From the NCBI GenBank assembly GCA_903875575.1, contig CAIQWJ010000025.1:1-64000 (forward strand): a DNA stretch of 64,000 nt, written 5' to 3'. The notes beneath the pieces were generated by a model. The model searched no databases and was not told the DNA's origin. It worked only from the letters and a program-made list of their open reading frames with translations. Of the stretch, positions 1 through 64,000 are shown in pieces. Each line of letters starts with the position of its first letter. Positions within the stretch are counted from its first letter, which is position 1. A program made the translations under genes and the position numbers. This stretch comes from an uncultured Acidobacteriia bacterium (GTDB lineage: Bacteria > Acidobacteriota > Terriglobia > Bryobacterales > Bryobacteraceae).

Positions 1-55
1 CCTGACAGCCTCCGCCATCATGGCTGAACGGCCTGGGTAAGAGAAAATGCAAGGC

Positions 56-232
56 TCAGTCATCGGGCCGGGACGTTGAGGTGCGGCGGGAGACAAAAGA
101 CACTTCGGAACCGTCGTTTACACAAAAGTCTTGACACATCCGCCGACTTCCATCGGCACAACCAACCGCAACGTACTTCTCCCCAATACGCGCAGCGCCA
201 TTAATGCCAACGTGTCGGCGCGGAATCCTCAC
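56..232 (-). CDS. Possible small ORF overlapping the fic stop
   Basis: A 58-codon reading frame begins at a GTG that overlaps the TGA of the upstream Fic gene by four bases (GTGA), an arrangement typical of translational coupling. The product would be a small basic protein with two cysteines (MCQDFC) and no family I recognise. Codon choice is not clearly gene-like. It may equally be chance read-through of the opposite strand. The remaining bases at the left edge show nothing else. Confidence 0.22.
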   Translation of the reverse strand: MRIPRRHVGINGAARIGEKYVAVGCADGSRRMCQDFCVNDGSEVSFVSRRTSTSRPDD

Positions 233-1362
233 ATCCGCGCCAGCACGTAGTTCGTACTTCTTCCCCGCTCGGTACCGCGCAAAAGAACGCCCCGCCCCAC
301 AAGATACGAGATATCCCGCAGCGCCGTGTCTTCGGAGCACTTCGCCAGTTTCGCGTATTTTGAGGTTGTGAGCTTCCCTTCGAAGCCGTCCAGCAGCCGG
401 TTCAGCACCAGATTCTGTCGCTCGGAAAGCGGGATGCCCTGCACACTCTCCCAGAAATGCGCCTTCTCCAGCACCGAACCCAGCGTCGTCTTCGCACCCT
501 CGATGGCCCGTCCCAAACACCCGAAGAACCACTCCATCCATGGGGTCACATCCATCGTTCCCCGCTGCGTGCTCTCCAGGATGGCGTAGTAATCGCTGCG
601 TTCCAGCCGGATCTGTGCCGACATACTATAGAAGCGCTGCGGACAATTCTCCGAACGCGATAGCGTCATATCGGCAATGGCGCGAGCGATTCTGCCGTTG
701 CCGTCGTCGAACGGATGGACGGTCACAAACCAGAGGTGCGCCAGCGCCGCCTTCGAGACCGGCTCCATGGCGGACCCGTCCCGGAACAACTGCACTCTGC
801 CGTTGAACCAATCCAGAAAAACGCGCATTTCCCGCTCCAGGCGGTCTGCCGCAGGTGCCTGATAATGCACGTGCTCCCGCCCAAACGGTCCGGAGACCAC
901 CCGAATCGGACCGCCGTGATCGTCACGCCACTTTCCGGTCGCGATTCCCAGCAAGCCGCTCCGGCCCGTGGGGAACAATGACCCATGCCAGGCAAACAGG
1001 CGTTCCTCCGTAAGTGGTTGGTCATAAAGGCCAGTGGCGTCGAGCATCATTTCCACGATGCCGTCCACATTCCGGTCAGCCGGAGCCAAAGCTCCGATAT
1101 CCACCCCCAGGCGTCGCGCGATCGACGACCGCACCTGGCTCGCGTCCAGCCGCTCCCCTTCGATTTCGCTGGTTTTCAGAACGTCGGTGGTCAGGGTTTC
1201 CAGCTCCGCGCTCTGTCGCGCCGAAAATCCAAGCGCCTCCATGCGCCCGATCAGCCGACCTTGTTGATGCCGCACCTCCGCCAAGCGTTCCGCCAGTCGC
1301 TCGCGGTCCCACTCGAACCGGGGCCACCCCGGGAGTTGGTGCACATAATCACCGTATCCCAT
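229..1362 (-). CDS. Fic family AMPylase-like protein with C-terminal winged helix
   Basis: Fic enzymes transfer AMP or related groups from nucleotides to target hydroxyls. The active-site loop HPFDDGNGRIAR is complete, with catalytic His and the phosphate-binding Asn/Arg. Near residue 60 the sequence TSEIEG matches the inhibitory-helix motif (S/T)xxxE(G/N), so this should be a self-inhibited class II Fic. The N-terminus resembles the DUF4172 cap. The last ~60 residues (SKYAKLAKCSEDTALRD onward) look like a winged helix for DNA binding. I chose ATG 1362 because a perfect TATAAT ends 6 nt upstream. Earlier GTG 1386 and ATG 1380 are in frame but would lie upstream of the expected transcript start. 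The target is unknown. Confidence 0.9.
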   Translation of the reverse strand: MGYGDYVHQLPGWPRFEWDRERLAERLAEVRHQQGRLIGRMEALGFSARQSAELETLTTDVLKTSEIEGERLDASQVRSSIARRLGVDIGALAPADRNVDGIVEMMLDATGLYDQPLTEERLFAWHGSLFPTGRSGLLGIATGKWRDDHGGPIRVVSGPFGREHVHYQAPAADRLEREMRVFLDWFNGRVQLFRDGSAMEPVSKAALAHLWFVTVHPFDDGNGRIARAIADMTLSRSENCPQRFYSMSAQIRLERSDYYAILESTQRGTMDVTPWMEWFFGCLGRAIEGAKTTLGSVLEKAHFWESVQGIPLSERQNLVLNRLLDGFEGKLTTSKYAKLAKCSEDTALRDISYLVGRGVLLRGTERGRSTNYVLARM

Positions 1363-1443
1363 GCGGTGATTATACCACATAATCACCGCACGTCGCCCTT
1401 AATCACCGCATCTTCAGCGGCGAAAATGCCCCTAATCCCCGCA
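1346..1443. promoter_or_regulatory. fic promoter with repeated TAATCACCGCA operator-like boxes
   Basis: On the minus strand TATAAT lies at 1374-1369, 6 nt before the fic ATG at 1362. Around it are copies of TAATCACCGCA. Two perfect copies at 1380-1390 and 1400-1410 are 20 bp apart. A perfect inverted copy sits at 1362-1372, overlapping the -10 box. Diverged copies sit at 1346-1356 (ends GTA) and 1433-1443 (one mismatch). The arrangement suggests cooperative binding of a repressor, plausibly the winged helix of the Fic protein itself. That last step is inference. Confidence 0.6.
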
Positions 1444-1476
1444 TTTTGGGCAATTCCGTTTTTTCGAAAGCCGTTT

Positions 1477-2112
1477 TTACCGCGCGCCGGTCCGGCGGCC
1501 CCGGAACGAGGGCGCGATGGCGTAGTTCAGCTGGACCGCGATAATCACCCCAATACTGACGTAGGTATTCACCAGGCAGAGCGCCGCCCCAACGGCGTAC
1601 AGCGACTGGGCGATCAGGACCCGGCGTCGAATGACGGAATCCACGTCCGGCGGCGTGTCTTCCCGGAGCAGGCCGGCACACCGCGCGTAAAACCAGCTGA
1701 CATAGAGACTTACACCCAGCAGCAGGATATTGCTCCAGTACACCAGCAACGCAGACCGATAGGTGACAAACTCAGCCAGCAGACCCGTAGAAAACGGCAA
1801 CAGGGTCACAAAAAACAGAAACGCCAGGTTGATCCAAGTCAGGTGACGGTTACTGCGCTTGAAATGGATCATCTGGGCCTGCTGGCCGTTCCAGAAAATC
1901 CCCAGCGTGATGAAACTCATCAGGTAGGCGATCACGCGATGTCCCAGGCCCCACACCGCCTGCAGCAGGGCCTGCTCGCTATGGATTGCCTCGCTCACCG
2001 GCGTCCGCAGGTCCAGCACCAGCAGAGTCATTGCAACTGCGAAAACGCCGTCGCTCAACCCGGCAAGTCGCTCAATACTCCTGCCCGCCAACCGATCATA
2101 AGTGGCATCCAT
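1477..2112 (-). CDS. TMEM175-family potassium channel-like membrane protein (DUF1211)
   Basis: The first helix carries the family signature, here RLAGLSDGVFAVAMTLLVLDL-like (bacterial form of the RxxxFSD filter helix), followed by about five more hydrophobic helices. The 211-residue length fits bacterial TMEM175 proteins, which form leak-type K+ channels as tetramers. The start at 2112 is preferred over ATG 2133 because GGGGAG sits 7 nt before it. The first helix reads LSD rather than FSD, so the filter Phe position is changed. It is divergent from bacilliredoxin at 2172, with ~60 bp between. Confidence 0.85.
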   Translation of the reverse strand: MDATYDRLAGRSIERLAGLSDGVFAVAMTLLVLDLRTPVSEAIHSEQALLQAVWGLGHRVIAYLMSFITLGIFWNGQQAQMIHFKRSNRHLTWINLAFLFFVTLLPFSTGLLAEFVTYRSALLVYWSNILLLGVSLYVSWFYARCAGLLREDTPPDVDSVIRRRVLIAQSLYAVGAALCLVNTYVSIGVIIAVQLNYAIAPSFRGRRTGAR

Positions 2113-2159
2113 CTGTTGCTCCCCGTGTTTCACAACTCTTTTGCCCGCCGCATAAGCGA

Positions 2160-2174
2160 TAATACAGCTATATG
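2160..2174 (+). promoter_or_regulatory. -10 element 6 nt before the bacilliredoxin ATG
   Basis: TAATAC at 2160-2165 is followed by exactly 6 nt and then ATG 2172. With a normal transcription start 6-8 nt after the -10 box, the mRNA would begin at or next to the start codon, giving a leaderless message. No clear -35 or Shine-Dalgarno sequence is seen. Confidence 0.4.
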
Positions 2175-2591
2175 CCTTATCCCGAAATGTTAGTCACCCC
2201 CATGCGTGAAGACCTCACCAAGTTCGGCCTGGAGGAGGCCAGAACACCCGCCGACGTAGATCGTATTCTGGCCCAGCCGGGCACCACCCTGATGGTTGTC
2301 AATTCCGTTTGCGGCTGCGCCGCCGGCCGTGCCCGTCCAGGCATCGGCATGGCGCTCCAGCATTCTGTGAAGCCTGATCGCGCCGCCACCGTGTTTGCCG
2401 GTGCCGACGAAGCGGCCGTCGCTCACCTGCGCGACATTCTGGCGGATTTCCCGCCTTCATCCCCGTCCATCGCCCTCTTCAAAGACGGCAAACCCGTCTA
2501 TATGGTCCACCGCCGGGACATTGAACCGCGCCAGGCCCCGGAAATCGCCCAGCTCCTGACTTCGGCCTTTGACCACTTCTGCGCCAGCTAA
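2172..2591 (+). CDS. Bacilliredoxin BrxA/BrxB family protein (YphP-like)
   Basis: A 139-residue thioredoxin-fold protein with the characteristic CGC motif in VNSVCGCAAGRARPG near residue 51. Bacilliredoxins remove bacillithiol from S-bacillithiolated proteins in the cytoplasm. The N-terminus PEMLVTPMREDLTKFGLEEARTP and length match the family. The next gene follows after 10 bp, suggesting co-transcription. Presence implies that the organism makes bacillithiol or a similar thiol, which is inference. Confidence 0.92.
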   Translation: MPYPEMLVTPMREDLTKFGLEEARTPADVDRILAQPGTTLMVVNSVCGCAAGRARPGIGMALQHSVKPDRAATVFAGADEAAVAHLRDILADFPPSSPSIALFKDGKPVYMVHRRDIEPRQAPEIAQLLTSAFDHFCAS

Positions 2592-2601
2592 AGTAACGGG
2601 T

Positions 2602-3519
2602 ATGCGAGCCGGCATCGGCACCAGCCGAATCCTGCTGCTTCTGGCGGCTCTGCTGTTCTCGACCGGGGGTGCCGCCATCAAACTGGCGGCGCTCACGGGC
2701 TGGCAGATTGCCAGCTATAGAGCCGGCATCGCAACCATATTCCTCTGTCTTGTCCTTCCCGCCGCCCGCCGCAACTGGACGTGGCGCACCCTGGCCGGAG
2801 GTGTTGTCTATGCCGTCATGGTGGTTCTATTTGTTCTTTCGAACAAGCTCACCACGGCCGCCAACGCCATCCTGCTGCAGGGCACGTACCCCGTTTATTT
2901 ACTTCTATTTGGTCCATTTTTTCTAAAAGAAAAGCTGCACGCCGTCGATGTCGCGGTCGTCGGCGGGGTCGGCCTTGGAGCTGTGATTCTGTTCTCCGGA
3001 TCCGAGCACATCGTCGCGACTGCCCCGGACCCCATGCGGGGGAACATCATCGCACTGGCATCTGGAATTGCGTGGGCACTGACCATAGCCGTCCTGCGCC
3101 GGGTGGGAAAACACAATCCCAAGGCGGAATCGGCAGCCGCCGTGGCCATCGCGGGCAACGCCATCGCATTTGTCGCGTGCCTGCCGCTGGCGACCCAGGG
3201 CCCGTCACTACAGGTCAGTTCCATCGCCGTGCTCGCCTGGCTTGGGCTTTTTCAGGTCGGACTGGGCTACGTCTGCCTGACGCGCTCCATCCGGCACGTC
3301 CCAGCTCTGGACGCCGCGACACTCCTCCTGGTAGAGCCCGTTCTCAGCCCTATCTGGGCGTGGCTTATCCACGGCGAAACGCCCAGCGGCATGGCCATGA
3401 CCGGCGGCGCGGTCATCATGACGGCCGCCTTTGCCGGGTCGTGGCTTCAGGCCAGCCGCGCCAATGTTCTGCCTATTTCGCCTCGGACGGAGGTGGCGGA
3501 ACTTTTTCCACCACAATAG
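2602..3519 (+). CDS. EamA/DMT-superfamily transporter
   Basis: About ten hydrophobic helices in two EamA repeats make this a drug/metabolite transporter of the inner membrane, 305 residues long. The substrate cannot be read from sequence. The start ATG 2602 gives MRAGIGTSRILLLLAALL. An upstream in-frame ATG at 2569 would overlap the bacilliredoxin gene. The 3' end overlaps the convergent DUF4342 gene by 47 bp. Confidence 0.9.
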   Translation: MRAGIGTSRILLLLAALLFSTGGAAIKLAALTGWQIASYRAGIATIFLCLVLPAARRNWTWRTLAGGVVYAVMVVLFVLSNKLTTAANAILLQGTYPVYLLLFGPFFLKEKLHAVDVAVVGGVGLGAVILFSGSEHIVATAPDPMRGNIIALASGIAWALTIAVLRRVGKHNPKAESAAAVAIAGNAIAFVACLPLATQGPSLQVSSIAVLAWLGLFQVGLGYVCLTRSIRHVPALDAATLLLVEPVLSPIWAWLIHGETPSGMAMTGGAVIMTAAFAGSWLQASRANVLPISPRTEVAELFPPQ

Positions 3520-3745
3520 TGAACTTCGCCGCCATCGCGGCAAGAGCGCCCACCGCCGCCACAATCGGTGCCAGCACGGCACCCACCGCCGCCACCGTCA
3601 CCGGAATCTCCACGAAGGTGTTCCCTTTTTCGTCCTTGATGATGATCCGGCGAACGTTGCCTTCGTGAATCAGTTCCTTCACCCGTTCCGCCAGATCCTG
3701 ACCCAGAACTTTGATCTCTTCGATGATATTGTCGATTGTTTCCAT
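3473..3745 (-). CDS. DUF4342 domain protein
   Basis: A 90-residue protein: an N-terminal helical segment (IDNIIEEIKVLGQDLAERVKELIHEGNVRRI) followed by KDEKGNTFVEIPVT and a hydrophobic Ala/Val stretch that could be a membrane anchor or amphipathic helix. This is the layout of DUF4342, which has an UBA-like N-terminus. Function is unknown. A GAGGAG ribosome site precedes the ATG. The gene overlaps the convergent exporter gene and follows a small membrane-protein gene by 4 bp. Confidence 0.8.
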   Translation of the reverse strand: METIDNIIEEIKVLGQDLAERVKELIHEGNVRRIIIKDEKGNTFVEIPVTVAAVGAVLAPIVAAVGALAAMAAKFTIVVEKVPPPPSEAK

Positions 3746-3749
3746 AGCT

Positions 3750-3941
3750 TTATAAACTCCTCACAATCCGGGAGGGCAGCATAAAAATCGCGCCAACCAG
3801 CACCATCACAGAACCGACCGCGATTCCCGCGATTCGAAACGGTAACAGCACCAGCCAGATCAACGGGTAAAGCACCAAAGCGATCAGCGCCAGCGGCCAA
3901 CACACCGCCAGCAGAATGCACCAAACCAGAAACTTCAGCAT
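3750..3941 (-). CDS. Small hydrophobic membrane protein
   Basis: A 63-residue protein that is almost entirely hydrophobic, with two predicted membrane helices separated by PLIWLVLLPFRIAG. It lies 4 bp upstream of the DUF4342 gene on the same strand, so the two are probably co-transcribed and may act together. I know no function for it. Confidence 0.65.
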   Translation of the reverse strand: MLKFLVWCILLAVCWPLALIALVLYPLIWLVLLPFRIAGIAVGSVMVLVGAIFMLPSRIVRSL

Positions 3942-4111
3942 GCGCGGACTTCCTTCCCTCTGACCCTACGCAACCCGCTGCCCGGAAGTTCGATATCTGC
4001 AATCAGGTGGCCGTTACCCGGACTTACAAATTACCCAGCCGACCGCTATTGCCCATCTGTCAAAATAGAGCAAGCAGTCATGGCCTCCGCCGGACTGCGT
4101 TGCCTGACATC

Positions 4112-7100
4112 GTGAATAAACCCAATGACACGCGGAGTCACCGCGCCCTGAACCTTGCCTTCGGCTTTTCCTTCGAGGACCTGTACAATCGCGACGCCTT
4201 AGCCCGCCTGGACAGCGTTTTTCTGAAAACTCTCCACGAAGCAGCGCCGGAACTCCACGCCCAGCTCCTGGCCGCACGAGCGGATGAGTCCCAGTTCGCC
4301 CTCAAGCAGAAGTCCGAAATCATCCTCGCCGTAGCACCGCATCTGGAAGATTTCATCGGCCAGCTCTTCGGCATCAACAAGTCGCTCCACGAACTCCAGG
4401 CAAAGCACAATGAGCTCGCGCCGCTCCACACCGTGAAGCGCAAATTCATTCAGAAGAAAGCCCTGACCGGCTATACCCCCGAAAAGGCCAGCCTGATCGA
4501 CGGCTACGCCATCGGCGCGGAACTCGAAGCGTTCACGCTCGAACCACTCACCGAACGCAGCTACGCCGATCACGTCGCCCGCTGGATGGAAAACGAATCG
4601 GAGCACGCTGAAGCCCTTCGCCTGGCCGCTCTCTACGCCGCTTGGGCGGTCCTGACACCGGAGGGTAAGAAACTTCACCATCACGGCGTGCTCTTCAGCC
4701 AGCCCCACAAGCTGGATATGCTCCACCTGGTTCCATACACCTCGGCCGAAACCCACGGCCTGGTGCAACTCCAGTTCACCTCAGATCAGTGGCGCAAGCG
4801 CGAAGGCTTCCAGCTCACAGACCCCGGTACCGACCTCACTGGCGCTCTTGACCAGGCCGGCTACTGCATCAAGTGTCACAACCAGGGCAAGGACTCCTGC
4901 TCGCACGGCCTCAAAGAAAAGGACGGTTCTTTCAAAGCCAGCGTATTTGGCGTGAAGCTGGCCGGCTGCCCTCTCGAAGAGAAGATCTCCGAGATGAACG
5001 TGCTCAAGGGCGATGGCGTGCCCATCGGCGCTCTGGCCGTTGTGACCATCGATAACCCGATGACCGCCGCCACCGGGCACCGCATCTGTAACGACTGCAT
5101 GAAGTCCTGCGTGTTCCAGAAGCAGGAGCCGGTGGATATTCCGCAGGTGGAAACCCGCACGCTCAAAGACGTGCTGGAACTCCCCTGGGGCTTCGAAATC
5201 TACGGTCTGCTGACCCGCTGGAATCCGCTCAACTTCGCCCGTCCGTTCCCGCGCGAAGCCACCGGTAAGAAAGTCCTTATCGTTGGACTCGGACCCTCAG
5301 GCTTCACTCTTTCGCATCATCTGATGAACGACGGCCACACGGTTTTCGCGGTAGACGGCCTGAAGATCGAGCCGCTGCCCTCCGAAATCTCCGGCGTCAC
5401 GCCCCACGGAGAGCGCGTGCCCTTCCGTCCGCTGCATGATGTGACGGATATCTACGAACGGCTCGATGAGCGCGTGATGGCAGGTTTCGGCGGCGTCGCC
5501 GAATACGGCATCACGGTTCGCTGGAACAAGAACTTTCTGAAAGTGGTCCGCCTCCTGATCGAGCGGCGCAATGAATTCCACATGTATGGCGGCGTCCGCT
5601 TCGGTGGCACCCTTACCGTCGACACCGCTTTCGAAATGGGCTTCGACCACATCGCTCTCTGTGCCGGAGCCGGTCGCCCAACCGTCATTCCCATGAAAAA
5701 CGGCCTGGTCCGCGGCGTCCGTCAGGCTTCCGACTTCCTCATGGCGCTCCAGCTCACTGGTGCGGCGAAACCCGATTCACTGGCGAACCTGCAGGTCCGG
5801 TTACCCATCGTCGTCATCGGCGGCGGTCTGACTGCCGTTGATACCGCGACGGAATCGTTGGCCTACTACGTCGTCCAGGTAGAGAAGTTCCTCAAGCGGC
5901 ACGAAATTCTGGCAGCCGAATTGGGCGAAGCGAAAGTTCGCGCCCAGTGGACTCCGGAAGAAGCTGAGATCGCGAGCGAATTCCTCACCCACGCCCGCGC
6001 CATCCGCGCGGAACGCGCTGCTGCTGCACGTGAAGCCCGCCGTCCACGCTTCATTGATCTGCTGAATTCCTGGGGTGGTGTCACGCTGGCCTATCGCCGC
6101 CGCCTGATCGACGCGCCCAGCTATACGCTCAATCACGAAGAAGTCGCCAAGGCCTTTGAAGAAGGCGTACGCTTTGCCGAATCGTTGACCCCGGAAGAAG
6201 TGGAAGTGGACGCCGCCGGTGCTGCCAACGCGCTGCGCTTCCAGAAATATCACTGGGACGATGCGGCCGGAAAACTGGTGAAGTCCAACGAGACCGTAAC
6301 CCTGCCTGCCCGCACAATTCTGGTCGCCGCAGGTACCCAGCCGAACACTGTCCTTGCCCGCGAAGACGAACACAACGTGACACTCGATGGCCGTTACTTC
6401 CAGGCTTATGGCGAAGACGGCGGCAAAGTAAAGCCGGAGAAGATCGCCAAGCCGGGCACGGTCTATGTACTGATGTCAGTGCGCCCGGATGGCCGTTCCA
6501 TTAGCTTCTTTGGCGATCTGCACCCGTCGTTCTCCGGCAACGTCGTGAAGGCGATGTCAAGTGCTAAGCAGGGCTATCCGGTGGTTTCGCGCATGCTCGC
6601 GCGTATTGGAACCTCGGCTCCAGCAGCAGACGCTCTCGCCACCCGCCTGGACGACGAACTCCGCCCAGTCGTGGAAGACGTCATTCGCCTGACGCCGAAC
6701 ATTGTGGAAGTCATCGTCAAGGCACCGATCGCCGCGCGCGCCTTCCTGCCGGGGCAATTCTACCGGCTACAGAACTTCGAATCGCTCGCACCGCGCACGA
6801 AAGATACCGTGCTTGGCATGGAAGGCCTCGCTCTCACAGGCGCTTCCGTAGATATGGAGAAGGGTTTACTCTCCACCATCGTTCTGGAAATGGGCGGCTC
6901 GTCGGATCTTTGCGTACTGCTGAAGAAGGGAGAACCAGTCATCCTGATGGGCCCCACGGGGACTCCCAGCGAGACGCCGGCCAATGAAACCGCGCTCCTG
7001 GTGGGCGGCGGCCTGGGCAATGCGGTGCTGTTTTCCATCGGCCAGAAACTGCGCGCGGAAGGTTCCCGCGTCATCTACTTTGCCGGGTACAAGAAGGTCA

Positions 7101-7627
7101 TTGATCGCTACAAGGTCGATGAGATCGAACGCGCGGCAGACGTTGTGGTCTGGTGCTGCGACGAGGCTCCAGGCTTCCAGCCCACCCGACCGCAGGATGC
7201 CACGTTCGTCGGAAATATCGTGGCCGCGATGGCCGCCTACGCGAGCGGGCAACTGGGCAAGGTGATCATCCCGCTCAATACGGTGGATCGCCTCCTCGCC
7301 ATCGGCTCAGATGGCATGATGCGCGCGGTACAGCAGGCGCGTCACGGCGTCCTGGCCGAATTCCTCAAGCCGGATCATGAAGCAATCGGCAGCATCAACT
7401 CACCGATGCAGTGCATGATGAAAGAGATCTGCGCCCAGTGTCTCCAGATGCATCGCGATCCCATCACCGGCGAAGAGACAGTGGTCTTCTCCTGCTTCAA
7501 TCAGGACCAACCGCTGGATAAGGTCGACTTCGGAAACCTGCGAACCCGTCTCACGCAAAACGGCGCGCAGGAGAAGCTGACGAAGTTGTGGATCAACCGC
7601 TGCATGCACGAAATCGGAGCGCGATAA
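4112..7627 (+). CDS. Large single-chain Fe-S flavoprotein, GltD-like plus PyrK-like modules
   Basis: About 1171 residues from GTG 4112; the frame is open from ATG 4007. An N-terminal ~250-residue segment is unassigned. Then come cysteine clusters CIKCHNQGKDSC (4864) and RICNDCMKSC (5088), like the Fe-S domain of GltD. An FAD Rossmann motif GLGPSG (5287) and an NAD(P) motif VIGGGLTAVDTATES (5814) complete the GltD-like unit. The C-terminal third resembles PyrK: PGQFYRLQNF for flavin, VGGGLGNAVLF for NAD, and a 2Fe-2S-like cysteine set in CMMKEICAQC. The combination mirrors NfnB + NfnA in one chain, so electron transfer among NAD(P)H, flavins and a ferredoxin-like partner is likely. The exact reaction is unknown. 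It has no redox operon partner. Confidence 0.82.
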   Translation: MNKPNDTRSHRALNLAFGFSFEDLYNRDALARLDSVFLKTLHEAAPELHAQLLAARADESQFALKQKSEIILAVAPHLEDFIGQLFGINKSLHELQAKHNELAPLHTVKRKFIQKKALTGYTPEKASLIDGYAIGAELEAFTLEPLTERSYADHVARWMENESEHAEALRLAALYAAWAVLTPEGKKLHHHGVLFSQPHKLDMLHLVPYTSAETHGLVQLQFTSDQWRKREGFQLTDPGTDLTGALDQAGYCIKCHNQGKDSCSHGLKEKDGSFKASVFGVKLAGCPLEEKISEMNVLKGDGVPIGALAVVTIDNPMTAATGHRICNDCMKSCVFQKQEPVDIPQVETRTLKDVLELPWGFEIYGLLTRWNPLNFARPFPREATGKKVLIVGLGPSGFTLSHHLMNDGHTVFAVDGLKIEPLPSEISGVTPHGERVPFRPLHDVTDIYERLDERVMAGFGGVAEYGITVRWNKNFLKVVRLLIERRNEFHMYGGVRFGGTLTVDTAFEMGFDHIALCAGAGRPTVIPMKNGLVRGVRQASDFLMALQLTGAAKPDSLANLQVRLPIVVIGGGLTAVDTATESLAYYVVQVEKFLKRHEILAAELGEAKVRAQWTPEEAEIASEFLTHARAIRAERAAAAREARRPRFIDLLNSWGGVTLAYRRRLIDAPSYTLNHEEVAKAFEEGVRFAESLTPEEVEVDAAGAANALRFQKYHWDDAAGKLVKSNETVTLPARTILVAAGTQPNTVLAREDEHNVTLDGRYFQAYGEDGGKVKPEKIAKPGTVYVLMSVRPDGRSISFFGDLHPSFSGNVVKAMSSAKQGYPVVSRMLARIGTSAPAADALATRLDDELRPVVEDVIRLTPNIVEVIVKAPIAARAFLPGQFYRLQNFESLAPRTKDTVLGMEGLALTGASVDMEKGLLSTIVLEMGGSSDLCVLLKKGEPVILMGPTGTPSETPANETALLVGGGLGNAVLFSIGQKLRAEGSRVIYFAGYKKVIDRYKVDEIERAADVVVWCCDEAPGFQPTRPQDATFVGNIVAAMAAYASGQLGKVIIPLNTVDRLLAIGSDGMMRAVQQARHGVLAEFLKPDHEAIGSINSPMQCMMKEICAQCLQMHRDPITGEETVVFSCFNQDQPLDKVDFGNLRTRLTQNGAQEKLTKLWINRCMHEIGAR

Positions 7628-7629
7628 AC

Positions 7630-8004
7630 CTATTTCCAGACAGCGCCCTTGAAATTCGCGTGAATCAGTTCATCTCTGGTAATCAGTTTGCCTTTACCGG
7701 CAATCGCCTGGGCCAAAATCATTCTGTCGAAAGGATCGCGCGTCCACGATAGTTTGAACGCTTCCGCGACCACCTGAGCAAGTGGCACGGCACAAACCGA
7801 CACGCCAAAGTCATTGCGGAGAAACTCCAGCCATTCGTCCGGGCCAATGTTGACGCGTTTGATCTCTCTCAGGAACTGCATTTCCAGCAGCACCATCGGC
7901 GAGATCCGCAGTTCTTCTCGTTCGATCAGCCCCAAAACCCGGGCCGGCAACCGCACCTCTCCCGTACACAGCCAGAGTGCGGCATGGGTATCGAGGTAGG
8001 TCAG
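7630..8004 (-). CDS. PIN-domain ribonuclease toxin, VapC-like
   Basis: VapC toxins cleave RNA using acidic residues that bind Mg2+. The frame reads LTYLDTHAALWL at its start, giving the first conserved Asp, then MVLLEMQFL (Glu) and TRDPFDRMILAQA (Asp pair), the full PIN set. To include the first Asp, translation must begin at CTG 8004, which overlaps the antitoxin TGA as CTGA. The only other start, GTG 7956, would delete the first catalytic Asp. From CTG the protein is 124 residues, the usual VapC length. The 3' end is 2 bp from the flavoprotein stop, convergent. Confidence 0.85.
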   Translation of the reverse strand: MTYLDTHAALWLCTGEVRLPARVLGLIEREELRISPMVLLEMQFLREIKRVNIGPDEWLEFLRNDFGVSVCAVPLAQVVAEAFKLSWTRDPFDRMILAQAIAGKGKLITRDELIHANFKGAVWK

Positions 8005-8240
8005 ACGTTACCGTCCGGGTTCCATTCCTTAGACCAATCGATGTCCGCGAGATCCTTGGGATCTCCGTTGATCAGCCCCGGCCGCTTCTTAATGCGGGAT
8101 GCTCTTGACCCGGTGGGGAGGTCCAGCACAATGCGCAGGATCTGTCCCTTGCGCTCGATCTCGACCGCCTCGCCGGTTTCGAGCACGCCATCCAGAATTT
8201 TGTAGACGTCCATGCGGAGACGGGAAGCGGTCATTGGCAT
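8001..8240 (-). CDS. Phd/YefM-like antitoxin of the VapC pair
   Basis: A 79-residue protein: MPMTASRLRMDVYKILDGVLETGEAVEIERKG-like N-terminus with the Phd/YefM DNA-binding fold, then a polar tail (KKRPGLINGDPKDLADIDW) that would wrap the toxin. The start at ATG 8240 is chosen because a -10 box lies 6 nt upstream. It is translated just ahead of the toxin with a 4-nt overlap, the normal antitoxin-first order. It should repress its own promoter through the nearby palindromes. Confidence 0.85.
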   Translation of the reverse strand: MPMTASRLRMDVYKILDGVLETGEAVEIERKGQILRIVLDLPTGSRASRIKKRPGLINGDPKDLADIDWSKEWNPDGNV

Positions 8241-8284
8241 GCCTTGAGTATAACACGTACGTACTAAAGTCAAATACGTACGTA
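8241..8284 (-). promoter_or_regulatory. vapBC promoter and two ACGTACGTA operator boxes
   Basis: On the minus strand TTGACT (8273-8268) and TATACT (8252-8247) are separated by 15 bp. The -10 ends 6 nt before ATG 8240, so the mRNA would be leaderless. ACGTACGTA occurs at 8255-8263, inside the spacer, and at 8276-8284, just upstream of -35. The centres are 21 bp apart, on the same face of the helix. That placement suits autorepression by the antitoxin-toxin complex. Confidence 0.65.
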
Positions 8285-8345
8285 TGCTTTACCAAACGGA
8301 ACTTCCCGAACCCTCCCGGTGTCTGATTGACCAGGAGAGAGCACA

Positions 8346-9092
8346 ATGTTTGAACAAACCTTCGTACAATCGCAAAGTCGCACGCGCAATCCATGGACCG
8401 TCGTTGTTTCGTTATCCCTGCAGTGTCTGGCTATCGCACTGCTCCTGGTGCTCCCGCTCCTGCATCCGGAAGCTCTGCGGATGCCCCAACTGCCGCAACC
8501 GAAACTCATCAGCACCTGGGTAAATCTGCAGCCGATGGTTCAGCAACAGGCAAGCACCCCTGCAACAACCGCTGCACCGGCGAGAACAAACCGAATTTAT
8601 GTGCCTATCCCCAACCAGCCCTCCACAGGTGCAATCAGGCACATTGAAGGGCCAGGCAGTGATTTTGAGCCGGTAGGCACCTGGTCGGCAGGGCCATCGA
8701 TGTCGGGGTTCCCGCTGAACCCCGCCGATGCGACAATACTGCCGGGGCGGCCGCCAGTCCAGCCCCCTGTCGCCGCAACTGTAACAAAGCAAACTCCCGT
8801 CGGGCCAGTTCAGGTTAGTCTCGGTGTCCAGGCCGCGAAGCTCGTCTATGGCCCGCATCCGGCATATCCGCGCCTGGCCATCACCGCCCGCTCCGAAGGC
8901 GTGGTCCGCCTGGCGGCGACAATCGGCACGGATGGCGGCATCCGGGATCTGCGAGTTGTGTCCGGTCCGCCATTGCTTGTCGACGCAGCCCTCAGCGCGG
9001 TACGGCAATGGCGCTACCAGCCGACACTGCTGAACGGCAACGCGGTGGAAGTACTGACGGAGGTCGACGTGAACTTCACTCTGGGGCGCTGA
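8346..9092 (+). CDS. TonB-family energy transducer
   Basis: A 248-residue protein with one N-terminal membrane helix (LQCLAIALLLVLPLL), a Pro/Thr-rich periplasmic linker, and a C-terminal TonB domain (HPAYPRLAITARSEG, TIGTDGGIRDLRVVSG, AVRQWRYQPTLLNG). TonB links proton-motive force to outer-membrane receptors. The start is supported by CAGGAGAG 7-8 nt before ATG 8346. No exbB/exbD lies nearby, so it must borrow them from elsewhere. Many Acidobacteriota carry several such proteins. Confidence 0.88.
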   Translation: MFEQTFVQSQSRTRNPWTVVVSLSLQCLAIALLLVLPLLHPEALRMPQLPQPKLISTWVNLQPMVQQQASTPATTAAPARTNRIYVPIPNQPSTGAIRHIEGPGSDFEPVGTWSAGPSMSGFPLNPADATILPGRPPVQPPVAATVTKQTPVGPVQVSLGVQAAKLVYGPHPAYPRLAITARSEGVVRLAATIGTDGGIRDLRVVSGPPLLVDAALSAVRQWRYQPTLLNGNAVEVLTEVDVNFTLGR

Positions 9093-9225
9093 TCGGGCCG
9101 ACCGTCACATTCCGGAATCAACAGGGACCCGGGCTGCGCCCCGCACACGAATATAATGTTTTATTGACTCCCCCAAACTTCCTCATGGTGTCTGACCCGG
9201 GTTCTCCCGCCCTGAAAGCCCGGCA

Positions 9226-10008
9226 GTGAAACTCCTTTTCATTGGCGATATATTCGGACAGGCGGGCAGGCGAATTGTTGCCGACCACGTGGCCGACATC
9301 CGCTCGTCGCAGTCGATTGACGTTGTGATCGCCAATTGCGAGAACTCCGCAGCAGGCTTCGGTGTCACTCCGAACATTGCCGACGAGCTTTTTCGTTATG
9401 GCATCGATGTGATGACCACGGGCAACCACATCTGGGACAAGCGGGATATTTACGACTATCTGGGGCGGACCCCACGCCTGATCCGGCCCGCCAACTATCC
9501 GGCACCGGCTCCGGGTACCGGGATCTATATCCACACGACTCCCTCCGGGCCGCGCTGCGCCGTGATGAATCTACAGGGGCGCGTCCACATGGTCCCGACA
9601 GACTGTCCGTTTCGCAAAGCCGACGAACTGATTGCGGCCATCCCGGACGACGTCAAGGTGCGCTTTATCGATTTCCACGCCGAGGCCACCAGTGAAAAGA
9701 TGGCTTTTGGGTGGTACGTGGATGGCCGGGTTTCGGCCGTGGTGGGGACTCATACGCACATTCCGACGGCGGATACTCGCATCCTGGCGGGCGGCACCGC
9801 TTACCAGACAGATTGCGGTATGACGGGTCCGTACGATTCGATTATTGGGGTGGAGAAGGATCCTATTATCAATAAGTTCCTGACTGCGATGCCGATTAAG
9901 ATGGAGGCTTCGCGGCTGGGTGCGGAGTTCCACTCGGTGATTGTGGACGTGGATGATGCCACCGGCAAGGCGGTGTCCATTCGCCGGCATACCGTCAGCG
10001 GCGGCTAA
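9226..10008 (+). CDS. YmdB-type metallophosphoesterase (TIGR00282)
   Basis: The 260-residue sequence has the calcineurin-like metal motifs of the family: FIGDIFGQAGR (GD), ANCENSAAGFG (N/E), TTGNHIWD (GNH) and VGTHTHIPTAD (GTHTH). YmdB proteins hydrolyse 2',3'-cyclic nucleotide monophosphates and affect RNA turnover and stress responses. Translation appears to start at GTG 9226. The gene stands alone; 9093-9225 holds only its leader. Confidence 0.93.
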   Translation: MKLLFIGDIFGQAGRRIVADHVADIRSSQSIDVVIANCENSAAGFGVTPNIADELFRYGIDVMTTGNHIWDKRDIYDYLGRTPRLIRPANYPAPAPGTGIYIHTTPSGPRCAVMNLQGRVHMVPTDCPFRKADELIAAIPDDVKVRFIDFHAEATSEKMAFGWYVDGRVSAVVGTHTHIPTADTRILAGGTAYQTDCGMTGPYDSIIGVEKDPIINKFLTAMPIKMEASRLGAEFHSVIVDVDDATGKAVSIRRHTVSGG

Positions 10009-10117
10009 GCAGGTTGGTTTTGGGGCCGCTTGGTTTAAGTTAGGGGCAGCTTGGGCCGCCGTTGCTTCGCTCCGGCTACTCGACGGGCGTACTCCCCTCC
10101 AGCCGCTCCAGGAAACC

Positions 10118-11866
10118 TCACAAGTGCCGAACATAAACTGAGGGGCGCTGCACGCCCGGTGGCCGAATCATGATAGCGGGGCCCGCGACATCCCAGCCTG
10201 TGACGTCTGCCCATACCGGCACGGAATCGGCAACTACCCAATCGGCCCCGGCCTGCCGCATGGCGGCGAAAACCTTCGCCTGAGTCTCTGCGTCGCTCTT
10301 CCAGAACCCGTCCACCTCGCCGAAGGAAAGAGTCGAAGGACGGCCCGGCGCCCACGATTCGTTGCCCAGTCTGCCCGGCACTACAGTGACCATCTGGCCG
10401 CGTGCAAGTTCCAGCCAGGGAACGACGATCGAACTGCCAATCAAGCCAATTCGGGGGCCCGATAGCGGCGAAAGGCTGTGCAGATAACTGGCGACCTGTA
10501 CAGTGCCGATATCCGCAGGCTGACGGGTGCCGGCCATTTCTTCCCATACCGAGAGTGGCGCGTTTAATTGGTAGCGAACGGACGCCAGGCCCACTACAGA
10601 CAACACGAGCGTGATCGCGGTCACCGCCGGTTTCGTCGCCTGGCCAAACGACGGCTGCGACTTCCAGCCTGCAGCAATCATGGCGAAACCGAGAACGACC
10701 AGCGGCGGCGAAATGTAGCGGTCCAGGATGTGGATGGAACTATAGAACAACAACGCGCCGAGAGCTGGAATCCAGAGAAACCATAGCCGGCCAAACTCTA
10801 CGGCGGTTCGGTGCCAGCCGGCGGAAATGAGGCAAAGCAGAAAAAAGATCAGAGCGGGTGAACGCAGAGCCTTGCCGAGTGTGTAGGAGCCCTCGTTGGC
10901 CAGCACGGCGAACTGCCGATCAAAGTCGAACTCAACCGGATAGCCTTCCGACCACCAGGCGGCGTCGCTGTGGATCGGGATGGTGCCGACCACGTGGTCC
11001 TGATAACTCAGGACCCGAGGCTTGTCGAGGAGGCGCAGGACCGGATGTGGAATGTCGGTGGGTGGGGGTGCATCGGACTGGTGGTAGCCCTCCACCGCAG
11101 CCCCGGTGACCAGCCAGGAATAGTTGAGCCAGGCAGCGTCGCTGAGGACCAGACGCCCGTGAGCCAGCGACATTGCGGCACCGAATGGCAGCAGGGTGCA
11201 GAGGGTCGCGGCGGCGGCCAGGTACGGGCGTCGGTCGCGCAGGCCGGTGATACCGACGAGCGCGGCGAGAAACATCGGGATAGCACTCAGGAAACCGCCT
11301 TTGGTGAAGAAGCCGAAAGCGAGGATGACGCCGAACCAGACGGCGTCACGGGTTCCGCCGATGCCGGAGCGAATGCGGATCAGCAGTGCGGCGGTCATGC
11401 ACCAGACGGCAACCAGAAAGATATCCGCTGACGTGAACTCCATTCCGGTCAGGCGCAGGGTGGCCCACAGGAACAAAGAAAAGAATGAAATGGTGACTAA
11501 AGTGCGATGCGCGGGCGGCCCCTGCCATCGCTCCCATTCGCGGAGCATCCACTCAGCCGAGGCGAGCGAGGCCAGAAAACCAAGAAATACGATGGCATGC
11601 GGGATCCAGGTTTCCCAGGCGATGGGTGGGTGCAGGATTCCGAAGCCGATCGCAAGCAGCCAACTGTAAAGCGGGCTCCAGTAAGTATTCAGGGCGTTGT
11701 GCCAGTCGCCACGGAGCCAGGCGCGGGCCACGTCGGCATAAGCGACGCCGTCGGGATCAAAGGCATAGCGCGCGAGCCAGCTGAGCGCCATGGCCAGCAG
11801 AACGGAAAGCGCGCGGAGAAGGCGGATGAGATTTCGCCCCGAATCGGGGGGCGGCTCGGGTGACAT
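10118..11866 (-). CDS. Polytopic glycosyltransferase, GT39/ArnT-like
   Basis: About 582 residues with roughly ten membrane helices. An acidic motif in the first periplasmic loop (FDPDGVAYADVARAWL) and the following YWSPLYSWLLAIG resemble the PMT/ArnT class, which moves sugars from polyprenyl-phosphate carriers on the periplasmic side. The start ATG 11866 is chosen over an upstream ATG at 11920, which would overlap holA. It closes the glnE-psd-pssA-lptE-holA cluster, in keeping with an envelope role. Donor and acceptor are unknown. Confidence 0.78.
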   Translation of the reverse strand: MSPEPPPDSGRNLIRLLRALSVLLAMALSWLARYAFDPDGVAYADVARAWLRGDWHNALNTYWSPLYSWLLAIGFGILHPPIAWETWIPHAIVFLGFLASLASAEWMLREWERWQGPPAHRTLVTISFFSLFLWATLRLTGMEFTSADIFLVAVWCMTAALLIRIRSGIGGTRDAVWFGVILAFGFFTKGGFLSAIPMFLAALVGITGLRDRRPYLAAAATLCTLLPFGAAMSLAHGRLVLSDAAWLNYSWLVTGAAVEGYHQSDAPPPTDIPHPVLRLLDKPRVLSYQDHVVGTIPIHSDAAWWSEGYPVEFDFDRQFAVLANEGSYTLGKALRSPALIFFLLCLISAGWHRTAVEFGRLWFLWIPALGALLFYSSIHILDRYISPPLVVLGFAMIAAGWKSQPSFGQATKPAVTAITLVLSVVGLASVRYQLNAPLSVWEEMAGTRQPADIGTVQVASYLHSLSPLSGPRIGLIGSSIVVPWLELARGQMVTVVPGRLGNESWAPGRPSTLSFGEVDGFWKSDAETQAKVFAAMRQAGADWVVADSVPVWADVTGWDVAGPAIMIRPPGVQRPSVYVRHL

Positions 11867-11888
11867 TATCCTATTGTAAGAAAGGGCA

Positions 11889-12971
11889 TCAGGCGCAGAG
11901 GCGCACAACGAAGTTTTCAATCACGGTACGGTCGTCCGGTCGGGCGCTGCGCAGATCGCGGTCCGCATCGAAAATCAGCGTGAGCCCGCGCTCCAGCTGC
12001 GGCTTTGAAAACTTCGAGGCCGTCTGCCAGATCTGCTCGGCGCGCGAGCCCCACATGGGGACGCCCGTGCGCTGAAAGTGCGATTGCACCTGCGCGGAAC
12101 CCTTCAGGTTAGCTTCTTTCGCCACCAGGGCCATGCGGAACTGGCCGGCGAGGAAGGTCAACGCCAGCGGCAAATATTCACCTTCGCGTACCAGTGAATC
12201 GAGCGCTTCGAGCGATTTCGCGCGATCACGCCGCCCCAGTGCAGCTACCAGACCGAAGATGGTACTCTGGCGCGCATCGGGCACCAGCAGGGGCAGCATT
12301 TCCGCCGTAATGGGTTTGCCGTAGAGGCGCAGTTTTTCCAGTTCCACGGCGATGCGGCCCACATCGGCTGCCAGAGCTTCCACTAGCGCTTCGGCGGCGG
12401 CGGGCTCCAGGACGATCTTTGCCGCCCGCGCCATCCGCTCCAGTTCCTGCCGAGCTTCGTCTGCTGAGAACCGCCGGAACTCCACCACGTCCGGAATACT
12501 ACCGTAAAACTTGCGAACACGCTCGGTCTTTGTCTTATCATCGCCATCGAAATCCCAGCGGGTAGCCTCGAAGACGAGCGTGACTCCGGGAGTCGGATCT
12601 TTCACATAGGCCGCGAGGAGGCCTTCTTCACCCTTTGCGGCGGAAGAGCGCGATGCTCCCCCGGCTGGTGAGTCGTCATCGTCGTCGTCGCTGTCATCGG
12701 AGGCTGCTGCGCGACTGGCGCGCGGCATTGCAGTTTCAGCCCGGGTGACAATCATCAGGCGCTCGGAAGCGAACAACGACATGGCGCGGGCGTCGTCAAT
12801 GACCGTGGCCAGCGACGATTCCGCAAGGTCGAACGTTTCAGGCTGCACGGCGCGGGTTGTCAGCAGAGCCTCACGGCACCGCTGACGATTGTAGCCCTCA
12901 AGGCCGAGAAACAGGCAGACGGCAGGGAGGTCGTTCTTTTTAGCGCGCGCAAGAAACTGGGCCGGGGTCAT
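11889..12971 (-). CDS. holA: DNA polymerase III subunit delta
   Basis: The delta subunit of the clamp loader opens the sliding clamp. The 360-residue length, the N-terminus MTPAQFLARAKKNDLPAVCLFLGLEG, the AAA+-like fold with LVFEATRWD, and the C-terminal HolA collar segment (LTFLAGQFRMALVAKEA) support the call. A poly-Asp/Ser stretch (residues ~85-105, including DDSDDDDDDS) interrupts the N-terminal domain. lptE next to holA is a known arrangement in diderms. Confidence 0.9.
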   Translation of the reverse strand: MTPAQFLARAKKNDLPAVCLFLGLEGYNRQRCREALLTTRAVQPETFDLAESSLATVIDDARAMSLFASERLMIVTRAETAMPRASRAAASDDSDDDDDDSPAGGASRSSAAKGEEGLLAAYVKDPTPGVTLVFEATRWDFDGDDKTKTERVRKFYGSIPDVVEFRRFSADEARQELERMARAAKIVLEPAAAEALVEALAADVGRIAVELEKLRLYGKPITAEMLPLLVPDARQSTIFGLVAALGRRDRAKSLEALDSLVREGEYLPLALTFLAGQFRMALVAKEANLKGSAQVQSHFQRTGVPMWGSRAEQIWQTASKFSKPQLERGLTLIFDADRDLRSARPDDRTVIENFVVRLCA

Positions 12972-12989
12972 GATTCCGTTCTCACTGCC

Positions 12990-13508
12990 TCAGAATTGTT
13001 CCAGAATGGCGCTGACAACGTCCTTCGCCACATCGGTACTCAGACGCCGCATGGCCGCCTCGCTCTCGTCGAAATACTGTCCGGGATTGATGGCGATCTC
13101 ATAGCGCTCGCGAAACTCCATATTCGGCTTGCTGATGAGGACCTTTCCGGCGCGGTCCACCAGCCGGTACTGAATCTGGACGGTGATCTGCCCCGCTGTG
13201 GTGCGGGAGGCTGTGTTGTCGTAGATGGTGCCGCCGGTAGTCATGTTGGCAACGGAGCCGTAAAGGACGGCATCTGCTCTTGACACGTCGGAAACGATCT
13301 TGTAGCGGCTGCGCGAAATGAATTCCTTCGAGACCGCCGCCGCAAGGTAGTTGGAAAGCGTGTAGTGAATGCTGACATTGCCCCAGGGTGCGATGGCAAT
13401 GGTGTGAATGTCCTTCGGCAGCAGGCTGGCCTGCCCTGCGATTTGGTAGCCGCACCCGGAGAGTGTGAGTGCCAGGGCCAGAATCAACGGCGCGAACCCG
13501 CGGCTCAC
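12990..13508 (-). CDS. lptE: LPS assembly lipoprotein LptE
   Basis: A 172-residue lipoprotein precursor with lipobox LTLSGC followed by GYQIAG, the hallmark start of mature LptE. The rest contains the fold typical of the family (IHTIAIAPWGN, DAVLYGSVANM, VQIQYRLVD). LptE plugs the LptD barrel in the outer membrane to deliver LPS. The ATG overlaps the stop of the upstream asd-like gene by 4 bases. Its neighbours psd, pssA and a membrane glycosyltransferase also build the envelope. Confidence 0.9.
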   Translation of the reverse strand: MSRGFAPLILALALTLSGCGYQIAGQASLLPKDIHTIAIAPWGNVSIHYTLSNYLAAAVSKEFISRSRYKIVSDVSRADAVLYGSVANMTTGGTIYDNTASRTTAGQITVQIQYRLVDRAGKVLISKPNMEFRERYEIAINPGQYFDESEAAMRRLSTDVAKDVVSAILEQF

Positions 13509-14494
13509 AAAACCTCTCGAACGATTAACGCCGCTGTCTCCGCCAACAGGCGAAGATTGTCGGCCGCGAGCCAGAGCCAGACCGCGTTGCCGGCATTCCT
13601 ATCCGGCGTAATGGCCCCAACGGTAATGCCACTCTGCCCGGCTGCACCCACATTATCCGGCGGCTCCACTTCGGCGGTACGCACATCCACCCAGTCGCCG
13701 CTCAGCACCTCCTCGATGGACATCACATCGGGTGACTCCTCGAATTCGATCCAGAACGAAAGGCTGTAGCCGTGGAAAACAGGTGCCTGGGTCAGGCGGA
13801 TGGAAGGCATCGGAACGCCCGTCTCGGCGCGCTCCAGTAGTGTGGCCAGGTGACGATCGATACGGTCTTCCACATCGTGCAGCTGGACCGAAGCCTCTTC
13901 ACCCAGTTTGGGCAGCATATTGAAGCTGACCTGCGCAGCGAAGACTTCCTTGGGTAACTGCTGGAAGGAAAGAAGACTCACGGTCTGCTTCTGCAGTTCT
14001 TCGATGCCGCCGCGACCACGCTCGCTGGCCGGTTCAAACACGTGGATGATGGACCGCACGATCGGGAAAGCGATATGCAGCCTGCCCAGGACCAGCGCGA
14101 TGGCAACCGCGGCGGGATGCGCTGCGATCTGCGGGCCATCGTGATCCGGCCGATAGTCGCTGGTTTCCACCTGCGGAGCGCGCACGCGGGCTTCGGGGTC
14201 TTCCTCTGTGGCACCGGTCAGATCGATAACCAGGCCTTCGGGCCGGGCTTCGAGCGCCAATCGCGAGGATTCTGCGGTTCCCGCCAGGATGACAACGGCG
14301 GCGTCTTCCAGTTCGGCTGGTTCCAGTTTAGTGAGAACCGCGGGCGTCTCGCCGATGGTCGCGATGCGAATGGATTCATCGTCATCGCCCGCGAGCAGGC
14401 GCAATTGCTCGCCCAGCGACGTCTCTCCAAACACTTCGCGGATTTCGCGGCCCAGAAGCGTCTCGCTTCCGACCAGCGCAATGATGTCAGCCAA
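13505..14494 (-). CDS. Aspartate-semialdehyde dehydrogenase homologue lacking catalytic residues
   Basis: The 329 residues follow the Asd fold: an N-terminal Rossmann start (ALVGSETLLGREIREVF), VVILAGTAESS, then GRGGIEELQKQT matching the Asd AGxxGMEELxxQ segment, and a C-terminal PVFHGYSLSFWIEFEE strand. Where active Asd has NPNCST with the catalytic Cys, this protein reads AAHPAAVAIA. Where Asd has GHS with the catalytic His, it reads GYS. It therefore probably cannot reduce aspartyl phosphate and may serve another role. It overlaps lptE by 4 nt and pssA by 8 nt, so it is co-translated with lipid genes rather than lysine/threonine genes. Confidence 0.82.
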   Translation of the reverse strand: MADIIALVGSETLLGREIREVFGETSLGEQLRLLAGDDDESIRIATIGETPAVLTKLEPAELEDAAVVILAGTAESSRLALEARPEGLVIDLTGATEEDPEARVRAPQVETSDYRPDHDGPQIAAHPAAVAIALVLGRLHIAFPIVRSIIHVFEPASERGRGGIEELQKQTVSLLSFQQLPKEVFAAQVSFNMLPKLGEEASVQLHDVEDRIDRHLATLLERAETGVPMPSIRLTQAPVFHGYSLSFWIEFEESPDVMSIEEVLSGDWVDVRTAEVEPPDNVGAAGQSGITVGAITPDRNAGNAVWLWLAADNLRLLAETAALIVREVL

Positions 14495-15413
14495 CCTGGG
14501 ATGCCTCCGGAGGGGATTTTGGCGTGGGCTTCAGCACTCGCCGAAGGATGCCGCCAACGCGAATGAAAATACCGCTGGAGACGTAAATGGTGCAGAGCAG
14601 GAACAGCGCCAGTTGCGGCCAGCTCCAGATGCCGTAGATCACGGCACACATGGCCACCAGCATGAGCGGCGAGCGCGGACGCCCCAGATTGAGTTCCTTG
14701 AAACTCCAATAGCGCCAGGCGCTGACCATCAGGAAGCCCAGCACGGCCAGGAGTACCAGCCACGCAGCGGAAGAGACAAAATCCGTCAGAGGGTTGCTGC
14801 CGGCGGCGTAGATAATGGCAGCCACCATGCCCGCGGCGGCCGGAATCGGCAAGCCGACAAAGTACTTTCTGTGGGGAGCGCCCGGGTTGGAAGGTACAGG
14901 GTTCTTCTGGATGTTAAAACGGGCCAGGCGTGCCGCGCCGCAGGCAAGGAAGAGAAACGCCAGCAGCTTGCCTGTTCGTTGCAGCTGATCCAACGGAAAG
15001 GAGCCGATGGACTCACTGACGAACTGCACGCCCCAGATGTAAGCCAGGATGGCGGGCGCGATACCGAAGCTGATCACATCGGCGAGCGAATCCAGTTCAC
15101 GCCCGAATTCGCTGGTGGTGTTCGTCATGCGGGCAATACGCCCGTCCAGACCGTCCAGCACGACAGCCAGGCCGATCGTTTTGGCGGCCACTTCAAAATC
15201 CTGCTGCGCCAGCGCGGGGTGAATCCCAAAATTCAGGGCACCCTGAATGGTTCGGACGATGGACAGGTAGCCGAGAAAGATATTGCCGGCAGTGAAGAGA
15301 GTGGGCAGAGCGTAGGCCGCGCGCGAGGGACGTTTTCTCTGCGGCGGCGGATCTATTGCATCGGACAGGTTTATGTCTGACTGGTTTATGTCTGACTGGT
15401 TTATGTCTGACAA
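14487..15413 (-). CDS. pssA: CDP-diacylglycerol-serine O-phosphatidyltransferase
   Basis: It makes phosphatidylserine from CDP-diacylglycerol and serine in the inner membrane. The CDP-alcohol phosphotransferase motif is intact: DGLDGRIARMT then GRELDSLAD. About eight membrane helices follow. The 308-residue form has an N-terminal extension encoded by three 15-bp repeats (SDINQ units). The start overlaps the end of psd by 13 nt. With psd it gives phosphatidylethanolamine. Confidence 0.93.
   Translation of the reverse strand: MSDINQSDINQSDINLSDAIDPPPQRKRPSRAAYALPTLFTAGNIFLGYLSIVRTIQGALNFGIHPALAQQDFEVAAKTIGLAVVLDGLDGRIARMTNTTSEFGRELDSLADVISFGIAPAILAYIWGVQFVSESIGSFPLDQLQRTGKLLAFLFLACGAARLARFNIQKNPVPSNPGAPHRKYFVGLPIPAAAGMVAAIIYAAGSNPLTDFVSSAAWLVLLAVLGFLMVSAWRYWSFKELNLGRPRSPLMLVAMCAVIYGIWSWPQLALFLLCTIYVSSGIFIRVGGILRRVLKPTPKSPPEASQVG
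15369..15413. repeat. Three 15-bp tandem repeats at the pssA start
   Basis: The unit TTTATGTCTGACTGG recurs three times head to tail; the third copy diverges at its end. On the minus strand the ATG of each copy reads as SDINQ/SDINL within the pssA N-terminus, and the array overlaps the psd stop. Since 15 is a multiple of three, copy-number change would keep frame. Confidence 0.8.
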
Positions 15414-16066
15414 AGCGCCGGCTCCTTTAGTCCCGCCTTCATGGCAAGCGGCAACGTCACTTCACCGGCGCGCCGCGCCAGAATGCTGGAGCCCGCACTC
15501 ACACGCATACCCGGCTTCACTTCGATCCGCCATTCAGGACCAAGGATCACGTCCATGCGCGAACCAAACTTGATCAGGCCGATGCGCTCGCCCGCCTGCA
15601 CAAAATCACCTTGCTTCTTGCTGAAAATGATCCGACGCGCGATCAGGCCGGCAATCTGCTTGAACACCACCTGGGTGCCATCCTGGGCACGAACCGTAAT
15701 GATGGTCTGTTCGTTATCGGTGGAGGCGGCTTCCAGACTTGCCACCAGGAACTTACCCTTCTGGTAAACGAAGTCGGTCACAATGCCGGAGATGGGCGTT
15801 CGATTGACGTGGACATCAAAAATATTCAGGAAGATACTGATGCGGGTCAGGCCCTCTCCTTCGGCCACCACAGCCACGACCTTGCCATCCGCCGGGGAGA
15901 CGGCAACGGGACCGACGGGAATGGGACGCTCCGGGTCGCGGAAGAACCACGCGCAAAATGCGGCGAGCAGAAACAGTGGCAGGGCGACCAGGGGGCCGAG
16001 CAGCCATGAAATCAGTGTGCCTGCGGCGGTGAAGCCGAGCGCGTAGTAAATGCCATCGCGAACCAT
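15401..16066 (-). CDS. psd: Phosphatidylserine decarboxylase proenzyme, short form
   Basis: It converts phosphatidylserine to phosphatidylethanolamine. The 221-residue length and two N-terminal membrane helices match the short Psd form. The presumed self-cleavage site is FGSRMDV near residue 180, where the Ser becomes the pyruvoyl group. Motifs VAVSPADGKVVAV and FLNIFDVHVNRTPISG are well conserved. It lies upstream of pssA with overlap, and 48 bp downstream of glnE. Confidence 0.93.
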   Translation of the reverse strand: MVRDGIYYALGFTAAGTLISWLLGPLVALPLFLLAAFCAWFFRDPERPIPVGPVAVSPADGKVVAVVAEGEGLTRISIFLNIFDVHVNRTPISGIVTDFVYQKGKFLVASLEAASTDNEQTIITVRAQDGTQVVFKQIAGLIARRIIFSKKQGDFVQAGERIGLIKFGSRMDVILGPEWRIEVKPGMRVSAGSSILARRAGEVTLPLAMKAGLKEPALCQT

Positions 16067-16114
16067 TATGAATTCCTATTTTATATGGAACGCGTCGCCG
16101 GAAACGGCTCACGC

Positions 16115-19100
16115 TCATTCGGGAGCGAAGATTCTCTCAAAAAAGGCCCGAGTGTCGTGACGGATTCGCCGGCTGACGGACTCCAGGGTTCCCTGATTCA
16201 GCGACGGCGGAGTCCAGCGGCGCACCAGGTCGGTGAGCACCGCGATCTGCGCCGGGCTGGCCGGGAGACGCCCTTCCGCATGGCCGGTTGCCACGCGCAG
16301 GCCATGGTCCACGGCGCGAAAAAATGTGGCGGCGTCGCTTAGAAACGCCGCGTCTTCGGCGCTCAGATTTCCGGATTCCACAATGACAGCAATACGTTTC
16401 GGAGTATTGAGAACTTTGTAAAAGCTCCCGGCGTCGCGCAGCCGGAGGTACATCAGCACGAAATCGATATCGTAGTAACCGCCGGTGCCGGCCTTCAGGG
16501 GATTACGAACGCCCTGTTCGCGTTCCAGGCGCTTGCGCATGTGTGCGAGTTCTTCCCGCGAGCGCCGTCCCTGACCGTAGCGCTCCCAGTCGATCGTCTG
16601 CAACTCGCCCAGAAAAGCCGTGCCACATTCCGGATTGCCCGCGATGGCGCGGGCTTTCATGTACGAAATCCCTTCCCAGGCCTGGGCGCTTTGGGCAAAG
16701 TACTTCCGGTAAGTGCCTTCCGTCTGCACGAGCGCTCCCTCGCGACCATTGGGCCGGAGACGGGTATCGATGGTGAAGACGACGCCGTCGCCAGTGTAAG
16801 CGCCAATCACGCCGATGAGCCGCTCTGCCACCAGGTTCCAGAAGGCAGTCTCGGCGGCATCCGCGTCCGGAAGCACGAAGTTCAGGTCGGCGTCGGAAGC
16901 CAGATCGAACTCGCGCATGCCCAGCCGTCCCAGAGCGATCACCATCATCTGATTGACGGCCCGGTAGCGCGGATTCGAGGGCGGAGCGATGGCGAGCGCT
17001 TCTTCGAGCGCCACGTCATAGGCGGCGGCAATGATGGAATCCGCCAGATCCGAGGTGCGCTGCAGAGTTCGGAAAACCGGCACGCGATGGTACACGCTAT
17101 CGGCCTGGATTCGGACCATCTGCTGCCGAAAGTATAGACGAAGCGCTGCCGCGTCACGCGGTGCGCTGAAGCCTGTTCTCCCCTGCTTTGCACCGCAGGC
17201 CTGTTCCACTTCGGCCAGCAGTGCGGGATGGCGGACCAGCTGGTCCGCGAAGTACTGGCTGTGTTCGAAAAGATCGATCACGCAGCGGGCTACTTCGGCA
17301 TTGGAATCGAGCAGCGTGAGCCAATGCGGATTGGCGACAGCCTTTTCGAGGAAGGATTCAAAACTATCCTGGCTGCGGACAATGCCGCCGCTGGAAATCA
17401 ATTGCCGGAATGCGGGAGCGCGTAGTTCCAGAAAGCGGCTGAGATTGACGCTGGGAAACTCACTTCGGGCGGGGGCGTCGCTCTCCGTGCCGGGGATCGC
17501 CGGCGTTCCCTGGACCAGAGGGAAGTCGTAGGGGATCGTAAACGTCTCCGGACGGTGTGAGTGAATCACGCGCTCGTAAAGATCCTGCACATTGGTGAAA
17601 TGGTGATCCAGTTCGCGCTGCAGGGTGCCGGCGGAGGGCAAACCAGGCAGCCCCACAGGCATCTTTCGGGCGAGAAGGTCGATATCTTCCTTGTCGGATG
17701 GCAGAGTATGAGTCTGCCGATCTTCGTCGAATTGCAGACGATGTTCCACGTGGCGCAGGAACTGATAGGCGTTGGCAAGCCGGGAAAATTCCGAAGGTGA
17801 GAGCAGTTCCTTATCGCGCAGGCGTGAAAGTGCCAGCAGCGTCCCACCATGCCGCACCCACGGTTCGCGACCGCCATGCAGACGCTGGAGGCATTGCACC
17901 AGAAACTCGATATCGCGAATGCCGCCTTTGGCGAGTTTCACGTCGAGCGCATCGTCGGCCGGTGTCTTATCAGACGTGCGGCCCTGCCGGATTCTGTTGT
18001 TCTCAACCCGCGCACGCTTCGCCCTTGCCTGCTTCTCATGGATGCGCGCCCGCGTTTCGGAAACAGCCTCCACGGTCCGGAAATCCGTAGTAGTGCGATA
18101 AATGAGGGGCTCCACAAAATCCAGAAGTTCATGGCCGGGCGCGGTATCGCCTGCTGCCACGCGCGCCTTGATAAGCATCTGGAGCTCCCAATCGCGGGCG
18201 CGGGTCGCATAGTATTGCCGGGAGCTTCCGATCGACTGGCAGATTTCACCCAGCTTGCCATCCGGCCGGAGGCGCAGATCCACGCGATAACAAAGGCCTT
18301 CCGGCGAGTAGGTGGAGAGCAATTCCGTCATGCGGCCAGCCGCAAGTTTGAAAAACTCCTTCGGGGTGATCGTTCCTTCTTCCGCCGCCTGGCTTCCGCC
18401 GGAGTGGACGAACATCAGATCGATATCGGAACTGTAATTCAGTTCGCGGCCACCAAGTTTGCCGAGAGCCATGACGCTGAACTCGGGAATGACGCCGCCT
18501 GCCGCGGATGGCATCCCGCGTTCGCCCGCCAGATCGCGCCGCACGGCGCGCCACGTCACGTTCAGAATGGCGTCGGCGAGGTTGGAAAGATCTTCGGCCG
18601 TCTCAGAAAGATCGGCGTATTTCAGTACATCCCGCAGCACAATACGAAGCAGCTGCCGCCGCCGGAAGAGCGCCAGATCCACAGGCCGGGGTGTTGCGTT
18701 GCCCAGGATGCTCTGCAACGCGTCTTCATAGTCCTCAGCCAGAAAACCCCGGTGCAGATCGTGAGCTGTGGCGATATCGAGGAGCCACTCGGGGTAGCGG
18801 ATCACGGCCTCGGAAAGGAAACGGCTCCACGAAAAGATGGTCAGGGCATAACGCAGCGCGATGAGATTCCCCGCGATGGACCGGGCCGCGCCCGGCGCTT
18901 CCATAATCAGTCGCTTCAGGTAATGAACGGCATCGTCGCGATTCGGCAGCGAGCGGAGGAGCGCCTGAACCACACGATAGACGTCGGGCGGCAGTTGTTC
19001 GAGCGCGGCGATGGCGGGGGCCACGCGCTGGGCATCGCGAAATTCAAGTTCCTCCAGAAGAGATAAAGAGGCGGCTTCAGGCACTGGTTCGATTATCCGA

Positions 19101-19168
19101 CGCCGACCCGACGAATGCCACACAAGATTATCCCTTTGACTGGAAGCGCCGCGTGCGATAGCATTCAT
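16115..19168 (-). CDS. glnE: Bifunctional glutamine synthetase adenylyltransferase/deadenylyltransferase
   Basis: GlnE adds or removes AMP on glutamine synthetase in response to nitrogen status through PII. Two nucleotidyltransferase domains are visible: the first around GKLGGRELNYSSDIDLMFV (GGRE..SDIDL) and the second around GRLGMREFDLASDADLNFV. About 1017 residues from ATG 19168. The frame is open further upstream, but that would run into the divergent lipoprotein gene; a later GTG start is possible. It leads the psd-pssA-lptE cluster. Confidence 0.92.
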   Translation of the reverse strand: MNAIARGASSQRDNLVWHSSGRRRIIEPVPEAASLSLLEELEFRDAQRVAPAIAALEQLPPDVYRVVQALLRSLPNRDDAVHYLKRLIMEAPGAARSIAGNLIALRYALTIFSWSRFLSEAVIRYPEWLLDIATAHDLHRGFLAEDYEDALQSILGNATPRPVDLALFRRRQLLRIVLRDVLKYADLSETAEDLSNLADAILNVTWRAVRRDLAGERGMPSAAGGVIPEFSVMALGKLGGRELNYSSDIDLMFVHSGGSQAAEEGTITPKEFFKLAAGRMTELLSTYSPEGLCYRVDLRLRPDGKLGEICQSIGSSRQYYATRARDWELQMLIKARVAAGDTAPGHELLDFVEPLIYRTTTDFRTVEAVSETRARIHEKQARAKRARVENNRIRQGRTSDKTPADDALDVKLAKGGIRDIEFLVQCLQRLHGGREPWVRHGGTLLALSRLRDKELLSPSEFSRLANAYQFLRHVEHRLQFDEDRQTHTLPSDKEDIDLLARKMPVGLPGLPSAGTLQRELDHHFTNVQDLYERVIHSHRPETFTIPYDFPLVQGTPAIPGTESDAPARSEFPSVNLSRFLELRAPAFRQLISSGGIVRSQDSFESFLEKAVANPHWLTLLDSNAEVARCVIDLFEHSQYFADQLVRHPALLAEVEQACGAKQGRTGFSAPRDAAALRLYFRQQMVRIQADSVYHRVPVFRTLQRTSDLADSIIAAAYDVALEEALAIAPPSNPRYRAVNQMMVIALGRLGMREFDLASDADLNFVLPDADAAETAFWNLVAERLIGVIGAYTGDGVVFTIDTRLRPNGREGALVQTEGTYRKYFAQSAQAWEGISYMKARAIAGNPECGTAFLGELQTIDWERYGQGRRSREELAHMRKRLEREQGVRNPLKAGTGGYYDIDFVLMYLRLRDAGSFYKVLNTPKRIAVIVESGNLSAEDAAFLSDAATFFRAVDHGLRVATGHAEGRLPASPAQIAVLTDLVRRWTPPSLNQGTLESVSRRIRHDTRAFFERIFAPE

Positions 19169-19183
19169 CCGGGAGAATCCTGA

Positions 19184-19747
19184 ATGAAACGAACATACAT
19201 AGCAGGTAGTGCCGTCGGGTTGCTGATGCTGCTGGCCGGATGCTCGGATACGCCCGCGCCGCCGCCGGATACGTCCGCCGCCGATCAGAAAGCCCTTCGC
19301 GACGGCGAAGAGACCTGGGTTAAAGAATGGGCGGCAAAGGACGCGGATAAGATTGCGGCCCACTATGCCGATGACGCCACGCTTGCGTTAACCGATATGC
19401 CGCTGGTGAAAGGCAGGGATTCCATTCGAACCACTATCAAAGGATTCCTGGCGGACAAAAACCTGGCGCTGAGTTTCACGCCGTCAAACGTGGCTCTATC
19501 GAAAGGCGGCGACCTGGCCTACACGCAGGGTTCCTATTCGATCACGCAAACGAATGCAAAGACGAAGAAGGCCGAAGTGGAGAAGGGCAAGTACGTGACT
19601 GTTTATAAGAAGCAGGCCGACGGTGCCTGGAAGGTTGTGGCCGATATCGACAATCGCGACGCGCCAGCCGCACCGGTAGCCGGAGCTAAGAGCGCGAAGA
19701 CTGCAAAGAAGGCTGCGCCGGCGGCCCACAGGAAAAAGAAGAAGTAG
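19184..19747 (+). CDS. Secreted NTF2-like lipoprotein (DUF4440/SnoaL-like)
   Basis: A signal peptide ending in lipobox LLAGC (Cys about residue 20) marks a lipoprotein. The middle part (WVKEWAAKDADKIAAHYADDATLAL to GKYVTVYKKQADGAWKVVADI) is the NTF2-like DUF4440 fold. The tail is Lys/Ala-rich (KSAKTAKKAAP, ending in KKKK), perhaps binding cell-wall or nucleic acid anions. Ligand and role are unknown. GGGAG 10 nt upstream supports the start. Confidence 0.85.
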   Translation: MKRTYIAGSAVGLLMLLAGCSDTPAPPPDTSAADQKALRDGEETWVKEWAAKDADKIAAHYADDATLALTDMPLVKGRDSIRTTIKGFLADKNLALSFTPSNVALSKGGDLAYTQGSYSITQTNAKTKKAEVEKGKYVTVYKKQADGAWKVVADIDNRDAPAAPVAGAKSAKTAKKAAPAAHRKKKK

Positions 19748-19756
19748 GTTGTGAAA

Positions 19757-20257
19757 TTAAGCCATTTCCGATTCCAGGACCACGGTGTCGCCGGGCGTAA
19801 TCAGGCCCGGCGTCACCACCCTGGCGTAGAAACCGCCATGGGCCCAGTGCGGAGAGGTCACGTCGCCCGCCTTGCAGCGCTTGTCGTAGAGTTCCGCCTT
19901 AATCGCGGTGCCGTAAACATCCAGATTGCCGCAGGGCGTTCGCAGGGTAGTCAGTTCAATGACCGCAGTTTGCCCCACGCGATATCGCTGACCTTCGCGC
20001 CATTGGTGCGGGTCGAGTCCGGAGACGGTCAGGTTCTCACCGATAGCACCGTAGAAAACCGGGAAGCCTCGGGATGCGAGGCTATCGATGAATTCAGCCG
20101 ATGCCATCAATACGGCTTTTCTGGGGCCCCCGTGAAAGACGGGATTGCGCCAGCGATCGCCCTCCACGGACGCCTCGGACAGCATCACCGGATGCGCTAC
20201 AGCCCGTTTCGGCATGCCACCGTTGGAACGATTGATCTGTTTTAGAATGCCCTGCAT
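19757..20257 (-). CDS. MOSC domain protein
   Basis: About 166 residues with the MOSC (molybdenum cofactor sulfurase C-terminal) pattern: MASAEFIDSL, GAIGENLTVSGLD, and TTLRTPCGNLD, whose Cys is the conserved sulfur-carrying candidate. Stand-alone MOSC proteins of this type resemble YiiM, linked to detoxifying N-hydroxylated bases. The start ATG 20257 is chosen; the longer frame overlaps the aldolase gene. moaA lies ~0.7 kb upstream, a possible cofactor link. Confidence 0.85.
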   Translation of the reverse strand: MQGILKQINRSNGGMPKRAVAHPVMLSEASVEGDRWRNPVFHGGPRKAVLMASAEFIDSLASRGFPVFYGAIGENLTVSGLDPHQWREGQRYRVGQTAVIELTTLRTPCGNLDVYGTAIKAELYDKRCKAGDVTSPHWAHGGFYARVVTPGLITPGDTVVLESEMA

Positions 20258-20264
20258 TTGTCGT

Positions 20265-20915
20265 TCAGCCGTTCGTCCTTGCCCGCTGCACCATGCCGAA
20301 AAAGCGGTGCGCCAGTTCCCGGATCCAGTCTGCCTTACGCGCTTCAATGGCGGCGAGTGGAATCAGGTCTTCGCGGATTCCCAGCGCCGCCGCTCCGGCG
20401 TGAATAAAACTACCGGCAGTCTGCTGATTCACTCCGCCCGAGGCGATGAAGGAGACATGAGGAAAAGGCGCCCGGAGGGCCTTGATGTACGATGCGCCGC
20501 CAACCTGTGAACAGGGGAAAATCTTGATCATGTCCGCACCGATTCTGAGCGCAGCCATAATCTCCGTCGGGGTGAGAGCGCCAGGGATAGCCGCGATATC
20601 GGCCTGTTTCGCGACTTCCACAATTTCCCGGTCCAGACCCGGGCTCGTGATGAACAGGGCTCCGGCGTGGATACACTGAACCGCCGTGTTGGCATCGAGC
20701 ACGGTGCCGGAACCGATCACCGCGTGTGGATGTCGCTTCCTCAGGGTGGAAACGATGTCGAGAGCTCCAGGCACCGTCATCGTGATCTCTACAATGGGGA
20801 TCCCGCCGCCAAGTACTGTGTCTGCGGCGAAGAAGGCATCATCAGCGTTGGCAACGCGAATCGCCGGGACAATGCCGACCTCCCGAATTTTAAGGCAAAC
20901 CTCTTCTCTTCTCAT
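20265..20915 (-). CDS. eda: KDPG/KHG aldolase
   Basis: It splits 2-keto-3-deoxy-6-phosphogluconate into pyruvate and glyceraldehyde-3-phosphate. The Schiff-base Lys is in ADMIKIFPCSQVGG, the base Glu in PIVEITM, and phosphate-binding segments in ASGGVN are intact. The 216-residue length matches. It sits 7 bp upstream of the MOSC gene on the same strand. The substrate could be another keto-deoxy sugar acid, since no edd lies nearby. Confidence 0.92.
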   Translation of the reverse strand: MRREEVCLKIREVGIVPAIRVANADDAFFAADTVLGGGIPIVEITMTVPGALDIVSTLRKRHPHAVIGSGTVLDANTAVQCIHAGALFITSPGLDREIVEVAKQADIAAIPGALTPTEIMAALRIGADMIKIFPCSQVGGASYIKALRAPFPHVSFIASGGVNQQTAGSFIHAGAAALGIREDLIPLAAIEARKADWIRELAHRFFGMVQRARTNG

Positions 20916-20961
20916 TGGGTTTCACCTGCCTGACATCAAGATACCGCGCGGGTTGAACTGG

Positions 20962-21978
20962 TCAGCCGCCGATCGAATACATCGGCCGGGGCGGGGCTAC
21001 AAACTTCGCCGAATTGATCTCGTGACCGAGCCATTTCTCGGCGATATTGGCCCGTATGACGGCGGCAATCTCGTCGTCTGAAGCCTGCGAGCGAAGCAGA
21101 TCCCTGACATCGGTTTCGTCGATCGCGAACAGACAGTAACGCAGTTTGCCGTCTGAGGTGAGCCGGATGCGATTGCAGTTCAGGCAGAAAGGTTTACTGA
21201 CGGAGGCGATGAAACCAACCCGTCCACCTCCATCTTCATATTCGTATTCGGTCGCCGGCGCGCGGGGGTCGGCATCCGGCACGGCGCGGAGCGGGCCCAC
21301 TTCACGCCCCAGGGTGTCGATCATTTCATCCGCCGTCAGAACGCTCCTGCGATCCCAGAGAGACTGGGCGTCAAGCGGCATGAATTCGATATAACGGGGC
21401 TCAAAGCCGCGCTCGCGGCAATAGCGCGCCAGAGGAACAATATCCGGTTCCACTAAACCTTTGACGGCGACGATATTCAGTTTCGTGTGCCGGAATCCCG
21501 CTGCCACCGCGGCATCGATGCCAGCCAGTACTTTCGGCAGGTCATCCCGGCGCGTGATCTTTTCAAAGCGGGCGCGATCGAGCGTATCGAGGTGAATGTT
21601 CAGCCGGCGCAGACCGGCGCGATACAGGTCCGCGGCATGTTTTTCCAGCAGGACTGCGTTCGTCGTGAGTGCCATATCGCGAATGCCGGGAATCGCGGCC
21701 AGGCGTTCGATGAGCCAGGGAAGATCCCTGCGCAGCAGAGGTTCGCCACCAGTGAGGCGCAGTTTGGTGATGCCGAGAGGGACCGCGGCGCGCACGAACC
21801 GTTCAATTTCTTCAAACGTGAGAATCTCAGCCCGGTTCATGAACTGCACGCCTTCTTCGGGCATGCAATAGAAGCAGCGGATGTTGCATCGGTCGGTGAC
21901 GCTGATGCGCAGATTGTCGTGAACCCGCCCGAAGCGGTCGATCAGTGGCGCGTGACTGGTGGAAGAAGGCAGGCTCAC
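20962..21978 (-). CDS. moaA: GTP 3',8-cyclase (molybdenum cofactor synthesis)
   Basis: A radical-SAM enzyme that starts molybdopterin synthesis from GTP. The N-terminal cluster CNIRCFYC (CxxxCxxC), the second cluster CLNCNRIRLTSDGKLRYC, and the C-terminal GG essential for activity are all present. 338 residues from GTG 21978, which overlaps the nadA stop as GTGA. The upstream frame extension is only overlap with nadA. No other moa gene is in the window. Confidence 0.95.
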   Translation of the reverse strand: MSLPSSTSHAPLIDRFGRVHDNLRISVTDRCNIRCFYCMPEEGVQFMNRAEILTFEEIERFVRAAVPLGITKLRLTGGEPLLRRDLPWLIERLAAIPGIRDMALTTNAVLLEKHAADLYRAGLRRLNIHLDTLDRARFEKITRRDDLPKVLAGIDAAVAAGFRHTKLNIVAVKGLVEPDIVPLARYCRERGFEPRYIEFMPLDAQSLWDRRSVLTADEMIDTLGREVGPLRAVPDADPRAPATEYEYEDGGGRVGFIASVSKPFCLNCNRIRLTSDGKLRYCLFAIDETDVRDLLRSQASDDEIAAVIRANIAEKWLGHEINSAKFVAPPRPMYSIGG

Positions 21979-22904
21979 CCTATAGCCAGCATACGCTCCA
22001 GCGGCAGCCGTGCGCGACTCATGAGTTCTTCCGCGAGTTCCACCCGCGGTTCCAGGGTCTCCAGTGCATCGCGCAGTTTCTCCAGCGTGTTCATCCGCAT
22101 GTAGGGGCACTCGCTGCAGTTGCAGTTTTCGTTGGCCACGTAATGGAACGTCGCGTGGGGCGCGGCGCGCTCGAGCGACCAGGCGACACCGCTTTCCGTC
22201 ATCACAATAAACTCCCGGGCCAGGCTTTTCGCGCAGTACTCGATAATGGCCGACGTGGAACCGATGAAATCCGCATGTCGAAGCACGGCCGCGGTACATT
22301 CGGGATGGGCTACAACGATAGCTTCCGGGTAGGCGGCCCTGGCGTCCAGCAGGCGGCGGGCCGGAAATGTGTCGTGCACAATGCAGGCACCCTGCCAGAT
22401 CTTCATATTTTCGCGACCGGTCTCGCGCTGGACCCAGGCACCCAGGTTCTTATCCGGCAGGAACAGGATGGTCTTATCTGCGGGAATGGAATTCACTACC
22501 TTGACGGCGTTGCGCGACGTGCAGAGGATGTCGCTTTCGGCTTTCACTTCCACCGAGGTGTTGATGTAGCTCACAACGACGTGTTCGGGATGGCGGCGGC
22601 GGTATTCGCGGAGGTCTTCCACGCGGCAGGCGTCCACCAGGCTGCACCCGGCTTTGTGGTCCGGCACCACGACGGTACGGGTTGGATTGAGAACCTTGGC
22701 CGTTTCGGCCATGAACCAGACGCCGCAGAACGCGATGACGTCGCCTTCGAACCGGAGGGCTTTGCGGGCGAGTTCCAGACTATCGCCGACAACATCGGCA
22801 AGTTCCTGAATTTCGGGCTCCTGGTAGTGGTGCGCCAACAGAATGGCGTGGCGGCTTTTCTTGAGATCCAGGATCTCTTCAGAGATGGTTGGAGCAGCGA
22901 ACAT
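21975..22904 (-). CDS. nadA: Quinolinate synthase
   Basis: It condenses iminoaspartate and dihydroxyacetone phosphate to quinolinate for NAD synthesis, with a 4Fe-4S cluster. Three conserved cysteine sites are seen: AFCGVWFMAE, HPECTAAV and the C-terminal ENCNCSECPYM region. 309 residues from ATG 22904. The long open frame upstream is GC-rich non-coding. nadB and nadC are not nearby. Its last four bases overlap moaA. Confidence 0.95.
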   Translation of the reverse strand: MFAAPTISEEILDLKKSRHAILLAHHYQEPEIQELADVVGDSLELARKALRFEGDVIAFCGVWFMAETAKVLNPTRTVVVPDHKAGCSLVDACRVEDLREYRRRHPEHVVVSYINTSVEVKAESDILCTSRNAVKVVNSIPADKTILFLPDKNLGAWVQRETGRENMKIWQGACIVHDTFPARRLLDARAAYPEAIVVAHPECTAAVLRHADFIGSTSAIIEYCAKSLAREFIVMTESGVAWSLERAAPHATFHYVANENCNCSECPYMRMNTLEKLRDALETLEPRVELAEELMSRARLPLERMLAIG

Positions 22905-23269
22905 GGCTGGGGGAGTTACTTCCAGTTTAACAAGTGGGTTACAACGAGGTTTCGTTTCGAGCGATTTCCTGATCATTCGGCGAAATGCCCCAAACCGGCT
23001 CCCATCGGCGAGCCGGGTCGCTCGGCCGAATTCAGTAGGTCTGCCACGTGCTGGCGGCCTTCCACTTTGCCGATTAGCCTCCGGGCGTCCTCCTTCCGCG
23101 GGGCGTGCGACCAGTGTTCGGCCCCCCAAATTTCCCGGTCACAAATTTCAAAAAATATATTCACCCTGTTTTCAGCTACTTGGCTCCGCGCCCCCCGAAA
23201 TTCCCCCACCCCGCATGTTCGAATCAAACCGGGAGCGCCCCACGCCATCCCCGAAAGGAAACGAAACGT
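22905..23269. other. Intergenic region between nadA and the SEC-C gene
   Basis: No credible gene. The two genes are divergent, so this holds both promoters. An AT-rich island (around 23145-23175, ending TATATTCACCC) inside GC-rich DNA is the likeliest promoter core. C-runs (GCCCCCCAAATT, GCGCCCCCCGAAATTCCCCC) recur twice, with no clear hairpin. Confidence 0.5.
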
Positions 23270-23995
23270 ATGTCCACCTCCGCTCAAATCCTCGCCAACC
23301 GCGAAAACGCCCAGGCCTCCACCGGCCCCCAGACCCCCGAAGGCAAATCCATCTCCTCCCAAAACGGCAGGTCCATCGGCCTCTACACCTCCGCCGACTA
23401 CATCCGCCCCGGCGAACAGGCCGAATACGACGACCTCCACGCCTCCCTCTACCAGGAACTCATCCCCTGCACCAACCTCGAACACGAATGCGCCGCCGAA
23501 ATCCACCGCGCACTCTGGCGCATTCGCCGCTGCTCCCTCGTCGAAGCCCGCCTCGCACTGGCCAGCCCGCTCGACCCCATGGAATCCGAAGGCAACGCCG
23601 CCAAAATCCAACTCTCCGTCGACCGCGCCCGCGCCCAGGCCACCCGCCGCCATCGCGCAGCCATGAACGACCTCCGCAAACTCCAGACCGAACGCCACTT
23701 CCGCAATGAGACCAACCCCGTCGGTACTGACCTCAACCAGTTCGCCCTCGCTGACACCCAAACCGTAGCCAAAGATCTCTCCCGTCAGAACCTCGCCGAG
23801 TCCCGCCGCGAGCTCAACGAAATCGAGGCCTACTGCAAAGCCCCCAACCCGTTCTCCACTGAATTGGCTTCGCTTTGTAAAAATGAAAAACAGCCCGCCG
23901 GGCAGCCCAGAAACGCCCTCTGCCGCTGCAATTCCGGCCTGAAATTCAAGCGCTGCTGCGGTAAAAACGCCCCCGCGCAACTCCGCGCAGCCTGA
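23270..23995 (+). CDS. Uncharacterised protein with TGPQTPEGK N-terminus and SEC-C zinc motif
   Basis: 241 residues. The N-terminus (NRENAQASTGPQTPEGK then SSQNG) belongs to a motif I recall as widespread in hypothetical proteins of Acidobacteriota and Planctomycetes. The middle is charged and helical. The C-terminus ALCRCNSGLKFKRCCG is a SEC-C metal-binding motif, like the SecA tail. SEC-C modules often mediate protein or nucleic-acid contacts; the function is unknown. GAAAGGAAACG before ATG 23270 supports the start. Confidence 0.75.
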   Translation: MSTSAQILANRENAQASTGPQTPEGKSISSQNGRSIGLYTSADYIRPGEQAEYDDLHASLYQELIPCTNLEHECAAEIHRALWRIRRCSLVEARLALASPLDPMESEGNAAKIQLSVDRARAQATRRHRAAMNDLRKLQTERHFRNETNPVGTDLNQFALADTQTVAKDLSRQNLAESRRELNEIEAYCKAPNPFSTELASLCKNEKQPAGQPRNALCRCNSGLKFKRCCGKNAPAQLRAA

Positions 23996-24088
23996 AGCTT
24001 CCGCCTGGTGTACTCCGCGGTGCCTGGCACACTTTGCGTTTAGGCCCCCCAGCGCGTTCTCCTATTTGAGAAACTGAAGTTTCCCCCA

Positions 24089-26527
24089 ATGCCAGAAAAG
24101 ACTTACGACCACAACGAGATCGAACTGAAATGGCACGAGCGCTGGAAGGACGACTCCCTCTATAAGGCCGAGGAGAACTCCACCAAGCCGAAGTACTACG
24201 TGCTCGAGATGCTCCCCTATCCGAGCGGCGCTCTCCACATCGGTCACATTCGTAATTACTCCATCGGCGACGCCCTCGCGCGTTACATGTGGATGCGCGG
24301 CTACAACGTCCTCCACCCCATGGGTTGGGACGCCTTCGGTCTTCCCGCCGAAAACGCCGCCATGAAGAACCAGCGGCCCCCTCGCGAATGGACTCTCGCC
24401 AACATCGAGAAGATGAAGCGCACCCATCGTCGTTTCGCCTTCTCGTATGACTGGGACCGCGAAGTCACCACCTGTGAGCCCGAATACTATCGCTGGAATC
24501 AGTGGTTCTTCCTCCGCATGCTGGAGCGCGGCCTCGCCTATCGCAAGAAGGCGCTCGTCAACTGGTGCCCACTCTGCGCCACCGTACTCGCCAACGAACA
24601 GGTGGTCGATGGCTGCTGCTGGCGTCACGAAGGCACACCCGTCGAACAGCGCGCTCTCGAACAATGGTTCCTCCGCACTACCGCTTATGCCGACGCGCTC
24701 CTCAACGACATCAGTCAGCTCGAAGGCAAGTGGCCGGAACGCGTCCTCACCATGCAGCGCAACTGGATCGGCCGCAGCGAAGGCGCGGAGGTCGATTTCA
24801 CGCTCGATGGCTACGGCCCCGTTCGCGTCTTCACCACCCGCATCGATACCATCTACGGCGCAACGTGCCTGATCCTCGCGCCGGAACATGAAATCGTCCG
24901 CACCATGGCCAGCCCCGAAGCGCAGGCCCACGCGAAGAAAATGATCGACGCGCGCGCCACCCAGGGCCTGGGCGACGTGGAAAAGGAAGGCTGCGACACC
25001 GGCCTCACCGCCATCAATCGCTTCAGCGGAGAGCGTATTCCGGTGTGGGTCGGCAACTTCGTCCTCATGGGCTACGGCACCGGTGCCATCATGGCCGTCC
25101 CCGCGCACGATGAGCGCGATTTCGAATTCTGCACCAAATACGGCATCAACATCCGTCCCGTCATTCGCCCCGTCGATGGCGCGCTCGCCGACGTCCCGTT
25201 GAACGAAGCCTTTGGCAATTATGGCGTTGTCGAAAACTCGGGCCAATACTCCGGTATGCCCAGCGCGCAGGCGCGCAAAGAAATGGCCGCCCACGCCGAA
25301 CGCGAAGACTTCGGCAAGGCCGCCGTCACCTTCCGTATCAAAGACTGGGGCGTCTCCCGCCAGCGCTATTGGGGCACGCCGATCCCCGTCATCCACTGCG
25401 AAAAGTGCGGTGTCGTGCCGGTCCCGGATGACCAACTCCCGGTGCTGCTCCCGCAGCAGATCCAAATCACAGGCAAAGGCCGTTCGCCTCTCGATGAAGT
25501 GCCGGAATTCGTGAATGTCAACTGTCCCCAGTGCGGCGAACCCGCGCGCCGCGAGACCGACACCATGGATACCTTCGTCGATTCCAGCTGGTACTTCTAC
25601 CGCTACTGCGATCCGAAGAACACCACTGCGCCCTACGATTCCAAAAAGATCGACTACTGGTTCCCCATCGATCAATACATCGGCGGCGTGGAACACGCCA
25701 TCCTCCACCTGATCTATTCGCGCTTCTGGACCAAGGTCATGCGCGATATCGGCCTCACCACCTGCGACGAGCCCGTCAGGAAACTCTTCACCCAGGGCAT
25801 GGTCATTCGCAACGGTACCAAGATGTCCAAGTCCGTCGGCAACGTAGTCGCGGCCGACGATGTTGCCGACAAGCACGGTGCCGATTCCGCCCGTCTCTTC
25901 GCCCTCTTCGCCGCCCCGCCCGAAAAAGATGTGGACTGGATCGATGCCGGCGTCGAAGGCGTCTATCGTTTCTTAGGCCGCGTCTTCCGCTTCGTGACAC
26001 GCAATGTCGATGCACCCGGTGGCGACGGTTCGGCCGACAAGGACGTACTCCGCAAGCTCCACCAGACTCTCCAGCGCATCACCGAAGATTTCGATAGCCG
26101 CTGGCACTTCAACACCTCCATCGCCCAGATGATGGAACTGGTGAACGTGCTCTATGCCGAGGAGTCGCGCATCTCCGCCGCGGCCATGCGCCAGTGTCTG
26201 GAAATCCTGACCCTGATGCTCTCGCCCTTCGCTCCTTACGTCACCCAGGAACTCTGGCAGGAAATGGGCAACGAAGGTGCGGTCATCAAACAAAGCTGGC
26301 CGGCCTTTAACGCCGACCTCGCCCGAGCGACCGACGTCGAAATCCCAGTCCAGATCAACGGCAAACTGAGAACGCGCATCACAGTCCCGGTGGGCCTCGA
26401 TAAAGCAGCGTTAGAAGCCGCCGCCCGGGCCGACCAGTCCGTGGCGACTCTAATCAGTACCGCGACAGTCGTGAAAGTAATCGCCGTCCCCGAAAAACTA
26501 ATCAACTTCGTAGTGAGGCCAAACTGA
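24089..26527 (+). CDS. leuS: Leucyl-tRNA synthetase
   Basis: Class I synthetase charging tRNA-Leu. [15 protein letters not shown] holds the HIGH motif, [10 protein letters not shown] the KMSKS loop. The editing domain (residues ~220-410, with [12 protein letters not shown]) and the zinc-binding cysteines are present. 812 residues is close to the bacterial norm. The start gives [15 protein letters not shown], the usual N-terminus. Confidence 0.97.
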
Positions 26528-26799
26528 TGCCGGGAACCGCCTGCATCTCCAACCGCACGCCACATCAGCCCTTCCACGGCCAGCCCAACCGCGCCACCGA
26601 ACCTGACTATTCCACCCGACGCAACCGAACCGCGACTGGAAGGAGCGGCACTCGACTCTCCAGTCCCGCCGCTCAACCCGACCGTTGCACCCTACCCATC
26701 CGCATCGCTCAACCCGACCATCACACTGAACTCGCGCGCCTCACCCAACCCGACCAACCACGCCAACTCAACCGAGCCGTGACCGTAAGGGAGCGGTAC

Positions 26800-27648
26800 C
26801 TGGATCTCCAACCCGCCGCGCGCCTCTGTATCCTCGCCACCCTCCTGGCCGCCACCGCCCTCGCCGCCGACCCCACTTACTTCGTCCAGGCCTCCGACCC
26901 CCAATTCGGCATGTTCGCCGACAACGCCAACTTCCAGCAGGAAACCGCCAACTGGACTTTCGCCATCGCAAACATCAATCGCCTCCACCCGGCTTTCCTC
27001 GTAGTCACCGGCGACCTCACCAACAAAGCCGGCGACGCCGACCAGATCGCCGAATACAAGCGCATCAATCGCAGCCTCGATCCCGCAATCCATCTCTACA
27101 GCGTCCCCGGCAATCATGACCAGACCAACACCCCGACTCCGGAAACCGTAGCCGCCTATCGCAAGAACCACGGCCCAGACTACTACTCTTTCCGCGAACC
27201 CGGCATCTACGGCATCGTCCTCAACTCCACTCTCTTCAAAGCCCCCGAAAACGTAGCGGCGGAAGAGGCCAGGGAACTCCAGTGGTTGGAAGCCGAACTC
27301 CCCAAAGCTCAGGCCAGCGGTGCGACCATCGCGGTCTTCATGCACCACGCCCCCTTCGTCAGCAAAGTCGACGAGCCCTCCGGCGAAAACCTCCCGCCCG
27401 AAATCCGCAAAACGCTCCTCGCCCTCTTCCACAAATACGGAGTCCACTACGTCTTCGCCGGCCATCTCCACAAGAACGCCACGGCCAGCGACGGCGATCT
27501 CCAGATCATCATCACCTGCGCTGCTGGCCGCCCCCTCGGTGACGACCCCTCCGGATTCCGCTTAGCCGAACTCACCCCATCGGGCATCGTCAACAAGTAC
27601 TACGGCTACGGCGCCATTCCTAACCAACTCCCCGATCTCACAAGGTAA
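26800..27648 (+). CDS. Secreted calcineurin-like metallophosphoesterase
   Basis: Metal motifs in order: QASDPQFG (D), VTGDLTN (GD), VPGNHD (GNHD), VFMHHAP (H) and FAGHLHK (GHxH), so the active site is complete. The N-terminus LCILATLLAATALAADP is a signal peptide, implying export. The frame is open from 26527, but its first ~90 codons are Pro/Arg/Thr-rich with short repeats and unlikely to be coding. The start is uncertain: GTG 26779, or CTG 26800, which has AAGGGAG 6 nt upstream and directly gives the signal peptide. The substrate is unknown. Confidence 0.8.
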   Translation: MDLQPAARLCILATLLAATALAADPTYFVQASDPQFGMFADNANFQQETANWTFAIANINRLHPAFLVVTGDLTNKAGDADQIAEYKRINRSLDPAIHLYSVPGNHDQTNTPTPETVAAYRKNHGPDYYSFREPGIYGIVLNSTLFKAPENVAAEEARELQWLEAELPKAQASGATIAVFMHHAPFVSKVDEPSGENLPPEIRKTLLALFHKYGVHYVFAGHLHKNATASDGDLQIIITCAAGRPLGDDPSGFRLAELTPSGIVNKYYGYGAIPNQLPDLTR

Positions 27649-27758
27649 ACAAACACGTCCATACCCACCGGTTAACGTACTAAGTACTTACCCCTGCCGA
27701 CTGGTGATTGTATCCATAGCGGGGTATAAATGGATTGCAGCGAAGAAAGCCGCAATCT

Positions 27759-28730
27759 ATGACGACATCGATGCCATTTACTCCTGCTCCGCCCCCCACC
27801 GCAAAATCGGATGCCATCGCGGCTCAACCCGACCCCAGCGGCCTTCGTCTCGAAGTGCGCCTGCCAACCGACTGCGACGTGGAGATTACCTGGAAATCGG
27901 AGCAGGGCGAAAAAGTCTTTAGCCACTGCCGCGCCATCGATATCACCGAAGGTGGCGTCGCCGTCGAATGTCCGGAAGCTCTCCCGCTTCTTTGCAGCGT
28001 CATCGTCACCGTGCCAAGGTTCCACGTAGCAGCCCTGGTACAGGTGAAACACTGCACCTGGCAAAAGAGCATCTACGTACTGGGCCTTCGCTTCCTCGCC
28101 CGCACCACGACTCTGCAGAACGATCCCTATGCAACCGACCACTATGAGTTGCTGCGCCTGAGTCCCGGAGCCGAACAGGAAACCATCGAGCGTACCTATC
28201 GCAAGCTCGCCAGGCGCTTCCATCCCGATAACCCGGAAACCGGCGACGCCGAAACCTTCCTGCGGGTGGCGGAAGCTCACCGCGTGCTCTCTGATCCCAA
28301 ACGCCGCAAAGCCTACGACGCGGAACGTATCGCCGTTCGCTCCAGCCCGCGCTTCCAGTTCCGCTCCGCCGAGTTTTTCTCCGGCGTGCTGGGCGAACAG
28401 AACCGCCGGCTCGCTATCCTCTGCCTGCTCTACCGCAAAGGCACCAGCAACTATGAACACCCGGGCTTGTCCATGTACGATCTCGAACAGCTCACGGGCT
28501 GTACCCAGGGTGAACTCGGCTTCTCCCTTTGGTACAACTGCGAGCGAGGTTACGCCCGCGCCACCGACCGCGACTACTGCCTGACAGCCGCCGGTGTCGA
28601 TTTCGTCGAGCAGAAGCTCGCCGAAGATCGCGGCGAGTTCCGTGCCATCGCTTCCGGCACCAATCCGCCCATGGTCTCCATCGCCCAGATGTTCGCTTCC
28701 GCCAAACCGGAAACCACCGTTCGCCACTAA
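27759..28730 (+). CDS. PilZ-like plus DnaJ J-domain fusion protein
   Basis: 323 residues. An N-terminal PilZ-like beta-barrel (residues ~25-115: LRLEVRLP, SHCRAIDITEGGVAVE) would normally bind cyclic-di-GMP, though the RxxxR half of the site is not obvious. It is followed by a J domain (residues ~130-195) with the HPD tripeptide in ARRFHPDNPETG, which stimulates DnaK ATPase. The C-terminal ~120 residues (GVLGEQNRRLAILCLLYRKG, LEQLTGCTQGELGFSL) look like a winged-helix fold. The protein may connect a second messenger to chaperone activity. Confidence 0.8.
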   Translation: MTTSMPFTPAPPPTAKSDAIAAQPDPSGLRLEVRLPTDCDVEITWKSEQGEKVFSHCRAIDITEGGVAVECPEALPLLCSVIVTVPRFHVAALVQVKHCTWQKSIYVLGLRFLARTTTLQNDPYATDHYELLRLSPGAEQETIERTYRKLARRFHPDNPETGDAETFLRVAEAHRVLSDPKRRKAYDAERIAVRSSPRFQFRSAEFFSGVLGEQNRRLAILCLLYRKGTSNYEHPGLSMYDLEQLTGCTQGELGFSLWYNCERGYARATDRDYCLTAAGVDFVEQKLAEDRGEFRAIASGTNPPMVSIAQMFASAKPETTVRH

Positions 28731-28745
28731 ACCCGCCAACAGCGC

Positions 28746-28760
28746 GGTATTCTGAATACC
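28746..28760. promoter_or_regulatory. Perfect inverted repeat before the nucleoside hydrolase ATG
   Basis: GGTATTC-T-GAATACC is a perfect 7-bp inverted repeat ending one base before ATG 28762. It contains a -10-like TATTCT. It could be an operator or part of a translation-control hairpin; the transcript start is not known. Confidence 0.35.
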
Positions 28761-28761
28761 G

Positions 28762-29700
28762 ATGCTGCGGACTCTGATCGCTTCCCTGTTTCTTGCAACG
28801 GTGGCCATTGCCGCGCCGCCGGTGATCTTCGATACCGACATGGGCAATGACGTGGACGATGCTCTCGCCCTCGCCATGCTCCACGCCCTGACCGATCGCG
28901 GCGAGTGCAATCTCATCGGAGTCACTCTTACGAACGCCAATCCAGCGGCTGTGCCGTACGTCCGTATGGTCAACAGCTTCTATGGCCGCCCCGGGCTTTC
29001 CGTTGGCGCAGCCATCCGGGACCTGAAGGGTGGAAATGGCGATGGCTATATGGCGGCAGCCCTCCATGCGATGAACGCCATCCCGGCCGCCGCTGCAGAC
29101 CCGGCCGACGTTGTGCTGCGCCGCCTGCTCCGAGCAGCCACAGAGAAAGTCGTGATCGTCCAGGTTGGCTTTAGCACCAACCTCGCGGCGCTCCTTGACT
29201 CGCCCGAAGATATCGCCCTGATTCGCGACAAGGTCTCGCTCGTGGTCGCGATGGCTGGCAATTTCACCGCAGAGACCAATTCCGAATACAACGTCCACAT
29301 CGATGTCGCCTCCGCGAAAGCCGTCTTCGAGCGCTGGCCCACGCCCATCGTGTTCAGCGGTTTTGAGATCGGCCGAGACCTGCCAATTCCGGCGTCGTTC
29401 ATCGAAAACGACTTCACCTGGGCAGCGCCCCACCCGATAGCCGAGTCGTACAAGGCATACAAGAAGATGCCGTATGACCGTCCGACATGGGATCTCACCG
29501 CGGCCCTCGAAGCCGTGCGCCCCGGTCGCGGCTACTTCACCCGCTCAGAGAACGGCACCGTGACCGTCACCCCCGAAGGCCTCACCCGCTTCACTCCTGG
29601 TTCCGGCGACAGGCAATACCTGCGCCTCGATCCCGCCCATCGTGCCGAAATCCTGTCCGTGCTGGAACTCCTCTCCAGTCAGCCGCCGGGCCGCAAGTGA
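28762..29700 (+). CDS. Secreted nucleoside hydrolase (IU_nuc_hydro)
   Basis: 312 residues. FDTDMGNDVDDALAL is the Ca2+-binding DTDxGxDDA-type motif of nucleoside hydrolases, which cut the N-glycosidic bond of ribonucleosides. A signal peptide (ASLFLATVAIAAPP) suggests periplasmic salvage. The substrate base is not deducible. It overlaps the next gene by 4 nt (GTGA). Confidence 0.9.
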   Translation: MLRTLIASLFLATVAIAAPPVIFDTDMGNDVDDALALAMLHALTDRGECNLIGVTLTNANPAAVPYVRMVNSFYGRPGLSVGAAIRDLKGGNGDGYMAAALHAMNAIPAAAADPADVVLRRLLRAATEKVVIVQVGFSTNLAALLDSPEDIALIRDKVSLVVAMAGNFTAETNSEYNVHIDVASAKAVFERWPTPIVFSGFEIGRDLPIPASFIENDFTWAAPHPIAESYKAYKKMPYDRPTWDLTAALEAVRPGRGYFTRSENGTVTVTPEGLTRFTPGSGDRQYLRLDPAHRAEILSVLELLSSQPPGRK

Positions 29701-30806
29701 CCGCGCGTCCGTGGAAACGGCTCGACGGCATCGACCTGCTCCGCGGCGTCGCCATCTTCCTGGTCTTGATGAACCACGTCAACATGCGCCTGGCGATCGC
29801 GAAAGTGCCATACACTCATGGCCTGCCGAAGCAACTGGTTCTCACCTCATTCTGGAGCGGCCAGTTCGGTGTCCAGATCTTCTTTGCCGTCTCGGGCTTC
29901 CTGATCACGTCGACAACTCTCCGTCGCTGGGGCACTTTGTCGAAGGTGGATATCCGCGGCTTCTATCGCCTCCGCTTCGCCCGCATTGCGCCTCTGCTCC
30001 TGGCGCTGCTTGCGATTCTCAGTGCGATGCACTTCGCGCAGGTAAAGGACTTCGTTGTGAAACCAAAGACCGGCGGACTCGGTCGCGCTCTGCTCGCCGC
30101 GCTCACCTTCCACGTCAACCTGCTGGAGGCCACACGCGGCTACCTGCCCGCGACCTGGGACATCCTATGGTCCCTCTCGGTGGAGGAGACGTTCTATCTC
30201 TTCTTCTCTTTGCTCTGCCGCATCCTCGGCGGCGGCAGATGGCTGATCGGCCTGCTGCTGGCGTTCGTCGTCATGGGGCCTTTTGCCCGGACCCTCGCAT
30301 GGAATGACGTTTGGCAGGAATACTCGTATCTCGGCGGCATGGACGCCATCGCACTCGGTTGCCTCACCGCGATACTGACACCCCGACTCCGACTATCCGC
30401 CACCGCGCTTCGGCTCTGCGGTGCCTTTGGTTCCGTGATGGTAATCTTCAGCATCTGCTTCACGTTGCAGGCCCGCCAACTGGGCCTCGGACGCACCGGA
30501 CTGGAGATGTCGGTGATAGCCTTCGGCACCTGCCTGATCATGGTGACCGCTTCGAAGACGGAGTGGCGCGCTTCCGGGTTTCTCGCTCCCCTCCTTACTC
30601 TGGGCCGCAGCAGCTATGAGGTCTATCTCACCCACATGTTCGTCGTCTTCGCCTTCTTCGATCTCTTTGTGGCAGCGGGCAGGCCGATGGCTGCTGTACC
30701 CGGGTTGTTCGGCATCGTGATCCTGGTCGCCGGAGTCCTGGGTTATCTGGTTGCCCGCTACTACTCGGAGCCTGCGAACACTCGGCTCCGTTGTACACTC
30801 AGCTAA
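29697..30806 (+). CDS. Acyltransferase 3 family membrane protein (OafA/YrhL-like)
   Basis: 369 residues, about ten membrane helices. DGIDLLRGVAIFLVLMNHV gives the conserved His, and GFYRLRFARI the RxxR motif of membrane O-acyltransferases that modify surface sugars. The start GTG 29697 overlaps the nucleoside hydrolase stop, so they are translationally coupled. The acceptor is unknown. Confidence 0.9.
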   Translation: MTARPWKRLDGIDLLRGVAIFLVLMNHVNMRLAIAKVPYTHGLPKQLVLTSFWSGQFGVQIFFAVSGFLITSTTLRRWGTLSKVDIRGFYRLRFARIAPLLLALLAILSAMHFAQVKDFVVKPKTGGLGRALLAALTFHVNLLEATRGYLPATWDILWSLSVEETFYLFFSLLCRILGGGRWLIGLLLAFVVMGPFARTLAWNDVWQEYSYLGGMDAIALGCLTAILTPRLRLSATALRLCGAFGSVMVIFSICFTLQARQLGLGRTGLEMSVIAFGTCLIMVTASKTEWRASGFLAPLLTLGRSSYEVYLTHMFVVFAFFDLFVAAGRPMAAVPGLFGIVILVAGVLGYLVARYYSEPANTRLRCTLS

Positions 30807-32076
30807 TCTGACACCGCACACGGACACTCTCCCATCCGCGCCGACGCACAACCCGCCGTGGCTGTTCGGCCTTCTCGTCCTGCCCTACGGTTTCACCGGC
30901 ACCATCACCTCTTTGCTGATGCCGTATCTGCTGCGCAAGTATGGAATGCCGGTCGACCGGATCGCCGGAATCGTCGCGATTGCGATCCTCCCCTCCATCT
31001 GGTCTTTCTTCTGGGCACCGCTTGCCGATACAGGCCTGCGGCGTCGCTCCTGGGTGATTGTCTCCGCGGTCTGCGCCAGTGCCGCGATGACCACTGCGAT
31101 TCTCGACATCCACGGCCCGCCTGCTATCCTCACCGCGCTGCTGTTTCTGGGTAATGCATTCACCGGCCTGTTGAGCGCTGCCTGCGGGGCGTTGCTGTCG
31201 GCTTTACCGGAGACAGTTCGCGGCCGCGCTGCCGGCTGGTATCAGGCGGGTAACATCGGAGCGGGCACCCTCGGCGGAGGGCTCGCCATTTCACTCGGCG
31301 ACCATACTTCCCTGCCGATTCTCGCGATGACGGTCGCCGCCGCCATGCTGCTTCCGGCACTTGCGGCACTCCTCGTACAGGAGGCCGCGCCGATTCAGCG
31401 CGCCCTCGGTCCGCAGTTACTCGGCATGGCCCACGATCTTCGGGATCTTCTCAAGTCGCGCCGAACCTGGTTGGGCCTCGTATTTTTCCTCTCGCCCGTC
31501 GGGACGATGGCGATTGGGAATCTGATATCCGGCGTCGGTCAGGACTATCACGCCTCTGGCAATCAGGTGGCTCTCTTCACCGGCGTCATCGGCGGCTGCC
31601 TCTCAGCTGCCGGCTGCTTTGTCGGCGGTTTCATGGCGGATCGTATGAGTCGGATGAAGGCCTATGCGCTCACTGGAGGTCTGACGGCCATATTCGGTGC
31701 CTGGCTCGCTCTGGGTCCGGCAACTCCCTTCACGTTCGCTGCGGCCTTCTCCGGTTACTCGCTGGTTGCGGGCATCGCCTATGCGGTCTATACGGCGCTC
31801 CTGCTGGATGTGGTCGGCAAGAGCCAACGCGCTGCAGCTTTCGCTTACTCGGTACTCAACGGGTCAGGCAACGCGGCTATCGCCTACATGGTCTGGCTTG
31901 ATGGCCTCGGTTACAAACGCTGGGGAGCGCGCGGGCTGATGGGCGTCGATACGGTGGCGACCGCCGGCGGCGCTCTCATCCTGCTGATGGTCGCAATCTT
32001 CGCCGGCCATCATTGGCATCACCGTAACGACGCCCCTTCTGCCACTACTCCTGATCGAACAGCTCTGACCGGTTAA
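30751..32076 (+). CDS. MFS transporter (AmpG-like)
   Basis: Twelve predicted helices; the segment PYGFTGTITSLLMPYLLRKYGMPVDRIAG resembles AmpG-type permeases of the major facilitator superfamily, which import muropeptides. The specific substrate remains unclear. The start is uncertain: TTG 30751 lies inside the acyltransferase gene, and CTG codons near 30808 are alternatives. No downstream ATG precedes the first helix. The end overlaps the convergent amidohydrolase gene by ~30 bp. Confidence 0.82.
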   Translation: MPATTRSLRTLGSVVHSANLTPHTDTLPSAPTHNPPWLFGLLVLPYGFTGTITSLLMPYLLRKYGMPVDRIAGIVAIAILPSIWSFFWAPLADTGLRRRSWVIVSAVCASAAMTTAILDIHGPPAILTALLFLGNAFTGLLSAACGALLSALPETVRGRAAGWYQAGNIGAGTLGGGLAISLGDHTSLPILAMTVAAAMLLPALAALLVQEAAPIQRALGPQLLGMAHDLRDLLKSRRTWLGLVFFLSPVGTMAIGNLISGVGQDYHASGNQVALFTGVIGGCLSAAGCFVGGFMADRMSRMKAYALTGGLTAIFGAWLALGPATPFTFAAAFSGYSLVAGIAYAVYTALLLDVVGKSQRAAAFAYSVLNGSGNAAIAYMVWLDGLGYKRWGARGLMGVDTVATAGGALILLMVAIFAGHHWHHRNDAPSATTPDRTALTG

Positions 32077-34236
32077 CCTTCTCGCCTTTAAAGAACACCG
32101 AGGAGATCGCTTCCGTCGCCTTGATGTCCTGCAGCGGGTTGCCATCCACGATCAGCATGGTCGCGTCTTTGCCCTTCTCCACCGAGCCGAACCGTTGACC
32201 CGCGCCGAGCGCCTTCGCGGAGTTCAGCGTCGCGGCCTGCAAGGCCACCTGCGCCGGAATGCCGGCCGCCACCCATAGCTCCAGTTCACGCTGAATGGTG
32301 GGGCCGTGGAATACCAGCATGTTGCCGGCGTCCGTGCCGGTGATCAGCGGCACGCCTGCCTTCCAGGCCCGCAGCAGGTTGTCGCGGGCGATAGCCGAAT
32401 CGATCGGGTACTCGCCGATCCTCTTGCGCGAGGCAACAGCTTCGGGCGATTCCATCATCTTCTTCGTGCCAGCAAGCAGATCCTTCGGGACCACCTGCTG
32501 TACCAGGGAACGGCTCAGCAGGTCGAGTTTTCCAGCCGCGTACTGCGGGAAGGCCTCGGCCACGCTCAGGGTCGGGTCATAGGTCACGCCGTTCTTCGCC
32601 ATGAGCGCGAAGAGCTCATCGGGAATGCGCTGCCGGAAGGACCCATGCTCGATGCCGTTGACGCCTGCTTTGAGCGCGTCTTCGATATCCCGTGCGTCGC
32701 CCGTGTGGACAACGATCGACAGGCCGTTCGCCTTTGCGGCCGCTGCGATCGCATTCAGCAATTGCGGGTCCAGCCGGTTATAGACGATTCCGCCGCCGCC
32801 CGATTCCATGATGGCCTTGATGCCATCTATATTCTGTGCCTTCAGCGCCGCGACTGCGCATCCGCCGCCGTCTGCGGTAACCGCAGGAACTGCGCGTTGA
32901 CGGAAGCGCGTATGTTTTCCGGAAGGCTGCGCATGATCTCCGTTCCATGCCCGCCCGCCGTGGTGAAAAGCGGGCCCACGGTGAAGAACTCAGTGCCCAG
33001 TTTCTCGCCGCTGTTCACCAGAGCACGGATGCTGAGAGCGCCCTCCAGGGGGTCTCCCACGCTCTTGACGGCAGTCACGCCGCAGTAGAGATATGCCGCC
33101 AGTGCACGAGCCATCGACTTACCGGCGTCGTACTTACTCCAGTCTTCCAGGAAACCTGCGGGCGATGCCAGATGGATGTGCGAGTCGATCAGGCCCGGCA
33201 GAATCGTCTTGCCAGCCGCCTCAATGGGATCGGCATTGACTGACTTCTCATCGGGAATGTTGCCGTCGTACACTTCGGCGATCTTGCCGTTCTTCACCAG
33301 CACGCCGCCGTTCTCAATTACGCGGCCATCGCCGATGAAGATGCGGGCGTTGCGAATCAGGTACGTGCGGGTACGAGAGATCTGACGATCCACCAGCTTC
33401 GACTTGCGCACGTTATCCTGCGCGTGAGCCTGCCATGCGCCCACTACGGCGAACGGCACCAGCACCGCGAGAATCCACAGCTTCGCGGTGGGCCGCATCT
33501 TCTCTTCCTTCTCCCAGCGGAAAAGTTTGACACAAAGCAGCAGGCCGATGACTGTGGTCATCGCGAGCGCCGCGACAGACTGCCAGTTCGCCGCGAGGCT
33601 CTCGCCTTCCATCAGGATGTTCTGCAGGCCGCTGACCACATGCGTGGCGGGAATGAACTGCGACACGATCTTCAGCCAGCCGGGGAACATGGTGAGCGGA
33701 AAGGTGGTGCCGCTGAGAAACAGCATGCTCATGTACACCACCTGAATCAGGATGTTGCTCTCAGCCACTGAGTTCACAACTGAGGATATGATCAGGCCGA
33801 TGGAGCGGATGGCCACAACCCCCAGCAGGACGAAGGCCACCAGTGCGATCGGGTTCACCGGAAACACCATGCCGTACTGAAAGTGTGCAAGGGTCAGGAT
33901 GATCGCCAGCAGCGGGATGTAAACCAGCAGGCCGGTTACCGTGGAAGCGACCAGCAGCGGCAGCGGCGAAATCGGCGCCACTTTATAGCGGCGCAGGATA
34001 TTGTTCTCGCGATCCTGCACCGCTCGCAGGCCGGCGCCGAACAGGCCGTTGCCCAGGATGCCGATCACCAGCACCATGGTGACCACCTGTGAGATCACGC
34101 CACCGCGTTCGGCATGGTTCACCTGCGCGAAGAGGAAGAAAAACATCAGCGGCATCAGATAGTTGAAAAAGATGACCGTCTTCTGCCGGTATGCCAGCCG
34201 GACATCGTTGCGGATTAATGCCAGATAGGGTTTCAA
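32045..34236 (-). pseudogene. ABC-2 permease fused to amidohydrolase, with a frameshift
   Basis: From ATG 34236 the frame encodes an ABC-2 permease (~250 residues, six helices). With no stop, it then runs into an amidohydrolase with its own signal-like helix (LWILAVLVPFAVVGAWQAHA) and metal motif LPGLIDSHIHLA. Near 32854 the frame breaks: translation ends at ..AQSRR*, while the rest (AALKAQNIDGIKAIMESG, VHTGD, EHGSF, GTDAGN) continues in another frame to 32045. Restoring one missing base (CAGTC to CAGGTC on the coding strand) repairs it to ~730 residues. The permease part is intact and overlaps the upstream ATPase by 4 nt. A sequencing error is possible. Confidence 0.82.
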
Positions 34237-35162
34237 TCTCGTAACCTCTTTCCCGTCAGTTCAATGAAAACGTCTTCCAGCGTGGGGCGGCTCAGATGTA
34301 CGTCTTCGAGCCCGATGCCCTGCGCGTCCACCCACTTCACGATTTCTACCAGGGTCCGCGCGGGCCGCGACGATTGCACGGTGAGCTTTCTGCCGTCGTC
34401 GCTCAGTGTGGAACTGAGCGCCTCGGGAAACTCCGGGAGCGCGCGGTCAGTCAGCGAAGCGTCGCAAACGATTTCAATCGCGGATTTGCCCTTGCTGCGA
34501 TCCTGCAGTTCGCGCGGAGTGCCGATGGCGACGACTTTGCCGGAATCGACGATGGCCACGCGGTCGCAAAGGCGTTCGGCCTCTTCGATGTAATGAGTGG
34601 TCATGACAATGGTGCGCTTCTCGCTGCGCATCTCTTCGATGAGGGCGTGGATCTCGAGCCGCACCTGCGGGTCGAGGCCCGTGGTCGGCTCGTCCAGGAA
34701 GAGGAGCGAGGGATCGTTAATCATGCCCATCGCGATGGCGAGGCGCTGCTTCTGGCCGCCGGAGAGCGTCGAATAGAAGGCGTTGCGTTTGTCTTCCAGT
34801 TGCAGGCGCTTGAGCAGCATGTCCGGGCTCAGCATGCGGCTGTAGAGAGAGCCGAACAGTTCGAGCGCTTCAATGACCTTGATCTTGTCCGGCAGATTCG
34901 TGGCCTGGAGGCAGACGCCGATGCGATCTTTCAGCAGGGTTTTCTGCTTGTCCGGGTCAAAGCCGAGCACCCGAACATCGCCCGAGGTGCGCTGGCGGAT
35001 GCCTTCGAGGATTTCGACCGTCGTGGTCTTACCCGCGCCGTTGGGGCCGAGCAGGCCGAAGACTTCACCGGTCCGGACTTCGAAATCGAGGCCGCGGACA
35101 GCTTCGAAATCGCCATAACTCTTGTGCAGGTCCTGCACGGAAATGGCCAGATTGTCGGTCAT
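34233..35162 (-). CDS. ABC transporter ATP-binding protein
   Basis: 309 residues with Walker A (GPNGAGKTT), signature LSGGQ and Walker B (LLFLDEPTTGLD), plus the ABC-2-type C-terminal accessory domain. Its stop overlaps the permease start (ATGA), so the two form one exporter. The substrate is not known; drugs or lipid-linked compounds are typical. Confidence 0.93.
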   Translation of the reverse strand: MTDNLAISVQDLHKSYGDFEAVRGLDFEVRTGEVFGLLGPNGAGKTTTVEILEGIRQRTSGDVRVLGFDPDKQKTLLKDRIGVCLQATNLPDKIKVIEALELFGSLYSRMLSPDMLLKRLQLEDKRNAFYSTLSGGQKQRLAIAMGMINDPSLLFLDEPTTGLDPQVRLEIHALIEEMRSEKRTIVMTTHYIEEAERLCDRVAIVDSGKVVAIGTPRELQDRSKGKSAIEIVCDASLTDRALPEFPEALSSTLSDDGRKLTVQSSRPARTLVEIVKWVDAQGIGLEDVHLSRPTLEDVFIELTGKRLRD

Positions 35163-35315
35163 TACGTGTCCCGTCCCGTTTGGTTGGAAAGATGGTTAAG
35201 CATAGGCTACTGTTCGAGGATAACGGAGCAGGCCAGGAAATGGTTCGGTTATTTGACGGATGGTGGAAATGTTCGGCTGAACGGTTTCGGCACCGCGGCG
35301 AACCGGGCAAATGAG

Positions 35316-35350
35316 AAACGCCCGCTTCAGGGAGCGGGCGTTTGCGTCTC
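35316..35350 (-). terminator. Rho-independent terminator after thrS
   Basis: An 11-bp stem AAACGCCCGCT/AGCGGGCGTTT with a 6-nt loop lies 23 bp past the thrS stop. Read on the minus strand it is followed by a T-rich tract (TTTCTCATTT). Confidence 0.75.
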
Positions 35351-35372
35351 GGGCGTAAATGAGTGTTTGCGG

Positions 35373-37310
35373 CTACGCTTCGGTTTTTGCTGCGATTTCC
35401 GCCGTGATGATCGATACGAATTCTTCCAGCGGAATTGCGCCCAGGTCGCCGCGTTTGCGATGGCGGACGGCCACCTTGCCGGCTTCGGCTTCACGGCCAC
35501 CGATGACCAGCATGTACGGAACCTTCTGCAACTGTGCTTCGCGAATCTTGAGGTTGATCTTCTCGTTGCGATCGTCCACCGTAACCCGGACGCCTGCCGC
35601 CTTCAGAGCATGGACAACGTGAGTGGCGTATTCCGACTGCTTGTCCGTAATGGGCAGCACTGCCGCCTGCACCGGAGCCAGCCAGGCAGGGAACGCGCCG
35701 GCGTAGTGTTCGACGAGAATTCCGAAGAATCGTTCCACCGAGCCAAACAGCGCACGATGCACCATCAGCGGGCGATGCTTCTTGCCATCTTCCGCCACGT
35801 ATTCAAGTTCAAAGCGCTTCGGCAGCGTGAAATCGAATTGCACGGTGGAGAGTTGCCACAGGCGGCCAATCGCATCGACCAGCTTCATGTCGATCTTCGG
35901 GCCGTAGAAGGCCGCTTCGTCAGGAATTACCGTCGCTTTGATGCCGAGGCGATCGCAGGCTTTGCGCAAAGCGCCTTCGGCGAGCGCCCAGTGTTCGGGA
36001 TCGCCATCGTACTTGCCGCTGGCACCGCCGTCCCAGGTGGAAATCTCAGCCTTGTATTCGTTGAAACCGAAAGTCTTGAGCGTGTCGATGGCGAAATCGA
36101 GGCAGTTCACAATTTCGTCTTCGATCTGTTCGGGGGTGCAGAAGATGTGGGCATCGTCCTGCGTAAAGCCGCGAACACGGAGCAGGCCGTGCATGGTGCC
36201 GGAGCGCTCATAGCGATACACGGTGCCGAGTTCGCCGAGGCGGACGGGCAGGTCGCGATAACTATGCTGGCCATCCGCGTAGATCAGGATGTGGCCCGGG
36301 CAGTTCATCGGCTTGAGCTGGTATTCGGCGTCGTCCAGCTCCATGGGAGTGAACATGTTCTCGGAATAGAAGTTGGCGTGGCCGGAGGTCTTCCACAAAT
36401 CGCGCCGCATGACGTGCGGGGTGTAGACGAGCGAGTAGCCGCGCTTCAGATAAGCGTCGCGCATCCAGTCTTCCAGTTGCTTGCGGATGATGCCGCCTTT
36501 GGGATGGAAGAAGATCAGGCCGGGGCCGGCAAGTTCCTGGATGGAGAAGAGATCGAGCTCTTTGCCGATCTTGCGATGGTCGCGCTTCTTCGCTTCTTCG
36601 AGCTTGGTGAGGTAGTCGTCGAGGTCTTTTTTGGTGAACCAGACAGTGCCGTAGATGCGCTGGAGCTGTTTGTTCTTTTCATCGCCCTTCCAGTAGGCGC
36701 CGGCGATGGACGTCAGCTTGAAAGCCTTGATCTTTGAGGTATCCGGGACGTGCGGGCCGCGGCAGAAATCGATAAAATGCGGGCCCAGGGTGTATTCGGA
36801 GAAAACATCGTCGGCGCGTTCGGTGATGAGCTCCACCTTCATGGGCTCATTCATTGCCTCGTATTTCTTGATGCCGGAGGGCTTGTCGATCAGCTTACGC
36901 TCGAAGGTGAGGGCTTTGCCCTGGAGTTCCCACATTCGCGCTTCGATCTTTTCCAGATCCTGCGGGGTGAAGGCTTCGGGGCGATCGAAATCGTAATAGA
37001 AGCCGGTGTCGATGGGGGGGCCGATGCCGAGCTTGGTTTCCGGAAAAAGCTCGAGTACGGCGGCGGCGCAGAGGTGGGCCGTGGAGTGGCGATAGACTTC
37101 GAGGGCTTCCTCGTCTTTGGGCGTGAGGATCTGGACGACGCTGTCTTCTTCGAGGGGGCGTTTCAGATCGAAGAGGCGGCCATTGACTTTGGCCACGAGG
37201 GCCGCATCGGCGAGACGGGGGCTGATGCTCTGTGCGACATCGAAGGCGCTGGTTCCCTGGGGAACCTGACGTACACTGCCATCCGGCAGGGTGACTTGTA
37301 AGCTGCTCAT
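35373..37310 (-). CDS. thrS: Threonyl-tRNA synthetase
   Basis: Class II synthetase, 645 residues from ATG 37310 (MSSLQVTLPDGSVR), the normal TGS-domain start. The editing-domain HxxxH is in RHSTAHL, and the catalytic zinc Cys in MNCPGHILIY. Upstream the same reading frame stays open into the broken TonB-dependent receptor, so a naive call would make a false 1216-residue fusion. A clear terminator follows. Confidence 0.96.
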   Translation of the reverse strand: MSSLQVTLPDGSVRQVPQGTSAFDVAQSISPRLADAALVAKVNGRLFDLKRPLEEDSVVQILTPKDEEALEVYRHSTAHLCAAAVLELFPETKLGIGPPIDTGFYYDFDRPEAFTPQDLEKIEARMWELQGKALTFERKLIDKPSGIKKYEAMNEPMKVELITERADDVFSEYTLGPHFIDFCRGPHVPDTSKIKAFKLTSIAGAYWKGDEKNKQLQRIYGTVWFTKKDLDDYLTKLEEAKKRDHRKIGKELDLFSIQELAGPGLIFFHPKGGIIRKQLEDWMRDAYLKRGYSLVYTPHVMRRDLWKTSGHANFYSENMFTPMELDDAEYQLKPMNCPGHILIYADGQHSYRDLPVRLGELGTVYRYERSGTMHGLLRVRGFTQDDAHIFCTPEQIEDEIVNCLDFAIDTLKTFGFNEYKAEISTWDGGASGKYDGDPEHWALAEGALRKACDRLGIKATVIPDEAAFYGPKIDMKLVDAIGRLWQLSTVQFDFTLPKRFELEYVAEDGKKHRPLMVHRALFGSVERFFGILVEHYAGAFPAWLAPVQAAVLPITDKQSEYATHVVHALKAAGVRVTVDDRNEKINLKIREAQLQKVPYMLVIGGREAEAGKVAVRHRKRGDLGAIPLEEFVSIITAEIAAKTEA

Positions 37311-37339
37311 AGCGGGAACCTTCAGGTTAACACCTGGAG

Positions 37340-39359
37340 TCACTGCCGCAGATGTTTGTTCAGCGCAAAAAAGAAGGTGCGGCCCGGCTTCCGGAAGCGT
37401 GTCGACCAGCGGCGTGAGGCCAGTGGGATCGGAGTAGCCGAAGTTGGACAGGTTGCGGACGCCGGCGCGGAAGTCGAGGCCGTCCGGCAGTTTGGCGGTG
37501 AATGTCGCCTCGGGCAGATAGACAGGGCCCAGGGAGGCACCGGCGAGGGTCGTGCGCCCGCTCGTGACCAGGAGGCCGCCGGATAGGGTCACATTCGGAG
37601 ACCAAAGAGGGCTGCTCACCCGCACTTTGCCCACATTCGAAGGTGAATTGGCGGGCGTCTGCCCGTCGAGATTGGCGTGTTGTTTCTGGAAACTGGCGGC
37701 CAGTTCCAGGTGACTGGTCAAATTGCCATTGAGCTCCAGCGTCGCACCGGTACCGAGGAACTGGCTGGCATTTTGAAACTGAATCAGGCCGGTGGCGGTG
37801 TAGGCGGGAACGATGACGCCCCTGTCCTGAACGTGATATCCGGTGACGGTACCTTTCCAGGAGTGGTGAATTTTCCGTTCGGCCTGGATCTGGAAGGTGT
37901 CGGCGCGTTCCGGAAGGAGGTTCGGATTACCCTTGTTCTGCATGCCGTCATTAAAGAAGAGTTCGTTGGCGTTGGGGTTACGGAAGCCGCGGCCGTAGAG
38001 GAGTTTGAGCGAGGTCTTCTTGTCGGGCTGGAAGATCACCGCAGCCCGCGGAGTGATGGAACTGCTCCGGTAGAGCGACCAATCGTAGCGCCCGCCTACC
38101 GTGAAGTTCCAGTGATCGCCGAGGCTCCACTCCTCCTGGAGGAAGCCCGCGGCGTAACGGTCCTTTTTGTTGACGTTGAGGCCGGCCACGTAGACTGGCC
38201 GCACGTCTTCGGTGCTTTGCAGAGCGCGGAAGTCGAATTTGACTTCGATCCCCGCAGTCAGGTGTCCCTTGAAATCTCCAAAGGAGAGCCACACGAAGCG
38301 GTAGCTCAGCTGGCTGCCAGCCCAATCGCCCGCATCGAATTCGTGATTCACGTCAATCCCGCCGTTGGCCGTACCGGTGCCATCGTCCACCAGTGGGTAG
38401 TGATAAATACCGTGGTAGTCGTACTGATCGAAGTACGCTTTCCAATGGAGAGAGCCGCCAGCGCGGGTTTCGCGGGTGTACTGGAGTTCCACGAAGGCGC
38501 GCTGGTCAGTGGCTCGCGTACCGCGATCATTAAAGACACTGTCGCCCCAGGAAATGGGCTGGATCTTCTCGCGGGAGCCGGCCAGGGACAGAATCTCCCA
38601 GTTTCCGGCCTTGAGATCGGCGAAGAGGCGATAGCCACGGGAGCTATCCATGTTCACGGCGATCCCGTTGTTTGTGGCGGGGGCATCAAAGGCCGAAATG
38701 TACATCCTGCTCATGCCGCTGGTGTTGAAGACGGTGCCGGACAGCAGCAGGGAAGCGCCGCCCCAACGGGCTGCGTGCGTGAGGGTGAGCTTCTTTTCGC
38801 CCAGAGTATCGCCTTCCGTGAGCACCGAGGTGCCGCTTTCGCGCGCGGGATCTTTGGTGATCACGTTGATGGTCGCGAGAATGCCGTTGCTGCCATAAAG
38901 AGAAGAGGAGGGGCCGCGAACGATTTCGATGCGCGAAACCAGGCTCATGTCCAGTACAAAGTCATCGGCGAAATAGGCGGCGGAGCCAAACACATTGTCA
39001 TTCATCGTATGGCCGTTGATCATAACGAGAATGCGCGTGGTCCAGTCGCCCGGAACGGAAAAGCCCGCAACCCCGACTGAGCCTTACATATGGTCGGAAG
39101 AAAGATAGAATCCGGGGACATGGTTGAGCGCCTCGGCCAGCGTGCGATAGCCGGCCTTGCGAATCTCATCGGACGTGATCACTGTGACAATGCCGGGTGC
39201 CTTAACCACGCTTTCGCTATGGAGTGAGGCCGTCTGTACCTGCATCTTCGACAGATCTTCCAGCGACAGCGTGGCCAGATCCGGAGTCTGGGCGGTAGCC
39301 GTCGAGGCGAGACAGGTGACTAGAAGGCCGAAAGTTGTTCTGGTGATAGCTGGGCGCAT
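37340..39359 (-). pseudogene. TonB-dependent receptor, disrupted by a stop codon and a frameshift
   Basis: An outer-membrane receptor of ~670 residues once corrected. The N-terminal part (39359-39084) has a signal peptide and plug domain (LSLEDLSKMQVQTAS, VITSDEIRKAGYRTLAEAL) and ends at YLSSDHM then TAA. The same frame continues with GSVGVAGFSVPGDWTTRILVMINGH, so TAA replaces a Tyr codon. The barrel follows in frame to near 37384, where one extra C (GGGCCGC for GGGCGC) throws off the end. The true C-terminus GRTFFFALNKHLRQ* is in another frame, ending at 37340. The ligand is unknown. Two independent lesions suggest real decay. Confidence 0.85.
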
Positions 39360-39417
39360 GGTTCTGCTGTCTCAGATGCCTTATCGGCACCGGAGCGGCA
39401 GGCTTGAGGCGTAGTGG

Positions 39418-39942
39418 TCAGGATTGTAGGAGCGGGGTAAACGCTCCGAACGCGCCGTGGGCGTACAGCAGAGGCTCGGCAATCGAGGCGCGGGAGCGGA
39501 CAGACTGAATCTCACCAAAAAGAATGCCGTGGGTGGCGACTTCTTCGAGTCGCGTCAGGCGGCAATCGAACGTGGCAAGGGCGCTTTCGAGAACCGGCGC
39601 GCCGGTGGCGAGCGAGGTCCAGACGCCAGTATTGAAGCGGGCCTCGCCCTGAATGGTTCCGGCGAAGCGTTCGGCAAGTTCGCGGTCCTCCACGCCGAGA
39701 ACATTGACGGCGAAGCGCCCGGATTCGCGAATGGCGGCGAATGGGGCGATTTGGCGATTCACGCAGCAGAGCAGGGTGGGGGGATCGGCGGAGACGGAGC
39801 AGACGGCTGTGGCGGTAAGCCCCTGGCGGGCGCCATCGGGCCCGGCGGTGGTGATCAGGCAAACGTGCGCGGCCAGATGCCTCATTCCGGATTTGAACGA
39901 CTCGGCATCTGCTACTCCCGATACTCCAGTGGTGTGGGCCAA
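39418..39942 (-). CDS. Flavin reductase-like FMN-binding protein
   Basis: A split-barrel flavoprotein: HVCLITTAGPDG, GLTATAVCSVSADPPTLLCCVNR, FAVNVLGVEDRELAERFAG and a C-terminal LLYAHGAFGAF are the HpaC-like pattern. Such enzymes supply reduced flavin to monooxygenases, but no partner is near. The start is uncertain: TTG 39942 gives family-like spacing before the SFKSGMRHL motif; ATG 39885 would be short and ATG 40029 overlaps the next gene. Confidence 0.82.
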   Translation of the reverse strand: MAHTTGVSGVADAESFKSGMRHLAAHVCLITTAGPDGARQGLTATAVCSVSADPPTLLCCVNRQIAPFAAIRESGRFAVNVLGVEDRELAERFAGTIQGEARFNTGVWTSLATGAPVLESALATFDCRLTRLEEVATHGILFGEIQSVRSRASIAEPLLYAHGAFGAFTPLLQS

Positions 39943-39979
39943 AAGAGAGCTTATCGCATGACCTGCCGCGTGGCCGGTT

Positions 39980-40435
39980 TCAGCCGCGGCGCGCACAGAG
40001 GGCGACGGGGATACCCACGAAGACGACATGGACCAGCACGCTGAGCACGATCCAGAGCGGGTCTTTCGAAGGAGGCGCGGCGGCGGAGAGCGGCAGGACC
40101 ACGTAATTCATGAACGTATACAGTAAAAGCCCCGCCATCGCGCCGAAAACCCATGGCCGGTCACGCATCTGCTCCCACTGGCGCGCCGCGACGACGTAAA
40201 CCACGGCAAAGCTCAAAGCGATCAAAAAATGCAGTCCAAGGCCCAGGGCCGCGGTTTCAATACCACCCTTGAAGCTCGCAGGTCCGAGCAGGCCCGCGGC
40301 CACGGACTGAAAGATCCGGACTGGTGCTACCTTTGCCTTCAGATACCAGAACACGCACGCGTAAGCGATGTCGAGAGTTCCGGCGATGAGACCGCCTCTG
40401 AGGATCACACTGACGGCATGGGGCCTGGATGTCAT
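39980..40435 (-). CDS. Four-helix membrane protein of unknown function
   Basis: 151 residues with about four membrane helices (GGLIAGTLDIAYACVFW, GLGLHFLIALSFAVVYVV, VFGAMAGLLLYTFMNYVVLPL, IVLSVLVHVVFVGIPVAL). I recognise it only as similar to small uncharacterised membrane proteins common in this phylum. It is divergent from the ABC operon at 40519. Confidence 0.7.
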   Translation of the reverse strand: MTSRPHAVSVILRGGLIAGTLDIAYACVFWYLKAKVAPVRIFQSVAAGLLGPASFKGGIETAALGLGLHFLIALSFAVVYVVAARQWEQMRDRPWVFGAMAGLLLYTFMNYVVLPLSAAAPPSKDPLWIVLSVLVHVVFVGIPVALCARRG

Positions 40436-40518
40436 TGTGGTGTGTTTTCCATAATAGCCAAAGCCGCGCGATTTTTGTCGCCATGTGCTCGCACCCGATG
40501 CTACACTGCGGAACATCC

Positions 40519-41454
40519 ATGCTTGAGGTCAAAGATCTCCGAAAGAGCTACGGTAGCCACGTCGCGGTTGACGGCGTGAGCTTCCGGATCGCGCGCGGGG
40601 AAACTCTCGGGCTACTCGGTCCGAACGGGGCGGGAAAGACGACCACGGTCTCCACGATCTCCGGTCTGCTGCGCGCCGATTCGGGCGAAGTGCTCATTGA
40701 TGGCCGCGCCCTCGGTGGCGATACCGATCCGATCAAACGGAAGATTGGGCTGGTGCCGCAGGATCTGGCCTTATTCGACGAACTGACGGCCATCGACAAC
40801 CTGGATTTTTTCGCAGCCTTATATGAACTGGACGGCGCGAAGCTAAAAAGCGTGGCTGCCGAGGCGCTGGAGCTGGTGGGGCTGGCTGAGCGGGCGAAGG
40901 ACAAGGTGAAGAGTTTCAGCGGCGGCATGAAGAGGCGGCTGAATCTGGCGGCCGCGTTGTTGCACGATCCGGACATTCTGCTGCTGGACGAGCCGACCGT
41001 AGGAGTGGACCCGCAGAGCCGGAACGCAATCTTTGACAATCTCGAGACCCTGAAGGCGCGCGGCAAGACCCTGCTTTACACGACCCATTACATGGAAGAA
41101 GCCGAGCGGCTTTGCGATCGCCTGGTGGTGATCGATCACGGTAAGGTGATTGCGGACGACACGCTGCACGGTCTGTACGGGTTGCTGCCGGTGACCAATG
41201 TTCTGTCTCTCGAGCTGGAGAATTCGGACTTTGGGGCGGCGATGGCGGATTTTCAGGCACTGGCGGGGGTGAAGTCGGCGGAACTGACCGGCAATGTATT
41301 AAAGGTGGGCGTTCATCATCTTTCCAGCGACGCACCCGCCATTCTGGGATGGCTGGCGGCGCGCGGCCACCTTTACAGCCACGTGGTGAGCGAGCGGCCC
41401 GATTTGGAAACGGTATTTCTCTCGCTCACGGGAAGGAGCCTGCGCGACTCATGA
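40519..41454 (+). CDS. ABC transporter ATP-binding protein
   Basis: 311 residues: Walker A GPNGAGKTT, signature SFSGGMKRRL, Walker B LLLDEPTVGVDP and switch His in TTHYMEE. The C-terminal extension is typical of ABC-2 drug or polysaccharide exporters. Its stop overlaps the permease ATG (ATGA). It forms a second export system, unrelated to the one at 33-35 kb. Confidence 0.93.
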   Translation: MLEVKDLRKSYGSHVAVDGVSFRIARGETLGLLGPNGAGKTTTVSTISGLLRADSGEVLIDGRALGGDTDPIKRKIGLVPQDLALFDELTAIDNLDFFAALYELDGAKLKSVAAEALELVGLAERAKDKVKSFSGGMKRRLNLAAALLHDPDILLLDEPTVGVDPQSRNAIFDNLETLKARGKTLLYTTHYMEEAERLCDRLVVIDHGKVIADDTLHGLYGLLPVTNVLSLELENSDFGAAMADFQALAGVKSAELTGNVLKVGVHHLSSDAPAILGWLAARGHLYSHVVSERPDLETVFLSLTGRSLRDS

Positions 41455-42764
41455 TGATTCCTTTGAAGGCTCTTGTAATGAAGGATTTGCGGATATTTTT
41501 CGCGGACCAGCGGGCGGTGATCATGAGTTTTGTGGCGCCGATCGTGATTGGCGCGTTCTTCGGGTACATCTTTGGAGGCAACGGCGGGACGACGGATGCC
41601 AGCAGGATTTCCGTGCTGCTGGTGGATCAGGACGCGAGCGCGATTTCCGCCGCGCTGTTTACGGATTTGGCCGGGAGCCCGTCGCTGGACGTGAAGAAGG
41701 CTTCCGCCGATGCCGCCCGGGAGGCGGTTCGCAAGGGGACGGCGAGTGTGGCGGTGGAGGTGCCGAAGGATTTCGGGGCGGACGCCGGGCGCGCGTTCTT
41801 CCGTCCGGGCACGAAGCCGGAGATTGCGGTTCTGTACGACCCCTCGCATAGCGCCGAACAGATGATGGTGCAGGGAATTCTGACTGGCTCCGTGATGCGT
41901 GTGGTGAGCCGCGAGATGTTCAGCGGGGCCACGGGCCAGAGTGTGGTGAAGGATTCGCTCGCACAAATTGAACAGTCACAGGGGCTGGCGGCGGCAGACA
42001 AACAGACTTTGCGTGGCCTGCTGCAGAGCGTGGAGCAATGGAATGAACGGGCGCAGGCATCGGGCGCGAGCGGCGCCAGCGGTGGGGCGGGGTTATCGGG
42101 CGGTTTGACGGTGCCGTTTGAAATCCATCAGGAGGCGGTTACATCGCGCACGGGGGTGGCCTACAACGGGTACGCGCACTCGTTTGGCGGGATGAGCGTG
42201 CAGTTCATTCTGTTCATGGGGATTGACGCGGGGATCGGAATGTTGTTGCAAAGACAGCGTGGTTTGTGGAAACGACTGCGCGCGGCACCGCTTTCGCGCG
42301 GATTACTGCTGGGCAGCCGGGCGATCAGCGCGGCCGTGATCTCGATGTTGATCCTGCTGGTGGTGTTCGGAGCTGCGAGGGTGATTTTCGGGGTGCGTAT
42401 CCAGGGCAGCATGGCTGGGTTCTTGGGCGTGTGCGTGGCGTTCTCGCTGATGACGGCGGCATTCGGGTTGCTGGTGGCGGCAATGGGGAAGACGCCGGAA
42501 GCGACGCGGGGCCTGGCTACGTTCGCCACTTTGATCCTGGTGATGCTGGGTGGGGCCTGGGTGCCGTCGTTTGTTTTTCCGAAGTGGCTCCAGACGGTGA
42601 CGATGTTTGTACCGACGCGGTGGGCGATGGATGGCCTGGATGCGATGACCTGGCGCGGGCTGGGTTTCGCCGATGCGGTCTGGCCGATTGCGGCGCTGCT
42701 GGGGAGCGCGGTGGTTTTCGGCGGGTTGGCGGTGAGCCGGTTCCGATGGGACGCGGAGGGGTAG
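41451..42764 (+). CDS. ABC-2 type permease
   Basis: 437 residues: one N-terminal helix, a large external domain, then five helices, the YhgE/CcmB-like ABC-2 layout with the pattern MKDLRIFFADQRAVIMSFVAPIVIG. A Gly/Ser/Ala linker (ASGASGASGGAG) sits at residues ~205-220 before the second half. The start ATG 41451 is set by the 4-nt overlap with the ATPase gene. Confidence 0.92.
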   Translation: MMIPLKALVMKDLRIFFADQRAVIMSFVAPIVIGAFFGYIFGGNGGTTDASRISVLLVDQDASAISAALFTDLAGSPSLDVKKASADAAREAVRKGTASVAVEVPKDFGADAGRAFFRPGTKPEIAVLYDPSHSAEQMMVQGILTGSVMRVVSREMFSGATGQSVVKDSLAQIEQSQGLAAADKQTLRGLLQSVEQWNERAQASGASGASGGAGLSGGLTVPFEIHQEAVTSRTGVAYNGYAHSFGGMSVQFILFMGIDAGIGMLLQRQRGLWKRLRAAPLSRGLLLGSRAISAAVISMLILLVVFGAARVIFGVRIQGSMAGFLGVCVAFSLMTAAFGLLVAAMGKTPEATRGLATFATLILVMLGGAWVPSFVFPKWLQTVTMFVPTRWAMDGLDAMTWRGLGFADAVWPIAALLGSAVVFGGLAVSRFRWDAEG

Positions 42765-42775
42765 GGGAAAAAGAA

Positions 42776-42802
42776 AATGCCCCGGTGAACCGGGGCATTA
42801 TT
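42776..42802. terminator. Bidirectional terminator between ABC operon and rpoD
   Basis: AATGCCCCGG-TGAA-CCGGGGCATT is a perfect hairpin between two converging genes. On the minus strand it is followed by TTTTCTTTTT, so it best serves rpoD; the plus-strand side has a weaker T content. Confidence 0.8.
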
Positions 42803-42840
42803 CGTTACTTACGGATCTCGGCGGGTATTGCCCCCCTCGA

Positions 42841-44364
42841 CTACCGCGCGGCTAACAGAGCCCGCAGACGGCGGGCGCGTTCCGGAGCGCGCAACTGACG
42901 CAGCGCCTTCGCTTCAATCTGGCGGATACGTTCGCGCGTCACGTCGAACTCCTGGCCGATTTCTTCGAGCGTATGTTCGCGTTCGCAGCCGATGCCGAAG
43001 CGCAGCCGAATCACCTTCTCCTCTTTCGGGGAGAGAGTCTTCAGGATGCCGGCGGTTTCGTCGCGGACGTTGGTTTCGATGACGGCATCGACAGGGGAGC
43101 CAACCCAACGATCCTCAATCAGATCGCCCAGGGCAGATTCGCCATCGCGACCGACCGGGGTTTCGAGCGAGACAGGATCGCGGGAAATGGTCTTGAGCTT
43201 CTGGACCTTTTCCACCGGGATGTCCATGCGGCGGCTGATTTCGTCGTTGGTGGGCGTACGGCCCATTTCCTTTTCCAGTTCACGGGAGGCACGAAGGAAC
43301 TTATTCATGCTCTCGTTCATGTGAACGGGAATGCGGATGGTGCGCGACTGGTCGGCAATGGCGCGGGTGATGGCCTGACGGATCCACCACGTGGCGTAGG
43401 TTGAGAACTTGTAGCCGCGGCGGTATTCGAACTTGTCTGCCGCGCGCATCAGGCCGATGTTGCCTTCCTGGATCAGATCCAGAAGGTGCAGGCCGCGGTT
43501 GACGTACTTCTTGGCGACGGAAACGACGAGGCGGAGGTTGGCTTCCACCAGATCTTTCTTGGCGCGTTCAGCTTCCTGCTCGCCGTGCCGGATGACGGTC
43601 ACGGTGTGCTTGAGTTCTTCAAGCGAGGCACCGGCTGTCACTTCCCGCTTGCGGATTTCGCGCTTCAGTTCGCGGATACGCGGCTGCTGGGCTGCGCTGC
43701 TGCGCGCTTCCAGCTTCTTCATTTCGCGATCCAACTGGTTGATTTCTTCCACCGCGCGTTCAATTTCGCGGGTGAGGTCGCGCCAGCGGGTAGAGATCCA
43801 CGGCACCTTGCGAATCGACATGGAAGTGTCGATGTAAGCGCGCATCATCTTCATGCGCAGCTTCTTGCGGGCCTTCTTGTTGGCGGCGGGAGCTTCTTCC
43901 AGCTTTTCAACAAGTTGCGCGTGTTTGCGGTGGTAGGTCTGGATGGAGCCAAAGACCTCGCGGATGTCCGCGCGGCGCTTCAGATCGGCAGGGGAACCTT
44001 CTTCGATTTCCACGCCACCGACGTCGACCAGGTTTTCCAGTTCCTCGGGATTCTTCTTGAGGTTCTCGGCGACTTCGACTACAGCGAGCTGGACGAGCGC
44101 GGAACGGCTGATCGCCTTCTGCATGCGCAGCTTGCCGCGTTCCATGCGGCGGGCGAGTTCGACCTCACCCTCGCGGGTGAGCAGGGGGACCGCGCCCATT
44201 TCGCGCAGATAGACGCGAACGGGGTCATCGGTATAGATCGATTCTTCAACCTGTTGCTGCGGCTGGAGGAAATCGGCTTCGGCTTCAGGGTCAAAAAACT
44301 TAGCTTCTTCGTCGAAGTTAATCGCAATCGGAGCTATCGGAAGAAACTGATCATCATATTCCAT
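42841..44364 (-). CDS. rpoD: Primary sigma factor RpoD
   Basis: 507 residues. Region 1.2 ([30 protein letters not shown]), a long non-conserved region, region 2 ([48 protein letters not shown]), region 3 and region 4 ([25 protein letters not shown]) are complete. Region 1.1 is nearly absent: only ~45 acidic residues precede region 1.2. The start has an exceptionally strong ribosome site (AGGAGGTGA at 44379-44371, 6 nt before ATG). Confidence 0.95.
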
Positions 44365-44706
44365 CGAAAATCACCTCCTGCGCGGGAGATCCGGCAAGAA
44401 CTACAGGGTTACCAATCATGTCTTTTCGTTTGTTATTTTTATGAGTGCTGAACTGCCGGGAATCGGGTCAAGCCAAACACGCAAACAGGGAGCTTCTGGC
44501 CAAGATCGGCAACAGAAAACTCCCGATTTTATATGTTAACATGGATACCCCGCATTCGTTCCTCTTCATTTCAGGTGCGCTGCATCCGGTTCCCATACAT
44601 TTCAAAAGCTTTGGATCAGATCGTCAATCCGGGGAGCCTACATTATGGTTAGATGCCCGGAGGCCGTAAAGGTTACAGCGGGGTTCCGGCGGACGTGGGG
44701 TCTAGT
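44365..44706. other. Intergenic region, rpoD leader and nrdR 3' side
   Basis: No gene seen. It must carry the rpoD promoter and leader on the minus strand. The rpoD Shine-Dalgarno AGGAGGTGA lies at 44371-44379. AT-rich stretches at 44415-44450 and 44525-44545 (with TATGTTAACATG) are candidate promoter elements, but I could not pair a convincing -35 and -10. No hairpin-plus-T terminator for nrdR was found. Confidence 0.5.
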
Positions 44707-45165
44707 CTAGCGTATTGGTTTGGCCAGACGTTCCAGTTCGGCCATGAAGGCTTGTTCGTCCTGGAAGTCGCGATAGACGGAGGCGAAGCGGACGTAGGCG
44801 ATCTTGTCGAGGGCTTTGAGTGCGTTCATGAGGAACTCGCCGACCTCGGCGGTGGTGATCTCGCGGTCGGGCGATTCGGTGACCAGGACTTCCACCTGTT
44901 TGACCATGTCGGAAAGGCGAACCATGCTGATGGGGCGCTTGCCGCAAGCCTGCATGAGGCTTTTCAGTACTTTAGAAGGGTCAAACTTCTCACGGCGGCC
45001 ATCCTTCTTAATGACCATGTAAGGGACTTCGTCGATGCGCTCGTAAGTGGTGAAGCGTTTTTCGCAGGCGGTACACTGGCGGCGGCGGCGGATGGAATCG
45101 CCTTCGCGGCTCTCGCGGGAATCGATGACGCGGTCCTCAATATTGCCGCAGAAGGGACAGGTCAT
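44707..45165 (-). CDS. nrdR: Transcriptional repressor NrdR
   Basis: 152 residues: an N-terminal zinc ribbon (CPFCGN and CTACEKRF) followed by the ATP-cone (VIKKDGRREKFDPSKVLKSL). NrdR senses dATP/ATP and represses ribonucleotide reductase genes. It begins MTCPFCGNIEDRVIDSRES, the invariant start. No NrdR box was identified here; nrd genes lie elsewhere. Confidence 0.95.
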   Translation of the reverse strand: MTCPFCGNIEDRVIDSRESREGDSIRRRRQCTACEKRFTTYERIDEVPYMVIKKDGRREKFDPSKVLKSLMQACGKRPISMVRLSDMVKQVEVLVTESPDREITTAEVGEFLMNALKALDKIAYVRFASVYRDFQDEQAFMAELERLAKPIR

Positions 45166-45298
45166 TGGTGGCTGCCTCCCGTGGGGTTTGCCGTGTGGCT
45201 GGCCGGACTCCTCATAAGTTGATCAAAATAATAGAATAACAGGTCGCCAAGCGCAAATGGCGCCAAAACGGCGAGACTGGTGGACATTCCCGAAAAAA

Positions 45299-45325
45299 TG
45301 AACCTATCATGGGAGAGCCTCGTTT
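45299..45325 (+). promoter_or_regulatory. ECF-type promoter before the sigma factor gene
   Basis: TGAACC at 45299-45304 is followed by 16 nt and CGTTT at 45321. AAC(C/T)-N16-CGT is the common ECF sigma recognition pattern. It lies 60 bp before the sigma start codon, suggesting self-activation of the operon. Based on two short motifs, so tentative. Confidence 0.45.
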
Positions 45326-45384
45326 GTTCATTGTGAAGACACCGGCGGTACGGGTGTCTGGAGCCCTTGAAGGAGGCTGGCAGC

Positions 45385-46035
45385 ATGGCGGAAGCGGCAT
45401 CGGTGAGCTGGGTTGGTCCGAACTGGACGAACCCTGTGGCCATATGGACCGGAACGGCGTCGAATAGCTTGGACCTGGACAGCACACTTGTCGAACGTTG
45501 CCTGACCGGCGATGCCAGCGCATGGGAAGACCTCGTGCGTCAGCATACGCGGCGTGTCTATGGCCTGTGCTATCGATTCACGGGACGCGATTCGGAAGCG
45601 CAGGATCTGACGCAGGATGTTTTTCTGCGGGTCTTCCGGGCGCTGGGGAGTTTTCGCTCCGAAGAAGGCTACTTCACCACATGGCTGACGCGGCTGACAC
45701 GGAACCTGCTGATTGACCACTACCGGCGCACGCGCAACCAGCGGGTGACGGATTCCATTGAAGAGCAGTTGCCACGGGTGGAGCAGGGGTTTGTCTCGGT
45801 GAGCCGGCCGGATACGGCGCTGGCGGGTCGTGAAGCGAGCGAAATGCTTCAGGCGGCGCTGGCACGGTTGTCGCCCGAGTTGCGGGAAACGATCATTCTG
45901 AGAGACTTACAGGAAATGGAGTATCGTGAAATCGCTCAGGTGCTGGACATCCCGGAAGGCACAGTGAAGTCGCGTTTGAACCGTGGCCGGGCGGAACTGG
46001 CCCGGTTGTTGAAGAAACATCGGGAAGCGTTTTAA
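45385..46035 (+). CDS. ECF-family RNA polymerase sigma factor (RpoE-like)
   Basis: 216 residues. Region 2 is DASAWEDLVRQHTRRVYGLCYRFTGRDSEAQDLTQDVFLRVF; region 4 is LSPELRETIILRDLQEMEYREIAQVL then EGTVKSRLNRGRAELARLL. Start ATG 45385 has AAGGAGG nine nt upstream. The anti-sigma gene follows after 15 bp and three envelope genes after that, so it likely directs an envelope-stress response. Confidence 0.93.
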   Translation: MAEAASVSWVGPNWTNPVAIWTGTASNSLDLDSTLVERCLTGDASAWEDLVRQHTRRVYGLCYRFTGRDSEAQDLTQDVFLRVFRALGSFRSEEGYFTTWLTRLTRNLLIDHYRRTRNQRVTDSIEEQLPRVEQGFVSVSRPDTALAGREASEMLQAALARLSPELRETIILRDLQEMEYREIAQVLDIPEGTVKSRLNRGRAELARLLKKHREAF

Positions 46036-46050
46036 AAGATTTTGAAAGAA

Positions 46051-46683
46051 ATGATCACCTGCGCTGAATTTGAAGTTCTGCTGGCCGACTCCATGGACGG
46101 GGCGCTCGCCGCCGCTGGCCGTGAGTCAGAGCGGAACGCGTTCGCGCAACATTTGGAAACCTGCCCGGCCTGCGCCGCCATGGCGGAGGAAGTTCGGAGC
46201 GCCGTATCGTTTATGGAACTGGCGGCTGAACCCGAGCCGCCGGCGGAATTGACCGCCAGGATTCTGCACGCGACGAACTCAGGCTGGGAACTGAAGTTGC
46301 GGGAAGCGGGAATTCGCGGGTGGATCAACCGGCTGTTTGCGCCAATTCTGCAGCCGCGCTTTGTAATGGGCGCGATGCTGACGGTAATGTCGCTGACCAT
46401 GCTGACGCGGTGCGCCGGGGGGCCGAAGAGCACGATGACGGCGGCGGATCTGGATCCAGTGCGGTTGTGGACGCAACTCGACAGTCGCGGGCATCGGGTC
46501 TGGGACCGGGCGGTGAAGGGTTACGAGAGTATGCGACTGGTTTACGAGGTCCGGAACCAGATCGACGACTGGAACAAGCAGCAGGCGGCGGCAGCGGATG
46601 CGGCGGCTGACGCGAAAGCCAACAGCAGGCAAGTGAATGTACCGGTGGGTGGGCAATCCACAGGCCAGCCGGACAAGAAGTAG
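46051..46683 (+). CDS. Zinc-finger anti-sigma factor
   Basis: About 210 residues. N-terminus MITCAEFEVLLADSMDGAL then HLETCPACAAM is the HxxxCxxC zinc anti-sigma domain. A membrane helix (FVMGAMLTVMSLTML) follows near residue 110. The C-terminal ~85 residues are periplasmic and rich in Gln/Ala/Asp. It should hold the upstream sigma factor at the membrane until a signal releases it. Confidence 0.88.
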   Translation: MITCAEFEVLLADSMDGALAAAGRESERNAFAQHLETCPACAAMAEEVRSAVSFMELAAEPEPPAELTARILHATNSGWELKLREAGIRGWINRLFAPILQPRFVMGAMLTVMSLTMLTRCAGGPKSTMTAADLDPVRLWTQLDSRGHRVWDRAVKGYESMRLVYEVRNQIDDWNKQQAAAADAAADAKANSRQVNVPVGGQSTGQPDKK

Positions 46684-46704
46684 CGGGAAGCGAGAGGACG
46701 AGAC

Positions 46705-47538
46705 ATGAATTGCGCGCAACATACTGAAACGACAGCGACAGCATTTTGCCGGGAGTGCGGAACGCCGATGTGTCTGGAGTGCCAGCGGCCCGCTCTGGGG
46801 TCGGTTTACTGCGAAGCGCACTTGCCGATGACCGCTCAGGCCCCTGAACCGCCGTCCGTGAATCCGTTCGCACCGGAGCCAGCGCAGACTTCGGTGTCAA
46901 CAGCGCTACCGGTGGCTTATGTGCCTCCTGTTTACGCCACACCGCACACGGCATCGCCCTACACTTCGGCCGCGCCGCCGGTTCGGCCGGACGATTCGGT
47001 GCACCCGGTTTTGGCGCTACTCCTCGGGTTCATTCCGGGCGTAGGTGCAACCTACAACGGACAGTATGCGAAGGGGCTGGTCCATGCGGTGGTGTTTGGA
47101 CTCTTGCTGAGCGCCATTATCAATTCACACGGCAGCGCCGGGATGGCGGCGTTTATCGGCATCATGATCGCCGCGTGGATGTTCTACATGGTTTTCGAGG
47201 CTTACCACACGGCACGGAAGCGGCGGCTGGGGATTCCCGTGGATGAGTTTGCCGGGCATTTTGAGCTCCGGAGCGTTGGGGGCAGGGTTCCGGTTGGTGC
47301 CATCATATTGATAGGACTGGGCTTTATCCTTCTGCTCGACACTACCAATATCATCAGCATCGATCAGTTTGTACAGTATTGGCCGCTCGGGATGATTTTG
47401 CTGGGCGTGTATTTGCTGTACAACCGCCTGCATTCCGAGACCGCCCATCCGGTGACGAATTCGGCACCGGCCGCCAGCGCACCGGCATCGCGGCCGGGGC
47501 CGGATCGGCACAGCAGCGGCGTGGAGGTGGGGAGATGA
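46705..47538 (+). CDS. B-box-like zinc finger plus LiaF-type membrane protein
   Basis: 277 residues. The N-terminus CAQH, CREC, CLEC, CEAH is spaced like a B-box zinc finger. After a Pro-rich linker come membrane helices, then a DUF5668/LiaF-like unit at the C-terminus (GAIILIGLGFILLLDTTN, FVQYWPLGMILLGVYLL). It overlaps the next gene by 4 nt. Its job is unknown; LiaF proteins restrain cell-envelope stress signalling in Firmicutes. Confidence 0.82.
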   Translation: MNCAQHTETTATAFCRECGTPMCLECQRPALGSVYCEAHLPMTAQAPEPPSVNPFAPEPAQTSVSTALPVAYVPPVYATPHTASPYTSAAPPVRPDDSVHPVLALLLGFIPGVGATYNGQYAKGLVHAVVFGLLLSAIINSHGSAGMAAFIGIMIAAWMFYMVFEAYHTARKRRLGIPVDEFAGHFELRSVGGRVPVGAIILIGLGFILLLDTTNIISIDQFVQYWPLGMILLGVYLLYNRLHSETAHPVTNSAPAASAPASRPGPDRHSSGVEVGR

Positions 47539-47873
47539 ACGACCGCAGTCAGTTTCTGATCCAATCGATCCGTGGTCCCGTCATTCTGATCACGGTGGGA
47601 GTCCTGTTCGCGATCGATAAGTTTACAAACTACGGCTTTGGGCAGACGTTTCCGGTGCTGCTGATCGTCATCGGGATCCTGCAGTTGGTGGGCGGGCGAC
47701 GACGCCGGGCGGACTATGTTCCGCCGCCTTCGGCGCCGCCGCCTTCGAGTGCATCGTATCGACCCCAGCAAGCCTATACGCCATCGCAGCCTACTGGTGC
47801 CCCCGCTCCGCCTCCGACTGAACCGACGGTACCGGAAGCTGCTGAAGACAAGTCAGGGGAGGCCCACTCATGA
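47535..47873 (+). CDS. Small LiaF-type (DUF5668) membrane protein
   Basis: 112 residues: two helices of the DUF5668 pattern (GPVILITVGVLFAIDKF, TFPVLLIVIGILQLVGG), an RRRRAD cytoplasmic anchor and a Pro-rich tail. It is sandwiched between related units, with ATGA overlaps on both sides. Confidence 0.82.
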   Translation: MNDRSQFLIQSIRGPVILITVGVLFAIDKFTNYGFGQTFPVLLIVIGILQLVGGRRRRADYVPPPSAPPPSSASYRPQQAYTPSQPTGAPAPPPTEPTVPEAAEDKSGEAHS

Positions 47874-49222
47874 GACAGCGATCTATTACCGGGCCGCTGA
47901 TTCTAATCGGGATAGGCGTCCTGTTCCTACTCAATAATCTGGGGCATGACATTCAGTTCTGGCACTACCTGACGGAATACTGGCCGTTCCTGTTGATTGG
48001 GCTGGGCCTGATTCGCCTGGGAGAAGTGCTGGCGCAATTCGCCCGCGGACCGGAGAACTTCGGTCCGGGTATGCGGCCAGCGCGGGGGGGCGGCGGGCTG
48101 TTCTGGATTGTGATGCTCTGCCTGTTTCTGGCGGTATGGAGTGCGCGGCGGGATGGCATCCACATCGGGCGGATCAACGCGCCTGGATCCATCAGCATTC
48201 TGGGAAGCGATTATGATTACGACGTGCACACATCGGCTGGAACGGACGGAATCACCCGCCTGGTGCTGGACAATATTGATGGCGGGCTGACCGTGCATGG
48301 TGTGGACGGTGTTGAGGTGACTGCCTCAGGACACCGGAATGTGAAGGCCTTCAGCCGGAGCGAGGCGGATCGGGCCAACCAGAACGCTGAGGTCAAGCTG
48401 GAACGGCAGGGGGATTCGCTCGTTTTGCGGGTATCCGAGCCAGCACACAGTGGTATGTTGAGCGTCTCCAACGATCTGGATATCTCTGTTCCAAAAGGAC
48501 TTAACGTCGAAGCTCGAGGGCGGGGCGACCTGACTGTCCAGGACATGGCCGGCTCGGTCAGCGTAACGGACAGCCGAGGCGACGTCCGGCTGACGAACAT
48601 TGGCAAGGACGTTCGGGTGCAGAACGCCCGGGGTGGTCTGGTGCGGGCGGACAACGTGAAGGGCTCGGTTGATTTGCAGGGAAGGGGCGGGGATGTCCAG
48701 TTTGAGCATATTGAGGGCCTGGTGACGGTCAACGGCGAATTTTCCGGCACGCTGGAGTTCCAGGCGCTGACGAAGGCGCTGCATTTTGAGTCGTCACGGT
48801 CGGACTTTCGGGTGGAACAGGTTCCGGGTTCGATCACCATGGACTTGGGCCATATGAAGATTGAGAACGCGGTGGGGCCGGTCAAGTTCCGCACCACTTC
48901 GCGGGACGTTGAGGTCACAGACGTAACTAACTCATTAGAACTAAACGTGGATCGCGGCGATATTGAGGTCACGGGCACAAGAGCGCCACTGCCGAAAATG
49001 GATGTCCATACGCGCAATGGCGATATCACGCTGACGCTGCCGGATAAGGCAGGTTTCGACCTGGACGGGAAGACGGCTGCCGGCGAGGTGAACAACGAGT
49101 TCGGTGCCCCGCTGAGCAATCACAGCGATGGGCGCGAGGCTACGGTGAAGGGTAAGGTTGGTAACGGTCCTGTGCTGACGGTGGTAACGGATCGCGGGAC
49201 GATGACGATCAAGAAGAATTAG
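47870..49222 (+). CDS. LiaF-type membrane unit plus DUF4097 beta-helix protein
   Basis: 450 residues: a DUF5668 unit (GPLILIGIGVLFLLNN, YWPFLLIGLGLIRLG), a further helix (GGLFWIVMLCLFLAVW), and a ~340-residue DUF4097 repeat domain with short beta strands (DLTVQDMAGSVSVTDSRGDVRL, VRADNVKGSVDLQGRGGDVQ). DUF4097 folds as a right-handed beta-helix outside the membrane and may sense or bind the envelope. It is the last gene of the sigma/anti-sigma operon. Confidence 0.88.
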   Translation: MRQRSITGPLILIGIGVLFLLNNLGHDIQFWHYLTEYWPFLLIGLGLIRLGEVLAQFARGPENFGPGMRPARGGGGLFWIVMLCLFLAVWSARRDGIHIGRINAPGSISILGSDYDYDVHTSAGTDGITRLVLDNIDGGLTVHGVDGVEVTASGHRNVKAFSRSEADRANQNAEVKLERQGDSLVLRVSEPAHSGMLSVSNDLDISVPKGLNVEARGRGDLTVQDMAGSVSVTDSRGDVRLTNIGKDVRVQNARGGLVRADNVKGSVDLQGRGGDVQFEHIEGLVTVNGEFSGTLEFQALTKALHFESSRSDFRVEQVPGSITMDLGHMKIENAVGPVKFRTTSRDVEVTDVTNSLELNVDRGDIEVTGTRAPLPKMDVHTRNGDITLTLPDKAGFDLDGKTAAGEVNNEFGAPLSNHSDGREATVKGKVGNGPVLTVVTDRGTMTIKKN

Positions 49223-49293
49223 CGGGCTGAATTCGTGGCGGATGTTTCCTGGGGTGGGCCGGGCAGTGCATACTGACTGCTAGAGGAATTATT

Positions 49294-49767
49294 ATGGCCC
49301 TGACCGCCGAAGATTTTCGCCAGCACTATGAGAGCTTGTCGGACGACGCGCTGCTCGAGATCCATGCCGATGAACTAACTGCCGTCGCGGGGGAGTGCCT
49401 TGCCGCAGAAATGGAGCGGCGGGGATTGCTGGAGGCCGAACCTGAGCCTGCGGCGGATGCAGCCGCCACGGAGGTGGATCCAGACGCTGCGGTGGAAGAA
49501 CTGACCTGCGTTGCGGAATACGATTATCCCGACGAGGCGGATCTGGCGCGGGGGCTTTTGGAAGCGGCGGAAATTCCTGCCACCGTGGACCATGAGCCCA
49601 ATAACTGGAAGCTGATGGTGCCGGCGGAATTTGCGAATCAGGCGCTGCAGATGCTGGTGACTCCGCTGACGGACGAGGAACTAGCGGCGCAGGCAGAAGC
49701 GGCGGGTTGGGAAGATGAGCCGGACGAAGAGGATGCCGACGAAGAGGCGGAAGAGCCCGCCGAATAA
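49294..49767 (+). CDS. Acidic DUF2007-like protein
   Basis: 157 residues, strongly acidic. The middle (AEYDYPDEADLARGLLEAAEIPATVDHEPNNWKLMVPAEFANQALQML) has the DUF2007 putative signal-transducing pattern. The tail is almost all Asp/Glu (EDEPDEEDADEEAEEP). The function is unknown. Separated from the preceding operon by 71 bp. Confidence 0.75.
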   Translation: MALTAEDFRQHYESLSDDALLEIHADELTAVAGECLAAEMERRGLLEAEPEPAADAAATEVDPDAAVEELTCVAEYDYPDEADLARGLLEAAEIPATVDHEPNNWKLMVPAEFANQALQMLVTPLTDEELAAQAEAAGWEDEPDEEDADEEAEEPAE

Positions 49768-49771
49768 ACGA

Positions 49772-49805
49772 AAAAAAGGGGGGAGGCGGCTGCCTCCCCC
49801 CTTCT
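49772..49805. terminator. Bidirectional terminator
   Basis: GGGGGGAGGC-GGCT-GCCTCCCCCC forms a 10-bp GC stem, with AAAAAAA on the left and CTTCTGCTTTCT on the right. It separates the two converging genes at 49767 and 49829 and can stop transcription both ways. Confidence 0.85.
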
Positions 49806-49828
49806 GCTTTCTGTTGTAAATAAGTGAC

Positions 49829-50833
49829 TTACTGGGCAGGGGCAGGACGGAAACGCCCACCGCTGAAGCCGCCGGGTCCACGAGGACCGAAGCCGCGACG
49901 TCCGCCACTGGGCCCGCCGGGACCGCCCGGTCCAAAGCCGGGACCGCGTCCGCCTCCCGGACCACCGGGACCGCGTCCACCGGAGCCACCCCAGCCGCCG
50001 CTGGGACCACGTCCCCCGCCCGTTTCGGTGTAGCCAGCGGGGAGCGTGAAGAGCGCCGAACTGGGTTCGCCAGCCAGAAGGTTCGTGAGTTCGGTAGTGC
50101 TGTTACCGCGCTCTGGGTCTGTGACTCTGACCAGTACGTTGCGCTTGAGCTGCTCAGAGTACCAGGTCTCCCGGACCACGGTCATCGGCTGGGCATTTCC
50201 CACGGCTCCGGCGGCGATGACTTCCGTTTCGCGTTTTCCGGTCGCGAGGGCACCATTCTTGAGTTGGGATCCCAGTTCCGCGGTGACGATTTGCGAACCC
50301 GCACGCCCGGTGCGTACCGCAGCGGTTGCGGAGCCGGAAGTGGAGGTGCGTGATGCGCCTGCGGCCGCGCGTCGGGTGGCGGCCGCCGCCGCGACCGTCG
50401 CGTTATAGACCGGGATCCGGCTGGTATGCGAGTGCATGGTGGAGGAATCGAGCCGGTATTCGAGGCCCGCCACAGGATCCGTAATTGTAATCATTGTATA
50501 GGGTTGCTTGCCGGAGGCTGCGGGCGGAGTCACCGTGGCCTCGGTGCGGGTTCGGCCCTGCGAGTCGCGATAAAGGGTAGTTTGGGAAGTCTGGCTAATC
50601 GTGTTTCCATCGGCCAGTTGTTCCTGAAACTGGCGGACTTCCACGGCCGAGAAGGGCGCTCCGGTCACAACCTGCGCTCCGGGACCGCCACCACCTGGAC
50701 CCCCACCACCTGGACCCCCGCCACGAGACATTGGGCCTGAGCCACGGCCCGGACCTCCTGGTCGGCCGAGTGGGCCCTGGGCGAAGACCAGAGCGGCCGT
50801 CATCAATAAGTAAACTAACGATTTCTTGTGCAT
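49829..50833 (-). CDS. Secreted Gly/Pro/Arg-rich protein
   Basis: 334 residues. A signal peptide (KSLVYLLMTAALVFAQ) is followed by GPGGG repeats, a structured middle (residues ~50-230, with TTLYRDSQGRTRTEATVTPP and ITDPVAGLEYRLDS) and a C-terminal ~60-residue Gly/Pro/Arg tail. The middle resembles uncharacterised exported proteins of this phylum. The short G/P repeats may be disordered or bind polysaccharide. GGGGAT upstream supports ATG 50833. Confidence 0.78.
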   Translation of the reverse strand: MHKKSLVYLLMTAALVFAQGPLGRPGGPGRGSGPMSRGGGPGGGGPGGGGPGAQVVTGAPFSAVEVRQFQEQLADGNTISQTSQTTLYRDSQGRTRTEATVTPPAASGKQPYTMITITDPVAGLEYRLDSSTMHSHTSRIPVYNATVAAAAATRRAAAGASRTSTSGSATAAVRTGRAGSQIVTAELGSQLKNGALATGKRETEVIAAGAVGNAQPMTVVRETWYSEQLKRNVLVRVTDPERGNSTTELTNLLAGEPSSALFTLPAGYTETGGGRGPSGGWGGSGGRGPGGPGGGRGPGFGPGGPGGPSGGRRGFGPRGPGGFSGGRFRPAPAQ

Positions 50834-50949
50834 GCTGTATCCCCGTTTGCTTTTGCCGAGCGGAATGAACAGGCGCGCAACGCAGCGTGCCTTCTGTCTG
50901 TACATTGCGCTGCTCCGGCGGAAAGTTCCGGGATCGGCGGAAAACCAGC

Positions 50950-52029
50950 TTAGGGGGTGGTGGCTTTTGCCCAGTCTCCGGCTCCGAGGGACTGCTCCGC
51001 CTGGGTCAATTGGCTGGCCGAACCGCGCACGATCAGGGCTGTGGGTGACGCGAAGGACGACACTTTCAGGGCCGTTTGCTGGGTGCGGAGAAGCGATACA
51101 TACTGCTGAATCCCGGCTGGGCCGATGCTCCGGGGGGAGTAGAAAACCCGAATGGTGTCGTCGTTTGGGGCGGCCCCGGAGATGCGGTATTCGGGGGAGA
51201 CGGTTTGGGCATTTGAGCCGGGGTCGGAATCCAGCGTACGAATGAGCCAGTCAGAAGCGGCCAGGTCCGCCGAAGTGCCACGCACCGTGAGGGAGGCTAA
51301 AGCTGTGTTATTAAACACCTTCATGATGCCAACCACGGTGCGTAGGGCCGTCAGAATTTGTTGGACGGCAGCGGGCGAAGTCGCGTGGGACAGGAAGAAA
51401 ACCCGCACGACGCTCGCGGGGCCCACAGGAGGAGCGAACGGGAATTCGGGCGCGGTATGGGGTGAACCGGGGGCCGCGTCGAGTTCGCCGATTAGATAGG
51501 CAACCAGGGCCATCTGGGCGGTGGGGGCACGAACGACCAGCGCGGTCTGCAGGGTGTAGTTGAAGACCTTCTGGACGTCAGCCACCGTACGGAGTGTGGT
51601 TAGAAGTTCCTGCATGGCCTGCGGAGTCTTCGTATGTGCAAGAAAAAAAACGCGTACGGCCTCGTCTCTGGGGCCCGGACCCATTGCGGGAAGTGAGGCC
51701 GGCACGGGAATTTGTTCCATCGGAACATTGCGGAACTTGGGCGCCGCAGGCGGCGAGTTTAGCTCGCGGGTCAGCCAATCGACCATGATGAGCAGGTCGG
51801 CGGAACCCGTGACGGTCACCGTGGAGGTGGCGGGATCGGTGGTCAGGTCCCGAACGTCGAGGACTGTCCTCAGGACGGTGGCGTATTCCTGAATGACCTG
51901 AGGAGCGGTCGCCCCGGCGACGGTGAAGGTCTTCGATGTTGTCGGGGCTGGAGCGGCCGGCTGGGCGGTGGCGACGGATGCGCCGATTGAACAGGCGGCG
52001 AGGGCGAGCAGGAGGGCTTTGAGCTTCAT
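50950..52029 (-). CDS. Secreted protein of four tandem secretin-like N domains
   Basis: 359 residues. A signal peptide ending ATAQP is followed by four ~80-residue repeats. Each has a strand of the type VRVFFLAH, a helix (PQAMQELLTTLRTV), a strand (KVFNYTLQTALVVRA) and a helix (AYLIGELDA). The layout matches the N1/NolW-type domain of secretins, where such repeats stack into a periplasmic ring. No secretin pore or pilus gene is present, so partner and role are unknown. The call is by motif only. Confidence 0.75.
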   Translation of the reverse strand: MKLKALLLALAACSIGASVATAQPAAPAPTTSKTFTVAGATAPQVIQEYATVLRTVLDVRDLTTDPATSTVTVTGSADLLIMVDWLTRELNSPPAAPKFRNVPMEQIPVPASLPAMGPGPRDEAVRVFFLAHTKTPQAMQELLTTLRTVADVQKVFNYTLQTALVVRAPTAQMALVAYLIGELDAAPGSPHTAPEFPFAPPVGPASVVRVFFLSHATSPAAVQQILTALRTVVGIMKVFNNTALASLTVRGTSADLAASDWLIRTLDSDPGSNAQTVSPEYRISGAAPNDDTIRVFYSPRSIGPAGIQQYVSLLRTQQTALKVSSFASPTALIVRGSASQLTQAEQSLGAGDWAKATTP

Positions 52030-52134
52030 GGTGACTTCGGTACTCCTTCTACATACACAAGCCCAGACGGCTGGAGATGGCGAAACGTGCAGGCCGGAAG
52101 ACGACTGAGCCGCGCAACAAAAACACCAAAAATG

Positions 52135-52163
52135 TTGTTTCAAAGCACGCGGTTTCGTATAGA
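52135..52163 (+). promoter_or_regulatory. Promoter for the gluconate dehydrogenase-like operon
   Basis: TTGTTT (52135-52140) and TATAGA (52158-52163) are 17 bp apart. The -10 ends 14 nt before ATG 52178, which leaves a short leader of about 7 nt and no Shine-Dalgarno site. Confidence 0.5.
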
Positions 52164-52177
52164 ATATCCATAAGTAT

Positions 52178-52741
52178 ATGAGACGACGGCACTTCGTTGG
52201 TGCGATTCCGTTTCTGACCGTATCGCCGGAATTGCTGAGCCAATTCCTGGCCGGTCAGGCGATTCCGAAGCTGGACGCTACTGCGACAGATGTCGTGGGT
52301 GCGCCGGTGACCCGGTTTTTCGCGGCACCGCAGTTTGCCGCGCTGCGAAGATTGAGCGATCTCGTGCTGCCCTCGATTGGCGGCGCACCCGGAGCTTTGG
52401 AGGCGGGAGTTCCGGAATTCCTGGATTTCCTGGTGGGGCAATCGTTGCTCCCGACGAAGACACTTTACCGGAACGGGCTCCAGACTCTGAACCTTCGGGC
52501 CACGGCGAAGTTTGCCAAGACCTTCTCCGTGCTGGAGGACACGCAGGCCGACGCTATCCTCTCTCCACTACATCAGTCGTGGACTTATAAGGAGCCAGCG
52601 GACCCGTTTGCAGTATTCCTTCGACACGCCAAAGCTGACATCCTGACTGCTACTTCCAATTCCCGGGAATGGGTTACCGCAGCCCAAAAGAACCGGGGCG
52701 GCGGGGGTGGAAACGGAACCTACTGGCTCCCGGCAGAATAA
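52178..52741 (+). CDS. Gluconate 2-dehydrogenase subunit 3 family protein
   Basis: 187 residues. The pattern [33 protein letters not shown] is the gluconate_2-dh3 domain. The N-terminus MRRRHFVGA is twin-arginine-like, which would carry a folded flavoprotein partner to the periplasm. The GMC oxidoreductase gene begins 14 bp later, so the two form one complex. Confidence 0.9.
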
Positions 52742-52755
52742 GAGAACCTAATATC

Positions 52756-54318
52756 ATGTCAGCTCCTACATATGACGTTCTCATTATCGGGTCGGGTGCC
52801 TCCGGAGGCATGACGGCGTACAACCTGACGCAGAAGGGGCTGAAGTGTCTAATGCTGGACGCCGGTCCGCCGACCGATTTCGATCACGACCGCGTAGCAC
52901 GACATGTGTACGACTTGCCCTACCGGGGCTTCGGAAAGCCGGGCCGGTTTCCCCATGTCACGCAGGCCGATGAGTTCAACGCGAACGCCTGGGCGGACGA
53001 AAAAGAGAACCCGTACACCTACGACCCGGGGGATCCTTACTACTGGGTGCGGGTGCGAAGGCAGGGTGGCAAGACGCTGCTTTGGGGGCGGGCTTCCTGG
53101 CGGCTGAGCGACTATGAATTCAAGGCGAAAGACCACGACGGCTTTGGGGAAAACTGGCCGATCTCGTACTCCGATCTGGCTCCCTACTACGACCAGTGCG
53201 AGCCACTGTTTCACGTCTCGGGCCGGAAAGAAGGCCTACCCCAACTACCGGACGGCGTCTTTATTGAAGATACTTCCACTGACAGTCTGAGTCTGACCCG
53301 CTTCATTCAGGCGGCCAAGAAGCGCGGCATCCCGACGACGAAACCGCGGCGGGCAACCGGGGCTTTGGCGAGTTCCGTGAACCTTCTTCTGCCGGCGGCA
53401 CTGGCAACCGGGAACCTGACCATCGTCCCGAATGCCGTGGTTCGGCGTCTTACCGTAAGTAAGACGAATCTTATCAATGGGGCTGATTACATCGACCGGC
53501 ACTCCAAACGGGAGCTCCATGCAACTGCCCGCGTAGTAGTTGTGGGCGCTTCTTGCCTGGAGAGCACTCGGATCCTGTTGAATTCCGGAGTGGCAAATTC
53601 GAGCGGCGTCCTCGGCCATTATTTGTTCGACCAATTCTATGTCAAGAACACTGTACAGGCGATCGTGCCGGAAGCGCTCGACGGCAAAGGTGCGACCAAT
53701 TTAATGGGCGGCTCTGGCTACATTCCCCGTTGTGTTAATCTTGACACAAAAAAGAAGGACTACATCCGTGGGTTTTCGGTGGATTTTGGTAGCGGCGTAA
53801 CCCCCAACGCGAAGTATTTTCCACTTTATGGGGAGGCTCTTCAGAAGGCAATCGCGAGCCACCGGGGGACGGGATTTGACGCAACCACCATGGGCTCGGT
53901 GTTACCGCGGTTCGAAAATTTCGTATCCATCGACAAGACCACCACAGACGCGTGGGGCATACCGGTTCTTCACATCAAAGCCCGGTACACAGACAACGAA
54001 TTCAACATGGCACGGGACGCCATGAATATGCTGGACGAGCTCTGTCACGACGCTGGCTTTGAGGTTCTGGAGAAGCACGACCAGATGGTACCGCCTGGCG
54101 AGAGCATTCACGAGCTGGGTACCTGCCGGATGGGGGACAACCCAAAAACCAGCGTCCTGAACAAGTGGAACCAGAGTCATGACATAAAGAATCTATTTGT
54201 GGTGGATGGCAGTAGCTTCGTTGTGGGTGGGTCCCAAAACCCGACCTTGACGATTCTGGCACTGGCGATGCGCGCGTCGGATCACATGGTCTTGGAGATG
54301 AAGGCGGGAAACCTGTAG
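52756..54318 (+). CDS. GMC-family FAD oxidoreductase, gluconate-dehydrogenase-like
   Basis: 520 residues. FAD motif [15 protein letters not shown] at the N-terminus and the C-terminal HELGTCRMG with [23 protein letters not shown] are the family marks; the active-site His/Asn pair sits in those segments. It likely oxidises a sugar or sugar acid and passes electrons on, with its small subunit encoded upstream. The real substrate is unknown. Confidence 0.92.
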
Positions 54319-54330
54319 GCCGAGGCCAGC

Positions 54331-55881
54331 CTACAGAACAGCCTCGATCAACCGGGGGCCTGGCTCCCGCATACAGGCAGCGAACTCCCGGATGAAGGCA
54401 TCAGCGGAATCGACCCGGACGGCCTGTACGCCGAAGCCCTCGGACAGTTTCACCCAGTCGGGCTCCGGATTCGACAGGTCAAGCATGGCGTCGGCTAATG
54501 GTCCGACCGATCCGGCACCGGTGCGCTTCATTTCCACGTCGAGGATGCGATAACGGCGATTGGCCAGAATGACCACGGTCACGTCCAGGCGTTCCCGTGC
54601 CATGGTCCAAAGAGACTGGAGGGTGTACATGGCGCTGCCATCTGCCTGGAGCGCGACCACCTTTCGACCCGGACTTGCAAGAGCCGCCCCGACGGCGACC
54701 GGGAGGCCCTGACCGATGGAACCGCCGGTGACCGGCAGGTGGTCATGCCAATTGGCCGCCGCTAAGTGCGGCCAAATCTGCTCGTTGCAGGAGATGGACT
54801 CGTCGGAAATAATGGCTCCCTCAGGCAGGAGTGCGCCTACGGTTCGACCGATGGCGGCCGCCGTGAGGGGTTCGCGGTGGGGCAGTACCGGTCGCGGATG
54901 ACTCGGGGCGGCAGTTTCGTTCCCGGCCTCACTCGCAAATTCGTTCCCAAGCCATTCCAGAGCACCCACACCATCCTCTCCCTCAAAAGCGAGGGTGGCA
55001 AATTCGCAGGCCTCAGGTGCCAGGGTAGACCGAACTCCGGGATACCCAAAAAAGGAGACAGGTGGCTTCGATTCCACCAGGATCAGACAGTCGAGATCCG
55101 CCAGCAGAGACTGCGCCGCTTCCGGGAAATACGGGATGCGCTCGGCGGGGGGGATATCGCCTCCGCGCGAGAGTCTGCCGGAGTTTCGATTCGCAAAGAC
55201 TCGCGCACCGGTTGCGCGGCGAATCCGATCGGCGGCCCGCAGGCCGGGGGCGTGGAGGGCGGTACCGCTGAGGAGAAGGCCCACTCGCCAGTCGGAATGC
55301 AAAAGACCGGCCACATACCGCACACGGGGGGATGAGGGGAGTTCCCGAACCGGAAGAACCCTGGGGGCTACAGGAGCGCCTGCCTCGCTCCAGGAAAAAT
55401 CGGCGGGAATGATCAGTGTTGCCACCTGGCCGGGTGGGCCAAATGCGGCAACGATAGCCTCTGCCGTGGAATTTCCCGTCGCCAAAGGGTGTTTCAGGGT
55501 GTGGACCCAGCCGGAGACCGGTCGGGCGAAACCTTCAATATCGGCAGTGAGGGGGGCGTCAAAGGCCAAATGGCGGGTGGAATGCTCCCCGACGATATTC
55601 ACCACCGGCGAATGAGCTTTGCGGGCGTTGTGGAAATTGGCGAGGGCATTGGCCAGGCCGGGTCCCAGGTGCAGAAGAGTGGCAGCCGGTTTCCCTGTCA
55701 TGCGGGCGTAGCCGTCGGCAGCCCCGGAACAAACGCCCTCAAAGAGCCCGAGAACGCCGCGCATCCCGGCCACGCGGTCCAGGGCGGAAACGAACTGCAT
55801 CTCGGAAGTGCCGGGATTCATGAGGCACAGGTTCACATCGTGAGCCAACAGGGTTCGCAGGAGGCACTCGGCGCCGGTCAT
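54331..55881 (-). CDS. Thiamine-diphosphate enzyme, acetolactate-synthase-like
   Basis: 516 residues. The catalytic Glu lies in GLFEGVCSGAADGYARMTGK, and the ThDP motif is ADGSAMYTLQSLWTMARER..ILAN (GDG altered to ADG). The N-terminal LCLMNPGTSEMQFVSALD is typical of a subgroup often misnamed acetolactate synthase; it may be a decarboxylase. No ilv genes are nearby. The altered first Gly of GDG should be noted. Confidence 0.82.
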   Translation of the reverse strand: MTGAECLLRTLLAHDVNLCLMNPGTSEMQFVSALDRVAGMRGVLGLFEGVCSGAADGYARMTGKPAATLLHLGPGLANALANFHNARKAHSPVVNIVGEHSTRHLAFDAPLTADIEGFARPVSGWVHTLKHPLATGNSTAEAIVAAFGPPGQVATLIIPADFSWSEAGAPVAPRVLPVRELPSSPRVRYVAGLLHSDWRVGLLLSGTALHAPGLRAADRIRRATGARVFANRNSGRLSRGGDIPPAERIPYFPEAAQSLLADLDCLILVESKPPVSFFGYPGVRSTLAPEACEFATLAFEGEDGVGALEWLGNEFASEAGNETAAPSHPRPVLPHREPLTAAAIGRTVGALLPEGAIISDESISCNEQIWPHLAAANWHDHLPVTGGSIGQGLPVAVGAALASPGRKVVALQADGSAMYTLQSLWTMARERLDVTVVILANRRYRILDVEMKRTGAGSVGPLADAMLDLSNPEPDWVKLSEGFGVQAVRVDSADAFIREFAACMREPGPRLIEAVL

Positions 55882-55993
55882 ATAGTACCTGGGAGGCGTT
55901 CGCCAACAGACACTACGTTATCGCATGGCATCTATACAACGGAGGAACTGCGGCGTAACATCAGCTTAGACGAATGACACAAGGACAAAATCA

Positions 55994-56197
55994 ATGACAC
56001 ACCGCCTGGATTGGAAACACGTTATCAAAAGCCTGCTGGAGGACGAAAACGGGCAGGATCTTGTTGAATATACGCTACTTATGGCATTCATCGTCCTGTC
56101 CGCCTCGGCGATCTTCCGCAACGGCGGCGCGAGCGTGAAGACGGTCTGGACCGTGGCCAGCAATCAGCTGGTCAACGCGGCTACCGCCGCCAGCTGA
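55994..56197 (+). CDS. Flp-type IVb pilin
   Basis: 67 residues. The prepilin site NG|QDLVEYTLLMAFIVL has Gly-20 before the cut, and Glu at +5 of the mature protein. Flp pilins build tad pili, but no tad assembly gene is in the window. AAGGAC upstream supports ATG 55994. Confidence 0.88.
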   Translation: MTHRLDWKHVIKSLLEDENGQDLVEYTLLMAFIVLSASAIFRNGGASVKTVWTVASNQLVNAATAAS

Positions 56198-56222
56198 TCC
56201 CCAACGTCTACGAGTTACCGCA

Positions 56223-57665
56223 TCATCCTTTACGAAGCTTCTGCGAAACCTTCTCGACCTCGCCCCAGACGCGAAGCAGGTTGCCGCTCCACAACTTCCC
56301 GATCTGCTCCTCCGTGTAGCCTCGCCGCACCAGTTCCAGCGTGACATTAAAAGCTTCCGCCGCGCTGTTCCAGCCGTCGATTCCCCCACCCCCGTCAAAA
56401 TCAGACGAAATGCCGACGTGATCAATGCCAATGAGCTTTACGGCGTAATCGATATGGTTGACGAAATCCTGCACGTTGGCGCGTCCGGCGGGCGGGAACC
56501 TGGCGTCAATTGCAGCCAGTTGTTTGTCATAATCGGCCCGGCGTTCGGCTGAGAGCGCGTCGAGGCCGGCATTTCCCCGGCCTCTACCACCGCCCGCTCC
56601 AGCGCCCCGACCCGCAGCGGCGGCAGCGGGCGTGCCCTCTACAGGACAGGCCCGAACTGCTTCGACGCCCGAGGCGCCGGCAGCGCCACGTCCCCGACCG
56701 CCACCACCCACGCCACTGCCACCACGACCACCGGCTGCGGCGGAAATGCCGAAGTCCTCACGCAATTTGGTGAGGGCGGCGGTGCGTTCCTTCGAATCGA
56801 TTTTGACGTAGGACGCAAACCCGACAATCTGGATCACGCCACCATTCTTTTTGAGGGCGAGCAGTTGCTCATCGTCCATGTTGCGACTGACGTCGGCAAG
56901 GGCGCGCACGGAGGAGTGTGAGGCGATGACCGGAGCCTGGGAAAGCCGCATGGCCTCCAGGTTGGCACCTTTTGCGGGGTGCGAAAGGTCGATCATCATT
57001 CCGAGACGGTTCATTTCGGCAATGACCTGACGGCCAAGCGGCGACAGACCATTGTTGTACAGGTAGCCCTGGGTCTCGCCGGTGTTGGAATCGGCAAGCT
57101 GACTGTTGCCGTTGTGGGCCAGAGACATGTAACGGCCACCGCGGTTGTAGAACTCTTCGACCCGTTTGATGTCATTGCCTATGGGGTAACCGTTCTCCAC
57201 GCCGATCACCGCGATCCGTAGGTTCTTCTTGTGGAGGGCGAGAACGTCGGCCGGGGAGAGGGCCAAGCCGATGTTGTCGGGCGCGATCTTTTCGGTCAAG
57301 CGGTGGACGGCGTCGAACTTGGCGACGGCGTCCTTATAAGCGGCGTCATAGCCTTCCTGTGTGAGCGCGCCCTGGCCTGTGTAGGCGATCATGAACGAGA
57401 CATCCATGCCGCCTTCCACCATTTTCGGCAAATTGACCTGGGTGGTGAGGCGCATGGTGTAGTTGCAGTCCGCCATGAAATTGACGGGTTCAATGTCGTT
57501 GTGGGTATCGAGTTTCAGGACCCGGCTGTGGATGCCTTTGGCTTTGGCGATCAGGGCGGCGTCATTGGACTGGGCCGGGCTGAGCCCTGCTGTGAGCAGG
57601 AACAAACCAGCGGTCGCAGATGCCGTGAAGGCTGCGATGACAAAGTTTCGTTTGAGGGAATTCAA
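56223..57665 (-). CDS. Membrane dipeptidase, peptidase M19
   Basis: 480 residues with a signal peptide. Zinc ligands: LKLDTHNDI (HxD), GVENGYPIG (Glu), DLSHPA and ASHSSVRAL (His); the C-terminal IGISSDFDGGG-type segment reads VGISSDFDGGG. It hydrolyses dipeptides, probably in the periplasm. A ~70-residue Gly/Ala/Arg insert (GRGGSGVGGGGRGRG and GRGAGAGGGRGRGN) sits between residues ~300 and 370, which the family lacks. Confidence 0.9.
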   Translation of the reverse strand: MNSLKRNFVIAAFTASATAGLFLLTAGLSPAQSNDAALIAKAKGIHSRVLKLDTHNDIEPVNFMADCNYTMRLTTQVNLPKMVEGGMDVSFMIAYTGQGALTQEGYDAAYKDAVAKFDAVHRLTEKIAPDNIGLALSPADVLALHKKNLRIAVIGVENGYPIGNDIKRVEEFYNRGGRYMSLAHNGNSQLADSNTGETQGYLYNNGLSPLGRQVIAEMNRLGMMIDLSHPAKGANLEAMRLSQAPVIASHSSVRALADVSRNMDDEQLLALKKNGGVIQIVGFASYVKIDSKERTAALTKLREDFGISAAAGGRGGSGVGGGGRGRGAAGASGVEAVRACPVEGTPAAAAAGRGAGAGGGRGRGNAGLDALSAERRADYDKQLAAIDARFPPAGRANVQDFVNHIDYAVKLIGIDHVGISSDFDGGGGIDGWNSAAEAFNVTLELVRRGYTEEQIGKLWSGNLLRVWGEVEKVSQKLRKG

Positions 57666-58183
57666 TTTGCGTTCTCCTTAGCGGGATGAAACCCGGAGAC
57701 CGACGGGGGTCAAAACAGACGGGTGAAACAGTCATCTTAGCAACCTGCCGCGCTTCCCGGAGCCAACAGCCAAATATTCACAGAAACAAAAGAGACACCG
57801 GATATCGCTTTCGGGCATACTCGCCTTTTCTAGAAACTCCCACAGCAGGAGGCTACTTTTATGGCAGTCCAGACCGGAATTCGAGGCCCTTTTTCCATTA
57901 AAGCCTACGGTGGAGATTACAAGACGCTGCCGGTCTTCAACTTTTCCGAGCCCACGAAAGCTCAGAACCTGGCGGGTTCGCCCGGCGATGCGGCGCAAGG
58001 TCAGTGCGAAATGAAGGCAGGTCAGAAGCCCGCCGAACTCCAGGATCTGGCGGGGTGTGCGGGTTACAGGGGATCGGGACAATTCCATGACAATCCGCGA
58101 CCGGCTACCATTTTGAGATGGCGCTGTCGCAATTCGCATATCCAGCTTGCTTTGTCCCACGCACAGTAAGGCTGAGGAGTACG
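57666..58183. other. Region between the M19 peptidase and the NHL gene
   Basis: 518 bp without a firmly supported gene; only the ORF at 57861 is a candidate. GAGGAG at 58173 is the NHL gene's ribosome site. The dipeptidase promoter should lie at its left end, but no clear -35/-10 pair was found. Confidence 0.45.
57861..58169 (+). CDS. Possible small protein with strong ribosome site
   Basis: A 102-codon frame preceded by CAGGAGG eight nt before ATG 57861. The first ~40 residues (MAVQTGIRGPFSIKAYGG, KTLPVFNFSEPTKAQNLAG) read like a real protein; the rest is Gly/Ala/Gln-rich and less convincing, and may be out of frame. I recognise no family. Confidence 0.4.
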   Translation: MAVQTGIRGPFSIKAYGGDYKTLPVFNFSEPTKAQNLAGSPGDAAQGQCEMKAGQKPAELQDLAGCAGYRGSGQFHDNPRPATILRWRCRNSHIQLALSHAQ

Positions 58184-60964
58184 ATGAAAAGACCTGGCAT
58201 CGCAGCTTGGTTTCTGTTTTTTGCCGGTTCGTTGTGTGCACAACAGTACGTGATCTCCACTGTAGCGGGCGGCGCGGCCATACCGACACCTGTTGCGGCA
58301 TCGGCCGCAACCATCGGGCGGCCGCGGTCCGTTGTTACCGATTCCGCAGGTAACGTTTATTTCACCAGCGGCAACTGCGTTTACAAGCTGGACCGCAATG
58401 GCACGATTACCCGAATTGCAGGCAACTCCCGAGTGGGGTACTCCGGTGATGGCGGGCCAGCCACGGCCGCACAGATGACGAGCCCGTCGGGACTTGCCAT
58501 CAACGCACACGGAGACATCTTTGTGGCCGATGGAAGCAACCGGGTCCGCAGAATCTCCACGTCCGGCATCGTCACCACTGTTGCCGGCAGTGGCAGCGGC
58601 GGTTTTTCCGGGGATGGCGGTCCCGCCGTCACAGCGCAGCTGCAAAACCCCAACGGCCTGGCGATTGACGCATCCGGCAGCCTGTTCATCGCCGATGCGG
58701 CCAATAACAGAGTGCGGAAGGTCTCGACCGCCGGGATCGTCTCCACTGTGGCGGGAACGGGTGTCGCGGGCTTCTCAGGCGACGGAGGGTCTGCCGCGAA
58801 TGCTCAGCTTTCCGCTCCTGGGGGGCTGGCCTTCGACCCATCCGGCAATCTGCTGATTGCCGATACCGGTAACAATCGGGTCCGGAAGGTAACGGCCAAC
58901 GGGACCATCACGACGCTTGCTGGCAATGGCATCCCGGGTTTTGCGGGAGACGCCGCGGCGGCCGCCAGCGCGCAGCTTTCAGGACCCTATGGCTTGTCGG
59001 CCGATGGCTCGGGTAATGTCTTCATCGCAGACACGGGCAACAGCCGGATCCGGTTGGTTGCGAATGGAACCATCTCCACCTTTGCGGGTAACGGAACGGC
59101 AGGCCTTTCCGGGGACGGTGGGGCCGCACTGAGTGCACAGCTCAATGTGGCGACAGGAATTGCGCTCGACGGTTCAGGCAACCTTCTGGTTGCGGATACC
59201 GGAAACTACCGCTTAAGGAAGATCGCGTCCGCCGGAATCATCACGACAGTGGCCGGGACGAGCGACGGTTCGTTTTCAGGGGACAACGGACCCGCCGCCG
59301 TCGCACAGCTCTACAACCCGATCCAGGTCGCCGCCGATGCATCGGGCAATCTCTTCATCGCGGACCGGAACAACAATCGAGTGCGTAAAGTGTCCGCAGG
59401 CGGCACGATTACGACGGTGGCGGGGAGCGGAAGCTATGGCTTTGCCGGGGATGGCGGCGCTGCCGTCAGCGCTCAACTGGCGGGCCCGTATGGCGTGGCG
59501 GCAGATGGCTCCGGCAATCTCTACTTCTCCGATCAGGGCAATAATCGTGTCCGCAAAGTAGCCGCGAACGGCGTCATCACCACGGTAGCGGGCAACGGGA
59601 CCGCCGGGTTTGGCGGAGATGGCGGGCTGGCCGTGAATGCCCAGCTGAATGGCCCGAGCAAAGTTGCGGTAGACGCCACGGGCAATCTTTTTATTGCCGA
59701 CGCCTCAAATAACCGCGTGCGCAAGGTGTCAGTGAACGGGACCATAACCACTATCGCGGGCAACGGCGTAGCCGGGTTTGGCGGAGATGGCGGATTGGCG
59801 GTCAATGCCGCGCTCAACCTCCCGCAGGGCATCGCGCTCGATGGGAACGGCAACCTTTTCATCGCGGATCCTCTGAACTTTCGCATCCGCAAGGTTTCGC
59901 CGGCGGGAACCATCACCACTGTGGCGGGAAACGGCGTTGGCGGATTCTCCGGGGATGGCGGACTCGCCACGGCGGCGCAATTTGCCTATCCGGGCGACGT
60001 TGCTGTCGATGGGGCCGGTAACCTCTTTATCCTGGATCCTTATACCCAGCGTGTCCGCAGGGTTTCTACGTCCGGCATAGTCGCCTCGCTGGCAGGAAAT
60101 GGAAATCCCGGATATATAGGGGACGGGGGACCGAGTACGGGTTCGGAACTCGACGATCCGGGCGGAATTGCGGTTGACGCTGCGGGAAATCTCTACGTGG
60201 CCGACTCCGGCAATGACGCGATTCGCAAACTGACGCTGACCAATCAGTCCGCGTTCGTAAGCGCCGTGATCGACGCTGGCAGTGAAAGCGCGGTTCCCGT
60301 TTCGCCTGGCAAGATTGTGACCATCTACGGCGGCGGACTCGGACCTTCCACCGGGGCGCTCGCTTCACCGGCTAACGGCTCCTTCGGTAGCCAGCTTTCC
60401 GGGACGACCGTGACGGTCAACAGTGTGGCAGCCCCCGTGATCTATGCCTCCGATGGGCAGGTCATCGCCATCGTTCCGTACGGGATTTCCGGTTCGACGG
60501 CGAGCGTCACGGTGGCTTACCAGGGGCAGGTCTCGCAGCCGTTTCCGCTGCCACTCGCCGCCTCGTCTCCGGGCATCTTCACGTCAAACCAGACGGGCGC
60601 GGGGCAGGCTGCCGCTGTAAATGCGGTTGAAGGCACTCTCAATAATGCAGCCAGTCCTGTGAAGATTGGCAGCTACATTTCCCTCTATCTCACAGGGGAA
60701 GGGCAGACGACGCCCGCTGGAATGGACGGCAAGCTGGGAGTCATACCTGTGCCGGCACCCAATCTTCCGGTGAGCGCGACCATCGATGGCGCGCCTGCGG
60801 TTGTGCAGTACGCAGGCGGAGTTTTCAGCGCAGTCGCCGGCCTGTTGCAGGTCAATCTTCAGGTCCCGTTGGGTGTCCGGCCCGGAGGCTACGTACCAGT
60901 GGTCGTGCGTGTGGGCAGTGCTTCCACGGTCGACGGCGCTGTTTGGATCGCGGTTTCGAATTGA
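58184..60964 (+). CDS. Secreted NHL beta-propeller protein with TIGR03437 C-terminus
   Basis: 926 residues. A signal peptide (GIAAWFLFFAGSLCAQQ) leads into about 11 NHL-type repeats of ~55 residues, each with a GF(S/A/G)GDGG turn and a GNLFIADxxNNRVRKV strand, forming one or two propellers. The last ~230 residues (SPGKIVTIYGGGLGPS, YASDGQVIAIVPYGI, LYLTGEGQT) match the Solibacter-type TIGR03437 domain, found mostly in this clade. The ligand is unknown. GAGGAG before ATG 58184 supports the start. Confidence 0.9.
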   Translation: MKRPGIAAWFLFFAGSLCAQQYVISTVAGGAAIPTPVAASAATIGRPRSVVTDSAGNVYFTSGNCVYKLDRNGTITRIAGNSRVGYSGDGGPATAAQMTSPSGLAINAHGDIFVADGSNRVRRISTSGIVTTVAGSGSGGFSGDGGPAVTAQLQNPNGLAIDASGSLFIADAANNRVRKVSTAGIVSTVAGTGVAGFSGDGGSAANAQLSAPGGLAFDPSGNLLIADTGNNRVRKVTANGTITTLAGNGIPGFAGDAAAAASAQLSGPYGLSADGSGNVFIADTGNSRIRLVANGTISTFAGNGTAGLSGDGGAALSAQLNVATGIALDGSGNLLVADTGNYRLRKIASAGIITTVAGTSDGSFSGDNGPAAVAQLYNPIQVAADASGNLFIADRNNNRVRKVSAGGTITTVAGSGSYGFAGDGGAAVSAQLAGPYGVAADGSGNLYFSDQGNNRVRKVAANGVITTVAGNGTAGFGGDGGLAVNAQLNGPSKVAVDATGNLFIADASNNRVRKVSVNGTITTIAGNGVAGFGGDGGLAVNAALNLPQGIALDGNGNLFIADPLNFRIRKVSPAGTITTVAGNGVGGFSGDGGLATAAQFAYPGDVAVDGAGNLFILDPYTQRVRRVSTSGIVASLAGNGNPGYIGDGGPSTGSELDDPGGIAVDAAGNLYVADSGNDAIRKLTLTNQSAFVSAVIDAGSESAVPVSPGKIVTIYGGGLGPSTGALASPANGSFGSQLSGTTVTVNSVAAPVIYASDGQVIAIVPYGISGSTASVTVAYQGQVSQPFPLPLAASSPGIFTSNQTGAGQAAAVNAVEGTLNNAASPVKIGSYISLYLTGEGQTTPAGMDGKLGVIPVPAPNLPVSATIDGAPAVVQYAGGVFSAVAGLLQVNLQVPLGVRPGGYVPVVVRVGSASTVDGAVWIAVSN

Positions 60965-61187
60965 CATCCGCAAAGGACTCTCAGGCTTTGCATCAACGGG
61001 CCACGAAACGCGCTTACAGCCCTTCGACATCCACGCGCCCAGGGCCCAGTCTGCCTCACCGGCGAAGCTGTGCCCGGTGACTCGTTCGGCGACGTCAGCC
61101 GACGCGGTCGATTCACCGGGATTCCATCTGCATTCCCTGCCAGGCGTTGAGGCCGAACATCGCGGCCTGAGCCCCTGTCTTTTTGAT

Positions 61188-61739
61188 TTACGTGGCCACG
61201 GCCGCGGGAGCGGCGGAGGGTTCAGCAGGGGTCTTGCGGCGGAGCATGGCGGCGGAGATCAGAGTAATGATCAGGCCGACGGGCAGGGGTTCCATGAAGG
61301 TATAAGCCATGTTGACGAATGGGTTTTGGTAGAGCTGTTGGGACCGCTGTATGGCGGCGACCTGCGCGGCGGTGGTGGCGGGATCCAGTCCGGAGGCCTG
61401 GACCTTATGAACCTGCGCGGCGAAGTAGCTGTCCATAAAGTGGGGCATGAAATTGAAGTAGAGGACCTCCCACATGGCGACGTAGCAGACGGAGGTGATG
61501 AGGGCGATCAGAATGCCGCAGGCGAAGGCACGGCCGAAGGAGATTTGGCCGGCGAGGGTGTTGTCGCGGTAGCTGCGAATACCGAAGTAGATCAGCAGGA
61601 ACGATGCCACCATGATGGTGTAGCCGAGAGCCATGCTGTGGCCGGAGCCGATCTTGTCGGCCAGGAGAAGCGAGCCGCCCATCAGGACGGAGATGATGAG
61701 GCCGGAAATGAGGCCAAAGGTGAAAACTGTTTTCTTCAT
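61188..61739 (-). CDS. DUF4199 membrane protein
   Basis: 183 residues, four predicted helices in the DUF4199 layout (FTFGLISGLIISVLMGG, MALGYTIMVASFLLIYFGIRSY, ISFGRAFACGILIALITSVCYVAMW). The role is unknown. The start ATG 61739 has AGGAGC-like bases upstream. The adjacent LuxR gene lies 120 bp upstream on the same strand and is likely linked. 60965-61187 holds nothing visible. Confidence 0.82.
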   Translation of the reverse strand: MKKTVFTFGLISGLIISVLMGGSLLLADKIGSGHSMALGYTIMVASFLLIYFGIRSYRDNTLAGQISFGRAFACGILIALITSVCYVAMWEVLYFNFMPHFMDSYFAAQVHKVQASGLDPATTAAQVAAIQRSQQLYQNPFVNMAYTFMEPLPVGLIITLISAAMLRRKTPAEPSAAPAAVAT

Positions 61740-61859
61740 GTGAGGCTCCTTGTGTGAGTGAACTGGAGTCATTTTGCGGTGTAAAGGTGCGGGATGTCGT
61801 CATCCTTTCGGGTGATTTTGCGGGATACGGAATGGAAATCATGCTTTCGGGCGACGCGG

Positions 61860-62330
61860 TCATGGCAGGATTCCCAATTCCTTGCCGCGCTGGACGGCCT
61901 GGGTGCGCCGGGCGGCACCGAGCTTGTCGAAGGCGCGGGCGCAGTGTGTCTTGACCGTGTTTTCGGAAACGAAAAGCTCCGTGGCGATCTCGCGATTGCT
62001 GAGGCCGCGGGCGATCAGGGCGAGGATTTCGAGTTCGCGCGCCGTGATGCCGAGCGTTCGTTGCTGCTCTGTGTTGGGCGCGAAGGGTTCCAGTGCCGGG
62101 GTTTCCGCCGGGACAAGCACTTCCTTCAGTACGACCGTTTCTCGGATGGTTTCGCGACGGCGCGTGATGCGGAGGCCGAGCCAGATGCCAAAGGCAGCAA
62201 AGAGGACAGCGACGAGGGCGCCGTAAAGCTCCACGGAGTGCTCGAGGACGACGAATCGGTATTCCGTGTATTGGAGCGTGGCGATGAGGGTGCCGCCGAC
62301 GAGACCGAAGATGAGGGCATGGCGCTTCAT
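61860..62330 (-). CDS. Membrane-anchored LuxR-type regulator
   Basis: 156 residues. Two N-terminal helices (ALIFGLVGGTLIATLQY, LYGALVAVLFAAFGIWLGL), a short linker, then a LuxR/GerE helix-turn-helix (LTARE-like ITARELEILALIARGLSNREIATELFVSENTVKTHCARAFDKLG). There is no receiver domain, so the signal probably reaches it through the membrane part. It precedes a DUF4199 gene. Confidence 0.88.
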   Translation of the reverse strand: MKRHALIFGLVGGTLIATLQYTEYRFVVLEHSVELYGALVAVLFAAFGIWLGLRITRRRETIRETVVLKEVLVPAETPALEPFAPNTEQQRTLGITARELEILALIARGLSNREIATELFVSENTVKTHCARAFDKLGAARRTQAVQRGKELGILP

Positions 62331-62435
62331 GAGAGACCGTTCTAAGTTTAGATCGGCGTCCGGGAAATCGATACCAGTTGGACTCCAGCCGCAGGTACCG
62401 GGGGGGTACGCCTGGCTGAAGTTTCGAGGGGGGTA

Positions 62436-62513
62436 TGGTCGGGCTGGCGAGATTCGAACTCGCGACCTCTTGCACCCCAAGCAAGCGCGCTAGCCAGGCT
62501 GCGCTACAGCCCG
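62436..62513 (-). tRNA. tRNA-Pro (GGG anticodon)
   Basis: Minus-strand cloverleaf: 7-bp acceptor CGGGCTG/CAGCCCG, D-arm GCGCAGCCTGGCTAGCGC, anticodon stem CTTGC/GCAAG with loop TTGGGGT (anticodon GGG), T-arm GCGAG-TTCGAAT-CTCGC, discriminator A. CCA is encoded (TGG at 62436-62438). Confidence 0.96.
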
Positions 62514-62586
62514 ATTTACCCAGTCTACACCCCCACTGTCTTTCTCCGCCCGTCAGTCTCTCGTGGCGATATGCCACCATAGTTAC

Positions 62587-63519
62587 TTGATACTCACGCT
62601 CACCATGAATCCGGCGATTGACCGCACTATCGCGGTTGACCGCCTCGCCTTCGACGACCGCGCCTATATCCTCTCCACCAACGACTCGGCGGGCGGTCGC
62701 GGGATCAATGCCTCCTGCGTGATCCACAACTTCGGAGGGAAGACGCTGGCGATTCTGCCCGCCGGCGGCGAGCCCGCCGTGCGCTTTGAAAAATTCATGG
62801 ACCACTGTGGTTTCCCGGTGGCGACGGTGCCCATCCGCAACGACATTCGGCTCAATCTGACGATCACGGATCGCCACGGACTTACCGTGAAGCTCAACGA
62901 AGCGGGGCCGCGTCTCGATGCCGAGGAAGTGGCCAACGTGGAATCCACGGTGGAGGCGTATCTGGGGTCGGCAGATTGGCTTATGCTGTGCGGGAGTCTG
63001 CCGCCCAGCGTTCCGGCCGATTTCTATGCCCACCTGATTCAGCGGGCTCACAAAAAAGGCGTTCGCACGCTGCTCGACACGGATGGCGACGCGCTCTCGC
63101 GGGGCATTGAGGCCGAGCCTACGATTGTGACGCCAAACCAGCAGGAAGCGGAGCATCTGCTCAACGCCGTGCTGCTGACGCGTTCGAGCGCGGTGGGCGC
63201 GGCTCGCCGCATTCAGGCAATGGGCGCGAAGGCGGTGGTCCTTTCACTGGGAAGTCGTGGGGCGATCGGGGCGATGGGAGATGTGATGTGGGAGGCGATT
63301 CCGCCACGAGTGGAGGCGATCTCGCCAATCGGAGCAGGGGATGCCATGGCGGCAGCCCTGTTGTGGTCAATTGAAAATGGCGAAGAGTTTCCGGCTGCGC
63401 TGGCCTGGGGAGTGGCCGCCGGAACCGCCTCGGCGAAGCTGCCGGGGATGCAGTTTGCGTCGCTCGAACAGGCGCGCGCGATTCGGGCCGATATCGACCT
63501 TCGCAAGGTTGAACAGTGA
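62587..63519 (+). CDS. PfkB-family sugar kinase, 1-phosphofructokinase-like
   Basis: About 310 residues. The start TTG 62587 gives the family-like ILTLTMNPAIDRT; an upstream GTG 62563 also fits. The substrate loop SAGGRGINAS (GGxGxN) and catalytic PIGAGDAMAAALLW (GAGD base) are present. The sugar cannot be fixed by eye; the LacC/FruK/PfkB group is likeliest. It lies next to murJ. Confidence 0.88.
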   Translation: MILTLTMNPAIDRTIAVDRLAFDDRAYILSTNDSAGGRGINASCVIHNFGGKTLAILPAGGEPAVRFEKFMDHCGFPVATVPIRNDIRLNLTITDRHGLTVKLNEAGPRLDAEEVANVESTVEAYLGSADWLMLCGSLPPSVPADFYAHLIQRAHKKGVRTLLDTDGDALSRGIEAEPTIVTPNQQEAEHLLNAVLLTRSSAVGAARRIQAMGAKAVVLSLGSRGAIGAMGDVMWEAIPPRVEAISPIGAGDAMAAALLWSIENGEEFPAALAWGVAAGTASAKLPGMQFASLEQARAIRADIDLRKVEQ

Positions 63520-63565
63520 GCCGTACCGCCGCCGACATTTTCGCCCACGACATCCGGTAGCGACG

Positions 63566-64000
63566 ATGCCCGAGAGCGAAGCAGGTCCGCAGAGTCGGTT
63601 ACCAGTTCAGAAGGCACAGGACGGCTTCTTCAAATCCGCCGGCATTATTTCCGGGGCGGTGGCGGCCAGCAGACTGACAGGCCTGGCACGCGAAAGCGTG
63701 CTGGGGTGGCTGTTCGGGGCCGGTGCCACTTTTGACGCGTATGCGGTCGGTTACCGCGTAGCGAATCTGGCGCGGGATCTGTTTGCGGAGGGGGCGCTGT
63801 CGTCGGCGTTTGTCCCCACCTTTACCCGCTACCTGACCACCCGGACCCGGGAAGAGGCGCGCGAACTCTCGAACATCACGGGCACGCTGATCCTTGCGGT
63901 GGTCGGCGCGTTCTGCGCGATTGGAATGCTTTTCAGCGCTCAACTGGTGGAGGCTTTTGCGCCGGGGTTTCATGCGGTGCCGGGCAAGTTTGAACTGGCC
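63566..64000 (+). CDS. murJ: Lipid II flippase MurJ, N-terminal part (cut by window edge)
   Basis: ATG 63566 opens a frame through the window end (145 codons). The protein reads FFKSAGIISGAVAASRLTGLARES, FDAYAVGYRVANLARDLFAEGALSSAFVPTF, the MviN/MurJ signature at the N-terminus. MurJ flips lipid II across the inner membrane for peptidoglycan. The first ~20 residues are a polar extension. No stop is seen. Confidence 0.92.
   Translation, partial: MPESEAGPQSRLPVQKAQDGFFKSAGIISGAVAASRLTGLARESVLGWLFGAGATFDAYAVGYRVANLARDLFAEGALSSAFVPTFTRYLTTRTREEARELSNITGTLILAVVGAFCAIGMLFSAQLVEAFAPGFHAVPGKFELA

Follow-up and report, generated by a model that had tools for sequence, protein, structure and literature searches.

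An Asd-fold pseudoenzyme of Acidobacteriota that is usually encoded next to the phospholipid gene pssA

We analyzed a stretch of 64,000 nucleotides (the window) from an uncultured Acidobacteriia bacterium of the family Bryobacteraceae (contig CAIQWJ010000025.1 of assembly GCA_903875575.1). On its minus strand it encodes a 329 amino acid protein, termed X (13505..14494), which has the fold of aspartate-semialdehyde dehydrogenase (Asd) and is devoid of Cys. Sequence comparisons provide good support for X being an Asd-fold pseudoenzyme, from which the working parts of the Asd enzyme are gone. Because this inactive form, encountered here in a soil bacterium, is widespread in the phylum and usually lies beside the same lipid gene, X probably serves the construction of the cell envelope in a non-metabolic way.

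Results

The gene row of X in the window

X is part of the minus-strand gene row glnE-psd-pssA-X-lptE-holA. It is preceded by a gene for a GlnE-like adenylyltransferase (16115..19363; PF03710, E 1.9e-97), which lies upstream of psd, encoding phosphatidylserine decarboxylase (15401..16066; PF02666, E 7.5e-42), and by pssA, encoding CDP-diacylglycerol-serine O-phosphatidyltransferase (14487..15413; TIGR00473, 121.7 bits against a cut-off of 107). It is followed by lptE, which encodes the LPS-assembly lipoprotein (12990..13508; PF04390, 48.7 bits, cut-off 23), and by holA, which encodes the delta subunit of DNA polymerase III (11889..12971; TIGR01128, 151.5 bits, cut-off 80). The overlaps with both neighbours that had been noted in the initial annotation are confirmed: the stop of pssA and the start of X share 8 nt (14487..14494, minus strand, TTGGCTGA), and the stop of X and the start of lptE share 4 nt (13505..13508, minus strand, GTGA). 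X starts with TTG, and this start is supported because six other loci (L005, L006, L032, L034, L070 and L071) share a TTG located 8 nt inside pssA.

The genome has a separate, real Asd, which is a divergent copy with the motif NPNCST (L002). It adjoins lysC and is the only real Asd found there; its presence rules out that X is the organism's own Asd. The genome moreover encodes its own ArgC (L003).

X retains the fold of Asd

In Pfam, X matches the dimerisation domain only (Semialdhyde_dhC, 60.8 bits, cut-off 26), and it stays far under the cut-offs of the NCBIfam Asd models (81.2 as opposed to 324.2 bits for TIGR01296, asd_B). An AlphaFold2 model based on 61 relatives has a pLDDT of 95.9 and a pTM of 0.94; rows with undetermined residues, as well as L119, L124 and L127, had been dropped from the underlying 61-row alignment. 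The best match of the model among solved structures is 2hjs (Z 36.0, rmsd 2.5, 318 aligned residues), annotated as 'USG-1 protein homolog', which is also the best match of X to PDB sequences (E 8.1e-18). The best active Asd enzymes score nearly as high (Z 34-35.5), including AsdII of V. cholerae (2qz9, Z 35.1). Thus, as the predicted structure and the sequence domain match both indicate, the two-domain Asd fold spans the entire chain (Z 34-36 for the best entries), and X contains the dimerisation-domain motif ELxxQ..LL..FxxQxxFNxxP. N-acetyl-gamma-glutamyl-phosphate reductase (ArgC) has the same superfamily fold (Z about 26), but it retains the Cys that X lacks. X appears to be derived from the Asd family, with its two-domain fold and dimerisation half retained.

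Catalytic, substrate and cofactor residues of Asd are replaced in X

We compared the Asd sites in 120 X rows, made up of the window, 36 named loci and 83 loci contributed by the phylum sample, with seven true-Asd loci excluded. The rows include one duplicate, since L058 is the window itself; L035 and L038 are incomplete, and some species are probably shared by the named and the sample sets. X of the window reads QIAAHPAAVAIAL at the Cys site, where His126-Pro127 (codons at 14114..14119, minus strand) take the place of Asn-Cys in the Asd active-site motif NPNC. Asn and Cys of this motif are present in 9/9 active Asd rows, whereas none of the X rows has a Cys in the Cys column, which holds Pro in 105, Ala in eight, Ser in four, and Gln, Gly and a gap in one each. 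Cys occurs within three columns of the site in five rows (L113, L114, L117, L125 and L129). The register is that of MAFFT; the pairwise HMMER alignment is shifted by two residues and pairs Pro127 with the Pro of NPNC. We favour the MAFFT register because deep relatives read NPHP (e.g., L076), and in either register X of the window has no Cys at the site.

The active-site Arg and His of Asd are R270 and H277 in H. influenzae, as numbered in PDB titles. The Arg column of X contains Gln in 86 of the 120 rows, including that of the window, His in 10, Arg in 6 and other residues in 18. At the His site the window reads QAPVFHGYSLS, in which Tyr243 occupies the column of the catalytic His and His241 is characteristic of X (His241-Gly-Tyr243, codons at 13766..13774, minus strand). 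The initial annotation had stressed the change of GHS to GYS, which is real in the window and yet not fixed among X proteins, since the column holds Tyr in 60 rows, His in 35 and others in 25. Retention of Cys and His by orthologues, named there as an argument against a pseudoenzyme, is therefore seen for the His of these 35 rows and never for the Cys. The Gln column is Glu in 61 rows, Gln in 31 and another residue in 28.

The substrate residues of Asd, R103, E243 and K246 by their names in PDB titles, were matched to their columns by motif and by eye: the R103 column of X has Glu in 46 and Asp in 17 of the 120 rows, the E243 column has mostly Thr, Val, Leu or Ala, and the K246 column has mostly Arg (82 rows), with Lys in 4. 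In the NADP site of Asd, the motif GxTGxxG together with the Arg of SARSAG, the middle Gly of the former is changed to Ser or Thr in 110/120 rows and the 2'-phosphate-site Arg of the latter to Glu or Asp in 96/120. With the fold kept, the Cys gone in the relatives as well and a real Asd elsewhere in the genome, the original description of X as an Asd-like pseudoenzyme inside a phospholipid/LPS operon holds.

Other positions are conserved in X and differ from Asd. Among 66 diverse rows these are His126 (52), Pro127 (55), Pro155 (64), Phe240 (66), His241 (57), Trp306 (59) and Trp308 (64), and Q170 is conserved in all 66. His126 is not universal, as L008 and L023 have Gln or Ala there, and the invariant columns are for the most part structural (G, P, L, F, A, W). 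In view of the conserved positions, drift without a role is not expected.

X forms a separate clade that is widespread in Acidobacteriota

The spread of X was assessed within Acidobacteriota, as the scan of genome contigs detects close relatives only. X is carried by 117 of the 297 sampled genomes at E <= 1e-20, after subtraction of eight true-Asd places (NPNC) and one unclear place (G090:C81, L169), and with weaker places, such as those in G200 and G081, left uncounted. A 21-member X profile matches in 131/297 genomes and a 61-member profile, from which the 117 were derived, in 140/297 at E up to 1e-10. Among 20 pssA loci from genomes that were X-less by the first profile, two (L146 and L150) do encode an X immediately downstream of pssA. 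Both copies are very diverged, one giving a weak Pfam match and the other none; because the first profile missed them, the counts of X are lower bounds.

The nearest of 36 named relatives, at 79% identity, belongs to a Bryobacteraceae MAG, and 34 of the 36 bear Acidobacteriota names, the other two being MAGs under the label Rhodanobacteraceae. These two (L023 and L030) have a psd-pssA-X row like that of Acidobacteriaceae and are probably mislabelled or mixed bins.

In a tree of 77 rows, a branch supported at 100/100 divides all 66 X rows from active Asd and from Usg, another Asd-fold protein without the catalytic Cys; both Usg rows fall on the side of active Asd. L129 and L130, beyond the chosen range, as well as L114 and L125, by hand, were left out of the tree. 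The simplest reading of these sequences, with only two from Usg, would be a single loss of the Cys in X, independent of the loss in Usg.

The dN/dS of X in comparison to L005 is about 0.08, a rough value because synonymous sites are near saturation; psd and holA give similar values, 0.05 and 0.06. This value and the retention in 117/297 genomes argue that X is not there by chance. A decayed or frame-broken gene is ruled out by the open frame, the low dN/dS and the phylum-wide retention.

psd-pssA is the constant neighbour of X

pssA is directly upstream of X at 99 of the 117 X places, 16 are without a pssA link and two are at contig ends. Adjacency was taken from the pssA matches listed and elsewhere from fetched loci, and G192 (519 nt) was included among the adjacent cases, given that its match begins within the protein. 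In the window and the named loci, pssA is upstream on the same strand in 37/37 cases and within 150 nt in 35/37. Tallied by hand, the link is found in 29 of the 34 genome families whose context could be read. L022 is the only clear case among these 37 loci in which pssA and X are set apart, by about 1.3 kb with an extra ORF (L022:3639-4979).

lptE follows X in 10 of 83 phylum-sample loci and in 13 of the 37 window and named loci. Of the 83, 29 span just 4 kb, and diverged copies may be missed, as the query was the window's own LptE. The order pssA-X-lptE is seen in the window, in Bryobacterales and in some other Terriglobia. In Acidobacteriaceae an unrelated sugar kinase takes the place of lptE (one locus scanned), and some lineages have unrelated genes downstream of X. 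A constant partnership of X with lptE is weakened by most loci read, which have no lptE match after X. Thus, the constant partner of X is psd-pssA and the lptE neighbour is lineage-specific, so that of the neighbourhood described initially the phospholipid part is conserved and the lptE part is confined to a minority.

At the 16 places without pssA, X is found directly before an msbA-like gene followed by yicC, or before yicC itself. Three of the msbA-like products were scanned and have the lipid A exporter MsbA as their best NCBIfam match, at 543.9 to 574 bits (cut-off 602). An msbA-like gene is downstream of X in 11 loci, and because four of them (L089, L119, L162 and L163) have psd-pssA-X-msbA in one row, the pssA-type and the msbA-type arrangements are linked.

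In 16 loci, lolC/E- or lolD-like genes are downstream of X; the two LolC/E-like proteins and the one LolD-like protein scanned have TIGR02212 and TIGR02211 as their best matches, below cut-off. In many loci (15 grouped), a protein of 260 aa, apparently with a signal sequence, is encoded between X and the lolC-like genes; its L105 copy (L105:6006-6797) has no Pfam match. Other genes come after pssA where X is absent, and in two such genomes (L139 and L147) they are lolC-like. Because of these two, the lolC association may belong to pssA, which weakens lolC/lolD as an X-specific partner. Both have psd-pssA followed by lolC-like genes in an otherwise similar row, from which X was possibly lost.

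The link to PssA also has its limits. PssA is present in 277/297 genomes as compared to 117 with X, and most PssA genomes are without X; therefore, PssA works without X. Conversely, five X genomes that are 92-97% complete (G093, G154, G194, G146 and G296) have no match to TIGR00473 (PssA) or PF02666 (Psd), though other CDP-alcohol phosphatidyltransferases (PF01066) are present. X is kept in these genomes without detectable PssA or Psd and is thus not strictly tied to PS/PE synthesis. This suggests that their loci (L091, L083, L078, L100 and L094, respectively) belong to lineages without the usual PE pathway.

Discussion

We take X to be an ancient, selected Asd-fold pseudoenzyme and regard it as quite possible that it acts in the cytoplasm as a regulator or sensor for phospholipid and outer-membrane biogenesis, a mechanism that we infer. 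In line with such a role, envelope genes of different kinds (lptE, msbA-like, lolC/lolD-like) lie downstream of X in separate lineages. The observed gene order and frequent overlap suggest that X would be co-transcribed and translationally coupled with pssA. The protein itself would be cytoplasmic and probably dimeric, and its remodelled former active-site pocket (His126, Pro127, His241 and Trp308) would probably accommodate a ligand or a partner protein. X may in this way adjust or stabilise PssA/Psd, or balance the supply of phospholipids with that of outer-membrane components (LPS or lipoproteins). If the envelope link is real, X is a candidate, testable by knock-out, for the coordination of phospholipid and outer-membrane synthesis in a large diderm phylum. 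It is conceivable, if rather doubtful, that X is a phylum-wide lipid-homeostasis regulator made from a dead dehydrogenase, whose rebuilt site (His126-Pro127-His241-Trp308) would respond to a small molecule, for instance a nucleotide, CDP-DAG or serine, and tune PS/PE synthesis against LPS or lipoprotein export. Acidobacteriota would then have an unrelated counterpart of the LpxC-FtsH-LapB-type balancing system of E. coli.

X might instead be a neo-enzyme, whose pocket was rebuilt for another reaction via His126 and His241, perhaps with NAD in place of NADP. Both His are conserved in most of the diverse rows, and the replacement of the 2'-phosphate-site Arg by Glu or Asp is the type of change seen in NADP-to-NAD switches; we nevertheless think such an enzyme unlikely, as His126 is not universal, the dinucleotide loop has Ser or Thr for its middle Gly in nearly all rows and the invariant columns are mostly structural. 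The homology to Asd, which is strongest in the dimerisation half, would also fit a role of X in regulating the genuine Asd, or the aspartate/serine pathway, as a partner; its place beside pssA would then be historical. This is improbable, considering that the only real Asd found in the genome is the divergent copy beside lysC, and that lysC/dapA are beside 4/7 real Asd loci but beside none of the X loci listed. A scaffold or regulator joining lipid synthesis to LPS export had been considered possible in the initial annotation, and the conserved psd-pssA neighbour is in line with the first half of this idea. A physical bridge between PssA/Psd and the Lpt machinery, as the overlapping order pssA-X-lptE might imply, is very improbable, however: most loci lack an lptE match after X, and other lineages have msbA- or lolC/lolD-like genes there. 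Moreover, X opens directly with a Rossmann strand and has no signal peptide by eye, whereas the window's LptE has a lipobox-like LSGC in its sequence. LptE resides in a compartment other than the cytoplasm, to which X appears to belong, and direct contact between X and LptE is therefore unlikely.

Finally, X could be the proteobacterial Usg (USG-1) under another name. Usg of E. coli and of P. aeruginosa (2hjs) likewise combines the Asd fold with the loss of the catalytic Cys, which is Ser in E. coli Usg; the Arg column of the latter is Gln, as it often is in X, and 2hjs is the best PDB sequence match. We give this identity hardly any chance and reject it on tree placement, even though only two Usg sequences are in the tree: Usg branches with active Asd, whereas X is a fully supported separate clade beside psd-pssA. 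Regulation or sensing in envelope biogenesis remains our preferred reading of X, which would then represent a second origin, besides Usg, of Asd-family pseudoenzymes. Inactive Asd-fold proteins are already known from Usg. The X clade, its phylum-wide spread and its psd-pssA neighbourhood, or indeed any Asd-like gene adjacent to pssA, did not turn up in the open-licence literature searched. X proteins match Asd models and are likely annotated as aspartate-semialdehyde dehydrogenase despite the lost nucleophile, substrate and cofactor residues; they also differ from Asd in lying among phospholipid genes and away from lysC/dapA. The gene context differs from that of Usg as well, since no TruA match was found in 90 X and Asd loci, whereas E. 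coli usg adjoins truA in the row pdxB-usg-truA-dedA. For this row, effects on oxidative stress and survival are reported (PMC6358828).
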